From: Candidatus Thiodiazotropha endoloripes
GTDB lineage: Bacteria; Pseudomonadota; Gammaproteobacteria; Chromatiales; Chromatiaceae
Assembly (NCBI RefSeq): GCF_001708965.1
Contig: NZ_LVJW01000006.1
Span: 372,001 to 436,000 of the forward strand
DNA length: 64,000 nt
Direction of reading: 5' to 3'
The notes under the pieces were generated by a model. The model saw nothing but the letters and a program-made list of their open reading frames with translations, had not been told where the DNA came from and ran no database searches. Of this stretch, positions 1 to 64,000 are shown piece by piece. The translations under genes were made by a program, and so were the position numbers. Positions within the stretch are counted from its first letter, which is position 1. The number at the start of each line of letters is the position of its first letter.

Positions 1-1
1 T

Positions 2-118
2 AAGCAGGCACTCGATATTATCAGCCGGGAGAGTGGTAAACAGTTCTGCCCGAAGGCTGTGCAAGCGATATTAGAACTCTGTTCAAAACAACACCTGAAC
101 AACCAGACCTGCACTTGA
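2..118 (+). CDS. C-terminal end of an HD-GYP domain protein (partial)
   Basis: The frame opens at the left edge and runs 38 codons to TGA at 116-118. The translated tail contains ALDIISRESGKQFCP followed by KAVQAILEL. This matches the pattern that closes HD-GYP cyclic-di-GMP phosphodiesterase domains, where a helix with A-L-x-x-I is followed by S-G-x-Q-F-x-P. The catalytic residues would lie upstream, outside the window. The gene converges on the amidotransferase gene with only 12 bases between the stop codons. The identification rests on a short tail, so the family is probable and the exact function is open. Confidence 0.55.
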   Translation, partial: KQALDIISRESGKQFCPKAVQAILELCSKQHLNNQTCT

Positions 119-130
119 TCCGTCGGCCAA

Positions 131-1912
131 TCAGTACACCGCCAAGTGCCTCTGCAGCCAGAACTCAAATAGTGCAATGTGCCAAAGCTTGCTGCCTCGG
201 ATCCGGGTGTGATGCATTTCAGGCGCCGCCAACAGCATATCGATATAGGATTGGCGAAACACGCCTCTCTCCCGAGCCGCCTGACTGCTCAGAATATCCT
301 GCATAAACTCAAGAAATTCACCGCGCACATATTTCAGTGCCGGCATCGGAAAATAGCCCTTCGGCCGGTCGATGACCGCATCAGGCACGATCCCTCTGGC
401 CATCGCTTTCAACGGATACTTACCCCCGTCCCGCAACTTCAACTCCGGTGGACAACGGGCTGCCAACTCAACCAGATGGTGATCGAGAAAGGGAACCCGG
501 GCCTCCAATCCCCAGGCCATGGTCATATTATCGACCCGTTTTACCGGGTCATCGACAATCAGCATGGTCTGATCCAGATAGAGAACCGCATCGATCAGGG
601 TTTCGGCATCACTCTCCTGCAGTCGGTTGGCAATCAGTTCGCGGGTATGATCACCGGCGCCATACCGATCCGTGACCATTCGCAGATACTCATCATGATC
701 CCGGTCAAAATAGTGTTTGGCGAAACGGTCGACGGCTTCCCCCTGCTTCTCCTGCATGATCCTTGAATACCAGAAGTAGCCACCAAAGACCTCATCGGCA
801 CCCTGACCGGACTGTACGACCTTGATCTGCTGCGACACCTGTTCACCGAGCAGAAAGAAGGCAACCGCATCCTGTCCAAACATCGGTTCCGACATCTGAT
901 CCACCGCCTCCGGCATGCGCTTGAGCACCTCTCCGTTGGGTACCAGAAATTTATGGTGCCGGGTCTGATAGCGTTCGGCTACCGGATCGGAATATTCGAA
1001 CTCATTGCCCTTCTCTTCCGGCTGATCCTCAAAGCCAACCGAAAAGGTACGCAGATCCTTGACTCCGGCTTCGGCCAGCAGAGCCACCAGCAGACTGGAA
1101 TCGAGGCCTCCGGAGAGCAGCACACCTACCGGGACATCGGCAATCTCATTTCGTTTGCGAACCGCCTCCCTCAATTCATCATGTATCGCCTCCAGCCAGT
1201 CCCGATCTGACATCGGACGATCCGTTCGGGTTGCGCTGTAACGCCAGTAACGACTCAATCGTTGAGTGCCGTTGGCCTCAATGGTCATGGTGTGACCGGG
1301 TGGCAGTTTGCGGATACCTTTGAAAATCGTGTGTGGCGCAGGTACCACCCCATGCAGCGTGAACTGATAATGCAGCGCGAGCGGATCCAGGGTTGTGTCC
1401 ACCCCGCCCGCCGCGAGCAGCGCCTGGGTGTTGGAGGCAAAACGCAGTGCCTTGCCATTCACTGCGTAGTAGAGCGGCTTTATACCGAACCTGTCCCTGG
1501 CCATGAACAGGCTCTGCTTTTGCGCATCCCAGACGGCGAAGGCGAACATACCTGACAGATGCTCGACACAATCCTCCCCCCAGGCATGATAGGCCTTGAG
1601 AATGACCTCGGTATCCCCATTGGAGAAGAAGCTGTAACCAAGCCCCTTCAGGGTTTCACGCAGCTCTTTATAGTTGTAGATGGTGCCGTTGAAGACCAGT
1701 GCAAGGTTCAACTGCTGATCCACCATCGGCTGATTGGCATGCACCGACAGGTCGATGATCGCCAGACGACGATGCCCCAGCGCCAATGGCCCATCGCTGT
1801 AACTGCCGCCATGGTCAGGTCCACGCCGCCGAATCTGATGATTCATCAGATCGATCGTTGCCAACTCAGCATGGCCGCCATCAAAACGCAGTTCACCACA
1901 AAATCCACACAT
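131..1912 (-). CDS. asnO: N-acetylglutaminylglutamine amidotransferase (asparagine synthase family)
   Basis: A 593-residue class II glutamine amidotransferase fused to an asparagine-synthase ATP-pyrophosphatase domain. The nucleophile Cys2 follows the initiator Met (MCGFCGELRFDGG). The N-terminal glutaminase domain spans about residues 2-200 and the synthase domain begins near VGVLLSGGLDSSLL (SGGLDS pyrophosphate loop, about residue 265). Length and sequence resemble the enzyme that amidates N-acetylglutaminylglutamine, a compatible solute made under osmotic stress, more than classical AsnB. That enzyme is usually encoded beside its peptide synthetase (ngg). No such partner is visible here: the upstream neighbour is divergent recQ and the downstream neighbour is a convergent HD-GYP tail. 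A generic asparagine synthase-like role cannot be excluded. Confidence 0.8.
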   Translation of the reverse strand: MCGFCGELRFDGGHAELATIDLMNHQIRRRGPDHGGSYSDGPLALGHRRLAIIDLSVHANQPMVDQQLNLALVFNGTIYNYKELRETLKGLGYSFFSNGDTEVILKAYHAWGEDCVEHLSGMFAFAVWDAQKQSLFMARDRFGIKPLYYAVNGKALRFASNTQALLAAGGVDTTLDPLALHYQFTLHGVVPAPHTIFKGIRKLPPGHTMTIEANGTQRLSRYWRYSATRTDRPMSDRDWLEAIHDELREAVRKRNEIADVPVGVLLSGGLDSSLLVALLAEAGVKDLRTFSVGFEDQPEEKGNEFEYSDPVAERYQTRHHKFLVPNGEVLKRMPEAVDQMSEPMFGQDAVAFFLLGEQVSQQIKVVQSGQGADEVFGGYFWYSRIMQEKQGEAVDRFAKHYFDRDHDEYLRMVTDRYGAGDHTRELIANRLQESDAETLIDAVLYLDQTMLIVDDPVKRVDNMTMAWGLEARVPFLDHHLVELAARCPPELKLRDGGKYPLKAMARGIVPDAVIDRPKGYFPMPALKYVRGEFLEFMQDILSSQAARERGVFRQSYIDMLLAAPEMHHTRIRGSKLWHIALFEFWLQRHLAVY

Positions 1913-2105
1913 AAATCTTTCCAGTTATCCGTTTGCTGACAAAGCCTTGAGGACTTTCATATTAACCCGGCAGATGACTTCAAGATAGAGATCTAACCGG
2001 TCTGCTCGCAACCTGGAGAATCAGCCCGGTTTGTTAACAAATGCACCACCTGATTTTCAACCTGGGTTATCATCCCCACTGACAAGATCAAAAAAGGACA
2101 GGATA

Positions 2106-4265
2106 ATGTCACGGATGACAGACCCCTCTCACACAACACCTGAACTGAGCCGCGCCAGAGCCGTTCTGCAGAACAGCTTTGGCTATCACCAATTCCGCGC
2201 CCCTCAGGAACAGATTATCGAACAGCTGCTGGGCGGCGGCGATGCCCTGGTGATCATGCCCACTGGCGGCGGTAAATCCCTCTGCTTCCAGATCCCATCG
2301 ATGATCAGGTCTGGGGTCGGTATCGTGGTATCCCCCCTGATTGCATTGATGAAGGACCAGGTCGACAGCCTCAACCAACTGGGCATCAGCGCTGCCTACC
2401 TGAACTCAACACTGGCCCCGGATCAGGTCCAGCGGATCGAGGCTCAACTGTTGGCCGGTGAACTGGAGATGCTCTATGTTGCACCGGAGAGACTCCTCAC
2501 GCCACGTACCCTCGAACTGCTGCAACAGATCCAACTGGCCCTGTTTGCCATCGATGAGGCCCACTGTGTTTCCCAGTGGGGTCACGACTTCCGTCCCGAG
2601 TACATCCAGCTCAATCAACTGACCCACCATTTTCCCACGGTGCCCCGTATCGCCCTGACCGCCACCGCGGATAAGGCGACCCGGGATGAGATTGTTGAAC
2701 GACTCGGTCTGCAGAACGCTGAAAAATTCATTGTCGGTTTCGATCGTCCCAATATTCGCTACCAGATCATGGAGAACGACGGCAACAGTCGACAGCGTCT
2801 GTTGAACTTCATCGAGAACGAACACCCCGGGGAGGCGGGAATCGTCTATTGTCTCTCCCGTAAACGGGTCGATGATATCGCCAACTGGCTGCAGTCCAAA
2901 TACATCAACGCTCTGCCCTATCATGCGGGATTGGACAGCCAGACCCGGCAACAGAACCAGAACCGGTTTTTACGGGAAGACGGCATCGTCATCGTAGCCA
3001 CCATCGCCTTCGGCATGGGAATCGACAAGCCGGATGTGCGATTTGTCGCCCATCTCAATCTGCCGAAAAGTATCGAAGCCTATTACCAGGAGACCGGTCG
3101 CGCCGGACGGGATGGCCAACCCGCAGACGCCTGGATGGTGTATGGATTGCAGGATGTCATCACCCTGCGACAGATGCAGGCATCCTCAGAAGCCGATGAG
3201 GCGCACAAACGGATCGAAAGACATAAGCTCGATGCGATGCTGGCACTGTGTGAAATAACCGCATGTCGCCGTCAGGCCCTGCTGGATTACTTTTCGGACC
3301 CTTTGGATACTCCCTGTGGTAATTGCGATACCTGCCTGCAGCCACCGCAAACCTGGGATGCCACCGAGGCGGCACAGAAAGCCCTCTCATGTGTCCACCG
3401 AACCGGACAGCGGTTTGGGGTCAACTATTTAATCGATGTACTACTCGGCAAAGAGAACGATCGGATCAGACGATTCACCCACCATCAGGTCAGCACCTAC
3501 GGTATCGGCACTGAGTTCAAAGCGGGCGAATGGCGGGGTATCTATCGACAGCTGATCGCCCATGGTCTGCTGGCGGTGGATCTGCAGGGGCATGGCGGCC
3601 TGCATCTGACAGAGAAGAGCCGTCCGGTATTGCGGGGTGAAACGAAACTACGGCTTCGCAAACTCCGCAAAGCATCAAAAACCCAAGCGCGTAAAGCGGC
3701 TGCTGGAGAGTCGACCAATGGGATCGACCAGCAGATCTGGGAGGCACTGCGGTCATTGAGGCTCACTCTGGCTGAAGAGCAGGGAGTGCCGGCCTATATG
3801 ATTTTTCACGACGCCACATTGATGGAGATGATGGAAAGGCGTCCTCAAACCTTAGACCAGCTGGCCCAGGTCTCCGGTGTCGGCGAACGCAAACTGGCGT
3901 CGTACGGAGTCCAATTCCTCGATTGCATCAACAGCCACACGAATCAACCGGAGGATCAGGGGGACACAGTATCCTTGACCGTGGATCTACTGAAGGAGGG
4001 CTGCAGCATCGAAAACATCGCGGAACAGCGACAACTGACGCTGGCCACGGTCTACAATCACCTCGCCACGGCCATTGAACACCGGGGGCTGCCGTTAACC
4101 GAGGTATTGCCGCTCTCCTCTGAGCATCTCAAAAGCGTTCGCTACGCCTTCGAAACAGTTGGTCTGGATGGCCGGCTGAAACCGGTCTTTGAAGCACTGG
4201 AAGGTAACTTTGACTATGGTGAGCTACGCTGTATACAAGCGGCACTGAACGCAGACACAGGCTGA
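2106..4265 (+). CDS. recQ: ATP-dependent DNA helicase RecQ
   Basis: A 719-residue 3'-5' DNA helicase of the RecQ family, acting in recombination and replication-fork repair. Visible are Walker A ([14 protein letters not shown]), the DEAH box ([18 protein letters not shown]), and motif VI with [10 protein letters not shown]. The zinc-binding RQC segment has cysteines in CEITACRR and CGNCDTC. An HRDC domain follows at about residues 530-610. The last ~100 residues look like a helix-turn-helix extension (HTH_40 type, [19 protein letters not shown]), an extra found in some RecQ proteins. The ATG at 2106 is preferred because an AGGA-type ribosome site lies just upstream; the frame stays open back to 2031 but that start has no such site. 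The gene diverges from the amidotransferase. Confidence 0.93.
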
Positions 4266-4455
4266 AACTTGCCAGAACGGAACCAATACTCGCCCGGAGA
4301 TAGTCAGGCGCAACCCTTTGTTTGCAAAGGAATATGATTTATATTCCCAAACACTCAAAACCAGTTCTCATTTCTCTGTTTAAAATAACACTATTTTTTG
4401 TAATGAATTACATTCACACTTTAAGCAATAACAATCACGTCTGTTAGGAAAGATC

Positions 4456-5316
4456 ATGGATCCTAAAAGTCTTGTGCAGAATCTCGACCGTCTTGTCTCC
4501 CTCCCCGATGTATGCATCAAGGTCAACCAACTCCTGGGAACCTCGGACTATTCCGTGGTTGAGGTGGCCGACATCATCACTCAGGATGCGGACATCTCCG
4601 CCCGCCTGCTGAGGCTGGTCAACAGTCCTCTGTTCGGTCAGCGAGCCAAGGTCGAGACCCTCTCCCGTGCGGTCACGCTGATCGGCGCCAACGAACTTCG
4701 CAACCTGGTGATGGCCACGGCGGCGCAGCGAACTTTCACCGGAATCCCTGAAGAGATGGTCAACATGACCGATTTCTGGCGCCACTCAGTCACCACCGGC
4801 GTGATGGCGAAGACTCTGGCTGAACAGAGCAATGTGCTGCACAGTGAGCGTTTGCTGGTGATGGGTGTTCTGCACGATCTCGGTCGTCTGGTGATCTATC
4901 TGTCACTTCCGGATGAATCAAGGGATATTCTGCATATCACCGGTGGAGACACCTGGATTCTGGCTGACACGGAACAGGAGATTCTTGGCTTCAACCATCT
5001 CGATGTTGGTGCTGAGCTGATGAGATCCTGGCACCTTCCAGAGAGTTTTATCGAGGTTGCCGGTTTCCACAATGCGCCGGCGAATGCGAAAGAGTACCGA
5101 TTGGAAGTCGCACTGGTACACATCGCCAAAGCGGTGGCAAACGGTCACATGGTTGGACTCTCGGTCGACGAGATGCTCTGGGCAATCGATCCCTCAGCCT
5201 GGGATACCACCGGATTCAGTCATCAGGATGTTTCAGCCCTGGTCACCGAGATGATCATCCGGAGTGAAGAGACCATGGATATGATCATCGCACCGGCAAG
5301 GCGGGCCCAGGCCTAA
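4456..5316 (+). CDS. HDOD domain protein
   Basis: A 286-residue soluble protein made up almost entirely of an HDOD domain, an HD-related output domain without phosphodiesterase activity in most members. Characteristic stretches are LPDVCIKVNQLL near the start, QDADISARLLRLVNSPLFG, and VLHDLGRLVIYLSLP. HDOD proteins commonly act in signalling, motility or stress control, but the specific role cannot be read from sequence. AGGAAAG precedes the ATG. The gene is followed after about 200 bp by a receiver-TPR protein and a histidine kinase-like protein on the same strand, which suggests a signalling module. Confidence 0.85.
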   Translation: MDPKSLVQNLDRLVSLPDVCIKVNQLLGTSDYSVVEVADIITQDADISARLLRLVNSPLFGQRAKVETLSRAVTLIGANELRNLVMATAAQRTFTGIPEEMVNMTDFWRHSVTTGVMAKTLAEQSNVLHSERLLVMGVLHDLGRLVIYLSLPDESRDILHITGGDTWILADTEQEILGFNHLDVGAELMRSWHLPESFIEVAGFHNAPANAKEYRLEVALVHIAKAVANGHMVGLSVDEMLWAIDPSAWDTTGFSHQDVSALVTEMIIRSEETMDMIIAPARRAQA

Positions 5317-5518
5317 ACCAACAACGGCTCACTAACCCACCCCTCCACTTCCACTGACCCTGTGATTGTCCGGGGCCAGGCTCCCTGTCGACTACAGTTT
5401 CCCCTGATCTCGCCGCTCTGTTTGAAGATAGCGATCATATTCCTGCCTGTGTATCCTGTTGCCTCAGAAACCAAGCGGTAAGCACTCATTGCAGACGCGC
5501 AAGCTCAAGGAGAATTTT

Positions 5519-7147
5519 GTGTTCTTCAAACCAGGACCTCTCGAAAACAGACTCTACCTGGTCGTCGATGATTTCGGGGATATGCGCAGCATGATCAAGA
5601 ATATGCTGATGGCCTGTGGTGTCAGAGATATCAAGCTTGCCAGAAATGGCAGTGAAGCCATTGAGCAGATGGAACAGGAACGCTTTGACGTGGTGCTTTG
5701 CGACTATAACCTCGGCACCGGGAGAGATGGACAGCAGGTGCTTGAAGAGGCCAAGTATCGACACCTGCTGGGTCTTGGCAGTGTCTTTGTCATGGTCACA
5801 GCGGAAAACACCCGGGACATGGTGATGGGCGCTGTGGAGTATGAACCTGACTCCTACCTGACCAAACCCTTCAATAAGGATTTTCTCAAGACACGGCTGG
5901 AAAAGCTGATTGCCAAGAAGCACAATCTGCTGGTAATCGAGGAAGCTGTGGAGAAGCGAAACTACAGCAAGGCGGTAGCGATTCTCGATGAGAAGATCGC
6001 TGCCAAACCACCCAACTGCAATGAGCTGAGAAAAATAAAAGGCAATATCCTGGTCAACAGTGGCAAGCTGACCGAAGCCAGGGCACTCTACCAGGAGGTC
6101 CTGGCGATCCGCGAGCTTCCCTGGGCGCGGCTGGGGCTGGGCAAATGCGACTACCTGATACAGAATTATCAACAGGCAATCGATGAATTCCAACGCATCA
6201 AGAGCCAAAATCCCAACTATACCCCGGCCTATGACTGGCTGGCCAAAAGCCATAAGCGAGCCAATCAGTTAAGCGAAGCTGAGAATATCCTCAAACAAGC
6301 GGTATCCATCTCGCCCAAGGCGGTTCCCAGACAGCAGTTGCTGGGGGAGATTGCACTGGTCAACCAGCATCAGGAGATTGCTGAATCTGCTTTCACCAAA
6401 GCGGTTCAACACGGCAGACACTCTGTCTACAAACACCCTTCCAACTACGCCAATCTGGCCAGAGTAACGGCAGACAATCATGACGGCGCGTCAGCGCTTC
6501 TGGTGTTGAAGCAGATTGATCTGGATTTCAACAATGATCCCAAAGCCGACTTCTATCAGGCCAGTGCCGAAAGTCTGATCCATGAGGCGATGGGAAACTC
6601 CGATCTCGCAAGGGCATCGCTGGGCAAGGCGGCGGAGCTGCAGAAATCATTTGACCAGAGTGAGGATTCGGATTGTGCCATCGAGCTGGCTAAAACCTAC
6701 AAGAACTTCGGTATGGAGGAGGAGAGTGTTGAGCTGCTGAAGGGAGCAATCCTCAACAATCATACCGATGAAGAGCTGATGGATGAGATCAAACTGACGA
6801 TCTCCTCACTGGAGATGGACGAGCAGACGCTTGGCACCATCGATTCCATTCGCGAGGAAGTGCTCACACTGAATCGAAAAGGTGTTGAATTGGCCAAGAG
6901 TGGTCAGCTCGACGAAGCTGCAAAACTGCTGAAGGAGACTTCAACACGGATGCCTGCCAACAGAACGGTAAACCTGAATATTGCACTTGTGCTGTTGATG
7001 AGTATGGAGAGAGAGGGTGCCAACCCAAACATGATCGATGAGATCAAAGGCTATCTTGCACGGGTAGCAAAAGCTGATCCGAACAACAGCACCCTGCAAA
7101 AGCTCTATGGCCGGCTTAAGATCATGATGGCCAAAACAGCGGACTAA
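5519..7147 (+). CDS. Response regulator with TPR domain
   Basis: A 542-residue protein with an N-terminal CheY-like receiver domain (about residues 10-135) and a long TPR region (about 150-540). The receiver shows the acidic pair in VVDDFGDMR, the phospho-acceptor Asp in VVLCDYNLG, and Lys in YLTKPFNKDF. TPR-like helical pairs follow, for example AYDWLAKSHKRANQLSEAEN. There is no DNA-binding domain, so output is probably protein-protein interaction. I chose the GTG at 5519 because AAGGAG (5507-5512) lies six bases upstream; a TTG at 5459 extends the frame but has no comparable site. The histidine kinase-like gene begins 23 bp downstream, probably its partner. Confidence 0.85.
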   Translation: MFFKPGPLENRLYLVVDDFGDMRSMIKNMLMACGVRDIKLARNGSEAIEQMEQERFDVVLCDYNLGTGRDGQQVLEEAKYRHLLGLGSVFVMVTAENTRDMVMGAVEYEPDSYLTKPFNKDFLKTRLEKLIAKKHNLLVIEEAVEKRNYSKAVAILDEKIAAKPPNCNELRKIKGNILVNSGKLTEARALYQEVLAIRELPWARLGLGKCDYLIQNYQQAIDEFQRIKSQNPNYTPAYDWLAKSHKRANQLSEAENILKQAVSISPKAVPRQQLLGEIALVNQHQEIAESAFTKAVQHGRHSVYKHPSNYANLARVTADNHDGASALLVLKQIDLDFNNDPKADFYQASAESLIHEAMGNSDLARASLGKAAELQKSFDQSEDSDCAIELAKTYKNFGMEEESVELLKGAILNNHTDEELMDEIKLTISSLEMDEQTLGTIDSIREEVLTLNRKGVELAKSGQLDEAAKLLKETSTRMPANRTVNLNIALVLLMSMEREGANPNMIDEIKGYLARVAKADPNNSTLQKLYGRLKIMMAKTAD

Positions 7148-7170
7148 TCTGAACAGAGCAGAGATAAAAG

Positions 7171-7830
7171 ATGAATTTTCCCGACATTCTGGCTTCCCTC
7201 ATTCATGACATGAAAAACTCCCTCGGCCTGGTGATCAATACGATCGATGACCTTGGTGAAGAGTTGCATGTTCAGGAGAACCCAAAGCTGGGTACCCTTC
7301 AGCATGAAGCCAGACGTCTCAACAGCAATCTGATTACCCTGCTATCCCTCTATAAAATCGATAAAGGGCAGCTCACCACCAATATCGAGGAGATCGATGT
7401 CGAACAGTTTCTTTATGAGATTTCCGTAGATAATCAAGCCACGGCCAACAACATGGGTATTACCATCAGTTATGAAAGTGAAGAGGGTTTGGTCGGCTAT
7501 TTTGACGAATGGTTGATGCGGGGTGTTATCAACAGCCTGATCGGCAATGGCTTGAGATACAGCGCTTCTCAAATCCTCCTGCATGCTGAATTTAGAGATG
7601 ACTACCTGGTGCTGAGTATCGATGATGACGGCAATGGATTTCCTCAGAGCATGATCGAAGCCCAATCGGCGCAGCAGCAAAAAAAACCGGAACAGGGAGA
7701 GACCCAGCTTGGCCACTATTTTGCCTCCCTGGTGGCTCACATGCACAGCAATGGTGAACGCGAGGGATTTATCAAACTGGCAAACAACCAACGATTGGGG
7801 GGTGGCAGTTTCTCTCTCTGGTTACCTTAG
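7171..7830 (+). CDS. Soluble histidine kinase-like protein (HATPase domain)
   Basis: A 219-residue protein with no membrane segment. The N-terminus carries an H-box-like motif, LIHDMKNSLGLV, with His at about residue 13. The C-terminal half is a GHKL ATPase: an N-box in NSLIGNGLRYSA, a D-box/G1 in SIDDDGNGFP, and a closing GGGSFSLWLP. It lacks a recognisable sensor domain, so input probably comes from partner proteins. It sits 23 bp after the receiver-TPR gene. I infer that the two form a phosphotransfer pair, possibly with the preceding HDOD protein. Whether it is an active kinase or a phosphatase-type partner is not clear. Confidence 0.75.
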   Translation: MNFPDILASLIHDMKNSLGLVINTIDDLGEELHVQENPKLGTLQHEARRLNSNLITLLSLYKIDKGQLTTNIEEIDVEQFLYEISVDNQATANNMGITISYESEEGLVGYFDEWLMRGVINSLIGNGLRYSASQILLHAEFRDDYLVLSIDDDGNGFPQSMIEAQSAQQQKKPEQGETQLGHYFASLVAHMHSNGEREGFIKLANNQRLGGGSFSLWLP

Positions 7831-8093
7831 GTGTAAAAGTATGAACATGATCTGTCAGATTAAAAGTCTAGTTTAAATGTCATCTGGCAGTCATAGCCTC
7901 CGTCCGGGCAAAAGCAGACATAGGGAGTTTTCAGCTTAGACGCCTGCTACGCGACCAAAGCGGAAGATAGGGTGCTATCCGGCAGACTTCAGCTATAGAT
8001 AAAAGCAGAATAATTTCTTTCAGAGTAACGTCTGATCCATCACCCTGACTATTTCCTGGCAGCAACTTGGCATGATGTCAGGAAAAGCTGAAT
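7831..8093. other. Intergenic region with left copy of a degenerate inverted repeat
   Basis: A 263-bp gap between the convergent kinase-like and LysR genes. Bases about 7827-7900 contain CCTTAGGTGTA, GATCTG and ATGTCATCTGGCAG. These recur in order and in inverted orientation near 11470-11555 as CCTAAGGTGTA, GATCTGGCA and ATGCCATCTGACAG. The similarity is patchy. No gene or clear terminator is seen. Confidence 0.4.
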
Positions 8094-8981
8094 TCAATCA
8101 CCCCATGCTTCAACAAGATAATCAACAAAGGCGCGTACCTTTGTTGAAACAAGCTTGCTGTATGGATAGACGGCGTATAAGCCGGTAGTAGTGGGGGCGT
8201 AGTCATCCAATATGGTTTCTAATCGCCCCTCTTTTAGCGCACTTGCTACCATATAAGTCGGCGCAATGAATATACCGTTACCGTTTAGCGCCGCGCTCAT
8301 CAATAGATTGCCAGTATCTGATCGAAGGTTACCTTCAACTTTTGTATGGATTCCCTTCCCCTTCTTATCTTTGAAAAACCAGCCCCCTGATTGCGGTCCT
8401 TGTGAGTAGATAAGACAGTTATGTTTACTGAGTTCATCAGGATGCGCAGGAGATCCATGTTTCTTTAAGTATTCAGGTGAGGCGCAGGCATGAAAGCCGC
8501 ATGGCATAAGCAATCGAGCAACGAGGCTGGAATCTTCCAACTCACCCACCCGAAGCGCCACATCAATGCCCTCCTCCACCAGATCAATGAAGCGCCCTGT
8601 GATGTGGATTTCGAGTTCAAGCAGGGGAAAGCGTTGCTGGAAGTCCAGTAGTACCTCAGGAAGCAGGGACATTGCAAGGCTCTCGGGGGCCGATATCCGT
8701 AGCCTTCCTTGAGGCTCGCTTTGCAAGGGCAGAACGGATTGCTCGGCCTCCCGCACCTCCGACATGATTCTTTGTGTATAGCTCGAAAACACCTCTCCCG
8801 CCTGGGTGAGATGTAAGCGCCTGGTTGTGCGCTGCAAGAGCTGTACCCCCAGGTGTCTCTCTAGATGAGAAATCTGCTTGCTGACCACAGATTTAGAAAC
8901 ACCCAGTACCTCGGCAGCAGCAGTGAAACTGCCCTTCTCAACAACGGCTGCAAAGGTCTCGAAATAGGGTAGAACACTCAT
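8094..8981 (-). CDS. LysR-family transcriptional regulator
   Basis: A 295-residue LysR regulator. The N-terminal winged helix-turn-helix is clear (FTAAAEVLGVSKSVVSKQ, then ISHLERHLGVQLLQRTTR), and the rest is a periplasmic-binding-protein-like effector domain. It diverges from the cytochrome b561 gene with about 130 bp between start codons. By the usual LysR arrangement it probably regulates that gene and the metallo-beta-lactamase-fold gene behind it. The effector is unknown. Base composition is AT-richer than most of the window, shared with the next three genes, which suggests that the block was acquired together. Confidence 0.9.
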   Translation of the reverse strand: MSVLPYFETFAAVVEKGSFTAAAEVLGVSKSVVSKQISHLERHLGVQLLQRTTRRLHLTQAGEVFSSYTQRIMSEVREAEQSVLPLQSEPQGRLRISAPESLAMSLLPEVLLDFQQRFPLLELEIHITGRFIDLVEEGIDVALRVGELEDSSLVARLLMPCGFHACASPEYLKKHGSPAHPDELSKHNCLIYSQGPQSGGWFFKDKKGKGIHTKVEGNLRSDTGNLLMSAALNGNGIFIAPTYMVASALKEGRLETILDDYAPTTTGLYAVYPYSKLVSTKVRAFVDYLVEAWGD

Positions 8982-9111
8982 ATTAGTACATATTAAGAAA
9001 CAATAATTTTCTTTATACCACGATTATCTTACTCCAGAAAGATTATAAGCTTGTTTTCAAGGTGAATCGAATCACATGGCAAATACACAATTACTTGAGG
9101 AGAAATACAAA

Positions 9112-9651
9112 ATGAAAAATAGTGAAAATAGCTATGGAGTCGTTGCCAAGGGGTTCCACTGGCTAATGTTCCTGATGCTTAGCTTCTCCATCGTGGCAGG
9201 AAACTTCCTTGCTTCTATGCCCAAGGGAACTGAAAAGCTTCAGGCAGCAGGGATGCACAAATCATTCGGTGCGGTGCTAATGATGCTGATTATGCTGCGC
9301 CTTCTGTGGAGACTTATCAATGTGACACCAAAACTTCCCGACGGAACGACGGCAGTTGAATCTTTGCTGGCCAATGGTATGCACTGGGCACTCTATGCTT
9401 TGATGTTTGCTCAGCCCCTGTCCGGGATGCTGATGTCACAAGCTGGAGGGCATCCAGTGAGCTTTTTTGGACTATTTGAATTTCCTCTATTTCTCGAGCA
9501 ATCAAAAGGGGCCGCAGAATTTTTCCGTGCCATGCATGGCACTGTGTGGATTTTGCTGGTCGTGGCGGTGATGGGTCATGTCGGAGCAGCTTTAAATCAC
9601 CATTACATAAAAAAGGACAACGTGCTGAAACAGATGACCGTTGGTGCGTAA
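9112..9651 (+). CDS. Cytochrome b561 family protein
   Basis: A 179-residue membrane protein of the bacterial cytochrome b561 (CybB-like) family, which binds two b haems between four transmembrane helices and passes electrons from quinol. Candidate haem-ligand histidines are in VAKGFHWLMF, GMHKSFGAVL, GMHWALYALM and AVMGHVGAALNHH. The ATG at 9112 is chosen because GAGGAG (9097-9102) lies nine bases upstream; an in-frame ATG at 9076 would add 12 residues. The gene lies between a divergent LysR regulator and a secreted metallo-beta-lactamase-fold protein 45 bp downstream, suggesting one regulated redox-related unit. Confidence 0.85.
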   Translation: MKNSENSYGVVAKGFHWLMFLMLSFSIVAGNFLASMPKGTEKLQAAGMHKSFGAVLMMLIMLRLLWRLINVTPKLPDGTTAVESLLANGMHWALYALMFAQPLSGMLMSQAGGHPVSFFGLFEFPLFLEQSKGAAEFFRAMHGTVWILLVVAVMGHVGAALNHHYIKKDNVLKQMTVGA

Positions 9652-9696
9652 ACATCATTACGCCTTAATCAATAATTATTTGAGAGGATAAAAAGA

Positions 9697-10596
9697 ATGA
9701 AGAACCTATTACTTAAATCGATGGTTGTTTTTGGAATGTTATTTTCATCCATCACCATGGCGGCGAATATGCCAACTCACGAACCGATGGGTGGTCAAGC
9801 CTTTGGCACCAGCGTTAAAAACATCGGCGATGGATTGTATGTATTCCGCTGGTGGGTATATCGCACTTTCTTTCTTGTTACCGATGAGGGAGTCATTGTT
9901 GCCGATCCATTGAACCCCAAGGCGGCCAAGTTGTTACATAAAGAGATCCGCAAGGCCACTGATAAACCTGTAAAGTATGTGGTCTATAGCCATAATCATC
10001 ATGACCATATTTCCGGCGGAAGCATATTTAAAGAAGAGGGCGCAAAATTTATTGGACATAAGAATGTTCTGAAAGAGTTGGGTGATCACCCCCACCCTCT
10101 TACACCACTGCCCGATATCACATTCGAGGATAGCTATACCGTAAAACTGGGCGGTAGGGAGCTCGAACTGAAATACTTCGGACCGAACCATGGTGACAGT
10201 ATGGTGGTGATGCGACTTCCTAAAGAGAATGCCCTGTTTATCGTGGATATCGTAACACCGCGAAGGGTTGCTTTCAGAACCATGCCTGATTTCTGGCCTG
10301 ACGAATGGATTCGCTCGTTGAAGGAAATTGAGCAGATGGATTTTGACTACGTTATCTCTGCCCATGGCCCGGCAAACGAACCTGCTATCGATCCGGCATC
10401 AGTTGTCGCGGAGCAGCGTAACTACCTGGAAGACCTTATCGCTGCCGTAAAAGTTGAATGGGACAAAGGGATTCATAATCCGGACAAGCTCCGTCAAGTT
10501 GTAAAATTACCCAAATATAAAGAGTGGCGCTCATATGAAGCATGGTTGCCGATGAATATCGAGCGTATCTGGGCCTACTTTCACATGGCCTGGTAG
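9697..10596 (+). CDS. Secreted metallo-beta-lactamase-fold hydrolase
   Basis: A 299-residue protein with a likely Sec signal peptide (residues 1-23, ending SSITMAA). It has the metallo-beta-lactamase fold: the metal-binding motif appears as SHNHHDHISGG (about residue 99), with further ligands in YFGPNHGDS and in the ISAHGPAN region. Substrate cannot be assigned: the fold covers lactamases, lactonases, thiol hydrolases and SoxH-like proteins. AGAGGATAAAAAG precedes the start. Co-location with cytochrome b561 and a LysR regulator suggests a periplasmic oxidative or sulfur-compound role, which is inference only. Confidence 0.82.
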   Translation: MKNLLLKSMVVFGMLFSSITMAANMPTHEPMGGQAFGTSVKNIGDGLYVFRWWVYRTFFLVTDEGVIVADPLNPKAAKLLHKEIRKATDKPVKYVVYSHNHHDHISGGSIFKEEGAKFIGHKNVLKELGDHPHPLTPLPDITFEDSYTVKLGGRELELKYFGPNHGDSMVVMRLPKENALFIVDIVTPRRVAFRTMPDFWPDEWIRSLKEIEQMDFDYVISAHGPANEPAIDPASVVAEQRNYLEDLIAAVKVEWDKGIHNPDKLRQVVKLPKYKEWRSYEAWLPMNIERIWAYFHMAW

Positions 10597-10671
10597 GAAG
10601 AGCCCATATTCATAAAAGGCGCTGGATAATCCAGCGTCTTTCCACCATTAAACTCATTACTGGAGCTACCC

Positions 10672-11262
10672 ATGTGGAATGAACGATACAACAATGAAAC
10701 TTATGCTTACGGTATTAACCCCAATACATTCCTCACTGCAATGTATGACAAACTGCCATCAGGCAAGATACTTTGTATTGGAGAGGGAGAAGGGCGAAAT
10801 GCGGTATGGCTGGCAGAACAGGAGAATAGCGTAACAGCCGTGGACATATCTGAGATAGGCCTGAAAAAAGCAAATAAACTCGCTAAATCACGCGGTGTCA
10901 CGATCACCACAGTTCATTCAAACCTTGCTGACTTTGAGATTGAAAACGGAGAATGGGATGCCATTGTCTCTATCTTTTGTCACCTACCACCAGATTTACG
11001 CCATGATATTCACCGCCGCTGTGTAGAAGGCCTGCGCCCAGGCGGTGCATTCCTTCTTGAAGCCTATGCCCCCCTGCAACTGGAATACAAAACAGGTGGT
11101 CCTTCAGCGGTTGAGATGATGATGGATGTACCATCTTTAACGACTGAACTTACAGGGCTGGAATTTTTCCACTTGCAGGAGCGTGTGCGTGAGGTGATTG
11201 AGGGTGAATTTCACAATCGGGCTGGCGCTGTGGTTCAGGTATTTGCTCGAAAGTCACACTGA
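10672..11262 (+). CDS. Class I SAM-dependent methyltransferase
   Basis: A 196-residue cytoplasmic methyltransferase. The SAM-binding glycine loop reads CIGEGEGRNAVWLAEQ, followed by the acidic residue in VTAVDISEIGLKKA. The motif IV-like region is EWDAIVSIFCHLP and the later strand is LRPGGAFLLEAY. It resembles the TehB/thiopurine-type branch of small methyltransferases, but the substrate is not determined. It is the last gene of the AT-richer block, 75 bp after the hydrolase. A short stem (GGCGCTGG, then CCAGCGTC, at 10619-10638) lies in that gap. Confidence 0.82.
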   Translation: MWNERYNNETYAYGINPNTFLTAMYDKLPSGKILCIGEGEGRNAVWLAEQENSVTAVDISEIGLKKANKLAKSRGVTITTVHSNLADFEIENGEWDAIVSIFCHLPPDLRHDIHRRCVEGLRPGGAFLLEAYAPLQLEYKTGGPSAVEMMMDVPSLTTELTGLEFFHLQERVREVIEGEFHNRAGAVVQVFARKSH

Positions 11263-11548
11263 AGAGGCAAGAATCGAGATCACACCATTATTATTAAAAT
11301 ATGAATGACTCAGATTACTAGTAGGACGCACCACACTAGCCTATACCCTTTTTAGTCTTCTTTCATGAGGATAGCAGCCATACTACCCTCATAAATTTAT
11401 GTCCTCTACTGGCCGTTCCCTGCCGATGCAGCAGGCTTTGTATTCGGACTGCATTGAAGTAGTTAAACCTGGGCAGGCTTTATCCGCTGTCAGATGGCAT
11501 CCGAACCGATCTTAATAGATGCCAGATCTAATCTAGATTTCTACACCT
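11263..11548. other. Intergenic region with right copy of the degenerate inverted repeat
   Basis: No gene is seen. The stretch from about 11470 to 11548 is the right-hand counterpart, inverted, of the sequence just after 7827: TGTCAGATGGCAT, CAGATC and TACACCTTAGG correspond to the left copy. The two copies bracket the LysR-b561-hydrolase-methyltransferase block. Identity is only moderate, so chance similarity must be kept in mind. Confidence 0.35.
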
Positions 11549-11580
11549 TAGGGCCTGTTGACACTAATCCAATACGCCCT
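11549..11580. repeat. Solo arm of the dispersed palindromic element
   Basis: TAGGGCCTGTTGACACTAATCC starts at 11549 and continues into AATACGCCCTG. It matches one arm of the palindromes at 13524 and 62293 with few changes. No second arm follows. The arm supplies the stop codon and last residues of the neighbouring monooxygenase gene on the minus strand. Confidence 0.75.
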
Positions 11581-11863
11581 GCTCATACTGTTTAACCAGT
11601 TTGACCACCTCGACCTGGTACGAACGATACCATTTTTCACGCCCCATCCGCTGCGCCTTTAAATGGACCTGATCACGCTTCCACTTAACAAACTGTTCCT
11701 CGTCTCGCCAATAGGAGATCGAAATTTCTCGATCCCCCTCCTGGTAAGATTCAAACGAACTACAACCATACAACTCCATCGCGCGGGACCTCAGCTGTGA
11801 AGCTGTTTCGTAGTAGCTGGAATCGAGGTCGGCTATCACAGCTTTAAAGATGACGGCATACAT
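11564..11863 (-). CDS. Antibiotic biosynthesis monooxygenase-like (ABM domain) protein
   Basis: A 99-residue small protein of the dimeric alpha/beta-barrel ABM fold. Typical elements are the start MYAVIFKAVIADLD, the central FESYQEGDREISISYW and WYRSYQVEVV. Relatives are cofactor-free monooxygenases or stress proteins of unknown substrate. The last residues (about QGVLD) and the stop lie inside a solo arm of the dispersed repeat, so the original C-terminus may have been replaced by the insertion. It follows hyuB on the same strand with a 50-bp gap, and may be co-transcribed. Confidence 0.75.
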   Translation of the reverse strand: MYAVIFKAVIADLDSSYYETASQLRSRAMELYGCSSFESYQEGDREISISYWRDEEQFVKWKRDQVHLKAQRMGREKWYRSYQVEVVKLVKQYEQGVLD

Positions 11864-11913
11864 AAATTATTTCCATGAGTTTCCGTATCGTTCCTGGATG
11901 TTGACCGCTTCAA

Positions 11914-13458
11914 TTAACCGCTCTCGACATCACCCCAGCCACCGCCGCCAGGTGTTTCGATGGTCAACAGGTCACCACGCTCCACATCCAGATTCACCTT
12001 GCCAGCGAGCCGTTGTCCATTATGCCGATTCACACCATGGCCGCCTGGGCCGCCACCATCCATACCCCAGGGCTTGTTACGTCTGCGTTCAGTCAACAGC
12101 GTCACCTGGGTTGGCGCGAGGAATCGGAAACTTCGCACCAGCCCCTCTCCACCCTGACGCCTGCCGTGTCCGGCTGAGCCATTTCTCAAGGCATAACGCT
12201 CGATACGCAAGGGAAAGCGACTCTCGATCACCTCCACCGGTGTGTTTAAGGTATTGGTCATGTGAGTCTGCATACCGCTTAAACCACCGCCCAGGCGCCC
12301 AGCGCCCATACCACCACCGATGGTTTCATAGTAGTCCCAGCGACCCCTCTCATGATCACTGCCCATCGCCAGGTTATTCATACTCCCCTGGCTCGCTGCA
12401 GGAATCTCATCAGGGATCGCCTGTGCCAAGGCACCAAGTACCACATCGACCACTCGAGTGCTGGTCTCCACGTTACCCGCCGCTACGGCAGCCGGGCGAC
12501 GGGCATTGAGCAGGCAACCCTCAGGCACAATCAACTGAATTGCATTGAAACTACCAGCACAGGCTGGAGTCTGCTCAGGCATCAGGCAGCGAAAACAGTA
12601 GTAGACTGCGGCCGCGGCAACCGGTAAAGGACAGTTGATGTTACCGGGCACCTGCGGGGCGGTACCTGTAAAATCCACAACCAATCGATCAGCTTCCACA
12701 CGGATCCTGACACGGATTGGAATATCCTGACTGCCCTGCCCATCATCATCCATCAGATCCTCGAATCGGTACTCGCCTGGCGGCAATCGCCTCAGGGCAT
12801 CGCCAGCCAATCGCTCCGCATAGGCATTGAGGGCAGTGAGCCCATCCAGAAAACCTGCCCTGCCCCACTCACTGATCAGTCCCTGCAGGCGTTTCAGACC
12901 GTTCCGGTTGGCGCTGATCTGGGCGGCAAAGTCACCTCTCGACTCAACCGGATTACGATTCTCAGCCGTGAGTTCTACCAGGAAGGCCTCATCCAATCGC
13001 CCCGCCTCAATCAACTTTGCTGGGGGTATGATCCGCCCTTCCTGGTGCAGATGATCCGAGACCGGCATTGAGCCTGGAGAATCAGCCCCGATATCCGCAT
13101 GGTGAGCCCGATTGACCAAAAATGCGCTTAACAGGCCGTCACAAAAGAGCGGCGCGATCAGCGTGACATCCGGCAGATGGGTTCCTCCCATGAAAGGATC
13201 GTTGAGTACCACCATATCCCCATCCTGCCACTCGATTTGGGCGACAATATCCGCCATCGCATAGGCCATGCTGCCGAGATGCACCGGGATATGGGCCGCC
13301 TGGGCAGAGAGTTCACCGGCCGCATCGAACACGGCACAGGAGAAATCCAACCGATCACGGATATTGGGAGAGAAGGCGGCATTGCGCAACACCGCACCCA
13401 TCTCATCGCATACCGCCTCGAGCCGGGATGAAAATATACTCAGTTCAATAGGATCCAT
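11914..13458 (-). CDS. Hydantoinase B/oxoprolinase family protein
   Basis: A 514-residue protein of the HyuB family, the beta half of ATP-dependent N-methylhydantoinases and 5-oxoprolinases. Recognisable stretches are [20 protein letters not shown] at the start, [32 protein letters not shown], and the glycine-rich end [12 protein letters not shown]. In most genomes a HyuA subunit gene is adjacent. None is seen here: upstream is a repeat and divergent sodB, and downstream is the ABM protein. The partner may be encoded elsewhere, or a bifunctional arrangement lost. The substrate is therefore not assigned. Confidence 0.88.
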
Positions 13459-13523
13459 TTCAAAGTCGTCATCAATCAGTCAATCAGAGATGCTAGTATT
13501 AACCCGGCGACTGTCAGTCTACG

Positions 13524-13587
13524 CTAGGGTCCATTAACACGAATCCAGTACGTCCTGCCGGGACTGGATTCGTGTTAACGGACCTAG
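13524..13587. mobile_element. Complete palindromic miniature element, copy 1
   Basis: An inverted repeat with arms 13524-13549 and 13563-13587 around a 13-base centre. The left arm begins CTAGGGTCCATTAACACG and the right arm mirrors it with one base missing and one mismatch. Both ends sit in CTAG. It lies between the divergent hyuB and sodB genes, and matches the perfect copy at 62293-62358. No coding capacity. Confidence 0.8.
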
Positions 13588-13743
13588 GTCGCCTGGTTAC
13601 TATTTTCCCTCACAAGCTACCCAGTTGCATCCCCGCCATGGCATGGATAGAATAGCTGACCATTCTACTAGGTTTTTATCGCCTCCCTGAGCGCATGGGA
13701 GGGTCAAGAATTCAATAACACGACAACAAAGGAGTATTAACTC

Positions 13744-14325
13744 ATGGCACATGAACTACCTGCCCTGCCCTATGCAATTGATGCCCTGGAGCCGGTGATC
13801 TCCAAAGAGACCCTGGAGTTCCACCACGGTAAGCACCATAACACCTATGTGACCAATCTGAACAACCTGATACCGGGAACCGAATTTGAAAGCGCTTCTC
13901 TGGAAGATATCATCATGAAATCCTCCGCTGGCGTATTCAACAATGCGGCTCAGATCTGGAACCACACTTTCTACTGGAACTGCCTGCGCAGCCCAAGCGA
14001 TGACAACGCTCCCAGTGGTGCACTGGCTGATGCCATCAACAACACATTCGGTTCATTCGACGAGTTCAAGAAACAGTTCGCCACCTCCGGTGCCACCAAC
14101 TTCGGTTCCGGCTGGACCTGGCTGGTACAGAATGCAGACGGCAGTCTGGAGATCTTCAACACCTCCAATGCCGGATGCCCGATGACCTCCGGTAAAAAGG
14201 CACTGCTCACCGCCGATGTCTGGGAACACGCCTACTACATCGATTATCGCAATGCCCGTCCTGCCTATCTTGAAGCCTTCTGGAAGGTGGTCAACTGGGA
14301 TTTTGTTGCCGACAACATGAGCTGA
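13744..14325 (+). CDS. sodB: Superoxide dismutase, iron type
   Basis: A 193-residue cytoplasmic Fe-superoxide dismutase that disproportionates superoxide. Metal ligands are visible as His in [11 protein letters not shown], His in [11 protein letters not shown], and Asp and His in [11 protein letters not shown]. The Gln in AAQIWNH and [11 protein letters not shown] favour iron rather than manganese. Length equals the family norm. GGAGTATTAACTC precedes the ATG. A complete palindromic element lies about 160 bp upstream, between sodB and divergent hyuB, and a strong hairpin follows the stop. Confidence 0.95.
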
Positions 14326-14333
14326 TCCCGATG

Positions 14334-14361
14334 TCTCCCGACACACGATTGTGTCGGGAGA
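14334..14361 (+). terminator. Hairpin after sodB
   Basis: A perfect 12-bp stem, TCTCCCGACACA (14334-14345) and its complement (14350-14361), with a CGAT loop. It starts 9 bases after the sodB stop. The following bases are not a clear T-run, so it may stabilise the 3' end rather than act as a classical intrinsic terminator. Confidence 0.6.
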
Positions 14362-14554
14362 TCAATCAGACCAATATCAATCACACACTCCTCCCTCGCG
14401 AAATACCTTCTTCGCAAACCCGCTTCATTTCAACACCGCTATCTTCTCGAAAGTGTCACAGCTTCGGCATCAGCAGGAAATAAAGCCCTTTTATGGTGGC
14501 AACCGGTATTCATGGAATCCAAATCAAGCACCATAATAATCTGAGGAATCGAGT

Positions 14555-15835
14555 ATGCGAGTGAAAAAGATGCTGCAGACACTGGTAATCATCACGACAA
14601 CCACCATTATGGTGAGCGGTTGTTTTGCCGGTATTCAAGATAATCGAGAGGATGACGAGCGCGAGGTTGAGCGGATTCGTCTGACCACCCAACTGGGCCC
14701 CCGTCCTTTCTACCTGGTCGACGACATGGATGAAGGTGAACTTAAGCAGGAACTGCAGGAGTGCAGCCAAAAGAAGAAGTTTAAAAAGAGTGACTTCTCC
14801 ATCGGCCACCGGGGCGCTGCGATGCAGTTTCCGGAACATACCAAGGAGTCCTATGTAGCCGCGGCACGCATGGGTGCCGGTATACTCGAGTGTGACGTCA
14901 CCTTCACCAAGGACCGGGAACTGGTCTGCCGTCACTCACAATGCGATCTGCACACCACCACCAACATCCTGGCTACCCCACTGGCGGCAAAATGTTCCCA
15001 GCCCTTTGTCCCGGCTGAGATCGACCCAAACACCGGTGAGGTGATCACCCCGGCCTCGGCACGCTGCTGCACCAGTGACATCACCCTGGAGGAGTTCAAA
15101 ACCCTGCAGGGTAAAATGGATGCGGGCAACCGGGCGGCAACCACCGTCGAAGAGTATCTGGATGCCACACCAAGCTGGCGTACGGACCTCTATATGGGTA
15201 ACGGTACTCTGATGACCCATGCGGAGAGCATCGTGCTGTTCAAACAGCTTGGTGCCAAGATGACACCGGAACTGAAGTCACCCAGCGTCGATATGCCTTA
15301 TCAGGGTGACTACACCCAACAGGACTATGCTCAACAGATGATCGATGAGTACAAGGATGCCGGGGTAAAACCCAAGCATGTGTTCGCCCAGTCATTCAAC
15401 CTGGACGACGTACTCTACTGGATCAACCATGAGCCACGCTTCGGCAAACAGGCCGTCTATCTGGATGGCAGTAACGATCCTGACCAGGCCAAGCAGACCA
15501 TCGACATGATGTCCTACCTTGCGGAACAGGGTGTGAATTATCTGGCGCCTGCCATGTGGGCCCTGGTAACAGCGGAAAATGGTGAAATCGTACCTTCCGA
15601 ATACGCGATTGCGGCAAGAGCCCATGGCATCGACCTGATCACCTGGACACTGGAGCGTTCCGGGCTGCTGGCGAGTGGTGGCGGCTGGTACTACCAGAGC
15701 ATCAGTGATGTCACTGATAACGATGGTGACATGCTGGTACTGCTGGATGTGTTGGCCCAGGATGTGGGTATCAAAGGTATCTTCTCCGACTGGCCGGCAA
15801 CCGTAACCTTCTACGCCAACTGCAAAGGCCTGTAA
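14555..15835 (+). CDS. Glycerophosphodiester phosphodiesterase family lipoprotein
   Basis: A 426-residue exported protein. A lipoprotein signal ends in the lipobox VSGC at about residue 23, predicting a lipid-anchored envelope protein. The GDPD TIM-barrel is marked by [35 protein letters not shown] and [10 protein letters not shown], with general catalytic residues (His, Arg, Glu, Asp, His) present. It would hydrolyse glycerophosphodiesters to glycerol-3-phosphate and an alcohol. It is longer than cytoplasmic UgpQ and closer in layout to periplasmic GlpQ-like enzymes. GAGGAATCGAG precedes the start. It converges with pyruvate kinase across a shared hairpin. Confidence 0.85.
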
Positions 15836-15854
15836 GCTAACCGGTCAGATGATC

Positions 15855-15882
15855 GGCAGATTCTCAGGGAGGAGAATCTGCC
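15855..15882. terminator. Bidirectional hairpin terminator candidate
   Basis: An 11-bp perfect stem GGCAGATTCTC (15855-15865) with its complement at 15872-15882 and a six-base loop. It is placed between the stops of two convergent genes, the phosphodiesterase and pyruvate kinase, so it could end transcripts from both sides. Flanking T-runs are weak. Confidence 0.6.
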
Positions 15883-15883
15883 T

Positions 15884-17323
15884 TCAGTCGACCGACATCA
15901 CCTTGATCAGATTGGTACCACCGGTCGACTGAGTGGAACCACTGGTTGCAATCACCACATCACCAACCGTCAACAGACCTCGATGTTTCGCCTGTTCGAT
16001 GCAGTAGTCCACCTTCGCATCATCGTTATGCTCTTCGGCATCGAGCATGGGTATCACCCCCCAGTTCATACACAATCGCCGGGTAACCCGGGGTGAGTGG
16101 GTTACCGCCAGGATCGGACACTCCGGACGATGTTTGGAGATCAGACGCGAGGTGAAGCCACTCTCGGTGAGGCTGATGATTGCAGCCGCATGCAGCTGAT
16201 CAGCCATGGTGACCGCGGAACGGCTGACCGCTTCGGTGACCACATTGGAGGCATGGGGGAGTATGTGTTGCAGATAACCGTATTCACGTAGCGAAGCCTC
16301 CGTACGCACCGCCAGTCGCTCCATGGTGCTGACCGATTCGACCGGATAGTCTCCCATGGCGGTCTCACCGGAGAGCATCAACGCGGAAGAGCCATCCAGA
16401 ATGGCATTTGCCACATCACTGGCTTCTGCCCGGGTCGGCTTGGGATTCTGCTCCATCGAGGCGAGCATCTGAGTGGCGGTAATCACCGGCTTGCCGTTGC
16501 TGACGGTGATACGGATGATCTTCTTCTGCATACTGGGCACATCCGCCAGCGGCAACTCCACACCCATGTCACCCCGGGCAACCATAATGCCGTCAGCGGC
16601 GCTGACAATCGATTCCAGGTTCTCGATACCGGCCCGATTCTCGATCTTGGCAATGATCGGAATCTTACTCTCCCGTTCAGCCAGGATCTCTCTCATCCGT
16701 TCAATTTCCACCGCCTGCTGAATGAAGGAAGCGGCAATGTAGTCCACCTCGTTCTCAGCGGCGAAAGCGAGCTCCTGCAGAATATCATCACGTTGAGCGG
16801 TCTCGACAGCGGTCATCGACAGCTGGGTATTGGGCAGATTGACCCCTTTGTTCTCCTTCAACATGCCACCCAGCACCACCGTACAGCTGATCTCATCACC
16901 CACCACCTTGTCGACAGTCAGCTCCATCGCGCCATCATCGAGCAGGATCACATCGCCCGGCCCTACCTCCTTACTGAGCCGATCATAGGTTACCGAGACA
17001 CCTTGCTCATCACCGATTCGTTCATCTGTATAGAGTGAAAAGTGACCACCGGAGTGCAGCTCCACAATACCCTGTTGAAGTTGACCGGTGCGGATCTCGA
17101 CACCACGGGTATCGATCATGATGGCTACCGGTATCCGCAGGTTCTCCGATGCCTGTCTGATCCGTGCGATACGCTGTTTGTGCTCTTGATAACTGCCGTG
17201 TGACAGATTCAATCTTGCCACACTCATCCCGGCGCGGATCATCGCTTCGAGGGTCTTCACACTATCCGAGGCTGGACCGATGGTTGCGACGATCTTGGTT
17301 TTTCTGATCAGTGGGATGGACAT
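15884..17323 (-). CDS. pyk: Pyruvate kinase
   Basis: A 479-residue glycolytic enzyme transferring phosphate from phosphoenolpyruvate to ADP. It begins RKTKIVATIGPASD, a standard N-terminus, and carries ARLNLSHGSYQEH, the active-site signature IIAKIENRAGIENL, MVARGDMGVELPL, ATQMLASM and TRAEASDVANAILDG. The C-terminal allosteric domain is complete, ending near TGGTNLIKVMSVD. Length is typical of type II bacterial pyruvate kinase. It is monocistronic as far as visible; the GDSL esterase gene lies 76 bp upstream on the same strand. Confidence 0.96.
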   Translation of the reverse strand: MSIPLIRKTKIVATIGPASDSVKTLEAMIRAGMSVARLNLSHGSYQEHKQRIARIRQASENLRIPVAIMIDTRGVEIRTGQLQQGIVELHSGGHFSLYTDERIGDEQGVSVTYDRLSKEVGPGDVILLDDGAMELTVDKVVGDEISCTVVLGGMLKENKGVNLPNTQLSMTAVETAQRDDILQELAFAAENEVDYIAASFIQQAVEIERMREILAERESKIPIIAKIENRAGIENLESIVSAADGIMVARGDMGVELPLADVPSMQKKIIRITVSNGKPVITATQMLASMEQNPKPTRAEASDVANAILDGSSALMLSGETAMGDYPVESVSTMERLAVRTEASLREYGYLQHILPHASNVVTEAVSRSAVTMADQLHAAAIISLTESGFTSRLISKHRPECPILAVTHSPRVTRRLCMNWGVIPMLDAEEHNDDAKVDYCIEQAKHRGLLTVGDVVIATSGSTQSTGGTNLIKVMSVD

Positions 17324-17399
17324 GGGTTATTCTTTATTTGGAGGCAACTCTTAGGGTCTGACTCTCGCCAGAGTGTGCCACATCCAGCACAATGTCAAA

Positions 17400-18470
17400 C
17401 TATAACCAAAGCACGGACCGACAGGCCACATCCCTCTGTTTTCTGCCTGGATGACAATACACTTCTGATGCCCGCATGAATGACTGATAGCTTTTAAATG
17501 CCATTCCACCAATGACTCGATGCGCCTTTGCGGTTGGATGAATACCATCCCAAAACAGATACCGATTGGGTTGTTTGCAGCTTGAGGGCTGCTGATCCGG
17601 CATCACACAGGCATCCTCCATATTGGTCATTTGAAACGCTTCGGGGTCGTCTACCATCCGCCGTGTGCTGCCAGCAAAATCGATGCGGATGATTTTCAAG
17701 CCTGGAGAGCTCTGCTCAAGCACATCGAGCAGGCCTGCCAACTCACTGTTGAATTTGGCGGAGAGTATTGCCGCGCTGATTGCTGCCCCGGGCAGTATGG
17801 CATCCAATCTGTTGACTGCGGGCGTTATGGAGATATCGGGTACATTGGCAACCATCAGGGTCGTTGCCCCCCCACTGTAGAGAGCGATCACCGCATCTGA
17901 AATGGCACTCAGCGCATTGGCAATAATCTCCGCACTCAGTAACCCGCTACTATCCTGTGCCAGGGCCGACACCGCATCCCGAACATCGTTGCCGCCAAGT
18001 GCCAGCACATAGAGTGCGCGATCGGCAACCTGACCCTGGGCATCAGCCTGGAACATGCCCAGCTGACTTGCCAGATTGACACCCTGACCGAAGTCCCTGG
18101 CCCGGGCACCGCCAACCGCATAGTTGGTCATCTTCAACTCATCCTCATTCTCCCCTTTGAAGGCTGGTCCTGCGCTCTCCTGCAGATCGAGTTTTTCGGC
18201 AAACCACTCCACCCAGGTCTTACCGTTACTGAAATGGTTGCCGCCCCTGGCATAGGGCGCATTCGGTACCAGAAACTGATCCAGTGTGCTGTAGGGAGGT
18301 TTGAGTGCGATACCGGTCAGATGAAAAGCGTTACCCGGATCGGAGAGGCTGTCACCAAATATCACCAGACGTTCGAAGGGTTTAGCGGCACTGGCCAATC
18401 CCGGTGCAAGCAGTAAAGCGACAACCAGAAATACCGCTGGAGCGGCGAAATTCCGCTTTATCAATGTCAT
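17400..18470 (-). CDS. Secreted GDSL/SGNH esterase or lipase
   Basis: A 356-residue protein with an N-terminal signal peptide (about residues 1-28, ending GLASA). SGNH hydrolase blocks are present: block I VIFGDSLSDPGN with the nucleophilic Ser, block III ALGGNDVRDA, and block V DGIHPTAKAHRV with the catalytic Asp/His pair. It resembles phospholipase/lecithinase-type GDSL enzymes. An outer-membrane autotransporter domain found in some relatives is absent. The substrate could be a lipid ester, but is not determined. It lies upstream of pyk on the same strand. Confidence 0.83.
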   Translation of the reverse strand: MTLIKRNFAAPAVFLVVALLLAPGLASAAKPFERLVIFGDSLSDPGNAFHLTGIALKPPYSTLDQFLVPNAPYARGGNHFSNGKTWVEWFAEKLDLQESAGPAFKGENEDELKMTNYAVGGARARDFGQGVNLASQLGMFQADAQGQVADRALYVLALGGNDVRDAVSALAQDSSGLLSAEIIANALSAISDAVIALYSGGATTLMVANVPDISITPAVNRLDAILPGAAISAAILSAKFNSELAGLLDVLEQSSPGLKIIRIDFAGSTRRMVDDPEAFQMTNMEDACVMPDQQPSSCKQPNRYLFWDGIHPTAKAHRVIGGMAFKSYQSFMRASEVYCHPGRKQRDVACRSVLWL

Positions 18471-18580
18471 CCCCTTTTTTATTTATAAGCCGAAACGCTG
18501 CATGCAAACAGAGAGTTTGATGGCAACAGGCTACGGATGTTCCCTAGGGGCTGAGGGGATTCGCTTGAAAGGCCAGTGAC

Positions 18581-18886
18581 TCATCCGCCTCCCCGCCTGA
18601 AGCTTAGCTCAAATCTGGAAAAAAAATCGCTTACCTGCTGTGGTGAGGCGCCATGGAAGATAAAATCGACTTGAGTACGGGGCATCGACAGAGCGCCCAT
18701 TCTGATGATCTGCTCCTCGGCGAGCAGAATTTCCATATCAAGACCGTCCCTGGTGATCAAAAACCGTCTTCCCTGATCCTCCACCCTTATCCGGTAGTCA
18801 CGCTTCATAGGCTGAAGACTGCGCAGAAATTCACCATGGCTGATCGCCATCAAGCGGCATTCCTGATGATCCACCGCCCGTCTCAA
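18581..18886 (-). CDS. Small conserved-looking protein of the aldehyde oxidoreductase cluster, function unknown
   Basis: A 101-residue soluble protein with no motif I recognise. The middle reads YRIRVEDQGRRFLITRDG and the end is FELSFRRGGG. Initiation is predicted at a TTG (18886) overlapping the TGA of the MoaD-like gene by four bases, as expected for translational coupling. A GTG at 18874 or an internal ATG about 36 bases downstream are alternatives. It is last in the ferredoxin-AOR-FAD-MoaD series. Position matches the fifth gene of AorABCDE-type operons, so a role in enzyme maturation is a reasonable guess. Confidence 0.65.
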   Translation of the reverse strand: MRRAVDHQECRLMAISHGEFLRSLQPMKRDYRIRVEDQGRRFLITRDGLDMEILLAEEQIIRMGALSMPRTQVDFIFHGASPQQVSDFFSRFELSFRRGGG

Positions 18887-19137
18887 CCCCCCGCAACCGG
18901 GGGCCAGAGAGCAATACTGTCGCCATCCTTGAGGCTGTGGTTATCTCTTTTTGAAGGCGGCACGAAGAGTCCGTTGCATACCACCAGATGGGCCTGCTCC
19001 CTGGGTACCTGATACTTATCCATCAGATCGTAGACCGTAGACCCTTCAGGCATTTCAACCCGAACCGCATGATCCTTGGCGCCTGCCGGCAGATAGCTCA
19101 TCAAGCTGGCAAACAGCTTAAATTCCACCTGAATCAC
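18883..19137 (-). CDS. MoaD/ThiS-family sulfur carrier protein
   Basis: An 84-residue ubiquitin-fold protein. It begins MIQVEFKLFASLMSYLPAG and ends in the Gly-Gly typical of MoaD and ThiS, whose C-terminus is adenylated and thiocarboxylated to donate sulfur, here probably for the pterin dithiolene of a tungsten cofactor. The start is GTG at 19137, where GTGA overlaps the stop of the FAD-subunit gene. That gives the normal MoaD length; a longer open frame upstream is rejected. A dedicated MoaD-like gene inside an aldehyde oxidoreductase cluster is known from Aromatoleum-type aor operons. Confidence 0.82.
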   Translation of the reverse strand: MIQVEFKLFASLMSYLPAGAKDHAVRVEMPEGSTVYDLMDKYQVPREQAHLVVCNGLFVPPSKRDNHSLKDGDSIALWPPVAGG

Positions 19138-20378
19138 GGTGACACCACACACCCAAGATAGGCCTCCATCAACCGGGTTGGATCCTTCATCAAACGTGCT
19201 TTCCACTCCCCCAGTGGCACCCGGCTACGGATCAGCCCGCGCAGCACACCGATATGCTGGGTATGCCCCAGGCTGCTGGCACCGACCAGGTAGTCCCCAT
19301 CGAACTCAAGCCGCAGATAGCGGTAGTTCTCCCGATCGAGCAGCACAGACTGTTCACCATTATCCACCCCCATCCACTGTCCGAAGGAGGATGAGATCAA
19401 CCCCAGGGTATCGAGCACATTCATGTTCAGACTGCCGCGATGCTCGACGGCAGCGTCACTCACCATGTTGATCGCCGCCATCCGGCCATGCTCGACCGAA
19501 GTGGGTTGAATCGCCTGCACCTGGTTCAGGCCAGTGGAAAAGTCCAGCCCCTGGGCCACATCACCGGCCGCATAGATGTCCGGAAAGTTGCTCTGAAAGT
19601 GGGAGTTGACCACGATACCGTCATTGATCTCAATACCCGAGCCTTCGAGAAACTGGGTATTGGCCCGTACCCCCATCGCGGTGATCACCAGATCTGCGCT
19701 CAAGCGCTCTCCGTTATCCACGGAGAGCTGTAACCCATCACCCTGTTGAGTGATGCTGGTAACCCCGGCATCGGTATGCACATCCACCCCTTTGCTTTCA
19801 CACCAGCCCTGCAGCAGCTCACTGGCCACTTGGTCCATCATTCTCGCCACCATCCGCGGCGCCTTTTCCACTACAGTCAGTTTGACCTGCCGCATCACCA
19901 GGGCTTCCAGGATGATGCAACCGATGAAACCGGCGCCAATCAGCACCACGGAGCTACCAGGCTTGGCCCGCTCCACAATTGCCCGGGTATCCGCCATGGT
20001 CCAGCAGTTGTGCACCCCGGGCAGATCGATACCCGGTATCGGCGGCTTCAATGGGGTTGCTCCCGTGGCAATCAGCAAACGGTCATATTCCAAATCAGAG
20101 CCGTTCTCCAGCACAATCCGTCTATTCTGTGGATCAACCCGGCTCACCGGTCCATCGACCAACTCGATCTGGCGTTCAGCATAGTGACTGTCGTTCTGCC
20201 TCAGATAGGTACCATGCTCTTCGATCTTCTCAACCATCAGATAGGGGATCGCCATCCGCGAATAGGGTGGCTCCGGTTCGCCACCGATCAGCGTAATACG
20301 GCATTGGGAATCTTCTTCACGCAGGGTATCGCAGGCGGTAACGCCAGCCGGACCCGCGCCGATGACAACATAATGCAT
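19134..20378 (-). CDS. aorC: FAD/NAD(P)-dependent oxidoreductase subunit of the aldehyde oxidoreductase (AorC-like)
   Basis: A 414-residue pyridine nucleotide-disulfide oxidoreductase-type flavoprotein. The FAD-binding dinucleotide fold opens the protein (YVVIGAGPAGVTACDTL), a second Rossmann motif VVLIGAGFIGCI binds NAD(P), and IYAAGDVAQG contacts FAD. It lacks a redox CxxxxC pair. In AorABC enzymes this subunit couples aldehyde oxidation to NAD+ reduction; the gene order here supports that role. AGGAGG lies just before the ATG. A hairpin with TTTT on the coding strand separates it from the catalytic subunit gene. Confidence 0.83.
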   Translation of the reverse strand: MHYVVIGAGPAGVTACDTLREEDSQCRITLIGGEPEPPYSRMAIPYLMVEKIEEHGTYLRQNDSHYAERQIELVDGPVSRVDPQNRRIVLENGSDLEYDRLLIATGATPLKPPIPGIDLPGVHNCWTMADTRAIVERAKPGSSVVLIGAGFIGCIILEALVMRQVKLTVVEKAPRMVARMMDQVASELLQGWCESKGVDVHTDAGVTSITQQGDGLQLSVDNGERLSADLVITAMGVRANTQFLEGSGIEINDGIVVNSHFQSNFPDIYAAGDVAQGLDFSTGLNQVQAIQPTSVEHGRMAAINMVSDAAVEHRGSLNMNVLDTLGLISSSFGQWMGVDNGEQSVLLDRENYRYLRLEFDGDYLVGASSLGHTQHIGVLRGLIRSRVPLGEWKARLMKDPTRLMEAYLGCVVSP

Positions 20379-20396
20379 TCACTAACCTCCTAAAAC

Positions 20397-20421
20397 CGTG
20401 CCCCCTTGGAGTGGGGGCACG
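20397..20421 (-). terminator. Intra-operon hairpin between aorB and aorC
   Basis: A 9-bp perfect stem, CGTGCCCCC (20397-20405) with its complement (20413-20421), loop of seven. On the minus (coding) strand it is followed by G then TTTT. It lies between the catalytic and FAD subunit genes, so partial termination or mRNA end protection could set subunit ratios. Confidence 0.6.
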
Positions 20422-20446
20422 ACCATGAGCAATCTTCAGCGATTGA

Positions 20447-22300
20447 TTAACCCAGACCGAGACGTTTTCGAGTCTCGTCTGTCGGCACCCCATCAGTGCT
20501 CCAACCGCGTAGCTCATAGTACTCGGGCAGCATCTGATCCAGGTCGTTGACCCGACCCTGGGCAGGTCCTACATTCGCCGCTTCCTTGAGCAGGCGTTTC
20601 GGCAGAGTGTCGTCTGCAGCGGTCAATCCCGCCTTCAGATTGAACTCCCGCTCCATGTTCCAGACCCGCTCACCCAGCTCTGCCATCCGCTCGGCGGTCC
20701 ACTCACCCTCACAGGCGCCATCCACCTGAGGTGCGATATCCTCCAGGGACCAGGCAAAGGTGGTAAACAGACAGAGACCGCTGGAGTCGACTGCCGCCGT
20801 GGCATCCTGAAAGGCCTTCACCAGACCGGCCTTACCCTCGGTTGCCAATGGATCGGTCTTCTCAGGGATACCCAGCACCTCTGAGGCAACGGTGTAACCC
20901 CGCAGATGACAGGCCCCGCGATTGGAGGTGGCGTAAGCCAATCCCATACCCTGGATACCCCGTGGATCGTATGCCGGGAACTCCTGACCCTTGACGGTCA
21001 TGGAGAGTTCGGGATGACCATACTTTTCACAAAGCCGTTTTGATCCCAGCCCGAGATCCTTGCCAAAGCCTTCACCGCTGACCAGTACCTCAACCGCCCA
21101 GACCAGACTCTCAGCGGAGCCGAACTTGAGCTCATGGCCACCGGTCTCCGCGGTGCTGATGGCGCCGATTTTATAGAGCTCCATCGCTGCCGCTACCGTG
21201 GAGCCGAATGAGATGGGATCGAAACCATCCTCATTACAGATGAAGTTCACATAGGTCAGTGCATCCAGATCATCGACACCGGTATCCGGACCCAGCGCCC
21301 AGGCGGCTTCATACTCGAGACCACCGGAATTGCCCCAGTACTGAGGCTTGTTCTCAACCGAGAAATGGCCCTTGTCGATGGTGGAGATTCGACCGCAGGC
21401 AATGGTACAACCGAAGCAGCCCGCGTTTGTGGTGAGATTGGGTTTGCCGTCAGTGGGTCGATTCTCGTGCATCGCCTCACCGGAAACATTCTGCGCCCCT
21501 TCGAACTGAACTTCTTTCATGTTACGGGTAGGCAGAGCACCAATCTCATTGATCACATTCATCAGTACCTGGGTACCGTAGGTCGGTAAACCCTGCCCGG
21601 TGACAGCATTGTCTGCAAGCACCTGCTTACCGGCACTGACCGCCTGCATGAACTTCGCAGGATCTTTGATATTACCAACCCCGAGGGTGCCGCGTATGGC
21701 AACCGCTTTGAGGTTTTTCGATGCCATCACGGTACCCACACCGGAACGACCGGCAGCGCGATGCAGATCGTTCACAATCGCCGCATAGAGACAGCCCTCT
21801 TCAGCAGAACGACCTACCGCAGCAATACGCAACATCGGGTCTTGATGCTTTGCATGCAGCCATTCGTCGGTCTCCCAGACGCTCTTGCCCCAGATCTCGT
21901 CGGCAGAACGCAGCTCCGCCTTGTCGTTGAGCAGATAGAGATAGACAGGATTGGCTGAGCGGCCCTCGAAGATGATCATATCCCAGCCGGCATTATGCAT
22001 CTCAGCACCGATGAATCCACCGGAGTTGGAACAGGCGATGCAGTTGGTCAAAGGACCTTTGGTGACCACAGAGTATCTTCCTCCGGTGGCCGCCATGGTG
22101 CCGGTCAGCGGACCGGTGGTCATGATCATCTTGTTTTCAGGACTCAGTGGATCGACTTGTGGATCGATCTCTTCAACAAGATATTTGCTTGCCAGGCCGC
22201 GCTGGCCCAGATACTCCTGCGCCCATTCCATGTTCAACGCTTCCGAAGTGCAAGTGCCGTTTGTGAGGTTTACCCGAAGTAATTTTCCAGACCAAGACAT
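20447..22300 (-). CDS. aorB: Aldehyde:ferredoxin oxidoreductase-type tungsten enzyme, catalytic subunit
   Basis: A 617-residue protein of the tungsten aldehyde oxidoreductase family. It opens MSWSGKLLRVNLTNG, the usual AOR N-terminus. The [4Fe-4S] cysteines are in NAGCFGCTIACGR (C-x2-C-x3-C) with a distal Cys in DSSGLCLFTTFAW. TGPLTGTMAATGGRYSVVTKG belongs to the tungstopterin-binding first domain. The enzyme would oxidise aldehydes to acids. The ATG at 22300 has GGAGGG upstream and gives family length; the frame stays open further but encodes no AOR sequence. The gene overlaps nothing and follows the ferredoxin subunit by 16 bp. Confidence 0.92.
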   Translation of the reverse strand: MSWSGKLLRVNLTNGTCTSEALNMEWAQEYLGQRGLASKYLVEEIDPQVDPLSPENKMIMTTGPLTGTMAATGGRYSVVTKGPLTNCIACSNSGGFIGAEMHNAGWDMIIFEGRSANPVYLYLLNDKAELRSADEIWGKSVWETDEWLHAKHQDPMLRIAAVGRSAEEGCLYAAIVNDLHRAAGRSGVGTVMASKNLKAVAIRGTLGVGNIKDPAKFMQAVSAGKQVLADNAVTGQGLPTYGTQVLMNVINEIGALPTRNMKEVQFEGAQNVSGEAMHENRPTDGKPNLTTNAGCFGCTIACGRISTIDKGHFSVENKPQYWGNSGGLEYEAAWALGPDTGVDDLDALTYVNFICNEDGFDPISFGSTVAAAMELYKIGAISTAETGGHELKFGSAESLVWAVEVLVSGEGFGKDLGLGSKRLCEKYGHPELSMTVKGQEFPAYDPRGIQGMGLAYATSNRGACHLRGYTVASEVLGIPEKTDPLATEGKAGLVKAFQDATAAVDSSGLCLFTTFAWSLEDIAPQVDGACEGEWTAERMAELGERVWNMEREFNLKAGLTAADDTLPKRLLKEAANVGPAQGRVNDLDQMLPEYYELRGWSTDGVPTDETRKRLGLG

Positions 22301-22316
22301 ATTGAGTACCCTCCGA

Positions 22317-22796
22317 TTACGCTGTAGCTGTCGAGCCAGCGTCAGTTTTACCTGCCCATTGGCGCATTTTTTCAAATCCGGTCTGATCCGAATCCACATA
22401 GGTGATGGCCCCTGTCGGGCAGGCCTTGGCACAGGCCGGATCACCACCACACAGATCGCACTTGGTTACCTTGCCGGTACCGGTGTTGTAGTTGACCGTA
22501 CCGAAAGGACAGGCGATGGTGCAGACCTTGCAGCCAACACACAATGAGTCGCTGACCACTTTTGCACCGCTATTCACATCCAGTGAAATAGCATCGACCG
22601 GGCAGGCCTGCATACACCAGGCTTCAGCACACTGTGTACAGGTGTAAGGCACAAAACGACCTTCATGATGAAAGGTAAAGACCCGTATCCTCGATTTCGA
22701 GGGATTGAAGATTCCCTCATTCTCATAGGAACAGGCCATTTCACATTGAACACATCCTGTGCACTTATCCGCGTCAATAAGCAGGGATCTCTGCAT
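22317..22796 (-). CDS. aorA: Four-cluster ferredoxin subunit (AorA-like)
   Basis: A 159-residue iron-sulfur protein with cysteine groups for about four [4Fe-4S] clusters: CTGCVQCEMAC, CTQCAEAWCMQAC, CVGCKVCTIAC and CDLCGGDPACAKAC. It belongs to the HycB/DmsB-like electron-transfer family. Placed directly upstream of the AOR catalytic gene, it is probably the subunit that carries electrons between the tungsten and FAD subunits. AGGAGAATAAAAG precedes the start. It would be the first gene of the five-gene aor transcript. Confidence 0.87.
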   Translation of the reverse strand: MQRSLLIDADKCTGCVQCEMACSYENEGIFNPSKSRIRVFTFHHEGRFVPYTCTQCAEAWCMQACPVDAISLDVNSGAKVVSDSLCVGCKVCTIACPFGTVNYNTGTGKVTKCDLCGGDPACAKACPTGAITYVDSDQTGFEKMRQWAGKTDAGSTATA

Positions 22797-23305
22797 GCTT
22801 TTATTCTCCTTCCTTCATGGCATACCCGCTTTGGACAGGCACAGCATTTCAGGTTGAGTCTCAAATTGATACAAAAACAGCCGGCATCACCGATTGCTTT
22901 TTAGCGAAGATAATATTGACTGGACGGGCACAAATATCCCCGCAGCCGAATATGGATTGACATGAAAAAAAGTACATACACAGTAGTTTTGAAATCTTAT
23001 TTTTCTGTGTATTTAACTGCTTGTTTTTTCCTAGAGTAGTTGGGAAATATTTTTTCTACAACTATTTTCAGAGCGAGAATCGCAAGCACCAAATAGCGGG
23101 GAAAATAACGACAAATAATGACAACAATGCATATCGAAATGACAAAATGTCACGCATAGGGAAAACGGATCAGAGCGACCAACGAGCCAATCCCGAGAAG
23201 CAGTCATCAGGCTCAATCGAGAAGTGTGGCGATCAACAGGCCATGACCCGCACTTCAAATTCAGCGGAAATATGGGCAGAGAATTCTGTCGCCTTGAACG
23301 ATGGT
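22797..23305. promoter_or_regulatory. Long AT-rich region upstream of the aor genes
   Basis: About 509 bp with no convincing gene. It presumably contains the promoter for the aor cluster on the minus strand. A palindrome TGACAAAATGTCA lies at 23140-23152, preceded by two related half-sites (ACGACAAAT, ATGACAACA at about 23109-23126). These could be binding sites for a regulator. No sigma-54 or FNR consensus was found. Confidence 0.4.
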
Positions 23306-24202
23306 TTAACTTCCGCGCAACAGAGAGATGAACGCTTCAGCCACATCGTTGTTCAGATTGGATCTTGTACGGGCAATCCACAGTGTCCGCTTGATCCTCA
23401 GACCCTGGATCTTGATGTGGTAGAGCGAGCCGTTCCGCAACCCGTCATCAACGGTGAATCTTGGCAGGAAACTGACATGCCGACCGTGTTGCAGCATCTC
23501 AACGATTGTATCGGTGGAACCCACCTCCATGGTCACCGGAAGACTACCGACTCCAATATCCTTGAGCGCCTTATCCAGGGTCAGACGCATTGAAGAGCGA
23601 GCCTCCCTGAGCACATAGTGAAGTTTTTCCAGATCGGTCACCGGCAGCAATCCACAATCCCAGAGGGGATGGTCAGGGCCGCAGACCAGTACCAACTCAT
23701 CGTCAAGCCACTTCTGTACCAGGATGTCAGGATGATCCGGAGCCTGTTCCAGCAGCGCAAGATCGGACAATCCGGTTGCCAGGCGTCGCTGAATCCGTCG
23801 CGAATAGCCCATGCGACTCTCGATGTTGTATTGGGGATAGAGTTCGGCGAACCTGAGCAAAAGATCGGGCAGCATATGCTCACCGATGGCAAAGTTCACT
23901 TCAAGACGCAAGCGGTTCTGCCCGCTGGAGAGGGAGTTGAGATCATCCAGCAGACTGAACTGGTGATCGAGTACCAGACAGGCATACTCATAGACTTTTT
24001 CACCTGCCGGGGTCAGCTCCAGGCGTCTCCCTTCACGATGCATCAGGGCCACCCCATAGCAGGTATCCAAACTGCGCAGCCGCTTGGTCACCGCAGGTTG
24101 CCCCACATGCAGGACTTGAGCGGCCGGTGAGACACCACCCCGCTCAACCACCTCTTTCAGGGTAGCCAGGCTATTCATGTCAGGCAGGCTTATATATTCC
24201 AT
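23306..24202 (-). CDS. LysR-family transcriptional regulator
   Basis: A 298-residue LysR regulator with its helix-turn-helix in VSPAAQVLHVGQPAVTKRL and a complete effector domain. It is transcribed away from the SLC13-type permease and towards the aor genes, so either could be its target. The predicted ATG (24202) lies inside an inverted repeat, TTCC-N5-GGAA. A second in-frame ATG at 24178 would leave that repeat upstream as an operator. Neither has an obvious ribosome site, so the start is uncertain. Confidence 0.88.
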   Translation of the reverse strand: MEYISLPDMNSLATLKEVVERGGVSPAAQVLHVGQPAVTKRLRSLDTCYGVALMHREGRRLELTPAGEKVYEYACLVLDHQFSLLDDLNSLSSGQNRLRLEVNFAIGEHMLPDLLLRFAELYPQYNIESRMGYSRRIQRRLATGLSDLALLEQAPDHPDILVQKWLDDELVLVCGPDHPLWDCGLLPVTDLEKLHYVLREARSSMRLTLDKALKDIGVGSLPVTMEVGSTDTIVEMLQHGRHVSFLPRFTVDDGLRNGSLYHIKIQGLRIKRTLWIARTRSNLNNDVAEAFISLLRGS

Positions 24203-24212
24203 ATTGGAATAT
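24194..24212. promoter_or_regulatory. Inverted repeat at the LysR start
   Basis: ATATTCC (24194-24200) and GGAATAT (24206-24212) are separated by five bases. The form fits the T-N11-A type of LysR operator and the position, between lysR and the divergent permease, suits autoregulation. Assignment is by pattern only. Confidence 0.4.
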
Positions 24213-24431
24213 TAAAACATTTTTATTTATTTGTATAGATTGCTCGAAAAAGGCAATATGCCCCCACTTTCGCTGGCTGGTATAGCGAATAGACCTGCCC
24301 CGGGACTTCTTTGTCTTTGCAGTAAAATTTCCAATCAGGAATGAACCGAACCAACAGAACGGCAACAGGCTGTCTGTTGTATCGCTATTTCAGCCGGCTG
24401 ACAAACGACCAATCTCATGGAGTATTATCAA

Positions 24432-26417
24432 GTGAACGCGTTGCCGAATACCCTGCAACTGACCCCGGAAAGGAACCGCCTATCGATCAAACAGCTGGTT
24501 GCCGGAGGCATCTTCCTGGTGATCGCCCTGGTGCTGACAAACCTGGTGCCGACCATCGAGATCGCCTGGGTCAGTGTAATTCTGCTGCTTACCATCTACC
24601 TGTTTGCGTTTGAAGTTGTCGCCGTGGATGTGGCAGCCGCCAGTATCATGGTAGTGCTCGGCCTGACCAGTCTTCTGGCACCCTTTATGGGGCTTGAGCA
24701 GGGACTGGTGAACAATCAGCACCTGTTCGACGGTTTCTCCTCCAATGCCGTGATCTCGATCATCGCAGTCATGATCATCGGCGCCGGACTGGACAAGACC
24801 GGTATCATGGGCAGCGTCGCCGCTTTCATTCTGAAGATCGGCGGCACCACCGAGAGTCGCATCATTCCGATCATCTCCGCCACCGTCGGATTTATCTCTT
24901 CGTTCATGCAGAACGTCGGTGCGGCCGCCCTGTTTCTGCCGGTAGTCTCCCGGATCTCCGCCCGCTCGGGACTGCCCATGTCTCGCCTGCTGATGCCGAT
25001 GGGTTTCACCGCCATCTTGGGCGGCACCATGACCATGGTTGGCTCCAGTCCGCTGATTCTGTTGAATGATCTGATTCTGACTTCCAACAAGGCGCTGCCT
25101 GAATCCCAACAGATGGAGACCTGGGGACTCTTCTCCGTGACCCCGATCGGCGTCGCCCTGATCCTCACCGGGATCCTCTATTTCGTCATCGCCGGTCGTT
25201 TTGTGCTGCCTAAAACCAAGAGTGAAAGCAGTACCAGCGGTACTGACCCAATGCAGTACTTTCAGGATGTCTATGGACTCTCCTACCATCTCTCCGAAAT
25301 GGTGGTCACCGATGAGAGCAGTCTGATCGGTAAAGAACTCGATGAAGTGGAGACCCTCTACCGGGTGCGGATCATTGCCACCAAGATCTCCGGCGAAGCC
25401 AATCGGATCGGCCCGGGCGCCCTGGCCCGTGATGTAGCGATCCAGTCGGGCATGGTACTGGGTGTGGTTGCCGATCCGGAATCTCTGAACAACTTTGTCT
25501 CTACCTTCAATCTGAAGAAGCGCGACACGCTGCGTACTTTCTCCGGTGATCTCTCTGCCAACAAGGCCGGTATCGCCGAGGTAGTCATTCCTCCCAGCTC
25601 CTCGCTGATCGGTAAAAGCGCCCGGGATGTCTGGATGCGTAAAACCTACGGTTTGGCGATGATCGGTCTGCACCGCAATGGCGAAACCATGCGGGAAGGC
25701 GAGGATATCCGCAACATGCCTTTCATGGCAGGTGACACCCTGGTGGTCCACACCCCCTGGGATGTACTGCCAAGAATCGAAAAAGATAAGAACTTTGTCG
25801 TGGTAACCACGGAATATCCCCATGAAGAGTTGCGTCCGCACAAGATCGGATGGGCGATGCTGTTTTTCGGTATTGCCCTGTCGATGGTTCTGTTTACCGA
25901 CATCCGTCTCTCCGTCGCCCTGCTGACCGGCGCCATGGGCATGGTGCTCTCCGGGGTACTCAATATCGAAGAGGCCTACGAGGCGGTCAGCTGGAAAACC
26001 GTTTTCCTCCTCGCCTCGTTGATTCCGCTGGGTCTGGCGGTGGAAACCACGGGAACCGCAAAATGGATCGCTGAGCAGGTGCTGTTTGTGGTTGGGGATA
26101 TGCCGATCTGGGTGATACAGCTCGCCGTCGCCATCCTGGCTACTTTCTTCACCCTGGTAATGTCCAATGTGGGAGCGACCGTACTGCTGGTTCCCCTGGC
26201 GGTTAACATCGCCATCGGCGCCGGCGCCAATCCGGCTGTTTTTGCACTTACCGTGGCAATTGCGACCTCCAACTCATTTCTCATTCCCACCCATCAGGTG
26301 AATGCCCTGATCATGGGTCCGGCGGGTTATCGGGTCGCGGATTTTATGCGTGCCGGCGGTATCATGACCGTACTCTTCCTGACGGTCATGATGTTGGTGA
26401 TGAACCTGGTTTTCTAA
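24432..26417 (+). CDS. SLC13/DASS-type permease with RCK-C (TrkA-C) domains
   Basis: A 661-residue inner-membrane transporter. The N-terminal half has many hydrophobic helices with the re-entrant-loop signatures of SLC13 proteins (FSSNAVISIIAVMIIGAG, MQNVGAAALFLPVV, GGTMTMVGSSPLILLND). Between about residues 285 and 455 lie two soluble regulatory RCK-C-like domains (SLIGKELDEVETLY; SLIGKSARDVWMRK), then more helices ending with SNSFLIPTHQVNALIMGP. Substrates in this family are sulfate, other oxyanions or dicarboxylates; which one is unknown. The GTG at 24432 has GGAG nine bases upstream; an ATG at 24417 is the alternative. The nearby aor cluster makes an oxyanion such as tungstate or an organic acid conceivable, but this is speculation. 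Confidence 0.87.
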   Translation: MNALPNTLQLTPERNRLSIKQLVAGGIFLVIALVLTNLVPTIEIAWVSVILLLTIYLFAFEVVAVDVAAASIMVVLGLTSLLAPFMGLEQGLVNNQHLFDGFSSNAVISIIAVMIIGAGLDKTGIMGSVAAFILKIGGTTESRIIPIISATVGFISSFMQNVGAAALFLPVVSRISARSGLPMSRLLMPMGFTAILGGTMTMVGSSPLILLNDLILTSNKALPESQQMETWGLFSVTPIGVALILTGILYFVIAGRFVLPKTKSESSTSGTDPMQYFQDVYGLSYHLSEMVVTDESSLIGKELDEVETLYRVRIIATKISGEANRIGPGALARDVAIQSGMVLGVVADPESLNNFVSTFNLKKRDTLRTFSGDLSANKAGIAEVVIPPSSSLIGKSARDVWMRKTYGLAMIGLHRNGETMREGEDIRNMPFMAGDTLVVHTPWDVLPRIEKDKNFVVVTTEYPHEELRPHKIGWAMLFFGIALSMVLFTDIRLSVALLTGAMGMVLSGVLNIEEAYEAVSWKTVFLLASLIPLGLAVETTGTAKWIAEQVLFVVGDMPIWVIQLAVAILATFFTLVMSNVGATVLLVPLAVNIAIGAGANPAVFALTVAIATSNSFLIPTHQVNALIMGPAGYRVADFMRAGGIMTVLFLTVMMLVMNLVF

Positions 26418-26838
26418 AACGGCGATTCCATTTACCGGCATCTTATTCAGCGCAACGGCCGTCCTACAGCAAGCTACCAAACAGGCTGCAGGACGGCTCA
26501 CTGCGTTCTCTCTTTTGATCATCCAAAGATTGGAGCTGGCAAACACTTTCCCTGTGCAGGGACGTTCCACAACCTGGATAATCGAAGGTTGCAGCAAATT
26601 GTCACCAAGTCAGGCCAGCCTCTCCTGATGAAAAATTAAACAACAATCAAATCAAGGCCGGATTTGTTGCCGCACAAGAATTAAAGTAGTATTGCGGCGT
26701 CTCAATTAACAAGTATCTTACAATCTCCTGTATCGAAGAATCTCCTGTATCGTAGAATCTCGCAGCATAGAAATCAGCCGGTCATGGTAGACTCTATTGT
26801 GAGAGTTTTAGTTTTATTGCAGAGCACCGCAACGGCAC
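26418..26838. other. Intergenic region with hairpin and 17-bp tandem repeats
   Basis: No gene recognised in 421 bp. A hairpin with arms 26458-26470 and 26485-26497 (12 of 13 paired, loop 14) follows the permease and may act as its terminator. At 26722-26755 the 17-base unit AATCTCCTGTATCGAAG occurs twice in tandem (second copy one base different), followed by a partial third unit beginning AATCTCGCAG. Confidence 0.5.
26722..26755 (+). repeat. Two tandem 17-bp units
   Basis: AATCTCCTGTATCGAAG is followed directly by AATCTCCTGTATCGTAG, then AATCTCGCAG starts a third, diverged unit. They lie about 85-115 bp upstream of the unknown gene at 26839, where a regulator could bind on one face of the helix (17 bp is not a whole number of turns, so this is uncertain). 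Confidence 0.7.
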
Positions 26839-27279
26839 ATGTCAGATACTCGAGTCATCAAACGCTATAATGCTTACTACAAAGGCTGGTGCCTGGCGTT
26901 TGGTGAACATACAGCGGATTACGATGATGTGCGGGATATCAGCTGGCTGTTTGGTGAGCAGCGGATGGGATTGATTCTCTCGACCAATCTGCTTAAACGT
27001 GCACAGCATGAACTACTCGGCCACCAGTCGATTCCAGAGCTTTTACTAAGCGACCAATCGGTTGCCTTCAACAGCTTCGACTTCTCCCTGCAGGATCAGA
27101 TCGATCTGCACAACATCCAGAAGTTCAAAGAGTTTCTGCTGAACGGGGATGAGATGCACATGTTTCTGTGCAATCACCTGATCTATCCATCCAAGACCCG
27201 CATCCTTACATTTTCCACTCAGAAGCCTCTGATCATCATGTATAAAGAGATGCAACCATTGAAGCTGACTATTCAATAG
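26839..27279 (+). CDS. Hypothetical protein upstream of narX
   Basis: A 146-residue soluble protein that I do not recognise. Notable stretches are YNAYYKGWCLAFGEHTADYD, FGEQRMGLILSTNLLKRAQ, and FSTQKPLIIMYKEM. No signal peptide, membrane helix or metal motif is apparent. It ends about 158 bp before narX on the same strand and might belong to the nitrate-response region, but nothing in its sequence shows that. Two 17-bp repeats lie upstream. Codon use is similar to neighbouring genes. Confidence 0.6.
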   Translation: MSDTRVIKRYNAYYKGWCLAFGEHTADYDDVRDISWLFGEQRMGLILSTNLLKRAQHELLGHQSIPELLLSDQSVAFNSFDFSLQDQIDLHNIQKFKEFLLNGDEMHMFLCNHLIYPSKTRILTFSTQKPLIIMYKEMQPLKLTIQ

Positions 27280-27436
27280 TCCATAGACCCGACACCAATT
27301 CCAGATCAATTCGCAGACCATCAAACTCTGATACCCTGCTTCCAACACATTTTCAATCAGCGTTTAGAATTACCCTATCGAACGATAGATATTGTGACCG
27401 GGAAGGCTATGAATTCGCCCGGTAGGAGACCATGAA

Positions 27437-29368
27437 GTGAAACACTCATTGCTACTCCGCTTTGGAACTGTCATCACCATACTGTTCATCCTGGCGCTCT
27501 CCGGGATGATCAGTTCGATGATTATTGCAGAGACAGCTGAAGGCTATGCGGCCGCAATCAATCAGGCTGGCACCTTACGCATGCAGTCATACCGCATTGC
27601 CAGCAGTCTGGTACACGGCAATCCAAACGGCAATCGCCCAGACAACAGGTCCAGACTGCTGGTGGATGAGTACAATCAGCGTATTCACAGCCCGCGTATT
27701 CACGATGTCCTGGCCAAAGGTGCGGGAGATGAGGTCAACAACACCTACCATCGCGTTGAGAGTCAGTGGCGACGGCTGATGTTACCCAATCTCAACAACT
27801 ACCTGATGATGACTGAAACATTGGATTCCACGGCCCGGGTGACTAAAAAAATCGAGATCAGTCGACAGACCTATCTCTCGCTGGTAGACGGTTTCGTGGA
27901 TGACATACACAGTTTCGTTGAAGCCTTGGAGATTGAAGCGGAACAGAAAAACGAGCAGCTCCGTCTGATCCAGATCATACTGCTGAGCTTCACTTTTCTG
28001 GTTGCCCTGGTAAGTCTCTACCTGACAAAAATTTCCGTTCTGAATCCCCTGCGCAATCTACTCGCCTGTGCCAAGGCGGTGCGTCACGGTGATTTTTCAG
28101 TAAGAAGCCGCTTTTTAAGCGAAGATGAACTGGGTCAGCTAAGCCATGCTTTCAATCTGATGGCAGACAACCTGTCTGTGATCTATTCAGATCTGGAAGA
28201 CCGCGTGGAAGAGAAAACCCAGGATCTGGAACAGAGTAATCGCACCCTCGAACTGCTCTACTCGACAACCAAACGATTGAGTGATTCATCCCTCAACGAG
28301 CAGGTTCTGATTGCCGTGATTCACGATATCGAAGCCCTGCTCGGAGTCAGCAACGGGACGATCTGCCTGGGTCAGCCCGGAGACCACCAGGCCTATCGGT
28401 ACGCCTCGACCAGGAATCAGGATATCCTGCTCAACGACCACAAGGATGGCCAATGCGCGATGTGTCTTGGGGATGGGGAAACCCACAGATTTCAGACCTG
28501 TGATCCAACCACCGGAAAGCGGATCAACATCTTTTCAACCCCGATTCGGGATAAAGCCCAGTACTACGGTATTCTGATGGTCGAACTGCAGACATCACAG
28601 GAGCTCGAGGATTGGCAGGCACGCCTGCTGGAAACCGTTGCCAGTCACATCGGCCTGGCGATCTCGGTCACTCAGCAGGATATCCAAAACCGTAAAATGT
28701 CCCTGATGGAAGAACGCAGCGTCATAGCCAGAGAACTGCACGATTCGATCGCCCAATCACTCTCCTATCTGAAGATTCAGGTGGCGCGCCTCGAAAAAGC
28801 CCTGAATGATGACCTGCCGAAAGAGGATGTACTGCAGATCAGTTCCGTATTGAGGTCGGCACTGAATGGCGCCTATCGACAGCTGAGAGAGCTGCTCACC
28901 ACCTTCCGACTCAGGGTTACCGATGCCAATCTCGGCAGACTGATCAATCAGACCGTGGATGAGTTTACCAATCGCTCCGGTATTCCGATTGAATTCATCA
29001 ATACCCTGGGTAACTGCCAATTTACACCAAATGCCGAGATACATATCATTCAAATCATTCGAGAAGCGCTCTCCAACGTGATACGCCATGCGAATGCCAC
29101 CGAAGCAAGAGTGAGTATGGATTGCGACCATCAGGGTCTGGTGACAGTCAACATCGAGGACAACGGCATTGGCATAGATGGTGAAGGTGATATGATGCAA
29201 CACTATGGACTGCCGATCATGAAAGAGCGGGCGGAACATTTGGGTGGCGAACTACGCATCAATGAGTCACCGATAGGCGGAACACAGATCAATCTTGTTT
29301 TCACGATTGCTGATATCTCAAACCGGGAATCACAACGCCTTTTTACCGAGCAATTGAAAGATGCCTGA
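27437..29368 (+). CDS. narX: Nitrate/nitrite sensor histidine kinase, NarX type
   Basis: A 643-residue inner-membrane kinase. Two transmembrane helices (about 9-30 and 178-198) flank a periplasmic nitrate-sensing domain. The conserved P-box reads AAINQAGTLRMQSYRIA. A HAMP segment follows, then a GAF-like central module with cysteines in CAMCLGDGE and RFQTC, as in NarX. The HisKA_3 H-box is ARELHDSIAQSLSYLK and the ATPase has EDNGIGI. The start is GTG at 27437 with AGGAGA seven bases upstream; an ATG five bases earlier is out of frame and stops after two codons. It overlaps narL by eight bases. It should control nitrate-responsive genes such as the nap operon next door. Confidence 0.92.
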   Translation: MKHSLLLRFGTVITILFILALSGMISSMIIAETAEGYAAAINQAGTLRMQSYRIASSLVHGNPNGNRPDNRSRLLVDEYNQRIHSPRIHDVLAKGAGDEVNNTYHRVESQWRRLMLPNLNNYLMMTETLDSTARVTKKIEISRQTYLSLVDGFVDDIHSFVEALEIEAEQKNEQLRLIQIILLSFTFLVALVSLYLTKISVLNPLRNLLACAKAVRHGDFSVRSRFLSEDELGQLSHAFNLMADNLSVIYSDLEDRVEEKTQDLEQSNRTLELLYSTTKRLSDSSLNEQVLIAVIHDIEALLGVSNGTICLGQPGDHQAYRYASTRNQDILLNDHKDGQCAMCLGDGETHRFQTCDPTTGKRINIFSTPIRDKAQYYGILMVELQTSQELEDWQARLLETVASHIGLAISVTQQDIQNRKMSLMEERSVIARELHDSIAQSLSYLKIQVARLEKALNDDLPKEDVLQISSVLRSALNGAYRQLRELLTTFRLRVTDANLGRLINQTVDEFTNRSGIPIEFINTLGNCQFTPNAEIHIIQIIREALSNVIRHANATEARVSMDCDHQGLVTVNIEDNGIGIDGEGDMMQHYGLPIMKERAEHLGGELRINESPIGGTQINLVFTIADISNRESQRLFTEQLKDA

Positions 29369-30020
29369 ACAACACTACACCCTGCTGGCAATTGACGATC
29401 ACCCACTTTTCAGAAAAGGTGTCTCCGATCTGATCGATATGGATCCAAGTCTTGAACTGATCGGTGAAGCGGCCAACGGCGAGGACGGCCTGGTGCTGGC
29501 GCGGGAGTTCAATCCGGACCTGATACTGCTCGACATCAATATGAAGGGCACCAACGGCCTTGAAACCCTGAAGGCGATCAAGAGCTTTCAACTCGATTCC
29601 CGTATTCTGATGCTCACTGTCTCAGATAATGAAGAGGATGTGCTCGCGGCACTGAAAAATGGCGCAGATGGCTATCTGTTGAAGGATATGGAGCCGGAAG
29701 ATATTCTCAAATCGATCCGCAAGGCGGTTGAGGGCACCGTGGTCATCAGCGACCATTTGACCCAACTGCTGGCAAAAGCGCTGCGTGAGGACGATAGACT
29801 GGATACTCAATCCACCATGCCGGATCTCACCTCAAGGGAAAAGGAGATTCTTCAGCACATTGCCCAGGGACTGAGCAATAAACAGATCGCTACCAACCTT
29901 GCCATCTCAGAAGGCACTGTCAAAGTGCATGTCAAACATCTGCTGAAAAAGCTCAATCTCCACTCCAGAACCGAGGCGGCCGTTTGGGCCCTCAACCAGG
30001 GAAAAAAACCTTCCAGCTGA
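29361..30020 (+). CDS. narL: Two-component response regulator, NarL/FixJ family
   Basis: A 219-residue DNA-binding regulator. The receiver domain has DDHPLF acidic residues, phospho-acceptor Asp in LILLDINMKG, and Lys in GYLLKDMEPED. The C-terminal LuxR-type helix-turn-helix is LTSREKEILQHIAQG, then SNKQIATNLAISEGTVKVHV. It overlaps narX by eight bases and is its obvious partner. A NarL-type 7-2-7 palindrome 117 bp downstream of its stop, in the nap promoter region, is a likely target. Confidence 0.93.
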   Translation: MPEQHYTLLAIDDHPLFRKGVSDLIDMDPSLELIGEAANGEDGLVLAREFNPDLILLDINMKGTNGLETLKAIKSFQLDSRILMLTVSDNEEDVLAALKNGADGYLLKDMEPEDILKSIRKAVEGTVVISDHLTQLLAKALREDDRLDTQSTMPDLTSREKEILQHIAQGLSNKQIATNLAISEGTVKVHVKHLLKKLNLHSRTEAAVWALNQGKKPSS

Positions 30021-30136
30021 ACCTCTCTCCAGGGCTTGTTCAAATCAAACGCGATCCCCGCAATCGATATTCCATCCCTACCGCCAGTTATTACCCATAA
30101 CGAATTAGCGGCTACTCACATTGAGGTATTCATTCC

Positions 30137-30152
30137 TACCAATATATTGGTA
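30137..30152. promoter_or_regulatory. NarL/NarP-type 7-2-7 binding site
   Basis: TACCAATATATTGGTA is a perfect palindrome of two seven-base half-sites separated by two bases, the geometry established for NarL and NarP. Each half differs from the TACYYMT consensus at one place. It lies about 180 bp before napF and about 62 bp upstream of an FNR-type box. Confidence 0.65.
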
Positions 30153-30198
30153 AGTTACTGTTTTTTATTATTTTTTTCTTAAGATTTCGTATTGTTTC

Positions 30199-30212
30199 TT
30201 GATCCGAATCAA
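30199..30212. promoter_or_regulatory. FNR/ANR-type box upstream of napF
   Basis: TTGATCCGAATCAA matches the FNR consensus TTGAT-N4-ATCAA exactly. It lies about 105 bp before the napF start. Anaerobic activation of the nap operon by an FNR-type regulator is therefore expected. A well-formed -10 element at the expected distance is not obvious. Confidence 0.8.
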
Positions 30213-30315
30213 AGCAGTATTAAGGGCCTGGTGAAACACTTTCAGAAGCAAAAACATTGCGCCTCATAAAGGCCAATCAAATTCGACTGAACTCTATCAA
30301 CCGAGGTCGCGACTG

Positions 30316-30828
30316 TTGTCAAGAAACATCGACAGATCACAGTTTTTACGTGGTGACTTGCGCGGTCGACAAAGCGAGATACGACCACCCTGGTCGCAAT
30401 CTGAAAGCAGCTTTACTGAACTTTGCGAACGCTGCAACGACTGCATTGGAGCCTGCCCCCAGAAGATCATTACGCTGGGTTCTGCCGGTTTTCCAAAAAT
30501 CGATTTCTCTGTCGCCCAGTGCACATTTTGCGGCGATTGCGTAAAGGCCTGCAAACACCAGGCTCTGGGCTTTGACAGCGATCCGAACATGGCACCCTGG
30601 CACCTCGAACTGAGTATCGAAAAGAGCTGCCTGTCGCAAAACGGCGTGGTCTGCAGAAGCTGTGGCGATATCTGCGAAGAGGCTGCCATCTGCTTCAAGC
30701 TTGCTACCAGGGGGCGTTCCCTGCCACAGGTTGATCAGCAAAAGTGTAATAGCTGTGGAGCCTGTATTTCAGTTTGCCCCAGTCATTCCATTTCCATTTT
30801 GCCAGGCACACAGACCCAAGCGGCCTGA
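30316..30828 (+). CDS. napF: Periplasmic nitrate reductase accessory ferredoxin NapF
   Basis: A 170-residue cytoplasmic iron-sulfur protein, NapF, which interacts with NapA before export. It opens with a short basic region leading to RPPWSQSESSF, like NapF (IRPPW). Cysteine groups CERCNDCIGACP, CTFCGDCVKACK and CNSCGACISVCP bind [4Fe-4S] clusters; further cysteines are in VCRSCGDICEE. The start is probably TTG at 30316, with GAGGT upstream; no better start fits the family length. It is the first gene of napFDAGHBC. Confidence 0.9.
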   Translation: MSRNIDRSQFLRGDLRGRQSEIRPPWSQSESSFTELCERCNDCIGACPQKIITLGSAGFPKIDFSVAQCTFCGDCVKACKHQALGFDSDPNMAPWHLELSIEKSCLSQNGVVCRSCGDICEEAAICFKLATRGRSLPQVDQQKCNSCGACISVCPSHSISILPGTQTQAA

Positions 30829-30855
30829 CAGACCAATGCGAGGAATAAGCCATAC

Positions 30856-31125
30856 ATGAATATATGCAGCCTGATTGTCTATACGAAACCCGACCATGGC
30901 CCACAGGTCTCCAAACGTCTAACGCAATACCAAGGTGTGGAAGTCCACGGTGGAATGATAGAGGACAAACTGATTGTTACCGTGGAAGACGAGGGTGAAT
31001 CCATGTCACCGGTTTCAGACACTATGAATGAACTGCGCAATGTGGATGGCGTGGTGAGCACAACTTTGATTTATCACTATGGCGGTGAAGAGTCGATGGA
31101 GGAAATGAACCGTGAAATTAACTAG
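30856..31125 (+). CDS. napD: NapD, chaperone for the NapA twin-arginine signal
   Basis: An 89-residue small ferredoxin-like-fold protein that binds the Tat signal peptide of NapA and prevents premature export. Typical features are [31 protein letters not shown] and the [21 protein letters not shown] region. Its end overlaps the napA start by 14 bases, implying translational coupling. GAGGAATAAGCC precedes the start. Confidence 0.93.
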
Positions 31126-33682
31126 AAGAGATTTTATAAAAAGCAATGCTGTAGCAGCCGCCGCATCCGTGGCCGGCGTCACCCTTCCTGTGTCCAGCGC
31201 CGTTGCTGCCGATGCAGATGATGGCATCCGTTGGGACAAAGCGGCCTGCCGCTACTGCGGTACCGGTTGCAGTGTTTTGATGGGAGTCAAAGACGGTAAG
31301 GTCGTCGCCAGTCAGGGCGATCCGGATGCACCGGTCAACAAGGGCCTGAACTGTATCAAGGGTTACTTTCTGCCGAAGATCCTCTACGGAGAGGATCGTC
31401 TGACCAAACCGTTGCTGAGAAAGACCAACGGCAAATATGACAAAAACGGCAAGTTTGAGGCCGTCAGCTGGGAAGAGGCTTTCCAGACCATGGCTGATAA
31501 ATGGGTTGCCGCACGTAAGGCCAAAGGGCCCAAGGGTGTGGGCATGTTCGGCTCAGGTCAGTGGACCGTATGGGAAGGCTATGCCGCACAGAAACTGCTG
31601 AAGGCAGGATTCCGCTCCAACAGTCTGGAACCCAATGCACGCCACTGTATGGCTTCTGCCGTGGGCGCTTTCATGCGCGCTTTCGGTATCGATGAGCCGA
31701 TGGGCTGCTATGACGATCTGGAACACGCCGATGTATTCGTGCTCTGGGGCGCCAACATGGCGGAGATGCATCCGATTCTCTGGTCCCGCCTCACCGATAC
31801 CCGTCTGACCAAACCCGGTTGTGAAGTCCATGTACTCTCAACCTTCGAGCATCGCTGCTACGAGCTGGCTGATAACGGCATGATCTTTGAGCCCCAGACC
31901 GATCTGGCGATCCTCAACTACATTGCCAACTACATCATTCAGAACAAGGCTTATAACAAGGAGTTTATCGACAAGCACGTCAATTTCACCAAGACGCCAA
32001 CCGATATCGGTTATGGTCTGCGTGCCAGTGATCCACGCGAGAAGGCGGCGAAAAATCGCAATAAGGGCAAGCTCTCCAAGATCAGTTTCGAAGAGTATGC
32101 CAAATCGGTTGAGCCCTACACCCTGGAGTACACCTCAAAACTCTCCAAGGTTCCGAAGGATCAGCTGCTGAAACTGGCCAAGGCCTATGCGGATCCGAAT
32201 AAGAAGGTCTCCTCTTACTGGACCATGGGCTTCAACCAGCACACCCGCGGCGTCTGGGTCAACGGCCTCTGCTACAACGTCCATCTGCTGATGGGTAAGA
32301 TCGCCGAGCCGGGCAACAGTCCCTTCTCCCTCACCGGTCAGCCATCCGCCTGCGGCACCGCCCGCGAGGTTGGTACCTTTACTCACAGGTTGCCCGCAGA
32401 CCTGGTGACCAAGAAGGATGCCCACTGTAAGTTCGCGGAGAAGACCTGGAAGCTGCCTGCCGGAACCATTCCCCGGGCCAATGGTAAAACCGATGGCGCT
32501 GACCAGACCGATATCAGTGGCAAACCCATGGGCAAGACACTGATCCATGCGGTCGCCATGCATCGGGCACTCAACGACGGCAAGATGAATACCTTCTGGG
32601 TCATGTGTAACAACAACATGCAGGCCGCCGCCAACATGAATGACGAGAGTTATCCCGGTTGGCGCAATCCGGACAACTTCATCACTGTATCCGACCCCTA
32701 TCCAACCGTATCGGCCCAGGCAGCGGATCTGATCCTGCCCACCGCGATGTGGATCGAAAAGGAGGGTGCCTATGGCAACGCTGAGCGGCGTACCCAGTTC
32801 TGGCGCCAGCAGGTCGCTGCACCCGGCGAAGCGAAATCCGATGTATGGCAGGTCATGGAGTTCGCCAAGTACGTCAAAGTGAAAGATGTCTGGCCCGAAG
32901 ATCTGATCGCCAAGATGCCTGAGTACGCCGACAAGACTCTGTTCGATGTGCTCTATGCCAACGGCCAGGTGGATAAGTTCCCGGTAGAGCAGGTCACTGA
33001 CAGCCGGGGCAACAAGTATGAAAACGACGAGTCCAAAGACTTCGGTTTCTATGTGCAGAAAGGGCTGTTCGAAGAGTATCGCCTGTTCAACTCTGCGGAG
33101 GGGATCCCGAAGAAGGGCCACGAAATGGCCGACTTCGACGCCTACCACAAGGTGCGTGGCCTGCGTTGGCCGGTGATCGATGGCAAGGAGACCCTGTGGC
33201 GCTTCCGCGAAGGCTACGACCCCCATGTAGCCAAGGGTGAAGGGGTTAAATTCTATGGCAAGCCCGATGGCAGAGCCAACATCATTACCGCCCCCTATGA
33301 GCCCGCCGCCGAGCCGCCGGACAAAGAGTACGATCTGTGGCTCTGCACCGGACGTGTACTTGAGCACTGGCACTCTGGCTCCATGACCCGCCGGGTACCC
33401 GAGCTCTATCGTGCTGTTCCGGATGCGGTGGTCTACATGCATCCGAAAGATGCCAAGAAAAGGCGTCTGCGTAATGGTGCACTGGCCAAGCTCACCTCCC
33501 GTCGCGGCGAAATCGTCTGCAAGGTCGACACCAAAGGTAGAAACAAATGTCCCGAGGGACTGGTGTTCGTACCCTGGTTCGATGCGGGACGCCTGGTCAA
33601 CAAGCTGACCCTCGACCAGACCGATCCGCTCTCGAAAGAGACGGATTACAAAAAGTGTGGTGTGAAGATCAGCCGGGCCTGA
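31112..33682 (+). CDS. napA: Periplasmic nitrate reductase, catalytic subunit NapA
   Basis: An 856-residue molybdenum bis-MGD enzyme that reduces nitrate to nitrite in the periplasm. A twin-arginine signal ([15 protein letters not shown]) ends near residue 33. The [4Fe-4S] cluster motif is [13 protein letters not shown], with the fourth Cys in GLNCIKGYF. The molybdenum-ligand Cys is in [13 protein letters not shown]. The C-terminal molybdopterin dinucleotide-binding domain includes [17 protein letters not shown]. Length is slightly above the E. coli protein. NapA receives electrons from NapB/NapC, and its cofactor requires moaA, encoded at the end of this cluster. Confidence 0.97.
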
Positions 33683-33700
33683 TGGGCTGAAATCAGCAGA

Positions 33701-33723
33701 GGGGTGCGGCATGGCCGCACCCC
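33701..33723 (+). other. Strong hairpin between napA and napG
   Basis: GGGGTGCGGC (33701-33710) pairs with GCCGCACCCC (33714-33723) around a three-base loop; GCAG and CTGC outside extend it. It lies 18 bases after the napA stop in a 112-bp gap, the largest inside the operon. It has no T-run and probably protects the napFDA transcript end or lowers napGHBC expression. Confidence 0.6.
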
Positions 33724-33794
33724 CCGCTGCCCTCATCGGCTGTGGCGTTGCCACTGCTGAAAGCAAGTAAACTGAAAGCGTTTTTTTATTAGAG

Positions 33795-34652
33795 ATGTCA
33801 GACAGCAAGGACAAAAACGAGCTCAACCGCAGACAGTTCCTGGGCAATATGCTCAAGACCGCCTGTGGGGTGGGATTGGTCGGACTGGGGTTGGGTGCCT
33901 ATTCAAAGCGGGCCTCCACCATGCCAGCCAACTATATCCGTCCCCCCGGCGCCCTGCCGGAGGAGGATTTTCTCGGCGCCTGCATTCGCTGCGGCCTGTG
34001 TGTGCGTGACTGTCCCTACGATATTCTGTTTCTGGGTGAAGTGGGAGATGAAGTTGCCACCGGCACGCCCTATTTCATCGCCCGCACCGGACCTTGCGAA
34101 ATGTGTGAGGATATTCCCTGTGTGGTTGCCTGCCCCACCAATGCCCTCGATCATGACTTGAAGGATATTGAAGAGTCCCGCATGGGGCTGGCAGTCCTGA
34201 TCGACCAGGAAAACTGCATCGCCTTCCACGGACTGCGCTGTGAAGTCTGTTTCAACGTCTGCCCGATCCGTAACCGGGCCATCACCCTGGACATGCAGCA
34301 TAACACCCGCTCAGGGAAACATGCCCTGTTCATCCCTGTCGTCCACTCCGATGCCTGCACCGGCTGTGGACTGTGTGAGCGGGCCTGCATCCTGGAGGAA
34401 GCGGCAATCAAAGTATTCCCCATGCACCTGGCTAAAGGTGAATTGGGCAAACACTACCGCCTCGGCTGGGAAGAGAAGGAGAAGGCCGGGGAAGCACTGG
34501 TCACGCCCGATACCGAGCACCGCTACAACCTGCCTGATGGGGTGCGGTACGACCTGCAGGGTGAGGGTTTGATCATCGATGGTGAGGCTGAAGAGACACC
34601 TTTCTCTTCAAATCCTCTGGATACACTCAATAGCGGATTCATGGACAAGTAG
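33795..34652 (+). CDS. napG: Ferredoxin-type protein NapG
   Basis: A 285-residue exported iron-sulfur protein that, with NapH, forms a quinol-oxidising route to NapA. It begins with a Tat-like signal (NRRQFLGNMLKTACG) followed by a hydrophobic stretch. Four cysteine groups for [4Fe-4S] clusters are visible: CIRCGLCVRDCP, CEMCEDIPCVVACP, CEVCFNVCP and CTGCGLCERAC. The next gene, napH, begins one base after its stop. The start has only a weak ribosome site (TTAGAG), in keeping with the hairpin upstream. Confidence 0.94.
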   Translation: MSDSKDKNELNRRQFLGNMLKTACGVGLVGLGLGAYSKRASTMPANYIRPPGALPEEDFLGACIRCGLCVRDCPYDILFLGEVGDEVATGTPYFIARTGPCEMCEDIPCVVACPTNALDHDLKDIEESRMGLAVLIDQENCIAFHGLRCEVCFNVCPIRNRAITLDMQHNTRSGKHALFIPVVHSDACTGCGLCERACILEEAAIKVFPMHLAKGELGKHYRLGWEEKEKAGEALVTPDTEHRYNLPDGVRYDLQGEGLIIDGEAEETPFSSNPLDTLNSGFMDK

Positions 34653-34653
34653 C

Positions 34654-35562
34654 ATGGTGGATATGACGACATTGGGTGACGACGCCATCGCGGCCAAAGG
34701 CTGGTTGAAGTCCCACAAGTACCTGATCCTGAGACGAGTCAGTCAGCTCGGCATTCTCGCCCTGTTTCTCGCTGGGCCCTGGTTCGGCCTATGGATCGTC
34801 AAGGGTAATCTGGCATCCAGTCTGACCTTGGATCTACTGCCGCTTACCGACCCCTACGTGTTGTTGCAGGCGAGTCTATCCGGCGTGGTGCCTGAGACCG
34901 CTGCCATCATCGGCGTGGTGATCGTGCTGGCGTTCTATTTTCTAGTCGGTGGTCGGGTCTACTGCTCCTGGGTCTGCCCGGTCAACATGGTGACCGACCT
35001 GGCCGCCTGGCTGCGACGAAAACTGGGTATCAGAAGTAACTCCCAGTTCTCCCGCAGCACACGCTATTGGATGTTGGCCTTGACCCTGATCCTGCCGCTG
35101 CTGGTTACCGGCGGCATCATCTGGGAACTGGTCAATCCGGTCTCCATGATGTTCCGGGGAATCGTCTTCGGCATGGGGGCTGCCTGGGTAATGGTTTTGG
35201 GCATCTTTCTGTTTGATCTGATCGTTGCCAAAGATGGCTGGTGCGGACATATCTGCCCGGTAGGCGCTTTCTACAATCTGGTGGGCAGTAAAAGTCCGCT
35301 CAGGGTCAATGCGCTTGAGCGCCAGGCCTGCAACGACTGCATGGAGTGTTATGTGGTCTGTCCCGAACCCCAGGTTATCAAACCGGCTCTGAAAGGTGAG
35401 AAGCAGGGGGCGACCCCGGTGATTCTCTCATCCGACTGTACCAATTGCGGGCGCTGTATCGATATCTGCGCCAAAGACGTTTTCAGTTATGGCGGTCGTC
35501 ACGCCAAAAAAAATGACGGCTTGAAACGCGAAGGTGAAATCAGTCAGGGCGCTCAAGCCTGA
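34654..35562 (+). CDS. napH: Quinol dehydrogenase membrane component NapH
   Basis: A 302-residue inner-membrane ferredoxin-type protein. About four transmembrane helices are visible (for example ILALFLAGPWFGLWIV and AIIGVVIVLAFYFLVGG). CSWVCPVNM and CGHICPVGAF are the conserved membrane-associated CxxxCP motifs. Two C-terminal [4Fe-4S] groups read CNDCMECYVVCPE and CTNCGRCIDICA. The ATG at 34654, one base after the napG stop, gives the standard start, MVDMTTLGDDAI; the frame is open further upstream inside napG, but that region is not NapH sequence. Confidence 0.94.
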   Translation: MVDMTTLGDDAIAAKGWLKSHKYLILRRVSQLGILALFLAGPWFGLWIVKGNLASSLTLDLLPLTDPYVLLQASLSGVVPETAAIIGVVIVLAFYFLVGGRVYCSWVCPVNMVTDLAAWLRRKLGIRSNSQFSRSTRYWMLALTLILPLLVTGGIIWELVNPVSMMFRGIVFGMGAAWVMVLGIFLFDLIVAKDGWCGHICPVGAFYNLVGSKSPLRVNALERQACNDCMECYVVCPEPQVIKPALKGEKQGATPVILSSDCTNCGRCIDICAKDVFSYGGRHAKKNDGLKREGEISQGAQA

Positions 35563-35613
35563 CTGGCAGTTCCAAACAATTTCTGAATCTAGAGAGTGAT
35601 GATGGAGAAAGGT

Positions 35614-36039
35614 ATGAAAAAGATCGCATTAAAAACCATTGCGGCACTAGCAGCCATATTCCTGTCCACAGCTGTCCTGGCCGATGTGCAATCCCTGCGG
35701 GGCGACAAGCTGGATACGATGGCGAAAAAACCCGCCAACATGAAGATTGTCAACATCAAAGGTGGCATTGAGCGCAGCTTCAAACTGCAGCCACCGATGG
35801 TGCCTCATGAAGTGGACAAGTATGAGATCAATCTGAAAATCAATGGCTGCATGAAGTGTCACAGCGAAGACACCTATGAGAAGGAGAAGGCACCCAAAGT
35901 CGGCGAAAGCCACTATATGGACCGGGATGGCAAGATGCTGAAGAGCCTCTCCAGCCGGCGCTACTTTTGTACCCAGTGCCATGCCGCTCAAATGGGCGCT
36001 GACCCACTGGTGCAAAACAACTTTCAAGGTGCCAAATAG
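35614..36039 (+). CDS. napB: Nitrate reductase dihaem cytochrome c subunit NapB
   Basis: A 141-residue periplasmic cytochrome c that passes electrons to NapA. A signal peptide covers residues 1-24 (cleavage near VLA-DV). Two haem-binding motifs are present, CMKCH and CTQCH, with nearby histidines in PPMVPHEVD and GESHYMDRDG as probable axial ligands. The ATG at 35614 has GGAG six bases upstream; a GTG at 35596 is in frame but would disturb the signal peptide. It lies between napH and napC in the usual order. Confidence 0.93.
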   Translation: MKKIALKTIAALAAIFLSTAVLADVQSLRGDKLDTMAKKPANMKIVNIKGGIERSFKLQPPMVPHEVDKYEINLKINGCMKCHSEDTYEKEKAPKVGESHYMDRDGKMLKSLSSRRYFCTQCHAAQMGADPLVQNNFQGAK

Positions 36040-36114
36040 GGGTTGGTCGGGTACCGCTCATCGAGCGGAGACCCAACCATTTGATGAGTAGTTGATCAAT
36101 AATCTGGTGTAACA

Positions 36115-36687
36115 ATGAGTGAGAGTAAAAAGCGTAGCGGACTGTTCCTGGTGGGTGTTGGCATCATTGCCGGTATCTTGCTCTGGGGTGGCTTCAACAC
36201 AGCCATGGAGATGACCAACACGGAGGAGTTCTGTATCTCCTGCCACGAGATGGAAAACACCGTCTATCAGGAGCTTCAGGAGACGATCCATTTCACCAAC
36301 CGGACCGGCGTACGCGCCACCTGTCCGGACTGTCATGTACCCAAAGAGTGGATACACAAGTTCGTACGTAAAATTCAGGCGACCAATGAGCTCTATCACA
36401 AAGTGATGGGCACCATCGACACGCCGGAGAAGTATGAAGCCAAACGTCTGGAACTGGCACAGAACGTCTGGCGCTCGATGAAAAAGACAGACTCACGGGA
36501 GTGTCGCAACTGTCACAAGTTCATCTCCATGGATCTGGACAAACAGGCACCGCGCAGCTCTGAACAGCACGACCCCCACTACTGGGATGCAGTGGACGGC
36601 AACGAGCCCCAGCAGACCTGTATCGACTGCCATAAAGGCATTGCCCATTCACTGCCCGAGGGTTTCGACCCGAATGCCAAATATTGA
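36115..36687 (+). CDS. napC: NapC/NirT-family tetrahaem cytochrome c
   Basis: A 190-residue membrane-anchored quinol dehydrogenase that feeds electrons to NapB. A single N-terminal helix (LFLVGVGIIAGILLWGG) anchors it to the inner membrane. Four haem motifs follow: CISCH, CPDCH, CRNCH and CIDCH. The start lies 75 bp after napB; the gap contains an imperfect stem-loop (36041-36079). With NapGH this gives two electron routes from quinol to NapAB, as in E. coli. Confidence 0.95.
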   Translation: MSESKKRSGLFLVGVGIIAGILLWGGFNTAMEMTNTEEFCISCHEMENTVYQELQETIHFTNRTGVRATCPDCHVPKEWIHKFVRKIQATNELYHKVMGTIDTPEKYEAKRLELAQNVWRSMKKTDSRECRNCHKFISMDLDKQAPRSSEQHDPHYWDAVDGNEPQQTCIDCHKGIAHSLPEGFDPNAKY

Positions 36688-36761
36688 CATTGATCGGCTG
36701 TTTTTGAATGATAAGCGGATGACTTGCAGGTAATTACAATACAACCAACCAAGAGGCAAGC

Positions 36762-37736
36762 ATGTTAAACGACCCATTCGGAAGAAAGATCGATTATCTG
36801 CGCCTGTCTGTCACGGATCGCTGTGATTTCCGCTGCTTCTATTGTCTGCCCAAGAGTCATCGTGGTTTCGAAACGCCCGATGACTGGCTGACACCTGCCG
36901 AGACAGAACGTCTGGTCGCCCAATTCGCTGCGCTGGGTGTCAGGCATGTGAGGCTCACCGGCGGAGAACCCCTGGTACGCAAGGAGCTGACCGAGATCGC
37001 CTCGCGTATCGCCACGGTACCGGGAATAGAAGAGCTCTCCCTGAGTACCAATGCATCGCGTCTGGATCGGTTTGCCGAGCCCTTGAGCCAGGCCGGTGTG
37101 ACACGACTCAATATCAGTCTCGACTCCCTCGATGAGGGCAAATTCAAGCAGATCACCGGCAGTCGTCTGCAACCGGTTCTGGCAGGCATCGAGGCAGCCA
37201 GCGCCACGGGCCTCTCACCGATCAAGATCAACATGGTGGTGATGCGTGGGCTCAACGACGATGAAGTCGAGAAGATGGTTGAGTACTGCCTGGCCCATAA
37301 CCTGACACTGCGCTTTATCGAAACCATGCCGGTGGGAGAAGGCGGACAGGCGGCAACTGAGCGCTACATTCCCCTCACTGAGATCGAAGCCCGCCTGCGC
37401 CGACGCTACAAACTGCAAACCGCGGCCATGCAAGGCAGCGGACCGGCCCGCTACTTCCAGGTCGACGACACGGGCCTGGTGATCGGCTTCATCACCCCCC
37501 AGTCACAACACTTCTGCGAAACCTGCAACCGGGTTAGGGTATCCGTGAGCGGCGATCTGCATCTCTGTCTCGGACAGGAGGACAAACTGGCGTTACGCCC
37601 CCTACTCCGTCAGGGAGCCTCGGATGAGGTTCTGCAACAGGCGATCCGCGCCGCCATAGCCCGTAAGCCGGAACGGCACCATTTCAACGAAACCCCAACG
37701 GCCATCATTCGCCCCATGTCAGCCTTGGGCGGCTGA
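36762..37736 (+). CDS. moaA: GTP 3',8-cyclase MoaA
   Basis: A 324-residue radical SAM enzyme catalysing the first step of molybdenum cofactor synthesis. The SAM-cluster motif is CDFRCFYC (C-x3-C-x2-C), and the second [4Fe-4S] cluster uses cysteines in FCETCNRVRVS and LHLCLGQ. RLTGGEPLVRKEL is the GGEP motif. The protein ends in Gly-Gly, as MoaA does. It starts 74 bp after napC; supplying cofactor to NapA explains its position. GAGGCAAGC precedes the start. Confidence 0.95.
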   Translation: MLNDPFGRKIDYLRLSVTDRCDFRCFYCLPKSHRGFETPDDWLTPAETERLVAQFAALGVRHVRLTGGEPLVRKELTEIASRIATVPGIEELSLSTNASRLDRFAEPLSQAGVTRLNISLDSLDEGKFKQITGSRLQPVLAGIEAASATGLSPIKINMVVMRGLNDDEVEKMVEYCLAHNLTLRFIETMPVGEGGQAATERYIPLTEIEARLRRRYKLQTAAMQGSGPARYFQVDDTGLVIGFITPQSQHFCETCNRVRVSVSGDLHLCLGQEDKLALRPLLRQGASDEVLQQAIRAAIARKPERHHFNETPTAIIRPMSALGG

Positions 37737-37814
37737 TCCTCAGAGCTTGTGTCGACCGGGCAACTTCTGCAGGCTTTTGCCCGCTGATGGATTCCAGCAC
37801 TGGGATCAAGCCGA

Positions 37815-39533
37815 TCAATTGCGAAACGTCGCTGTGATTGCAGACTCATTGCCGGAAGGGCAATTCGAGCTCCCATCGGTCCAACTCCATTGCTCCACAC
37901 CTGACATCGAGATGGGGGGATTCCAATCGATGGTGAGTTCGGTCCTCTCCTGGGTTGTGGTACCAAGATGTTCAGGATAACTCCCTGAATAGAGAAGCGT
38001 GTTGCCTTCCACACTACCCTGAAGCACATTCGTCGCTACACCAAGAAAGCCTCTGAGGGTGACATTTTGCCCCTCCTGATCAATGTCGATGGTGTAGTTA
38101 TCGGCGATGCCCACCTCTCCTCGACAGTCACCGGTCGCCGCCGTCACCTCTGTGCGGAAATCCCACTCCCCAGTCAGATCACAGAGATCTCCCACCCCAT
38201 CCCCATCGGTATCGAGTTGATCGGCATTCGCCACAACCGGGCAGTTGTCAGTAGTGTCACCAACGCCATCTGCATCGCTGTCCAGTTCGGTAAAACTTAC
38301 CGAACAGCTCTTGTTCCCATCCAATACCAGCGCCGCCACGTTGCTGGTTGCTGCAGCGCAGTCTCCCCCCCAACTCGAAAACACATAACCCGTGTCCGCT
38401 GTCGCGGTAAGAGTGACCGGACTGGCACTTTGCGCAAATTCGGCACTGCAGGTAGCACCACAATTCAATGCGTTGCCGGCACTGGTCACGGTACCGTTTT
38501 CCGGTGCACTAACAGTGACCGTGTATTGGGTCTCGCTATCAGCTATAAAACTGGCGCCACAAGTCGTATCACTGGTGATGGTAAGGGTGACCGATGCACC
38601 GTTACCGCTGCAGTTTTCATCATCGCCGGACCAGCCGCCAAACTGGTAACCTCCATCAAGGTTATAGAAAAGCTCAACCTGCGTTTGCGCGGGAATAGTG
38701 GCGGAACACGTACCCGGGCAGTTGATGGCACCGGAGATGCTGGCGATGCTGCCACCTTCGACTGGCTCGGGCACGGTGAGGGTATAATCGGTCACAGTTA
38801 CCGCTTCAAACAAGGCGCTGCAACTTAATGCCATGGGATCGATTGACCCACCCAAGTCAAATGCTTGCAGCACATCACTGCCGCTACAGTCGCCTTGCCA
38901 ACCTACGAATGAATAACCCGCATAGGGTACTGCCTGCAGATCCACACTGCGTCGTTTTTGAACTGTGCCATTCCCCGAATAGAGCGCATCGGCAACCCTA
39001 TGCTCACAGGAAGCGGATGCCAATTCACCGTCACAAACCCGACCTCCCGGATCAGCGACGATCTTTCCTCCCGTTGAGACTGTCAACGACAATGGCATAC
39101 CCTCCTCATTCTCAAGCGGTACAAACACCACCGTCACCGAGATGGCATCGCCTGAGTTAACCTCGAATACAATCCGCTCATCGGCAAGCCCTTCCGATGA
39201 CGCTTCTGCATCGAGCTTGTAATCGATATCGGGATTTGCAACCAGAACTTGTGTAATCTCATCACTTTCACTGCCCAACTCAAAGGTATAGTTTTCACTG
39301 CAGTCGCCGGGGCAGTCGATTCCACTGGTGGTTGTTACCCTTCCATCGCCAGTCAGAATGACCTCAATACCTCCCACCGGATAGACCTCATCACCCGAAC
39401 GATCATTCCCACCACCGGAACCGAGAATACTCAACACACCAATACAAGAAACCACAGTGAACAACACCAATCTGAGACCCGTGACTTTTTCTGTGGATGG
39501 CTTGTTCATGGCAATGTGATATTGATCAAGCAT
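37815..39533 (-). CDS. Exported protein with InlB-like bacterial repeats and a TSP3 calcium motif
   Basis: A 572-residue protein with an N-terminal hydrophobic segment (LRLVLFTVVSCIGVLSILG, then GSGGG), likely a signal peptide or lipoprotein-type anchor. Several divergent InlB B-type repeats follow, each with paired cysteines and a YxFxxWxGDC-like core (for example YSFVGWQGDCSG, YQFGGWSGDDENC, YVFSSWGGDC). Around residue 430 a thrombospondin type 3 calcium-binding motif, DADGVGDTTDNCP, is followed by DTDGDGVGDLCD. The C-terminal 120 residues form an unrecognised domain. It may be a surface or cell-adhesion protein. A second in-frame ATG at 39509 is an alternative start. It converges on moaA. 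Confidence 0.72.
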   Translation of the reverse strand: MLDQYHIAMNKPSTEKVTGLRLVLFTVVSCIGVLSILGSGGGNDRSGDEVYPVGGIEVILTGDGRVTTTSGIDCPGDCSENYTFELGSESDEITQVLVANPDIDYKLDAEASSEGLADERIVFEVNSGDAISVTVVFVPLENEEGMPLSLTVSTGGKIVADPGGRVCDGELASASCEHRVADALYSGNGTVQKRRSVDLQAVPYAGYSFVGWQGDCSGSDVLQAFDLGGSIDPMALSCSALFEAVTVTDYTLTVPEPVEGGSIASISGAINCPGTCSATIPAQTQVELFYNLDGGYQFGGWSGDDENCSGNGASVTLTITSDTTCGASFIADSETQYTVTVSAPENGTVTSAGNALNCGATCSAEFAQSASPVTLTATADTGYVFSSWGGDCAAATSNVAALVLDGNKSCSVSFTELDSDADGVGDTTDNCPVVANADQLDTDGDGVGDLCDLTGEWDFRTEVTAATGDCRGEVGIADNYTIDIDQEGQNVTLRGFLGVATNVLQGSVEGNTLLYSGSYPEHLGTTTQERTELTIDWNPPISMSGVEQWSWTDGSSNCPSGNESAITATFRN

Positions 39534-39556
39534 ATGTAACTGCTCTTGGAAAAAAA

Positions 39557-40042
39557 TCAGTGGACAGAGCTATCTTCTGATAGTTGCTCAGTTGTGTGGA
39601 AATAACCCAGTAACAGCCATGCCCCAGCAGCGCCCAGTAAACAGGCAGCCAGATCCATTAAGCTGAAGGTTCCAGTTTTAAGGTAATCCTGCAGATTCAA
39701 TAACTCAGGCAAATGGTCAAGGATCGAATCTGGCAATGCCTGACCTGCCTCAAAGACGGCATTGACACTGCCCCATAAGCAGCAGGAAAAGCAGGCGTAG
39801 TGAACACCTAATACCAGAGCTGTGACGATCGAAAAGGCAAACACATGAATAAAAGTCGGCAACCAGCCGATCAGCGATTGGAGCATGGAATCATCGGTTA
39901 TGGGTGTGCGCTCAGGTAAGTAAGCAAGAAATACGACGCCATCCGGTGCACGAAAAAGCCAATAGTAGAGGACACCAAGAAACAGTGCCGAGCCTGCAAA
40001 CAGCAGCAGTTTCAAACTCGCGGCGTATCTTTCCAACATCAT
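39557..40042 (-). CDS. VanZ-like integral membrane protein
   Basis: A 161-residue membrane protein with about four hydrophobic helices (about 11-31, 62-82, 84-100, 128-150). Pattern elements PTFIHVFAFSIVTALVL, then NAVFEAGQ, then FSLMDLAACLLGA, resemble VanZ-family proteins of unknown biochemical function. It is 23 bp upstream of the repeat protein on the same strand. No ribosome site is clear; two adjacent ATGs are possible. Assignment is by helix pattern and a few conserved residues. Confidence 0.6.
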   Translation of the reverse strand: MMLERYAASLKLLLFAGSALFLGVLYYWLFRAPDGVVFLAYLPERTPITDDSMLQSLIGWLPTFIHVFAFSIVTALVLGVHYACFSCCLWGSVNAVFEAGQALPDSILDHLPELLNLQDYLKTGTFSLMDLAACLLGAAGAWLLLGYFHTTEQLSEDSSVH

Positions 40043-40184
40043 GTCAAATTAATTAAGCGGTGATTATTTGCCTTTTCCCATCAAGATTAGTACCCCACTT
40101 CATGTAGTTCAATAATCTACCGGACAGCGGTGGATGAGGCTCATACAACCTAGACGAAAGGCCTGATTGCCCAGGAAGAACAGA

Positions 40185-42014
40185 TCAAACCTCCAGAGTC
40201 TTGAAGAAGATCGCCGTGAGAAAGCCGCACAAGGTCGACATCCCCACCACCGAGCCTCCCTTGAAGTAGGCCTCAGGCAACATGGTCTCGGCAATCATGG
40301 TCAGCATCGCCCCCGCTGCCACACCTTCCACAAAGGCGAACAGGGCTGGTGAGGCATTGACAAAAAAGATGTTACCCATCGCCGCCCCCACCCCGGTCAG
40401 GAGCATCAGTGAAAACCACATCAAGAAGATTCTTCTGAATTTGAACCCCTGCTCTTTCATGCCGCAGGAACTGGAGAGTGCCTCCGGAAAGTTGGCCAGA
40501 AAGAGACCGGCAATCAGTGAGATACTGACCCCCGCATTGATCAGGCTGGAGCCGATCACAAGTGACTCAGGTATACCGTCAAGGGTAAGGCCCAGCCAGA
40601 TCGCCAGTGGCGCCGCTTTGTTGGCATGCAGATCCCTGGCAACATCCGCAGCAGAGGGTAACTCTTCACCGGTATCGATGCACCTGAGTGCTTGTCTGGT
40701 CCAGCGCTGGGACTGTTCACTGTTCAGGTGCCTGCTCTGCAGATAGTCCCTTGCACCACCCATCTGGATAAACTCACGATAGCGTTCCGCCAAAACCGGC
40801 GCACTGCCCAGCAGTGAGTAAAAATCTCGTCGACGCAACTCCCACAGACCAATATTCTCCGCCGCCACGGCCGTCACAGAATGGCGGGCACCGGTGAGCA
40901 GTGAGAAGGTACCGAAAGCGTCATTGGCGTGCAGCACCACCGTCTTTTGCAACGGAGTTTCCGGATCGATCAGATTGACTTCACCGGTATCGAGTATGAA
41001 CAGACGATCAGCACGGGTATGTTGAAGAAACAGGGTATCGCCACGCTGATAGCGTTTGTAAATCAAGGCTCGTCCGATCAGTATCTGCTCCTCTTCAGGC
41101 AATTCAGAGAGCATTGGCAGACGCTTGATCTGATTGAAACGTTCCAATATCTCAGCGCTATTACGGTTGACTTCAACCGCCGGGGGTACCACACCACGAC
41201 GAATCAGTTGCCGGACCGCCTGGTCGGTCCAGCGCTCTATTTCATCGGTCGTCAACAGATGCTGCTGTTCCAGGTAGTGCTGTAGCTCACCACTGCGCAG
41301 CAGCAGATGGACCTCCTGTTGAAAGTGAGGGGAATTGATCAGTAGCGTATCGATCGCATGTTTGGGTATCAGCCAGACTCGTGTTTCGCGACTGGCGACC
41401 GCATTCAGCGTATTCGGTGTCGAGGTCAAACAGGGATACCAGCCAAACACATCGTAACCCTGCAACTGAATCGTATTCTGCTCACCGGCTTCAGATCTGA
41501 ACAGATCGACACCACCCTCATCGATGATATAGAAAGTATCCGCCGGATCCCCTTTACGGAAGATAGTCTCTCCCTTGTGAAAGGTAACCACTCGGACAGA
41601 AGGCGCAATAATCTTGAAATCATTGGTTGGCAGGTCATGAAACAGCTTCACCTGATGGATACGTGAGATGATCTGTTTAATCTGCTGATGCTGTTTACGG
41701 CGAAAATGGTAGATGGTGGTGGAGGCCTTACGCAGAAATCCACCATAGTCGTTGACCAATTGATTGAGCCCGATGAACAACAGCCCGCCAACCATGGCCC
41801 CGGCAGCCAGAGCATAAAAATGCCCCTCTTCGACCGCGGAAGCCACAAGATCGATGGTCAGCGCCGCCAGCAGGGCGCCACCGCCAAATGCCATGAGTAT
41901 TGCTGTGGCACGGTCGCTGGGTTGCCAGAATTTTGCTGTAATCGCCCCCATGGGCAGCGATGAGGCACTGACGATCCCCAGGATAAAAGCCAACATCACC
42001 ATTGAATCGAACAA
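40185..42014 (-). CDS. ZIP-family transporter interrupted by two cyclic nucleotide-binding domains
   Basis: A 609-residue membrane protein with an unusual layout. Three N-terminal helices (about 5-27, 38-58, 66-86) and five C-terminal helices (about 468-605) together match a ZIP metal transporter. The loop between them (about residues 110-450) contains two CAP_ED/cNMP-binding-like domains: one with FHKGETIFRKGDPADTFYII and one with YQRGDTLFLQHTRADRLFIL. In helix 4 the usual HNxPEG is LDGIPES, and in helix 5 the motif is LANFPEA. Metal-binding histidines are thus replaced, so substrate and even transport activity are uncertain. The name follows family resemblance; cNMP binding is inferred. Confidence 0.78.
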   Translation of the reverse strand: MFDSMVMLAFILGIVSASSLPMGAITAKFWQPSDRATAILMAFGGGALLAALTIDLVASAVEEGHFYALAAGAMVGGLLFIGLNQLVNDYGGFLRKASTTIYHFRRKQHQQIKQIISRIHQVKLFHDLPTNDFKIIAPSVRVVTFHKGETIFRKGDPADTFYIIDEGGVDLFRSEAGEQNTIQLQGYDVFGWYPCLTSTPNTLNAVASRETRVWLIPKHAIDTLLINSPHFQQEVHLLLRSGELQHYLEQQHLLTTDEIERWTDQAVRQLIRRGVVPPAVEVNRNSAEILERFNQIKRLPMLSELPEEEQILIGRALIYKRYQRGDTLFLQHTRADRLFILDTGEVNLIDPETPLQKTVVLHANDAFGTFSLLTGARHSVTAVAAENIGLWELRRRDFYSLLGSAPVLAERYREFIQMGGARDYLQSRHLNSEQSQRWTRQALRCIDTGEELPSAADVARDLHANKAAPLAIWLGLTLDGIPESLVIGSSLINAGVSISLIAGLFLANFPEALSSSCGMKEQGFKFRRIFLMWFSLMLLTGVGAAMGNIFFVNASPALFAFVEGVAAGAMLTMIAETMLPEAYFKGGSVVGMSTLCGFLTAIFFKTLEV

Positions 42015-42216
42015 ACAGTCACCCTAAATTTTTATGAATTTGACGAAACGAAGGTGGTGGATAGCCGCCATGACTATGCTTAAGACTATCACTCATCAAT
42101 GATGATAAAGAAGTGCCTGAGCCAAGGGTCACAAAAGTGTCATATGAGTCAGGCTTCGACGCCGCCTGCCCGGCGAATCGAGCAGACCGATTGCCTATGT
42201 AAAAAGCCTTGCGAAG

Positions 42217-42672
42217 TCAGGAGAAACCATACTTACCCATCGTTGCCAGCAGTGATACCACCATGCCGAGTATCAGATTCACCAGGATCAGTTGCCGAAT
42301 CAACGAAATCGCCGCAACCGCCCTGGGCATGTCGTCGCCTTTCAAGGCAGTACCAAATTGATGATAGGGAATGGCATAGATGAAGATGAAGATTGCCGCC
42401 ATCAGGGTGCCTACCATTGACATGAAACTGAGCCACCAACCGGTCTCACCCCCATATTGAGTAAACAGCATCCAGTAACCGGTGGCCAGAATCGTCACAA
42501 CCGAACCCCATACCCAGGGAAAAAAACTATCGAACACCCTGAGCAGCAGAGGCAGTCGCTGATGAGGCTCCAATTGCTCATTCAGCACCGGACGCAGGAC
42601 CACATGCGCGAAAAACATACCGCCAACCCAGACGATGACAGCCAACAGATGCAGTGTCAGGGCAATGGACAT
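42217..42672 (-). CDS. CopD-family membrane protein
   Basis: A 151-residue inner-membrane protein with four helices. The start MSIALTLHLLAVIVWVGGMF and following FAHVVLRP are characteristic of CopD/DUF2269-like proteins, whose histidines could bind copper or haem. Function is not established. The ATG at 42672 has GGAG eight bases upstream and removes five residues from the longest open frame. Upstream is the argD leader region, transcribed away; downstream is the transporter gene on the same strand. Confidence 0.75.
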   Translation of the reverse strand: MSIALTLHLLAVIVWVGGMFFAHVVLRPVLNEQLEPHQRLPLLLRVFDSFFPWVWGSVVTILATGYWMLFTQYGGETGWWLSFMSMVGTLMAAIFIFIYAIPYHQFGTALKGDDMPRAVAAISLIRQLILVNLILGMVVSLLATMGKYGFS

Positions 42673-42960
42673 AGACCAAACTCCCAATCGATGAATATCT
42701 CTGTCACGATTAATCCGGCACCTTAGTAGGTTATCTTCAGGGCTTCAAGAGTGCCCTTGATCAAGACGTGACTCGCAAATAAGGATTGTTCAGAGAGACT
42801 CTATCATGGTGCCAATTGTGGATCATAGCGACCCCCTGACCCAGTGTATCGTGCCAGACAATTTGAAAAACTCTTATTGAATGGTAGACTAGTCGATTCC
42901 CCGACGATTGGGTCGATATGGATCGTTCCCATTCGCCGATCATAGGGGCTTAATTAAACC

Positions 42961-42990
42961 AGCGTCCTTTTTAGGATGCTTTTTTGTTTT
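42961..42990 (+). terminator. Terminator-like hairpin in the argD leader
   Basis: AGCGTCC (42961-42967) pairs with GGATGCT (42974-42980, with one G-T pair), followed by TTTTTG and TTTT. It is a good rho-independent terminator shape, ending 14 bases before the argD ATG, with no gene visible upstream on this strand. It may attenuate argD-argF or end a short RNA transcribed from about 42890. Confidence 0.6.
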
Positions 42991-43003
42991 ATGGGGCTTG
43001 AGA

Positions 43004-44173
43004 ATGGCCGACTCATTGATGACAACCTATCAACGACTGCCTGTCGCTTTCGAGCGGGGTGAAGGTGCCTGGCTGTGGGATACTGAGGGTAACCGCTATC
43101 TTGATGCGGTAACCGGTGTTGCGGTATGCGGACTCGGCCATGCCCATCCGGAAATCGCCAAGGCGTTGTGTGATCAAGCTTCCAGCCTGCTGCATACCTC
43201 GAATCTCTATCGCATACCACTGCAAGAGACACTGGGTGAGAGACTCTGCTCCCTCTCATCCATGGAGAAGGCGTTTTTCGCCAACTCCGGTGCGGAAGCG
43301 AACGAAGCGGCTATCAAAATAGCCCGGCTCTACGGCAACAAGCGCGAGATCAAGAATCCGGCCATTATCGTCATGGAACAGAGTTTTCATGGCAGAACGC
43401 TGGCTACCCTTTCTGCCACTGGCAATCGCAAGGTTCAGGCCGGTTTCGAGCCCCTGGTACAGGGTTTCATCAGAGTACCCTACGATGACATCGGAGCGAT
43501 CGAGGAGATTGCACTGCACCAGAAAAATGTGGTTGCCGTACTGGTGGAGCCGGTACAGGGTGAAGGTGGTGTAAATATCCCGTCAGTGGATTACCTCAAC
43601 CGGATCCGTGAAATCTGCGACCAGAACCAGTGGTTGATGATGCTGGATGAGATCCAGACCGGCATAGGTCGTACCGGCAAACTTTTCGCCCACCAGCATA
43701 ATGGCATACTGCCCGACGTGATGACCCTGGCCAAAGGATTGGGCAATGGCATGCCGATCGGTGCCTGCCTGGCACGGGGTGAAGCGGCAAATATTCTCGC
43801 TCCCGGTAATCACGGCTCCACGTTTGGCGGCAATCCACTCGCCTGCCGGGTGGCTATGAGTGTGCTGGATGTGGTGGAGTCTCAACAACTGGCTGACAGA
43901 GCCGCCAAGCTGGGTCAACGTTTCCAGTCTGAGTTTGAAGCAAAACTGGCCGAGCTGCCCGGTGTCGCTTCGATTCGCAGCCATGGATTGATGGTCGGCA
44001 TCGAACTCGAACGCCCATGCGCAGAACTGGTCGGCAAAGCACTTGAACAGAATCTACTCATCAATGTGACTGCAGGCAATGTGATTCGTCTGCTGCCACC
44101 GATGATCCTCAACGATGATGAGTGCAAACTGATTATCGACAAAGTCAGCGCCCTGGTTGCCGACTTTCTTTGA
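43004..44173 (+). CDS. argD: Acetylornithine aminotransferase ArgD
   Basis: A 389-residue PLP-dependent class III aminotransferase, arginine biosynthesis step four. It begins MADSLMTTYQRLPVAFERG and contains FFANSGAEANEAAIKIARLYG, MLDEIQTGIGRTGKLF, and the PLP-lysine in MTLAKGLGNGMPIGA. GSTFGGNPLACR follows. The ATG at 43004 gives the family start; the open frame continues upstream through the terminator-like hairpin and is not coding. argF follows after 24 bp, so the two genes probably form an operon. Confidence 0.94.
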   Translation: MADSLMTTYQRLPVAFERGEGAWLWDTEGNRYLDAVTGVAVCGLGHAHPEIAKALCDQASSLLHTSNLYRIPLQETLGERLCSLSSMEKAFFANSGAEANEAAIKIARLYGNKREIKNPAIIVMEQSFHGRTLATLSATGNRKVQAGFEPLVQGFIRVPYDDIGAIEEIALHQKNVVAVLVEPVQGEGGVNIPSVDYLNRIREICDQNQWLMMLDEIQTGIGRTGKLFAHQHNGILPDVMTLAKGLGNGMPIGACLARGEAANILAPGNHGSTFGGNPLACRVAMSVLDVVESQQLADRAAKLGQRFQSEFEAKLAELPGVASIRSHGLMVGIELERPCAELVGKALEQNLLINVTAGNVIRLLPPMILNDDECKLIIDKVSALVADFL

Positions 44174-44197
44174 TAGCCATTGCAAAGGCGTAACACT

Positions 44198-45103
44198 ATG
44201 ACCAGGCACTTCCTCTCCCTTCTCGATCTCAGCCATGATGAATTGCAATCACTGATTCGCCGCGCTTCCGAATTGAAGCGGATGCAGCACCGGGGTGAAA
44301 TACATACCCCTTTGAAAGGCAAGAATCTGGGTATGGTGTTTGAAAAATCCTCCACCCGCACCCGGGTCTCTTTCGAGGTCGGTATGTCACAATTGGGCGG
44401 TCATGCGCTCTTTCTCTCCCCCCGGGACACACAGCTCGGCCGGGGTGAACCGATTGAGGACAGTGCCAAAGTGCTTTCGCGGATGCTCGACATCATCATG
44501 ATCCGCACCTTCGAGCAGGAGAAACTGGAGCTGTTCGCCGCCCACTCCCAGGTGCCGGTCATCAATGCCCTGACCGACCGATACCATCCCTGTCAGCTGC
44601 TGGCGGATATGCAGACCTACGCAGAACATCGCGGTAACATCCAGGGTAAGACCGTAACCTGGGTCGGTGACGGCAACAATATGTGCCACTCCTATCTGAA
44701 CGCAGCCAGACAGTTCGATTTTCACCTCAACATCGCCTGCCCGGAAGGTTATGACCCTGAACCGGATATTCTCGAAGCGGCCGGCGAGCGGGCCAAGATC
44801 ATTCGCGATCCCCTAGAAGCAGCCAGTGGCGCAGACCTTGTGGTTACCGATGTCTGGGCCAGTATGGGTCAGGAAGAGGAGCAGGCGTTGCGTGAGAAAG
44901 CCTTCTCCAAATACCAGGTAAACGACGAATTGATGGCCCAGGCTGAAAAAGATGCCCTGTTCTTTCACTGCCTGCCAGCCCACCGGGGCGAAGAGGTTAC
45001 CGCTTCGGTGATCGACACCCCGGACAGTGTGGTCTGGGATGAGGCTGAAAACCGTCTGCACTCGCAAAAAGCGTTGATGGAGTTTCTGCTGCTTGGCCGC
45101 TGA
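44198..45103 (+). CDS. argF: Ornithine carbamoyltransferase ArgF
   Basis: A 301-residue transcarbamylase forming citrulline from ornithine and carbamoyl phosphate. The carbamoyl phosphate-binding motif is [15 protein letters not shown], with HPCQLLADM and the ornithine-site [11 protein letters not shown]. Length is typical. The ATG at 44198 ([12 protein letters not shown]) has AAAGG upstream; the frame is open slightly earlier without a family match. A solo arm of the dispersed repeat follows the stop after about 20 bases. Confidence 0.95.
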
Positions 45104-45123
45104 TGGCGATCAACCCGGCACCT

Positions 45124-45151
45124 GGGCCTGTTAACACGAATTCAATGCACT
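45124..45151. repeat. Solo arm of the dispersed palindromic element
   Basis: GGGCCTGTTAACACGAATTC and following bases match one arm of the palindromic family, starting 21 bases after the argF stop. The outer CTAG/TA is not preserved on the left (CACCTG) and no second arm follows, so the copy is decayed or partial. Confidence 0.65.
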
Positions 45152-45289
45152 CCGGATTAAGCGGTTTACAGATGCCTCCAAGGGGTGCATGATCCACAAA
45201 AATGCGACATTCTGCGGCCTGCTTGGCAACAATGGAAGATTTCAGTTGTACAATGGCCCCATTGCTCCGGATAGATACCAGATATAGTC

Positions 45290-45958
45290 ATGAAGAAATC
45301 CTTATTGCTGCTCGCCCTGTTACTCCTTTTCCCGCTACTGGTTCAGGCTAAAACCCTCTATGTGACCGATACCTTTCAGATCACCATGCGTACCGGGGAG
45401 AGTACTTCACACCGTATCATGCGCATGCTCAACAGCGGCGCAGCGCTGGATGTCCTCTCCACCAATCCGGAATCGGGTTACACCAAAGTCCGGGTCGGCG
45501 GCAGTCAGGGATTTGTGCTTACCCGGCAGTTGATGAATGAACCCAGTGCACGAGCGCAACTGGGCACGCTGCGCAAAGAGATCGACGAACTGAAGGCCGC
45601 ACCAGGTGAATTACGCAGTAAATTGATCGATCTGCAGAAAAACCACCGTGAATTGCTGAGCAACCACAAAAGCCTGCAAAAGGTAAAGGATAAACAGGAA
45701 CAGGAGCTACAGAGCATTCAGCGAACCGCCTCGAATGCAATCCGTATCTCCAATGAGCGCAATGAACTGGTCAAGCAGGTTGCCGCACTGACCCGGGAAG
45801 TGGAAGAGCTGAAACAGGACAACCGGGATCTGAGCAATGAAGCGACCCGTGACTGGTTCCTGATCGGTGCCGGGGTGATCATTGCCGGCATCCTGATCGG
45901 ACTGATCCTGCCTCACTTGAGATTTCAGCGTCGTCGCAACTCCTGGGGAACCCTCTGA
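45290..45958 (+). CDS. SH3-domain and coiled-coil membrane protein (TIGR04211/YgiM type)
   Basis: A 222-residue envelope protein. A signal peptide (LLLALLLLFPLLVQA) leads into a bacterial SH3 domain, residues about 22-85 (TLYVTDTFQITMRTGES and YTKVRVGGSQGFVLTRQL). A coiled coil spans about 90-185, and a C-terminal helix (WFLIGAGVIIAGILIGLIL) anchors it with a short basic tail (FQRRRN). This matches the YgiM/TIGR04211 layout. The biochemical role is unknown. It converges on the sigma-54 regulator gene. Confidence 0.85.
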   Translation: MKKSLLLLALLLLFPLLVQAKTLYVTDTFQITMRTGESTSHRIMRMLNSGAALDVLSTNPESGYTKVRVGGSQGFVLTRQLMNEPSARAQLGTLRKEIDELKAAPGELRSKLIDLQKNHRELLSNHKSLQKVKDKQEQELQSIQRTASNAIRISNERNELVKQVAALTREVEELKQDNRDLSNEATRDWFLIGAGVIIAGILIGLILPHLRFQRRRNSWGTL

Positions 45959-46062
45959 TCCGTTCCAGCTGTCCTCCGGCGATCTGATCGTCAACCTTCT
46001 GGGCATCATGCATGCCCTTGATGCCGGTTGTTTGAGAGATCGTGGAAGTGGTAACTGTTATT

Positions 46063-47439
46063 TCAGTCGCCGTTATCCTTATCCGCCACAAAACCGGGTG
46101 GAGGCTGCAACTCGTACTGCTGGATCATCCGCCGCAGTCTTGGTCTGGAAATCTCCAGGATTTCACAGGCCCTCCCCTTATGCCAATCGACCATCTCCAA
46201 TACCTGTTTGACATGGGCTTTCTCCATCGCCTGCAGGCTTACCGGTCTGCTGACCACCGGCTGGCTCTCCACTTCCTCCAGACTCACACCGGTAATCTCC
46301 ATCGGTAACAGGTCGCAGGAGAGGGTATCCGTGGGACAGAGCGCCACCGCTTTCATCAGGGCATTTTCCAACTCTCTGACGTTTCCCGGCCAATGGTAAT
46401 CCTGAAGACAGCGCAAGGCATCGGATGTGATACGCACCACTTTACGGTTCAACTCACCATTGATCCGGGCGAGCAGTGCCTGCACCAGCCCCATGATATC
46501 CTCTTTGCGCTCCCGCAACGGGGGAAGATGGATATTCACCACCTGCAACCGATAGAAAAGATCCTCTCGAAATGCCCCGTGAGAGACCTGTTGGGCCAGA
46601 TTGACATTGGTCGCAGCAATGATTCGTGCATTGGTGATCTTGCTCTCCTTGGCGCCCAGCGGGGTAAACTCTTTATGTTGAATCACCCGCAGCAGCTTGG
46701 CCTGCATCACCGGGGAGAGCTCGCCCACCTCATCGAGAAATATGGTGCCATTCTCAGCCAGCTTGAATTTACCAGCCTGCTTTGCCACAGCACCGGTAAA
46801 GGCGCCTTTCTCATGGCCGAACATATCGGATTCGAGTAGCGTCTCGACAATCGCCGCACAGTTCACAACCACGAAAGGTCCATCGGGATTTTCACCGCTT
46901 CGATGTATCGCCCTGGCCACCAGCTCCTTACCGGTACCCGACTCCCCGGTGATCAATACCGTGGCCGGGCTTTTTGCCACCAGACCGATGGTTTTGAAGA
47001 TCTCCTTCATCGCCCGGGAGTTGCCGACCATGGTGAGTGAGGAGAGACTTTGACTGTCGGTCTCGACCAACTCTCCTTCCCCATGGCTGAGGAGTTTTTC
47101 AACGGCATCATCAAACTCATCGATGTCGATCGGCTTGTGGATATAGTCATCCGCCCCCTTCTGCATCGCCTCGATGGTGCTCTCCATATCGTGAAAAGCG
47201 GTGATCATGATGATGCGGACCTCAGGCAGTGCTGATTTGAATTCAGGCAATCCCTGCAGGCCCGATTTGCCCGGCATGCGAATATCGAGCACCACCAGGC
47301 CGGGTTTGAAGCTTTCAAGCAACTGCAACCCCTCATCCACACTATGGGCCATGCTGACCTCGTGACCGAGCCCGGAGAGATGCAGTTGCAGGGTGCGGCA
47401 ACTGGCAATGTCGTCATCAACGAGAAGAATTCTTGTCAT
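46063..47439 (-). CDS. Sigma-54-dependent response regulator, NtrC family
   Basis: A 458-residue regulator with receiver, AAA+ and DNA-binding domains. The receiver has phospho-acceptor Asp in LVVLDIRMPGKS and Lys in YIHKPIDID. The AAA+ Walker A is ITGESGTGKELVARAIH, with the GAFTGA sigma-54 contact loop in EKGAFTGAVA, and Walker B NGTIFLDEVGEL. The C-terminal Fis-type helix-turn-helix is KGRACEILEISRPRLRRMI. The ATG at 47439 has AGGTGA upstream; an open extension is not conserved sequence. It follows a PAS-kinase gene by 127 bp, its probable partner. Target genes are unknown. Confidence 0.92.
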   Translation of the reverse strand: MTRILLVDDDIASCRTLQLHLSGLGHEVSMAHSVDEGLQLLESFKPGLVVLDIRMPGKSGLQGLPEFKSALPEVRIIMITAFHDMESTIEAMQKGADDYIHKPIDIDEFDDAVEKLLSHGEGELVETDSQSLSSLTMVGNSRAMKEIFKTIGLVAKSPATVLITGESGTGKELVARAIHRSGENPDGPFVVVNCAAIVETLLESDMFGHEKGAFTGAVAKQAGKFKLAENGTIFLDEVGELSPVMQAKLLRVIQHKEFTPLGAKESKITNARIIAATNVNLAQQVSHGAFREDLFYRLQVVNIHLPPLRERKEDIMGLVQALLARINGELNRKVVRITSDALRCLQDYHWPGNVRELENALMKAVALCPTDTLSCDLLPMEITGVSLEEVESQPVVSRPVSLQAMEKAHVKQVLEMVDWHKGRACEILEISRPRLRRMIQQYELQPPPGFVADKDNGD

Positions 47440-47566
47440 ATTATTCACCTGGGCCCACTCGATTGTCTGTTGAGACGTTGTCTCTATATAAAACGGTAAA
47501 CTGTAAAATGAAATCTCCACGGCACAATGGTAGTGCAGACTTTGGCGAGCCTCGGTTGATCGATAT

Positions 47567-50137
47567 TCACGATCCCGATTCTTCCTCCCTGGGGACGGTC
47601 GGCAGAGTGACAATGGCACAGGTGCCGCCTGCCTCCCGGGGTACCAGTTCAACCCGCCCCTGGTGCTGATCGATAATCTGTTTGACGATCGCCAGACCAA
47701 GGCCGGTACCTTTGGTTCTGGTTGTATAGAACGGTTCGAACAGTTTCTGATTGTCGTCACTTTCAATGCCGATGCCGTTGTCACAAACCGATATCTCGAC
47801 GGCACTGCCCGTCGGATCCATCACCTGAATCACTTTGATATTGATTTTACTGGAGCCATGTTCATTTTTCTCACTGGCCTGCAGAGCATTGACGATCAGA
47901 TTCGAGAACAGCTGCCTCAGCTTATTGGCATCTCCCGGTAATGCAGGCAATCCGGACTGGTACTCCACATCGACTGTCGACTGCACCTCTTCAATACGTT
48001 TGTGCAGGCTCAACACGGTTGCGTCCATCAGCTTTTCGATATTTACCCAATCCACATGAGCGGCTTCCGGCCGGGCATAGGTCAGCATGTCGGTGAGAAT
48101 GTTCTCCATGTAACGGATCTGATCCAGACCAATCACTGACAGCTCCTTCTCTTCGTTGGCCGCATGCTTACCCAGAATCTGCATACTCATTTTCACCGAC
48201 GAAAGAGGGTTTCTCAGATCGTGGGCAATCATGCTGGCCATCTGCCCCATCACGGTGAGTGCCTGGGTACGGACCAGCTCCTGTTGCTGCATCTCAACTT
48301 CCCGCTCAAGACGCTTGTGCTCAGTGATATCCTCTTTGACTGCAACGAAGTTGGTGATTTCACCCTCCTCATCCTTCAGTGCGGAGATGGAGGCGGACTC
48401 CCAGTAGAGCTCACCGTTCTTTCTCCGATTATGGAAGACACCCCGCCACTCTTCACCATTCAACACGGTCTGCCAGAGCTGCTTGTAGTCATCTACCGAG
48501 GTTTCACCGGATTTCAGGATATTGGTCTTTTTACCGATCACCTCATCCGCATGGTAACCGGTCACCTGGGTGAACTTCGGATTCACATACTCGATCTGGC
48601 CATGCCGGTCTGTCAGTAGCACGATGCTGGGACTCTGTTCCACCGCATGAGACAACTTACGCACCTTATCTTCCGCTTTACGACGCTCGGTCACATCCTC
48701 ACCAATCGCCGTCACCCGGACAACCTTACCGTGGGCATCCGTTGAAGGCGTATGGTGCCAGGCGATGCGTCGGTAGCCACCGAGCTTCATCACCACATCC
48801 ACTTCCACATCCCGTGATTCAACACCTTCGCTGTGGAGTTTTTCCAAGGTATCGCGAAACAGCTTTTTGTGCTCAACCCTGACAAAGCGTTCGATCCACT
48901 CGTCGTGCAGTACCTCCTCTCGGGTCCAGCCGGTCAGTTTCAAAAAGTAGTCATTGCAAAACACCAGACGATATTCACGATCAAGGGTAATCGCAGCCAG
49001 CTGCATATCCTCCAGGGTACGCCGGAAACGCCGCTCGTATTCACTTTGACGCTGTGCATTGCGATGACGCAGATTGGCGGTTGCCAACAGCCAGGAGCCG
49101 AACAGCAAAACCACCATGATCACAAAATAGAGTGGGGTATGCTGTCGGATAAAACCTAAAAAGCCTGGCGCATAACGATCCAGGGAGACCCGGGAAACAA
49201 CCTTCCAACGCAACTCATCCAACGGCGACATGGTCAATTGCTGTTGTTCATACCCCCGGATCGTTTGAGAGGCGACAGTTCTGGGGGTAACCGTTTCATA
49301 GGTAATCAGACCATCACTGGTCTCCAGTTGACCGGAAACGGATTGTCTGACCAGTTCCCAAGCGGCCGGATAGAGTTCAGTGATATGTTTTTTATGGGGC
49401 AGCATAAACCCCCATTCATGACTGTTCTGGGGACTGTTCAACCAGTATCCATCCTTATTCAACAGATGGATGTGATCGGCAATATTGGCACCGGCCCTGG
49501 CGAAGTCACTCAACAGGCGTTCACCCAGATAGTTAAGCACCAGAATACCCTGAATCTGATCTCGCTGCGCAAAGATCGGTACAGCAAACCGCATCACCGG
49601 CTTCAGCGGCTGTTCGATAACCCCCTCTTCGATATTCAGATCCAAGGGTGAGATATAGATCTCCCCGGGAGCCATCGCCACGGTCTCCACAAAATAGTAG
49701 CGTGCAGACTTGTCCTGCAACTCCTGATCGGGAACAAGCATTGGATTTCCAGCACCAAAGTTGACGCGGATTATCTCCAGACCCTGACGGTCAATATAAC
49801 GCACCTGATCGTAGAGTCGTTTCTCTTTTATGAAGGTGAAGAACAGCTCTTCGACCTGTTTTTTTCTTAACTCCCCGGAGGCTTCAAAACTCTGCTTGTC
49901 AATATAGCTGGCAAGAAAGATCAGATCTGAAATGACATTGGAGAGGTCGCGGTTGAGAACACTTCGAGCCAATCCCACATTCAGTAGTTCGTTGGTCCTG
50001 AGGGTAACCCGATCGGTTTCCGAATTGGTGTAGTAGTGGACATAGGCGCCCAGCGCAAAGATCGCCGCAAACGGCAGCAGGATGAATAAAAACTGCTTCG
50101 ACCACTCTATGCTGGAGAATGCGGATTGCGGTTTCAT
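47567..50137 (-). CDS. Membrane sensor histidine kinase with Cache and PAS domains
   Basis: An 856-residue kinase. Two helices (about 16-36 and 330-350) flank a large periplasmic Cache-like sensor domain. Cytoplasmic PAS domains follow (LVFCNDYFLKLTGWTREE; IEYVNPKFTQVTGYHADE). The H-box is IAHDLRNPLSSVKMSM, and ATPase boxes are VCDNGIGIE and GTGLGLAIVKQI. The C-terminal end contains no receiver. It is encoded just upstream of the NtrC-family regulator, forming a two-component system. The ligand, probably a small extracellular molecule, is unknown. ATG 50137 is chosen over an earlier TTG at 50167; ribosome sites are weak for both. Confidence 0.9.
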   Translation of the reverse strand: MKPQSAFSSIEWSKQFLFILLPFAAIFALGAYVHYYTNSETDRVTLRTNELLNVGLARSVLNRDLSNVISDLIFLASYIDKQSFEASGELRKKQVEELFFTFIKEKRLYDQVRYIDRQGLEIIRVNFGAGNPMLVPDQELQDKSARYYFVETVAMAPGEIYISPLDLNIEEGVIEQPLKPVMRFAVPIFAQRDQIQGILVLNYLGERLLSDFARAGANIADHIHLLNKDGYWLNSPQNSHEWGFMLPHKKHITELYPAAWELVRQSVSGQLETSDGLITYETVTPRTVASQTIRGYEQQQLTMSPLDELRWKVVSRVSLDRYAPGFLGFIRQHTPLYFVIMVVLLFGSWLLATANLRHRNAQRQSEYERRFRRTLEDMQLAAITLDREYRLVFCNDYFLKLTGWTREEVLHDEWIERFVRVEHKKLFRDTLEKLHSEGVESRDVEVDVVMKLGGYRRIAWHHTPSTDAHGKVVRVTAIGEDVTERRKAEDKVRKLSHAVEQSPSIVLLTDRHGQIEYVNPKFTQVTGYHADEVIGKKTNILKSGETSVDDYKQLWQTVLNGEEWRGVFHNRRKNGELYWESASISALKDEEGEITNFVAVKEDITEHKRLEREVEMQQQELVRTQALTVMGQMASMIAHDLRNPLSSVKMSMQILGKHAANEEKELSVIGLDQIRYMENILTDMLTYARPEAAHVDWVNIEKLMDATVLSLHKRIEEVQSTVDVEYQSGLPALPGDANKLRQLFSNLIVNALQASEKNEHGSSKINIKVIQVMDPTGSAVEISVCDNGIGIESDDNQKLFEPFYTTRTKGTGLGLAIVKQIIDQHQGRVELVPREAGGTCAIVTLPTVPREEESGS

Positions 50138-50300
50138 AGTAACCCGGCGCAAATTGTTTGTTTTCAACCGAAGTGAACCTGCCTGCTGCCCCCATCCTGT
50201 TGCATTGTCTTGAAGGCCACGCTGCTCACAAAGCGGTCTGTCTCTATAATAAGCTTCTTGCCGGTGCCTTCAACCACTCTGAGGTGTGAGCTATTTAATT

Positions 50301-50336
50301 AGGGCCTGTTAACACGAATCCAATAGGTCCTAACAA
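50301..50336. repeat. Solo element copy with its own short inverted ends
   Basis: TTAGGGCCTGTTAACACG starts the copy and AGGTCCTAA closes it. It comprises one arm of the family, but the ends TTAGGGCCT and AGGTCCTAA are themselves inverted (8 of 9), with TA at both sides. It begins four bases past the ptsP stop. This may be a single-arm derivative that transposed or was resolved by recombination. Confidence 0.7.
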
Positions 50337-50339
50337 TGA

Positions 50340-52601
50340 TTAACGGCCAGCACGCATCAGTCCACCCAGCCCCATCTCCTCCAGGGCATTCGACAGCAGA
50401 TTGACAATCTCTCCCGCCTGCTCACAACGCAGGGCTGTCTGCAGCAACTGCTTTGCACGACTGTGGGAAAACGAGCGCAGCACCCACTTTACCCGTAACA
50501 GACTGCCGCCATTCATGCTCAGACTGTTGACTCCCATACCCAGCAGCAGGACCGCTGCGGCCGGATTTCCCGCCAGCTCACCACAGACACTCACCTCTTT
50601 ACCATACTGACCGGCACCTTTGATGATCTGAATCAGGGCCCGCAACACGGCTGGATGCAGATCGTTGTAGATGTCCGCAACGTGGGCATTGTTTCGATCG
50701 ACAGCGAGCAGGTATTGGGTCAGATCGTTGGTACCCACGGAGAGGAAATCGATCCGCTGGGCCAGGGCCTCGACCTGGTAAACCGCAGCCGGCACCTCGA
50801 TCATCACCCCGACCTTGGGCATCTTCACCTGATAGCCCTCTTCCAGCAGCTCATCATGCGCCCGCTGGATCAGCAGCATGGCATCATCGACCTCCTGCAC
50901 ATGACTGATCATCGGCAACAGCAGACGCAAGTTGTTCAGATCGATGGCGGCACGCAGGATGGCACGCACCTGAGTGATGAAGATCTCAGGATGGTCGAGA
51001 GAGATTCGTATCCCCCGCCAACCCAGAAACGGATTCGACTCCTCCACCGGAAAATAGGGCAGCGGTTTGTCTCCACCGATATCCAGGGTACGGATGATCA
51101 CCGGGCGCGGATGAAACATCTTCAGCACCTTTCGATAGTTGGCAACCTGTACCGACTCTCCGGGAAAGCTGTCTCTCACCATGAATGGCAGCTCGGTACG
51201 ATAGAGACCCACACCTTCCGATTCGGCCATGCCCTGATTACTCAGCTCTGAAAGCAGGCCGGTATTGAGGTAGAGAGGTATCCGCACACCATCGGTGGTT
51301 TCGCAAGGCAGATCCTTGTCCGCCTGCAGCTCCTGATAGAGCGCCTGGTCCTCACTGGCGAGTCGTCGATACTCTGCAATGACCGAAGGCGCAGGCGAGA
51401 CATAGATCCGTCCCAGATAGCCCTCGAGAATCAGAAAATGTCCCTCCATACGACTCACCGGCAGATTACTCATTCCCATTACTGCCGGCACTTCCAGGGC
51501 TCTGGCCAGTATCGCCACATGGGAGAAGCTGGCGCCACTGGCGGATACCACACCAGCCAGGCGCTCTCTCGGCACCTCGGCAAGCTGCATGGCACTGACC
51601 TCTTCACCAACCAGAATGGTGTTCTCCGGATATTCATCCAGGGTGGCGACCTTCTGCTGCAGATGCATCAGGATACGTCGCCCCAGATCGAGCACATCGG
51701 ATGCCCGCTCCCGAAGGTAGATATCCTCCATGTTCTCGAATATCCGCGCATGCTCCTGAAAGGTCTCCCGCAAGGCGCCCGGCGCCCAGTTGCCTTGTTG
51801 GATGCGTCGCACGGTGTTGCCGATCAGGGAATCACTGCCGAGCATCATCAGCCAGGCCTCGAACAGCGCCCGATCCTCCGCAGGCAGGCTCTCTTCAAAG
51901 CGGTCTTCGATCGCCATCAGATCCTGCACCACCGCCGCCACCGCGGTTCTGAAAGCATCCTCTTCCTCATCCGGGTCCTTCGACGGACGGTCGGGCACCG
52001 CTTCCAGATCGGCGGGAGGATAGACCACAACCGCCGTACCCAGGGCGACACCCGGAGATCCGGGCTGTCCCTGTAGAAACCGCTTCGGTGGCGCCAGATC
52101 ACTCTGGGTATTCAGGTTGCCACTGGCCTGGGCATGGGTAATCGCACCGGCAAGCTGCGCCGCCAGAGTGAACAGAAAGGTAACTTCGTTATCCTCAAAG
52201 CTGCGCTGATCGATCTGACGCGCCACCAGCACACCCAGAACCTTACGGTTCTGAATGATCGGTACGCCTAAAAATCCCTTGTAAGAGGTCTCGCCGGTCT
52301 CATGGGTGAAGAGATAGCGTTTGTGATTCGGAGCGTCCGCCAGATTGACCGGTTCCGCCCTTTCACAGACCAGCCCGATCAGTCCCCGATGGTAGGGTAA
52401 CCTGACCTTGTCGACGGCTTGCGGATGCAATCCGTCCGTCGCCTTCAGCACATGATCCCGCCGCTCGAAGTCGGTGAGATAGACGGAGCAGACATCCGCC
52501 TGCACCGCCTGCTTTACCTCCTGAACAATGATCGCCAGGGCCTGTTCCAGGTCGGATGCGGCATTTACCTCTTTTACGATGCGATGAAGGGTCTCAAGCA
52601 T
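50340..52601 (-). CDS. ptsP: Phosphoenolpyruvate-protein phosphotransferase PtsP (EI-Ntr)
   Basis: A 753-residue enzyme I of the nitrogen PTS. An N-terminal GAF domain covers about residues 1-160 (start MLETLHRIVKEVNAASDLEQ). Then come the EI N-terminal domain with the phospho-His in SGASFSHVAILARALEVPA, and the PEP-binding C-terminal domain with ILVGEEVSAMQ and SVGTNDLTQYLLAVDR. It phosphorylates NPr and EIIA-Ntr and signals nitrogen/potassium status. ptsP next to rppH is the common gammaproteobacterial arrangement. GGATCCCCG-like purines before the ATG are weak. A solo repeat arm follows the stop. Confidence 0.94.
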   Translation of the reverse strand: MLETLHRIVKEVNAASDLEQALAIIVQEVKQAVQADVCSVYLTDFERRDHVLKATDGLHPQAVDKVRLPYHRGLIGLVCERAEPVNLADAPNHKRYLFTHETGETSYKGFLGVPIIQNRKVLGVLVARQIDQRSFEDNEVTFLFTLAAQLAGAITHAQASGNLNTQSDLAPPKRFLQGQPGSPGVALGTAVVVYPPADLEAVPDRPSKDPDEEEDAFRTAVAAVVQDLMAIEDRFEESLPAEDRALFEAWLMMLGSDSLIGNTVRRIQQGNWAPGALRETFQEHARIFENMEDIYLRERASDVLDLGRRILMHLQQKVATLDEYPENTILVGEEVSAMQLAEVPRERLAGVVSASGASFSHVAILARALEVPAVMGMSNLPVSRMEGHFLILEGYLGRIYVSPAPSVIAEYRRLASEDQALYQELQADKDLPCETTDGVRIPLYLNTGLLSELSNQGMAESEGVGLYRTELPFMVRDSFPGESVQVANYRKVLKMFHPRPVIIRTLDIGGDKPLPYFPVEESNPFLGWRGIRISLDHPEIFITQVRAILRAAIDLNNLRLLLPMISHVQEVDDAMLLIQRAHDELLEEGYQVKMPKVGVMIEVPAAVYQVEALAQRIDFLSVGTNDLTQYLLAVDRNNAHVADIYNDLHPAVLRALIQIIKGAGQYGKEVSVCGELAGNPAAAVLLLGMGVNSLSMNGGSLLRVKWVLRSFSHSRAKQLLQTALRCEQAGEIVNLLSNALEEMGLGGLMRAGR

Positions 52602-52785
52602 GGTCCTCGTAACAATCCCCCGGCGTAGCGTGGAAATTCCTATCTTTGGTTAGTCGCAAAGGATCTTCTATCAACGCGAATCCACACAAAGTGATGCCGC
52701 AACATGAAAGGTTTTCGCGACATTTAGCGGTGATTGACATCCATTTTCGCTGTTTTCTATCGGCCCGATGGGAAATCGTTCAGCA

Positions 52786-53310
52786 TCAACGACGATTCTG
52801 CCGGAGATAGCTTGTCAGGGAGCGCCCGGGAACTCCCTCAGGATAGAGCAGTGGCGCCAGCTCTTCCAGAGCCTTGGTGTAGACATTACGTTTGAAATAG
52901 ATCACTTCGCGAACGGGATGCCAGTACTTTACCCAGCGCCACTCCTCGAACTCCGGGGTTTCTGTGTGATCCAGGCAAAAGGCATCCTCACCACAGTTTG
53001 TCTTCAGCAGAAACCAGATCTGCTTCTGACCGATACAGAGCGGCTCGCTGTGACGGCGGATATAGCGTTCCGGCAGACGGTAGCGCAGCCAGCTGCGTGT
53101 AGAGCCGATGATCGAGACCTGGTCGGCATTCAGGCCCACCTCTTCATTCAGCTCCCGGTACATCGCCTCTTCCGGGGTTTCGTCCCGCTTTATACCGCCC
53201 TGGGGGAACTGCCAGGCATCCTGTCCGGTGCGGCGTCCCCAAAACAGGAGACGATCGTCATTACACAGGATGATGCCGACATTCGGTCTAAAGCCGTCTG
53301 AGTCAATCAA
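52786..53310 (-). CDS. rppH: RNA pyrophosphohydrolase RppH
   Basis: A 174-residue Nudix hydrolase removing pyrophosphate from mRNA 5' ends, which triggers RNase E decay. The Nudix box reads [22 protein letters not shown] shortened here: [13 protein letters not shown] then YRELNEEVG. The start is taken as TTG at 53310, giving [17 protein letters not shown], the typical RppH opening; a TTG at 53322 is four codons longer. Downstream is ptsP, 184 bp away. Confidence 0.92.
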
Positions 53311-53626
53311 TTGATCCGCCAAAATTTGTCACATTCTTAGACTGTGATTCTTCCATAATCCATGTAGTGCAGCAAGGCAGCAAACTTAAGCCATTGCATA
53401 TCATGGAAATTCCTAAATTGTACGGTAGTCATATATTTTTCTTCGTCAGTCGCCAAGAATATTCCATTTCACCGCTCCGGGCGTGCTTCGCAGAACTTCT
53501 GGATATTGTTTAATTAAACGGTCGGCAATCTGAGCAATAATCCATTAACAACATTTACCGTTTAACCAGGTAAAATAGCCACACAGACCATAGATAACTC
53601 ATTGAGTAAACAAGCAGGACATAATC
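53311..53626. promoter_or_regulatory. Divergent region between rppH and the HAD phosphatase gene
   Basis: About 316 bp without a gene. It must carry the promoters for two divergent genes. No terminator, repeat arm or regulator consensus was recognised; the sequence is AT-rich near 53440-53580. Confidence 0.4.
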
Positions 53627-54286
53627 ATGGCATTGGCAATCTTCGACCTGGACAACACCCTGTTGGCCGGTGATTCCGACTACCTCTGGGGCCGTTTCCT
53701 GGTGGAACAGGGCATTGTGGATGGAGAGCAGTATGAGCGTGAAAACGAACGCTTCTATGAAGACTATAAAGCCGGCAGACTGGATATCCACGAGTTCATG
53801 CGCTTCTCCCTGAAACCACTACGAAAAAACCCTCCGGAGAAACTCAATCAATGGCGGGCACTGTTCATTGAAGAGAAGATTACGCCACTGATCAGCAAAC
53901 AGGCCCGACAACTGGTCGAGAAGCACCGTCAGGCCGGGGATCTACCGCTGATCATTACCGCCACCAATGCCTTTGTCACCTCCCCCATCGCCCAGCGTTT
54001 CGGGATCGACCACCTGATCGCCACGGAGCCGGAACAGATCGACGGCCACTATACCGGCGAGGTTGCCGGAACCCCCAGCTTCCGCGAAGGTAAAGTCAGC
54101 CGGCTGAACGACTGGCTGGATGAGTTTGAACAGAGCATGCAGGGTAGCTGGTTCTACAGTGACTCCCATAATGATCTGCCGCTGCTGGAGCAGGTGGAGC
54201 ATCCGGTCGCGGTTGATCCGGACCAGACCCTTGCGGAAGTGGCAAAACAGCGAAACTGGCCGATTCTGCAGCTGCACAGCCGATAA
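53627..54286 (+). CDS. HAD-IB family phosphatase
   Basis: A 219-residue cytoplasmic HAD hydrolase. Motif I is FDLDNTLLAGDSD (nucleophile and acid Asp), motif II TATNAF, motif III Lys in FREGKVSRL and motif IV YSDSHNDLPLLE. The class matches SerB-like HAD-IB enzymes, often called phosphoserine phosphatase-like, but substrate is not determined. GCAGGACATAATC precedes the ATG. It is not clearly in an operon. Confidence 0.85.
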   Translation: MALAIFDLDNTLLAGDSDYLWGRFLVEQGIVDGEQYERENERFYEDYKAGRLDIHEFMRFSLKPLRKNPPEKLNQWRALFIEEKITPLISKQARQLVEKHRQAGDLPLIITATNAFVTSPIAQRFGIDHLIATEPEQIDGHYTGEVAGTPSFREGKVSRLNDWLDEFEQSMQGSWFYSDSHNDLPLLEQVEHPVAVDPDQTLAEVAKQRNWPILQLHSR

Positions 54287-54427
54287 CCCGGCCCCGGGCC
54301 TGTTATAATTCCCGTTATAGGGTTGCAGTTTCGGGCGGCATCTCTGCTGCTCTCAACCGACACGACGGTGAGCCGGGATCCACTAGCGGCCAATTGATTG
54401 GCGCGGCCCGCCGGGAGAAGAGGAATT

Positions 54428-54661
54428 ATGTCCAGGACAGCTTTTTTTGTATTCTTCATCGCCCTGATCCTTGGCATTACCTATGTCATGCAGAGCAGCG
54501 ACAATCCACCCCAGACAAGCATCAATCAGTCACCTAAAGAGTACATCGAGCTGGTCGAGCAGAAAAAAGCGGCAAGGATCGCCACAGAAAAGGCCCTTAA
54601 GGCCGGTAAGCAACGGACCGATGATGCACTCGAGGCATCCACGGAAAAGACTCAACGCTGA
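54428..54661 (+). CDS. Small single-helix membrane protein
   Basis: A 77-residue protein with one N-terminal hydrophobic helix (AFFVFFIALILGITYVM) and a charged, lysine-rich hydrophilic tail (YIELVEQKKAARIATEKALK). The ATG at 54428 has AAGAGGA immediately upstream, a strong ribosome site, which makes this a credible gene despite size. Its last ten bases overlap the end of a convergent gene. No family recognised. Confidence 0.6.
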   Translation: MSRTAFFVFFIALILGITYVMQSSDNPPQTSINQSPKEYIELVEQKKAARIATEKALKAGKQRTDDALEASTEKTQR

Positions 54662-55053
54662 CAGAGTGGCCGTTCATCCCCCTGCTCGACCGCCAGGGCT
54701 ATGGCACGGACAAACTCACCCAGCTCCTCCACCGAAACCACCTGCAGCAGGCGATTGATGAGTTGTGGATCCACCTCCGCCTGCACAACCCGACCATCCA
54801 TCAGACTCACATTGATCCCCGCCATATCCACATGTGAGCTTCCCTGCTGGTCGGCAATCAGTTGCTCATTCATCTCAAGCAGAATTTCGTAGCGGGTTTC
54901 AATTTTTTCATCCATCTCATCGTCCAACTCCTCCGGAACATAGACCAGCCACTCCCCATCATCCCGCGCCGTTTCAATCGCCAATCCCAGTTGTTTCAGG
55001 TAATCGACAAAGTCCTGCCACGGACGTTGGTCGAAAAAAACATATTCCAGCAT
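54652..55053 (-). CDS. Conserved hypothetical protein
   Basis: A 133-residue acidic protein. It starts MLEYVFFDQRPWQDFVDYL and ends EQGDERPLCQR; the middle is rich in Glu and Asp (PEELDDEMDEKIE). It resembles proteins of about this size seen in Pseudomonas-type genomes without assigned function. The stop overlaps the convergent small membrane protein gene by ten bases. Confidence 0.7.
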   Translation of the reverse strand: MLEYVFFDQRPWQDFVDYLKQLGLAIETARDDGEWLVYVPEELDDEMDEKIETRYEILLEMNEQLIADQQGSSHVDMAGINVSLMDGRVVQAEVDPQLINRLLQVVSVEELGEFVRAIALAVEQGDERPLCQR

Positions 55054-55144
55054 GGTTTCTCCAACAGATTAGTTTTGGTGGACTCATAGAATGAGCCTCT
55101 TCGAATGGTACTCTCATCAACTCCAACGACCTGGAGCACAAACG

Positions 55145-55570
55145 ATGAAACAGAGCCAAATGCTTGCTGCCCTATTCCGCTTTCCCGTCAGACATCTGGC
55201 CAGAAAGATTCACAGCAGAACAACAACCATCCCTAGCCGGAAAAAAGTTATCCTGCAGGAGTCCCCGCTGGCTGGCTTTCAATACCATCGCGGACCGGCC
55301 ATCTGGCCTTTTCTACAGTTGGGAGAGACTCTCCATCTGAAGCGGGAACCGAGTAATCCCCACGACCGGTACGCCATCGCAGTCTGGTTTAAAAACGAGC
55401 ATCTGGGCTATATCCCGAAACGGGAAAACCGAACCCTGGCGCGTCTGCTCGATCAAGGGGAGCGCCTGGAAGCCACCATCATACGCCTACTGGATGATGA
55501 CAATCCCTGGCGCAGGATCCGCTTTCAGGTCACCTGGATAGGCGAACGCACCTCTGAGTGGGTATCATAG
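55145..55570 (+). CDS. HIRAN domain protein
   Basis: A 141-residue protein whose C-terminal 90 residues form a HIRAN domain (FQYHRGPAIWPFLQLG, REPSNPHDRYAIAVWFKNEH, LGYIPKRENRTLARLLD). HIRAN domains bind 3' DNA ends or damaged DNA in helicase and nuclease partners; here the domain stands alone behind a basic N-terminus. The ATG at 55145 has GGAG eight bases upstream; an ATG at 55091 would add 18 residues. The stop codon abuts a degenerate copy of the dispersed repeat. Confidence 0.75.
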   Translation: MKQSQMLAALFRFPVRHLARKIHSRTTTIPSRKKVILQESPLAGFQYHRGPAIWPFLQLGETLHLKREPSNPHDRYAIAVWFKNEHLGYIPKRENRTLARLLDQGERLEATIIRLLDDDNPWRRIRFQVTWIGERTSEWVS

Positions 55571-55590
55571 GCCCTGTTGACACCGATCCT
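55567..55590. repeat. Degenerate solo arm of the dispersed element
   Basis: ATAGGCCCTGTTGACACCGATCC matches the arm with a few changes, and overlaps the stop codon of the HIRAN gene. The TA next to it corresponds to the border of the full copies. No opposite arm is clear. Confidence 0.55.
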
Positions 55591-55641
55591 GAGATCCCGG
55601 CGACGCTCTGCCAATCATACCGATGCTGCGCGACAGGGATA

Positions 55642-56253
55642 TTACCGTGGTTTTCTGGAGCTGCGCTGCGACTTGCTGCGAATTCCTTCGATTCCCAGGA
55701 TCAGCTCCATCTCTTTGGCGGCGTCACCAAGATACTTGGTGATACCAAAATCCGCCAGTACCAATCGGGTCCTACCGGTAAAACCACGCCGATAGCCTCC
55801 CCAGGGGTCGCTGCCCGCGCCCACATGCTCCACTTCGATTTCAATCGGCCGGGTAACCCCCCTGAGGGTCAGATTACCTTTCAACAGTCCACTACCATCT
55901 TCGCGCTCACTGTATGAGCTGCTGACGAACTGGGCTTGCGGAAACTGCTTCACCGCAAGAAAATCCTCATCCCGCAGGTGTTTGTCCCTCTCCGCATGAT
56001 TCGAATCGATACTCCCCGTCTCCACCAGCACGTTGACGGAAGCAGCAGAGGGATTGCCCGTATCGTAGACAAAATCCCCGGAGAACCGATTGAAACGTCC
56101 GGCCAGCACACTGTAACCCAGGTGACTGATCCTGAACTGGATGAAGGCGTGCCCCCCCTCTGTATCGATGATGTAGGAAGAGGCGATGCTCTGCTGAGCG
56201 TAAAAAAACATAATGGAAAATACCGAGAGAAACAGTCTGGAAATTCTTTTCAT
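55642..56253 (-). CDS. YceI-family periplasmic protein
   Basis: A 203-residue exported protein of the YceI lipid-binding fold. A signal peptide spans about residues 1-25 (FLSVFSIMFFYAQQSIAS). The mature part starts YIIDTEGGHAFIQFRISHLG and includes FNRFSGDFVYDTGN, both family hallmarks. YceI members bind isoprenoid or amphiphilic molecules. The gene diverges from the large surface protein. GGATGAT lies before the ATG. Confidence 0.9.
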   Translation of the reverse strand: MKRISRLFLSVFSIMFFYAQQSIASSYIIDTEGGHAFIQFRISHLGYSVLAGRFNRFSGDFVYDTGNPSAASVNVLVETGSIDSNHAERDKHLRDEDFLAVKQFPQAQFVSSSYSEREDGSGLLKGNLTLRGVTRPIEIEVEHVGAGSDPWGGYRRGFTGRTRLVLADFGITKYLGDAAKEMELILGIEGIRSKSQRSSRKPR

Positions 56254-56623
56254 ATCATCCTCACTCGAAAATTCACTTTTTACAGCAGAAAAACAGTGCC
56301 GCCTGTTTTCTTCATGCCGGATCTAAACCAACGATGTTTAATTGTTAAAACAGGGGCATTCTAAAAACATAGCTTAACAGTCAACAATTAATATGGTGAC
56401 CATGAAAAGCCGAATTCCTGCCCTCAAGCCTGAGCAACTTGAGAATAAATTGTGAACTCCTTCTGTTCTATTTTCGAGCCAATTCACACTGCCGTGAGGA
56501 AGCGCAAATAGTGTGAATTCCGTCCACTAAAACTGTGACCTTGTGTCTGCATAAAAAGCCCGATTGACCGCCATAGTGAGCAACAACTTTTTAGGGAAAA
56601 TCTTTTTCGAGGTCACACTGGTC
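56254..56623. promoter_or_regulatory. Divergent promoter region with a 10-bp inverted repeat
   Basis: Between yceI and the surface-protein gene. AATTCACACT (56481-56490) and AGTGTGAATT (56510-56519) form a perfect 10-bp inverted repeat with a 19-base spacer, and a third related stretch, AATTGTGAAC, lies near 56445. These are candidate regulator sites. Nothing else recognised. Confidence 0.5.
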
Positions 56624-59284
56624 ATGAACGCAACACGCAAACTCCTTCCGCTGATTTTATTCCCAGCCCTGTTTTCTGCAGATATCAACCTCGCCCAAGC
56701 TGCCGATCTCTCCATCTACAAAGCTGTATGGAGAAATGCTAAGGATAAACTGGTAATCAAAGGTCAGGGAGAGCCCGGCGCCCAAGTCAACGCGTTTGTA
56801 GCAAATTCGATCCTGCCAGTTGGCAGTGCGACTGTCGATAAGAGAGGCATCTGGCGCATCAAGCAGGTTGCTCCTCCATTCGTACCTTGTGAAGTTGATG
56901 TGGTATCCGGTGTGGATTCAGCCAATGCGGTCATTCGCCGGGCACCCGGCGACTGCTTCGTGGCAGGTGAAGATCCCGATCCAGATCCAACTCCGGAAAA
57001 CACACCGCCAGTGATCAGCGGTTCTCCCAGCACCCAGGTAGCCGAAGGCCAGGCCTACAGCTTCCGCCCAAGTGCCAGTGATGCGGATAACGACAGTTTG
57101 AGTTTCTCCATCGCCAACAGACCAACCTGGGCCAGCTTCAACAGCTCCACCGGTCAGCTCAGCGGCACTCCGGACATGGACGATGCCGGTACCACCAGTA
57201 ATATCCGCATCAGTGTCTCCGACGGTACCGACACCGTCTCCCTGAACGCCTTCAGTATTACTGTGACTGACACCAACCGGGCACCAACCATCAGCGGTTC
57301 ACCTGCAACTTCCGTTGCCGAAGGTGGCAGCTACCGATTTGCACCTTCCGCCAATGACGCGGATGGCGACAGCCTCAGCTTCTCCATTGCAAACCGTCCT
57401 TCCTGGGCCAGCTTCAACACCTCCACCGGTGTACTGAACGGCGCGCCCGGCATGAATGATGAAGGCACCACCAGCAACATTCAGATCAGTGTTTCAGACG
57501 GTTCCGCCTCCGCAGCATTGAGCCCCTTCAGCATTACCGTCAACGGCACCAACCAGGCCCCAACCATCAGCGGTTCACCTGCAACTTCCGTTGCCGAAGG
57601 TGGCAGCTACCGATTTGCACCTTCCGCCAGTGACGCGGATGGCGACAGCCTCAGCTTCTCCATTGCAAACCGTCCTTCCTGGGCCAGCTTCAACACCTCC
57701 ACCGGTGTACTGAGCGGCACACCGAGCATGGATGATGAAGGCACCACCAGCAACATTCGAATCAGTGTCTCTGACGGCTCCGCCTCTGCTTCACTGAGCG
57801 CCTTCAACATTACCGTCACCGGCACCAACCAGGCGCCGACCATCAGCGGTTCACCTGCAACCTCCGTTGCCGAAGGCGGCAGCTACCGGTTTGCACCTTC
57901 CGCCGATGACGCGGATGGCGACAGCCTCAGCTTCTCCATCGCAAATCGTCCTTCCTGGGCCAGCTTCAACACCTCCACCGGCGTACTGAGCGGCACACCG
58001 GGCATGGATGATGAAGGCACCACCAGCAACATTCGAATCAGTGTCTCTGACGGCTCCGCCACAGCTTCATTGAGCGCATTCAGCATCACCGTCTCCGACA
58101 CCAATCGTGCACCGACCATCAGTGGCACACCGGCCACCAGTCTGGATGAAGGCAGCGCCTACAGTTTCACTCCGACTGCCAGCGATCCCGATGGCGACGC
58201 CCTGAGTTTCAGCGTCAGCAATCTGCCCAGCTGGGCCAGCTTCAACTCAAGCACCGGTCAACTGAGCGGCACCCCTGATTCCAACTCAGCAGGCAGCTAC
58301 TCAAACATCGTGATCACCGTCTCTGACGGCAGCGAGCAGGCAAGCCTGGCGACATTCGCCATCACCGTTGTCGATGTGGCTGAAGAGGGCGGCACCTTCC
58401 AGTTCGCCAGCAACGGCTATGATGTGGAAGAAGGCAGCACCGTAACCCTGACCGTTACCCGTAACAACGGTACCGGCGCAGCAAACGTCAACTTCGGAAC
58501 CTACGGCGTCGAAGCCAGACACTCTCAGGACTACACCGGTTATGTCTGGACAGCCTTGAACTTCCTCGACGGTGAAACCAGTAAGACCATCCGCATCAAC
58601 ACCATGTCTGACTCAACCGATGAAGGTGCAGAGACTTTTGAAGTTCACCTTAACGAGCCAAGCACTGGTTACACTCTGAACGATCCATCCGTCAGTGTTG
58701 TCACCATCCATGATGTCGAAGCACCCAACAACGCACCGGTTATCAGCGGCACACCTGATCAGAGCGTGGTAGTCGGCGACGGTTATGTCTTCACACCAAC
58801 CGCATCCGATGCTGACAACGATACTCTGACCTTCAGTATCAGCAACCTGCCAAGCTGGGCCAGCTTCAACAGCAGCAACGGCACCCTGAGCGGTACACCG
58901 GCAGAAGCGGATGAAGGCAGCTACAACAACATCGTGATCAGCGTATCCGATGGCACTGACACGGCATCACTGAGCCCGATGACCCTGGTAGTGGAAGCCT
59001 CCCAGACCACACCTACCACTGGTACCATCTCACTCAACTGGGTAGCACCTGCCACCAGAACTGACGGCAGCTCACTGGACCTGAGTGAAATCTCCGGCTA
59101 CAGACTCTACATGGGAACCAGCAACAGCAACCTCTCACCGGTAGTGGATGTGGATGACTGCACCATCAACAACCATGTAATTGAAAACCTGGAAACCGGT
59201 ACTTACTACTTCGCGATCACAGCATACGACCTCTCTGGTAATGAAAGTAACCTCTCCAATGTCGTAGCGAAGGACACCATGTAG
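56624..59284 (+). CDS. Large secreted surface protein with tandem cadherin-like/Ig repeats and Calx-beta domain
   Basis: An 886-residue exported protein. A signal peptide (residues 1-26, LLPLILFPALFS to AQAA) is followed by a short N-terminal domain. Five tandem ~92-residue dystroglycan-type cadherin-like repeats (He_PIG/CADG-like) run at about 57011-58390, each 276 bp: APTISGSPATSVAEGGS, then YRFAPSASDADGDSLSF, then IANRPSWASFN. A Calx-beta domain (58391-58720), a sixth repeat, and a fibronectin III-like end (ISLNWVAPATR) follow. ATG 56624 is chosen with GAGG upstream; earlier starts give no signal peptide. Likely adhesion, perhaps calcium-dependent. Confidence 0.8.
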   Translation: MNATRKLLPLILFPALFSADINLAQAADLSIYKAVWRNAKDKLVIKGQGEPGAQVNAFVANSILPVGSATVDKRGIWRIKQVAPPFVPCEVDVVSGVDSANAVIRRAPGDCFVAGEDPDPDPTPENTPPVISGSPSTQVAEGQAYSFRPSASDADNDSLSFSIANRPTWASFNSSTGQLSGTPDMDDAGTTSNIRISVSDGTDTVSLNAFSITVTDTNRAPTISGSPATSVAEGGSYRFAPSANDADGDSLSFSIANRPSWASFNTSTGVLNGAPGMNDEGTTSNIQISVSDGSASAALSPFSITVNGTNQAPTISGSPATSVAEGGSYRFAPSASDADGDSLSFSIANRPSWASFNTSTGVLSGTPSMDDEGTTSNIRISVSDGSASASLSAFNITVTGTNQAPTISGSPATSVAEGGSYRFAPSADDADGDSLSFSIANRPSWASFNTSTGVLSGTPGMDDEGTTSNIRISVSDGSATASLSAFSITVSDTNRAPTISGTPATSLDEGSAYSFTPTASDPDGDALSFSVSNLPSWASFNSSTGQLSGTPDSNSAGSYSNIVITVSDGSEQASLATFAITVVDVAEEGGTFQFASNGYDVEEGSTVTLTVTRNNGTGAANVNFGTYGVEARHSQDYTGYVWTALNFLDGETSKTIRINTMSDSTDEGAETFEVHLNEPSTGYTLNDPSVSVVTIHDVEAPNNAPVISGTPDQSVVVGDGYVFTPTASDADNDTLTFSISNLPSWASFNSSNGTLSGTPAEADEGSYNNIVISVSDGTDTASLSPMTLVVEASQTTPTTGTISLNWVAPATRTDGSSLDLSEISGYRLYMGTSNSNLSPVVDVDDCTINNHVIENLETGTYYFAITAYDLSGNESNLSNVVAKDTM
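57011..58390 (+). repeat. Five tandem 276-bp intragenic repeats
   Basis: The same short segment, ACCATCAGCGGTTC or near variants, recurs at 57287, 57563, 57839 and 58115, exactly 276 bp apart; a diverged first unit begins near 57011. Copies two to four are almost identical in DNA, so recombination could change the number of domains without shifting the frame. Confidence 0.85.
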
Positions 59285-60173
59285 TAAAGACCAACGCAAA
59301 AGGATTTGCACCGACAACCGATTGGTTGGCACTCAGCACCGGGTTACAGAGACACCATCTGTAACCCGGTGCTTCATTTCAGGGCTGCAAAAACTTACAC
59401 TCCGCGATTCAACCCACCTAAGAATTTTTAAACAGTCTGCGAATAAACGTGAATGGCTATGCAGTTGCAGGTAGATCTGGAGCTGTTAAATCAAGTCGTA
59501 AAAAATAACAGGCTATCACTGCAACCCCATGAACCCTGCTCGATAGGATTCTAACGGGTTAATTTCAGTCGGTTTCTCTAGCCTACCGAGAGTTTTAACG
59601 TAAAATGATCACCAAACGGAAGATTAAGGTTAGAAAAAGCACCAAGTATAAGCGTACCAAACAGATGAAGAGGGTAACTGCCCTCTCCCCTTACGGGAGA
59701 GGGGCCGGTGGAGAGGGGCTTTTATGCTTCTCCTTGACCGATCATAGAGGTGACCTAAATTATGGATTTCAATGAGATACAGCTGGACCCAATATTACGA
59801 TTCATAGATTTCCCCGGAAATCCAAAAGAGATTACTAGATATCACATAGGTGGCCGTACTCGTTGTATTCGATCAATTATCAGATAAACCAGGATATAAA
59901 GTCGCTCTGATCTTCTTCATCTCATGCCGAACACAGACTACGAACTGAAAGAACCGATTTCTGCTTAGTGACCTGAGCGACGCCCTCACATGATCTTTGA
60001 CGCCAAAACTGAATTCAAAAAATCGTCTCTGAAAAAATCAGATCTATGCACAAGGTTAACGATTCAACAGTATCTACCATTACATGAGGATATTATTTTT
60101 CTTGTGATACCGACAAACAACGGATAAGTTGGCTATCCTACAGGTAGGAAGACCTATACCAGGACAGTAACCA
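59285..60173. other. Long gene-poor region with two hairpins
   Basis: 889 bp with no recognised gene. A perfect 16-bp hairpin (arms 59335-59350 and 59358-59373) closes the surface-protein transcript. A second hairpin (59681-59689 with 59695-59703) of CCCTCTCCC type lies further on. A possible 41-codon frame at 59762-59887 has GAGGT before its ATG but no recognisable product. The remaining AT-rich sequence before 60173 holds the promoter of the NYN gene. Confidence 0.5.
59335..59373 (+). terminator. Terminator hairpin after the surface-protein gene
   Basis: AGCACCGGGTTACAGA (59335-59350) pairs fully with its complement at 59358-59373 around a seven-base loop, about 50 bases after the stop. 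TCATTTC follows rather than a strict T-run. Confidence 0.7.
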
Positions 60174-60992
60174 ATGCCTGAATCGAACCCAACCCAAAAT
60201 ATGGCCATCTTCTGTGACTTTGAGAATGTTGCATTGGGGGTGCGTGATGCCAACTATGCAGCCTTTAATATTCAGAAAGTTCTTGAGCGTTTATTGCTGA
60301 AAGGCAATATCGTTGTAAAAAAGGCCTACTGTGATTGGGATCGCTACAAAGAGTTCAAAGCAACCATGCACGAAGCGGCATTCGAATTGATAGAGATTCC
60401 CCACGTGCGCCAGTCAGGCAAGAACTCGGCAGACATCCGGATGGTAGTTGACGCCCTGGACCTATGCTACACCAAGCTTCATCTCGACACATTCGTCATT
60501 ATCAGTGGAGACTCTGACTTCTCCCCACTCGTCAGTAAGTTACGCGAAAACAACAAGGTTGTAATTGGTGTCGGCGTCAAGAACTCCACTTCAGACCTAC
60601 TTACTGCCAACTGCGATGAGTTTATCTTCTATGACGATCTGGTGAGAGATAGCAAGAAACCCAGCCAAAACCGACGTAAAAGTTCCAGCAAAAAAACCGT
60701 TAAAAAGAAAGCCTCAAAGAAGCAACCTAGTGAAGAGGAGCAGAGAAAGCAGGAAGCACTGGACCTGGTTGTCGCCACGGTAGAAGATCTGATTCAGGAA
60801 CGCGGAGAAAGAGGAAAAGTATGGGGCTCCATGGTCAAGCAAACCTTGAAGCGTCGTAAACCCGGTTTCAGTGAGCGATACCATGGCTTCAGCACCTTCA
60901 ATGCGCTGCTTGAAGAGGCACAGGAAAGAAATTTAGTGATCTTGGAAGCTGATGAAAAATCCGGTGGCTATATGATCAGGAGCGTCACGTAG
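60174..60992 (+). CDS. NYN domain protein with OST-HTH/LOTUS domain
   Basis: A 272-residue protein with a PIN-like NYN (LabA/DUF88) nuclease domain at residues 9-160 and an OST-HTH/LOTUS domain at about 198-268. NYN acidic residues are visible in AIFCDFENVALG, KKAYCDWDRYKEF, KNSADIRMVVDAL and VIISGDSDFSPLV, consistent with metal-dependent RNA cleavage. A basic linker (KKTVKKKASKKQ) separates the domains. The OST-HTH part binds RNA in its relatives. Role and target RNA are unknown. It lies in a region of decaying RNA-binding genes. Confidence 0.88.
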   Translation: MPESNPTQNMAIFCDFENVALGVRDANYAAFNIQKVLERLLLKGNIVVKKAYCDWDRYKEFKATMHEAAFELIEIPHVRQSGKNSADIRMVVDALDLCYTKLHLDTFVIISGDSDFSPLVSKLRENNKVVIGVGVKNSTSDLLTANCDEFIFYDDLVRDSKKPSQNRRKSSSKKTVKKKASKKQPSEEEQRKQEALDLVVATVEDLIQERGERGKVWGSMVKQTLKRRKPGFSERYHGFSTFNALLEEAQERNLVILEADEKSGGYMIRSVT

Positions 60993-61045
60993 TCGGAACA
61001 CAAAGCAGTAAAAATTGATCTACTGAGGAGTACCGGATATTTCTG

Positions 61046-61345
61046 TCATAGATCGCCTGAACGAATCAGTATTGACCCATCATCCTCGAAAGACTCGCTC
61101 TGAATCAACCTTCTCGCCGCCTCTTGTATAACGGCGCGATGATGAGCGACACATCTGATCGGTGATTCATCCATAACACCAAATTTATCTTCCAATATAT
61201 TCAACGATACTCTACAGAGTACACGCTCTTTGTTGACATCCGCTGCCACGGTCGCCATTTCTGCCATGCTATTCCATGACTCGTACCCTGGAAAATGAAT
61301 TACTGTGTCGTCTGTAACGGTTATTTTTTTGCGGCTAAACTGCAT
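61046..61345 (-). CDS. DUF1488 family protein
   Basis: A 99-residue small protein. The core VLCRVSLNILEDKFG followed by VIQEAARRLIQSES and end DGSILIRSGDL matches the DUF1488 pattern, a family of unknown function often near regulatory or stress genes. It converges on the NYN gene, 53 bp apart. Confidence 0.65.
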   Translation of the reverse strand: MQFSRKKITVTDDTVIHFPGYESWNSMAEMATVAADVNKERVLCRVSLNILEDKFGVMDESPIRCVAHHRAVIQEAARRLIQSESFEDDGSILIRSGDL

Positions 61346-61869
61346 GACGAGGCCTGTTTACTGATACCGCATCATCCGATTGCGGCGAAAGCACCTATGA
61401 GAAATAATGTTGCACCGGGTTGCAATAGGATAAAGCAATATATTTGCTTTCAAATTTTGTATACCGAATTTGTGTGTGTCTTTACAGTGACATATGGCTT
61501 AATCCTTTGCCCTAAGACATCGCAATACAGTGATTATAGTTGAAGTCATGCCGAATAGCTTTTTATTTTTCTGGAAATACGCCTTGGCTTATCGGGAAAT
61601 CAACCGTCAGACCTCAGTCTCATCCCTTGTTTATACATGCTTTGGTCAAATATTAATCCAGTGGTTGTATAAAATATCCGATTTGCAATTCAGTACTAAG
61701 CTATAAATGGTGAACACCCTGTAAGATCCTAGTCCTGCCTGTATCGTCTTATATTCGCTGTTTCCTCACAGTTTCATCCGAGTCGACCTTCATAGTGTTT
61801 TTCCAAGATTTGTAGTGAATGACCGCCCTCAAAGGCTGGTAAATTTTAGTTTGTTTGAGCTATTTACAG
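61346..61869. other. Intergenic region, nothing recognised
   Basis: About 520 bp, AT-rich, without a supportable gene, terminator or repeat copy. It separates the DUF1488 gene from the broken cold-shock gene and probably contains the leader of the latter (cold-shock genes normally have long 5' leaders). Confidence 0.4.
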
Positions 61870-62074
61870 ATGTCTGAAAGGCAAACCGGAACCGTCAAGT
61901 GGTTCGACAGCGCAAAAGGTTCTGATTTTATCGAACGTGAAGCAGGAAAAGACCTGTTTTTTTCCGTTCAATCGTTGCTGAAGGTCATCGCGACCTGACA
62001 GAGTGTGAAAAGGTTGAATTTTCCGAAACTGCGGGCCAGAAAGGCCCTCAAGCGGAACTGTCGTGCTCATGTAG
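61870..62074 (+). pseudogene. Broken cold-shock domain protein gene
   Basis: The start MSERQTGTVKWFDSAKGSDF is that of a CspA-type protein (RNP1 region normally KGFGFI). After KDLFF the frame ends early, but a shifted frame continues FRSIVAEGHRDLTECEKVEF, then SETAGQKGPQAEL, and a third frame gives VVLM and a TAG stop at 62072-62074. At least two frameshifts and an altered RNP1 core show that the gene is inactive, unless sequence errors are responsible. Normal products are RNA chaperones of about 69 residues. Confidence 0.75.
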
Positions 62075-62166
62075 CCTGTTGTATTAAAGCGAACTCTGCC
62101 TTATCAGTGGCAGAGTTCCACATCTCATTTATGATGGCTTGAATCTGTACTGCCACATATAGATCA

Positions 62167-62525
62167 ATGTTCATACATCGACAAAAGGCAAAACACATTG
62201 ATAATACTCTCAGTGCGCGGCCTACCAGGATCGACTACAGAAGAATTTCTGGCCTCCCGCTTTTCAGAACACGAACGGTTCGTTCCCTCAAGCTAGGGCC
62301 TGTTAACACCAATCCAATGCGCCCTGTTGCGCATTGGATTGGTGTTAACAGGCCCTAGTAAAAGATCTCTTTTCCGGTGAGTCCAAGGGCTTTGCGACCC
62401 TCGATATGGAAGGTCATGAGGCACGCGCAACTCTCGCAGCACTAAACAACAGCAACCTCAATGGAAGCACGATCCGTGTCGGACCCGATAGAGTAACTAA
62501 AGGGCGTAGCGGCAGGCGACGTTAG
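62167..62525 (+). pseudogene. RRM RNA-binding protein gene split by a palindromic element
   Basis: A single RRM domain gene of about 90 codons, broken in three or more ways. The first part reads LIILSVRGLPGSTTEEFLAS then RFSEH, then after a frameshift TVRSLKL. At 62293-62358 the palindromic element is inserted; directly after it the frame resumes as LVKDLFSGESKGFATLDMEG and ARATLAALNNSNLNGSTIRVG, ending in SGRRR and TAG. The SKGFATLDM segment is the RNP1 motif. Early frame also needs correction near the ATG. Such single-RRM proteins in gammaproteobacteria bind RNA under cold stress. Confidence 0.75.
62293..62358. mobile_element. Complete palindromic miniature element, copy 2 (perfect 30-bp arms)
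   Basis: A perfect 30-bp inverted repeat, arms 62293-62322 and 62329-62358, with a six-base loop CCTGTT. Ends are CTAG on both sides. It interrupts the RRM gene: CTA precedes it and CTAGTAAAAGAT follows, so removing the 62-bp insert between the TA pairs restores the frame. This is a direct demonstration of insertion with duplication of TA (or CTAG). IS630/Tc1-mariner transposases prefer CTAG and duplicate TA, so this is probably a non-autonomous derivative. No transposase is seen in the window. Confidence 0.85.
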
Positions 62526-62838
62526 AATAATGGCGAACAGATTCGTTTACTCTATTGTCCACTTTTTTGCCGCCAGTTGTCTGAAGCCTTTACTTCCTTG
62601 CGACCGCTGTTCAGCATCTCCGGTCTGTCGCCGAATCCAGTGACTGGCAAGTGTGCGACCATTGCGGACGGTCAGTAATCGGGATTAATGGCACTCAAAT
62701 ACGGCAATCCTTCTCATGCATTGTGGAATCCCGGACTTTTCATTTGAAAGAGCTGGGGGGGGGGGGGATTTCGGAACCAACAAGTTTTCTTTCAGGCACT
62801 TACCAGCATGGTAATTAGGAGTTATACGCCGGAGATGT
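62526..62838. other. Intergenic region with a 13-G tract
   Basis: About 313 bp without a recognised gene. A run of 13 G lies at 62755-62767, about 75 bp downstream of the racemase stop. A tract of this length is prone to slippage and to sequencing error. Confidence 0.5.
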
Positions 62839-63957
62839 CTATTGTTCCCGGGGCAACCCTGAAGTCCAATCTTGCTGTACCATACTTGCCCGATGGTGTT
62901 TGACGATCTTGGTGACAAAAGGGGAGGTCATGGCGCGTACCAGAGCGCTGTAGTTGAGCTGGAACATCATTTCCGCGCCGACGGATAGGCCGTAGCTGCC
63001 AGAGTCCAAGAGGAGGTGGTCACTACTGGCCCCAATGATCTCGGTCCCCACAGGTGATTGCAGGCCGCACGGGTCGATGTCCTGTATGCCAATGGCCAGG
63101 ATGGTTTGCATGATATGCCCACGGTCTGTAGTGGTTGGCTTCTCTCCGAACGCGTTTTGTCCAATTTCGCCCGTTGGACGTGATGGCTTGACCTTCGATT
63201 CGATCACTTCAGCGATGAGGGTGATGGCGTCGGTGTGCAGTCCATCAATTGGTGTACGATGAAGAGGTTCACAACCGAGCAGGATCGATTCGCCCATGCG
63301 GAGATCGTTGATCCGCCCGGTGTCTGTTTCACTGAACACCCACTGTATGTTGGCAGAATTCCCGCCCGATACAATGTCTACCGTCAGTCCGAATGTCGCC
63401 TCGATAGAGTCTACCAACTTGGACAGCACCGCCATGTTTTGGCTGTCAGGTGACACTCCGCTACGGCACGCGAGATTGGTGCCGATACCTTTGAACACGA
63501 TGTTGGGCAGGCTGAGGGTCTCACGTACGGTGTCTATCAGGTCATCGGGCATGATACCTTCACGGAGATCGCCCAGCTCAACCATGAGTACGACCCCGTG
63601 CCTACGATTTGCCTTCTGCGCTTCGAGCGATAGTTTTCTGATAACCTCAATTTCGGTATTGAGACTTACATCGGCGTGTCTTACGACCCGTTCCGCCTGG
63701 CTAAGCATCGGAGAACGGATCATTGTCATCGATGCGGGTACCTGTGCATAACGCATCGCTTCGATATTCTCGATGCGAGAATCGCCGAGGGCACTCACAC
63801 CCGCCTGCAGAAACACGCCTGCAATCTCCGGTGAGCCGAGTGTTGCCTTCGAGACGCCTGTCACCGAGATGCCACGACTGGCCAGTCGATCAACCAGCGT
63901 GCGAGCGTTGTGGTAGATCTTGTCGAGATCGATCTCCAACCGCGGCGCGGGCATCAT
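62839..63957 (-). CDS. Alanine/ornithine racemase-like PLP enzyme (alanine racemase N-terminal fold)
   Basis: A 372-residue PLP-dependent protein of the fold-type III barrel family. It starts MMPAPRLEIDLDKIYHNAR; the PLP lysine is in TGVSKATLGSPEIAG. Further features are GDSRIENIEAMR, VLMVELGDLREGIMP and SGGNSANIQW. The sequence suits ornithine/alanine racemase-type enzymes (YhfX/Orr relatives), which lack the usual second domain motifs of Alr. The first ATG overlaps the TGA of the upstream gene by four bases (ATGA), so the two are translationally coupled. Confidence 0.82.
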   Translation of the reverse strand: MMPAPRLEIDLDKIYHNARTLVDRLASRGISVTGVSKATLGSPEIAGVFLQAGVSALGDSRIENIEAMRYAQVPASMTMIRSPMLSQAERVVRHADVSLNTEIEVIRKLSLEAQKANRRHGVVLMVELGDLREGIMPDDLIDTVRETLSLPNIVFKGIGTNLACRSGVSPDSQNMAVLSKLVDSIEATFGLTVDIVSGGNSANIQWVFSETDTGRINDLRMGESILLGCEPLHRTPIDGLHTDAITLIAEVIESKVKPSRPTGEIGQNAFGEKPTTTDRGHIMQTILAIGIQDIDPCGLQSPVGTEIIGASSDHLLLDSGSYGLSVGAEMMFQLNYSALVRAMTSPFVTKIVKHHRASMVQQDWTSGLPREQ

Positions 63958-63998
63958 GCGGCGGCGGGCAGCAGCTTCTCGAGTTTCGGGAACGCGGC
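63954..63998 (-). CDS. C-terminal end of an unidentified gene (partial, right edge)
   Basis: Fourteen codons, reading AAFPKLEKLLPAAA and TGA, run from the right edge of the window and end overlapping the racemase ATG by four bases. This coupling and the GC-rich third positions suggest a real upstream gene in the same operon. The tail is too short to identify. Confidence 0.45.
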   Translation of the reverse strand, partial: AAFPKLEKLLPAAA

Positions 63999-64000
63999 AA

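Follow-up and report, generated by a model that had tools for sequence, protein, structure and literature searches.

Bacterial MITEs are short, non-coding elements with long terminal inverted repeats and a target duplication, which reach a high copy number in the absence of a transposase of their own. The family described here shares all of these features, but it differs from the known MITEs in that many of its copies in the genome under study are replication-polar scars. REPINs, another class of repeats of this sort, need RAYT transposases and have REPs of the GTAG type, whereas the present family has TA flanks and arms of ~27-30 bp. Both are inverted-repeat mobile units with single-arm forms, which for REPINs are called remnants in the passages of PMC3116915 on REP singlets, and the polarity of the singlets is not mentioned in those passages. 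With the IS630/Tc1-mariner elements the family has in common a TA target, but DDE_3 is unmatched in the genome under study.

To our knowledge, strand preference in the deletion of palindromes is known mainly from engineered constructs, and lagging-strand instability of palindromes in E. coli was reportedly described by Trinh and Sinden in 1991. In PMC4245961, a perfect 460-bp palindrome in E. coli forms hairpins on both strands/templates, and the lagging-strand instability, that of engineered constructs, consists mostly of breakage. By comparison with this work, the MITE scars would record, naturally and across whole genomes, which arm survives. A search of the literature, with most subscription papers outside its scope, brought up neither replichore-polar MITE scars nor this family.

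A palindrome in a decayed RRM gene

The window, that is, the whole stretch of 64,000 nucleotides analysed (G000:C6:372001-436000), belongs to a genome of 4.46 Mb in 12 contigs. The product of a gene next to the palindrome is 97% identical to a protein of Candidatus Thiodiazotropha endoloripes, a symbiont of lucinid clams. As an earlier note on this DNA had described, positions 62293-62358 hold a perfect inverted repeat with arms of 30 bp and a loop of six bases (CTAGGGCCTGTTAACACCAATCCAATGCGC-CCTGTT-GCGCATTGGATTGGTGTTAACAGGCCCTAG), with CTAG at both ends. Folded as RNA with 10 flanking bases per side, the palindrome reaches -61.7 kcal/mol, compared with a mean of -19.4 for shuffled sequences (z -13.7; 0/200 shuffles reached the same energy). 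A comparison with plasmids gave no match to the palindrome locus.

The proposal of the same note that a miniature mobile element breaks an RRM gene is supported by five RRM paralogue loci (in the window genome, G002, G009, G010 and G021), which lack the element and read CTCAA(A/G)CTGGTAAAAGA uninterrupted at its position. An intact RRM paralogue of the window genome lies at G000:C6:481286-481555, and the join of TVRSLKL with LVKDLFSG across the palindrome matches it (TVRSLKLVKDLFSGE). The continuous RRM that the join had been said to restore exists locally but not overall, given that the first half of the RRM is in a different frame from the rest. The preceding cold-shock ORF is likewise broken, so this RRM copy is a pseudogene for causes beyond the insert. 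The features of the window are collected in Table 1.

Table 1. MITE-derived features and the interrupted gene pair in the window (positions are those of the window)
Feature	Position	Strand	Evidence or remarks
60-bp palindromic MITE remnant	62296..62355	.	Perfect repeat, fold, longer G009 element at same site
TA, left copy, within CTAG	62294..62295	.	Empty sites elsewhere have a single TA
TA, right copy, within CTAG	62356..62357	.	Element-free paralogues have CTGG here
Decayed cold-shock-domain and RRM gene pair, frameshifted and interrupted	61870..62526	+	Comparison with paralogue and relatives
29-bp polar scar between TA and TA	50302..50330	+	Same MITE family
One-ended remnant	45124..45151	+	Scar-type in G002 (2 mismatches) here; none in G009, G010, G021
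One-ended remnant, left arm retained	11551..11582	+	Same MITE family
Second solo palindrome, more degraded, TA-flanked	13527..13584	.	Same MITE family

A family of TA-inserting MITEs

The palindrome has many relatives within its own genome, and the further copies that the earlier note suggested looking for were found. It represents a decayed member of a mostly TA-inserting MITE family that has spread through Ca. Thiodiazotropha. Across 22 genomes of this genus, a query that included RRM sequence gave matches in 22/22, with element ends in 18/22; G012, G016, G018 and G019 had RRM matches only, among the matches listed. The intact element measures ~265 bp and reads TA-GGGCCTGTTAACACNAATCCAAT...ATTGGATTNGTGTTAACAGGCCC-TA, with two hairpin modules. 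Intact copies of the complete genomes G005 and G008 begin with TA and GGGCCTGTTAACACTAATCCAAT, continue with the two hairpin modules and finish with an inverted copy of the same end and TA. In G008 the ends of numerous copies are identical. The family ends have GGGCC beside the TA (also written TA-GGGCCTGTT), and 13/14 of the two-ended copies examined in these two genomes are flanked by TA on both sides.

Terminal inverted repeats on a non-coding element of ~265 bp and many dispersed copies are features of MITEs that this family displays, and target duplication shows in the comparison of TA...TA in G001 and the window genome with the single TA of the empty sites in G005 and G021. Such empty sites back TA as the duplicated target, in agreement with the duplication that had been proposed for the palindrome and with the CTAG at its two ends. 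Folded as single-stranded DNA, a full copy of the window genome reaches -97.2 kcal/mol (z -16.4). Rfam searches with the four loci L001, L010, L012 and L018 found nothing with an E value of 1 or less.

Variation in length was also observed. Some elements are lengthened in steps of ~27 bases, with versions of 265/292/319/345 bp (G005 and G008; L133, L135, L137, L138 and others), and several GGCGC-like positions within the MITE hold a 27-base hairpin sequence (CCCCAAGGGCACTTCCTTCGGGG core), possibly a nested mini-insertion. At the short end, G000:C3:5333-5746 (L122) carries a perfect 18-bp palindrome, TA-GGGCCTGTTAACAGGCCC-TA, which seems to represent a minimal form of the element left by deletion, and G005:C1:2199784-2200227 (L130) carries a perfect 44-bp family palindrome between clean TA flanks.

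Mobilisation by IS630, as put forward in the earlier note, found no support: the PF13358 (DDE_3, IS630) profile had 0 matches in the window genome, for which reason this source was rejected, and in the genus it had matches in 3/22 genomes and none in 19/22. Among four IS630 loci of relatives, two of them cut by contig ends, none has a pair of family ends and one has a single end-like sequence; in this locus (L293 of G010) TAGGGCCTGTTAACTC lies ~1.2 kb from the match to the IS630 transposase, with the second end absent in the locus. An IS4/IS5 source was discarded as well, the lone PF01609 match of the window genome, IS4-like by eye and with one internal stop, being without family ends. Opposed end pairs 0.5-4 kb apart number 11 in the fetched loci, and inspection of seven of these pairs by eye showed no transposase. 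A partner transposase was not found in the families searched (PF01609 and PF13358).

Broken copies and 29-bp scars

At up to 2 mismatches, the 14-base end GGGCCTGTTAACAC occurs at 258 places of the window genome, including 73 exact matches. The strands of the listed places run in long blocks along the contigs. The 73 exact ends comprise 45 that are single-ended, 22 with a second end in reach and 6 unreadable, under a two-ended test that allowed up to 4 mismatches and probably included about four chance partners. Among the broken forms, the most frequent is a 29-bp scar, GGGCCTGTTAACACNAATCCAATNGGCCC-TA, made up of one arm and the last bases of the other arm. Base 24 of the scar is mostly A in the window genome (by eye) and C in 16/23 scars of G005, among the matches listed, and 6/8 scars of G008 have CCGATAGG; longer elements with matching variants in the region of base 24 are present in the same genomes as the variant scars. 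Since base 24 varies between genomes, we place the join in GGCCCT and take the first part of the scar to derive from the inner arm.

The dinucleotide to the left of the scar is TA in 23/39, CA in 11/39 and others in 5/39 copies of the window genome, and TA in 28/30 of those in other genomes. The 11 copies with a CA left flank (within L083-L121) have CCAGGG in place of CTAGGG. A change of CTAGG to CCAGG is the expected outcome of very-short-patch repair, of which these flanks are possibly a signature.

Different deletion states at orthologous sites

At the RRM site, the palindrome had been regarded as the inserted unit itself, a view that is weakened by the orthologous locus of G009, which carries a longer element from the same starting base, with the left arm and module A, then a part of module B and a jump into the 3' part of the RRM. 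In G002, whose locus matches T. endoloripes, there is a deletion instead of the element. In view of the longer G009 copy, the palindrome looks like the product of an internal deletion, in place, of an older insertion. One reading of its sequence is a left arm, up to and including CCTGTTGCGC, fused with the right-arm ATTGGATT at GCGC, which is present in both arms of some copies.

Other sites likewise differ in state between genomes. The site of C3:1110234 is empty in G021, with a single TA, and a scar of G001 corresponds in G005 to a clean single-TA site (flanks 97/98%). At C6:942968 the window genome keeps the left arm and module B, followed by the right flank joined at a CTGAAAAG-like sequence common to element and flank, for which G002 has CTGAAAAAG; this site is empty in G002, G009, G021 and G011, and its dinucleotide is TA in G002, TG in G009 and G021, and CA in G011 and the window genome. 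At C6:938661 the same left end remains in the window genome, G002, G009 and G021, and the losses on the right differ. At a further site, empty in the window genome, G002 carries a scar, and left-arm remnants of greater length are present in G009, G010 and G021. At no site does a complete two-ended 265-bp element in one genome correspond to a 29-bp scar in another, the scars being compared with long one-ended remnants. One scar site is common to G001, G004 and G005 (L317, L300 and L129). Its variant bases differ in G001 at two subfamily positions, a difference for which independent scarring or conversion may account.

Strand polarity of the scars

Nearly all scars are found on the C-rich strand, i.e. 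the lagging-nascent strand, and therefore read toward oriC. Replichores were assigned from the GC skew, sampled at 20 places each in the window genome, G005 and G008, with cut points set after the lists had been viewed, and from a DnaA ORF found by motif. Two DnaA-like ORFs, identified by their motif, lie at ~2.95 Mb in G005, at the sign change of the skew, and at C6 ~1.215 Mb in the window genome, close to the skew switch.

In the window genome 31/32 scars with up to 1 mismatch and 47/49 with up to 3 are on the C-rich strand, among the matches listed (the best 100 of 107 places); the exceptions are C3:27219 and C6:817150. With 50 hand-listed TA-ending places and the origin set at the DnaA ORF, 47/50 agree. 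For G005 the counts are 11/13 and 20/23 at the same thresholds, and 21/26 when any TA ending is allowed (23 of the 26 end in CTA), all among the matches listed (the best 100 of 106). Two of the three G005 exceptions, G005:C1:3594780 and 3618967, are 24 kb apart, and a local inversion would explain both. All scars of G008 (8/8) follow the rule. Seven further genomes have the expected sign of the local 3-kb skew at 29/30 scar loci, these being the loci given out of 40 scars in 7/11 genomes; L305 (+0.004) is the miss and L314 agrees at no more than +0.002. No exact scar was found in the other 4/11 genomes searched (G013, G014, G015 and G018). The scar sets overlap and some sites are common to several genomes, as is the one ancestral site of L129, L300 and L317, so that the counts across genomes are not all independent.

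The polarity varies with the class of copy. Among the exact 14-mers of the window genome, the C-rich strand carries 26/26 of the scar class, which includes some copies extending beyond the 31-mer, 16/19 of the other one-ended copies and 13/22 of the two-ended ends. Single-ended places that do not end in CTA, a mixed class of the 31-mer list, give 30/40, among the matches listed. As to the replichore assignment, C3 has at 2.30 Mb a skew of +0.015, contrary to the replichore assigned, the cut of C3 at 1.71 Mb determines one place (C3:1730931), and the scar on C9 was excluded, skew sampling being absent there. At the 50302 site of the window, G010 retains about ten bases that resemble the opposite end, contrary to the rule.

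Two sources of polarity were rejected by direct counts. Module A comes first on the C-rich strand in 21/42 of the two-ended elements of G005 and G008 (42 of 44 could be typed), which indicates that insertion is not polar and discards the orientation of insertion as the cause. The long ORFs (at least 110 codons) flanking 26 scars of the window genome are on the same strand in 24 cases and on the opposite one in 26, so the direction of transcription does not explain the polarity either.

A replication model and its alternatives

We consider it quite likely that these MITEs decay by strand-specific hairpin deletion at replication, the palindrome of the window and the scars included. Being an interrupted inverted repeat, the element can form a long hairpin, and it would do so when its strand becomes single-stranded at the fork. 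We infer a mechanism of slippage, in which deletions would arise between short direct repeats: an internal slip would produce the 60-bp palindrome, the 29-bp scar would result if the inner GGCCCT in the arm copied first, on the nascent lagging strand, slipped to the terminal GGCCCTA, and longer slips into the far flank would give the one-ended remnants. On the lagging template, the polymerase would move into the first arm and re-pair at a repeat past the hairpin, leaving the arm that is observed. On the C-rich, lagging-nascent strand it is nearly always the 5' arm that survives, so that the scars are directed toward oriC. As a mirror event on the leading strand would yield the same product, we infer the strand of origin.

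Polarity might instead be a matter of insertion, if the 29-bp unit were itself mobile and inserted the same way round each time, single-stranded DNA at the fork being one conceivable target. Its high copy number, and the TA found on both sides of many scars as for a separately inserted unit, would agree with this reading, which we nevertheless regard as unlikely: scar variants at base 24 and nearby differ by genome and are shared with longer elements of the same genomes, indicating several origins of the scars, the scar site of G002 has longer left-arm versions in three relatives, and two-ended elements lack an orientation bias. The scar could also be a functional polar motif (KOPS-like, terminator-like or a segregation signal) with its orientation kept by selection. 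Known replichore-polar motifs show strong polarity, and that of the scars resembles it, but the scars are often absent or different at orthologous sites, with one kept in G001, G004 and G005, their orientation is independent of the strand of neighbouring genes and many are degenerate, all of which makes such a function very unlikely.

A transposase acting at the fork, through one-ended cleavage or abortive excision of one strand, could in principle generate the polarity in place of polymerase slippage and would fit the exact outer ends kept in the scars. Nonetheless, this explanation is highly improbable, as the joins fall at short direct repeats (CTGAAAAG-like and GGCCCT) that lie apart from the outer tips, the one-ended remnants continue into the flank, and no such enzyme was found in the transposase families searched. 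We give the least credence to a palindromic mini-element mobilised by IS630/Tc1-mariner and inserted in its present form, for which the TA within CTAG at both ends and the single end-like sequence near one IS630 locus of G010 would speak: G009 has a longer element at the same site, and PF13358 is unmatched in the window genome and in 19/22 genomes.

Implications for palindrome loss in natural genomes

Deletion of palindromic MITEs at the fork would explain their erosion to one-armed repeats, and it advises caution with short replichore-polar repeats, which are not necessarily functional motifs. Here a natural family, inserted many times in each genome, appears to yield a replicated and strongly one-sided outcome, by which the strand, the repeat length required and the genes involved become testable through genome comparison. 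It is likely that decaying palindromic transposons are natural recorders of replication direction, deletion keeping the same fork-relative arm with hardly an exception, so that each chromosome carries tens of 29-bp arrows directed at the origin. Such scars would mark the direction of replication in draft genomes and, if the model is true, they show which strand loses palindromes in vivo over evolutionary time.
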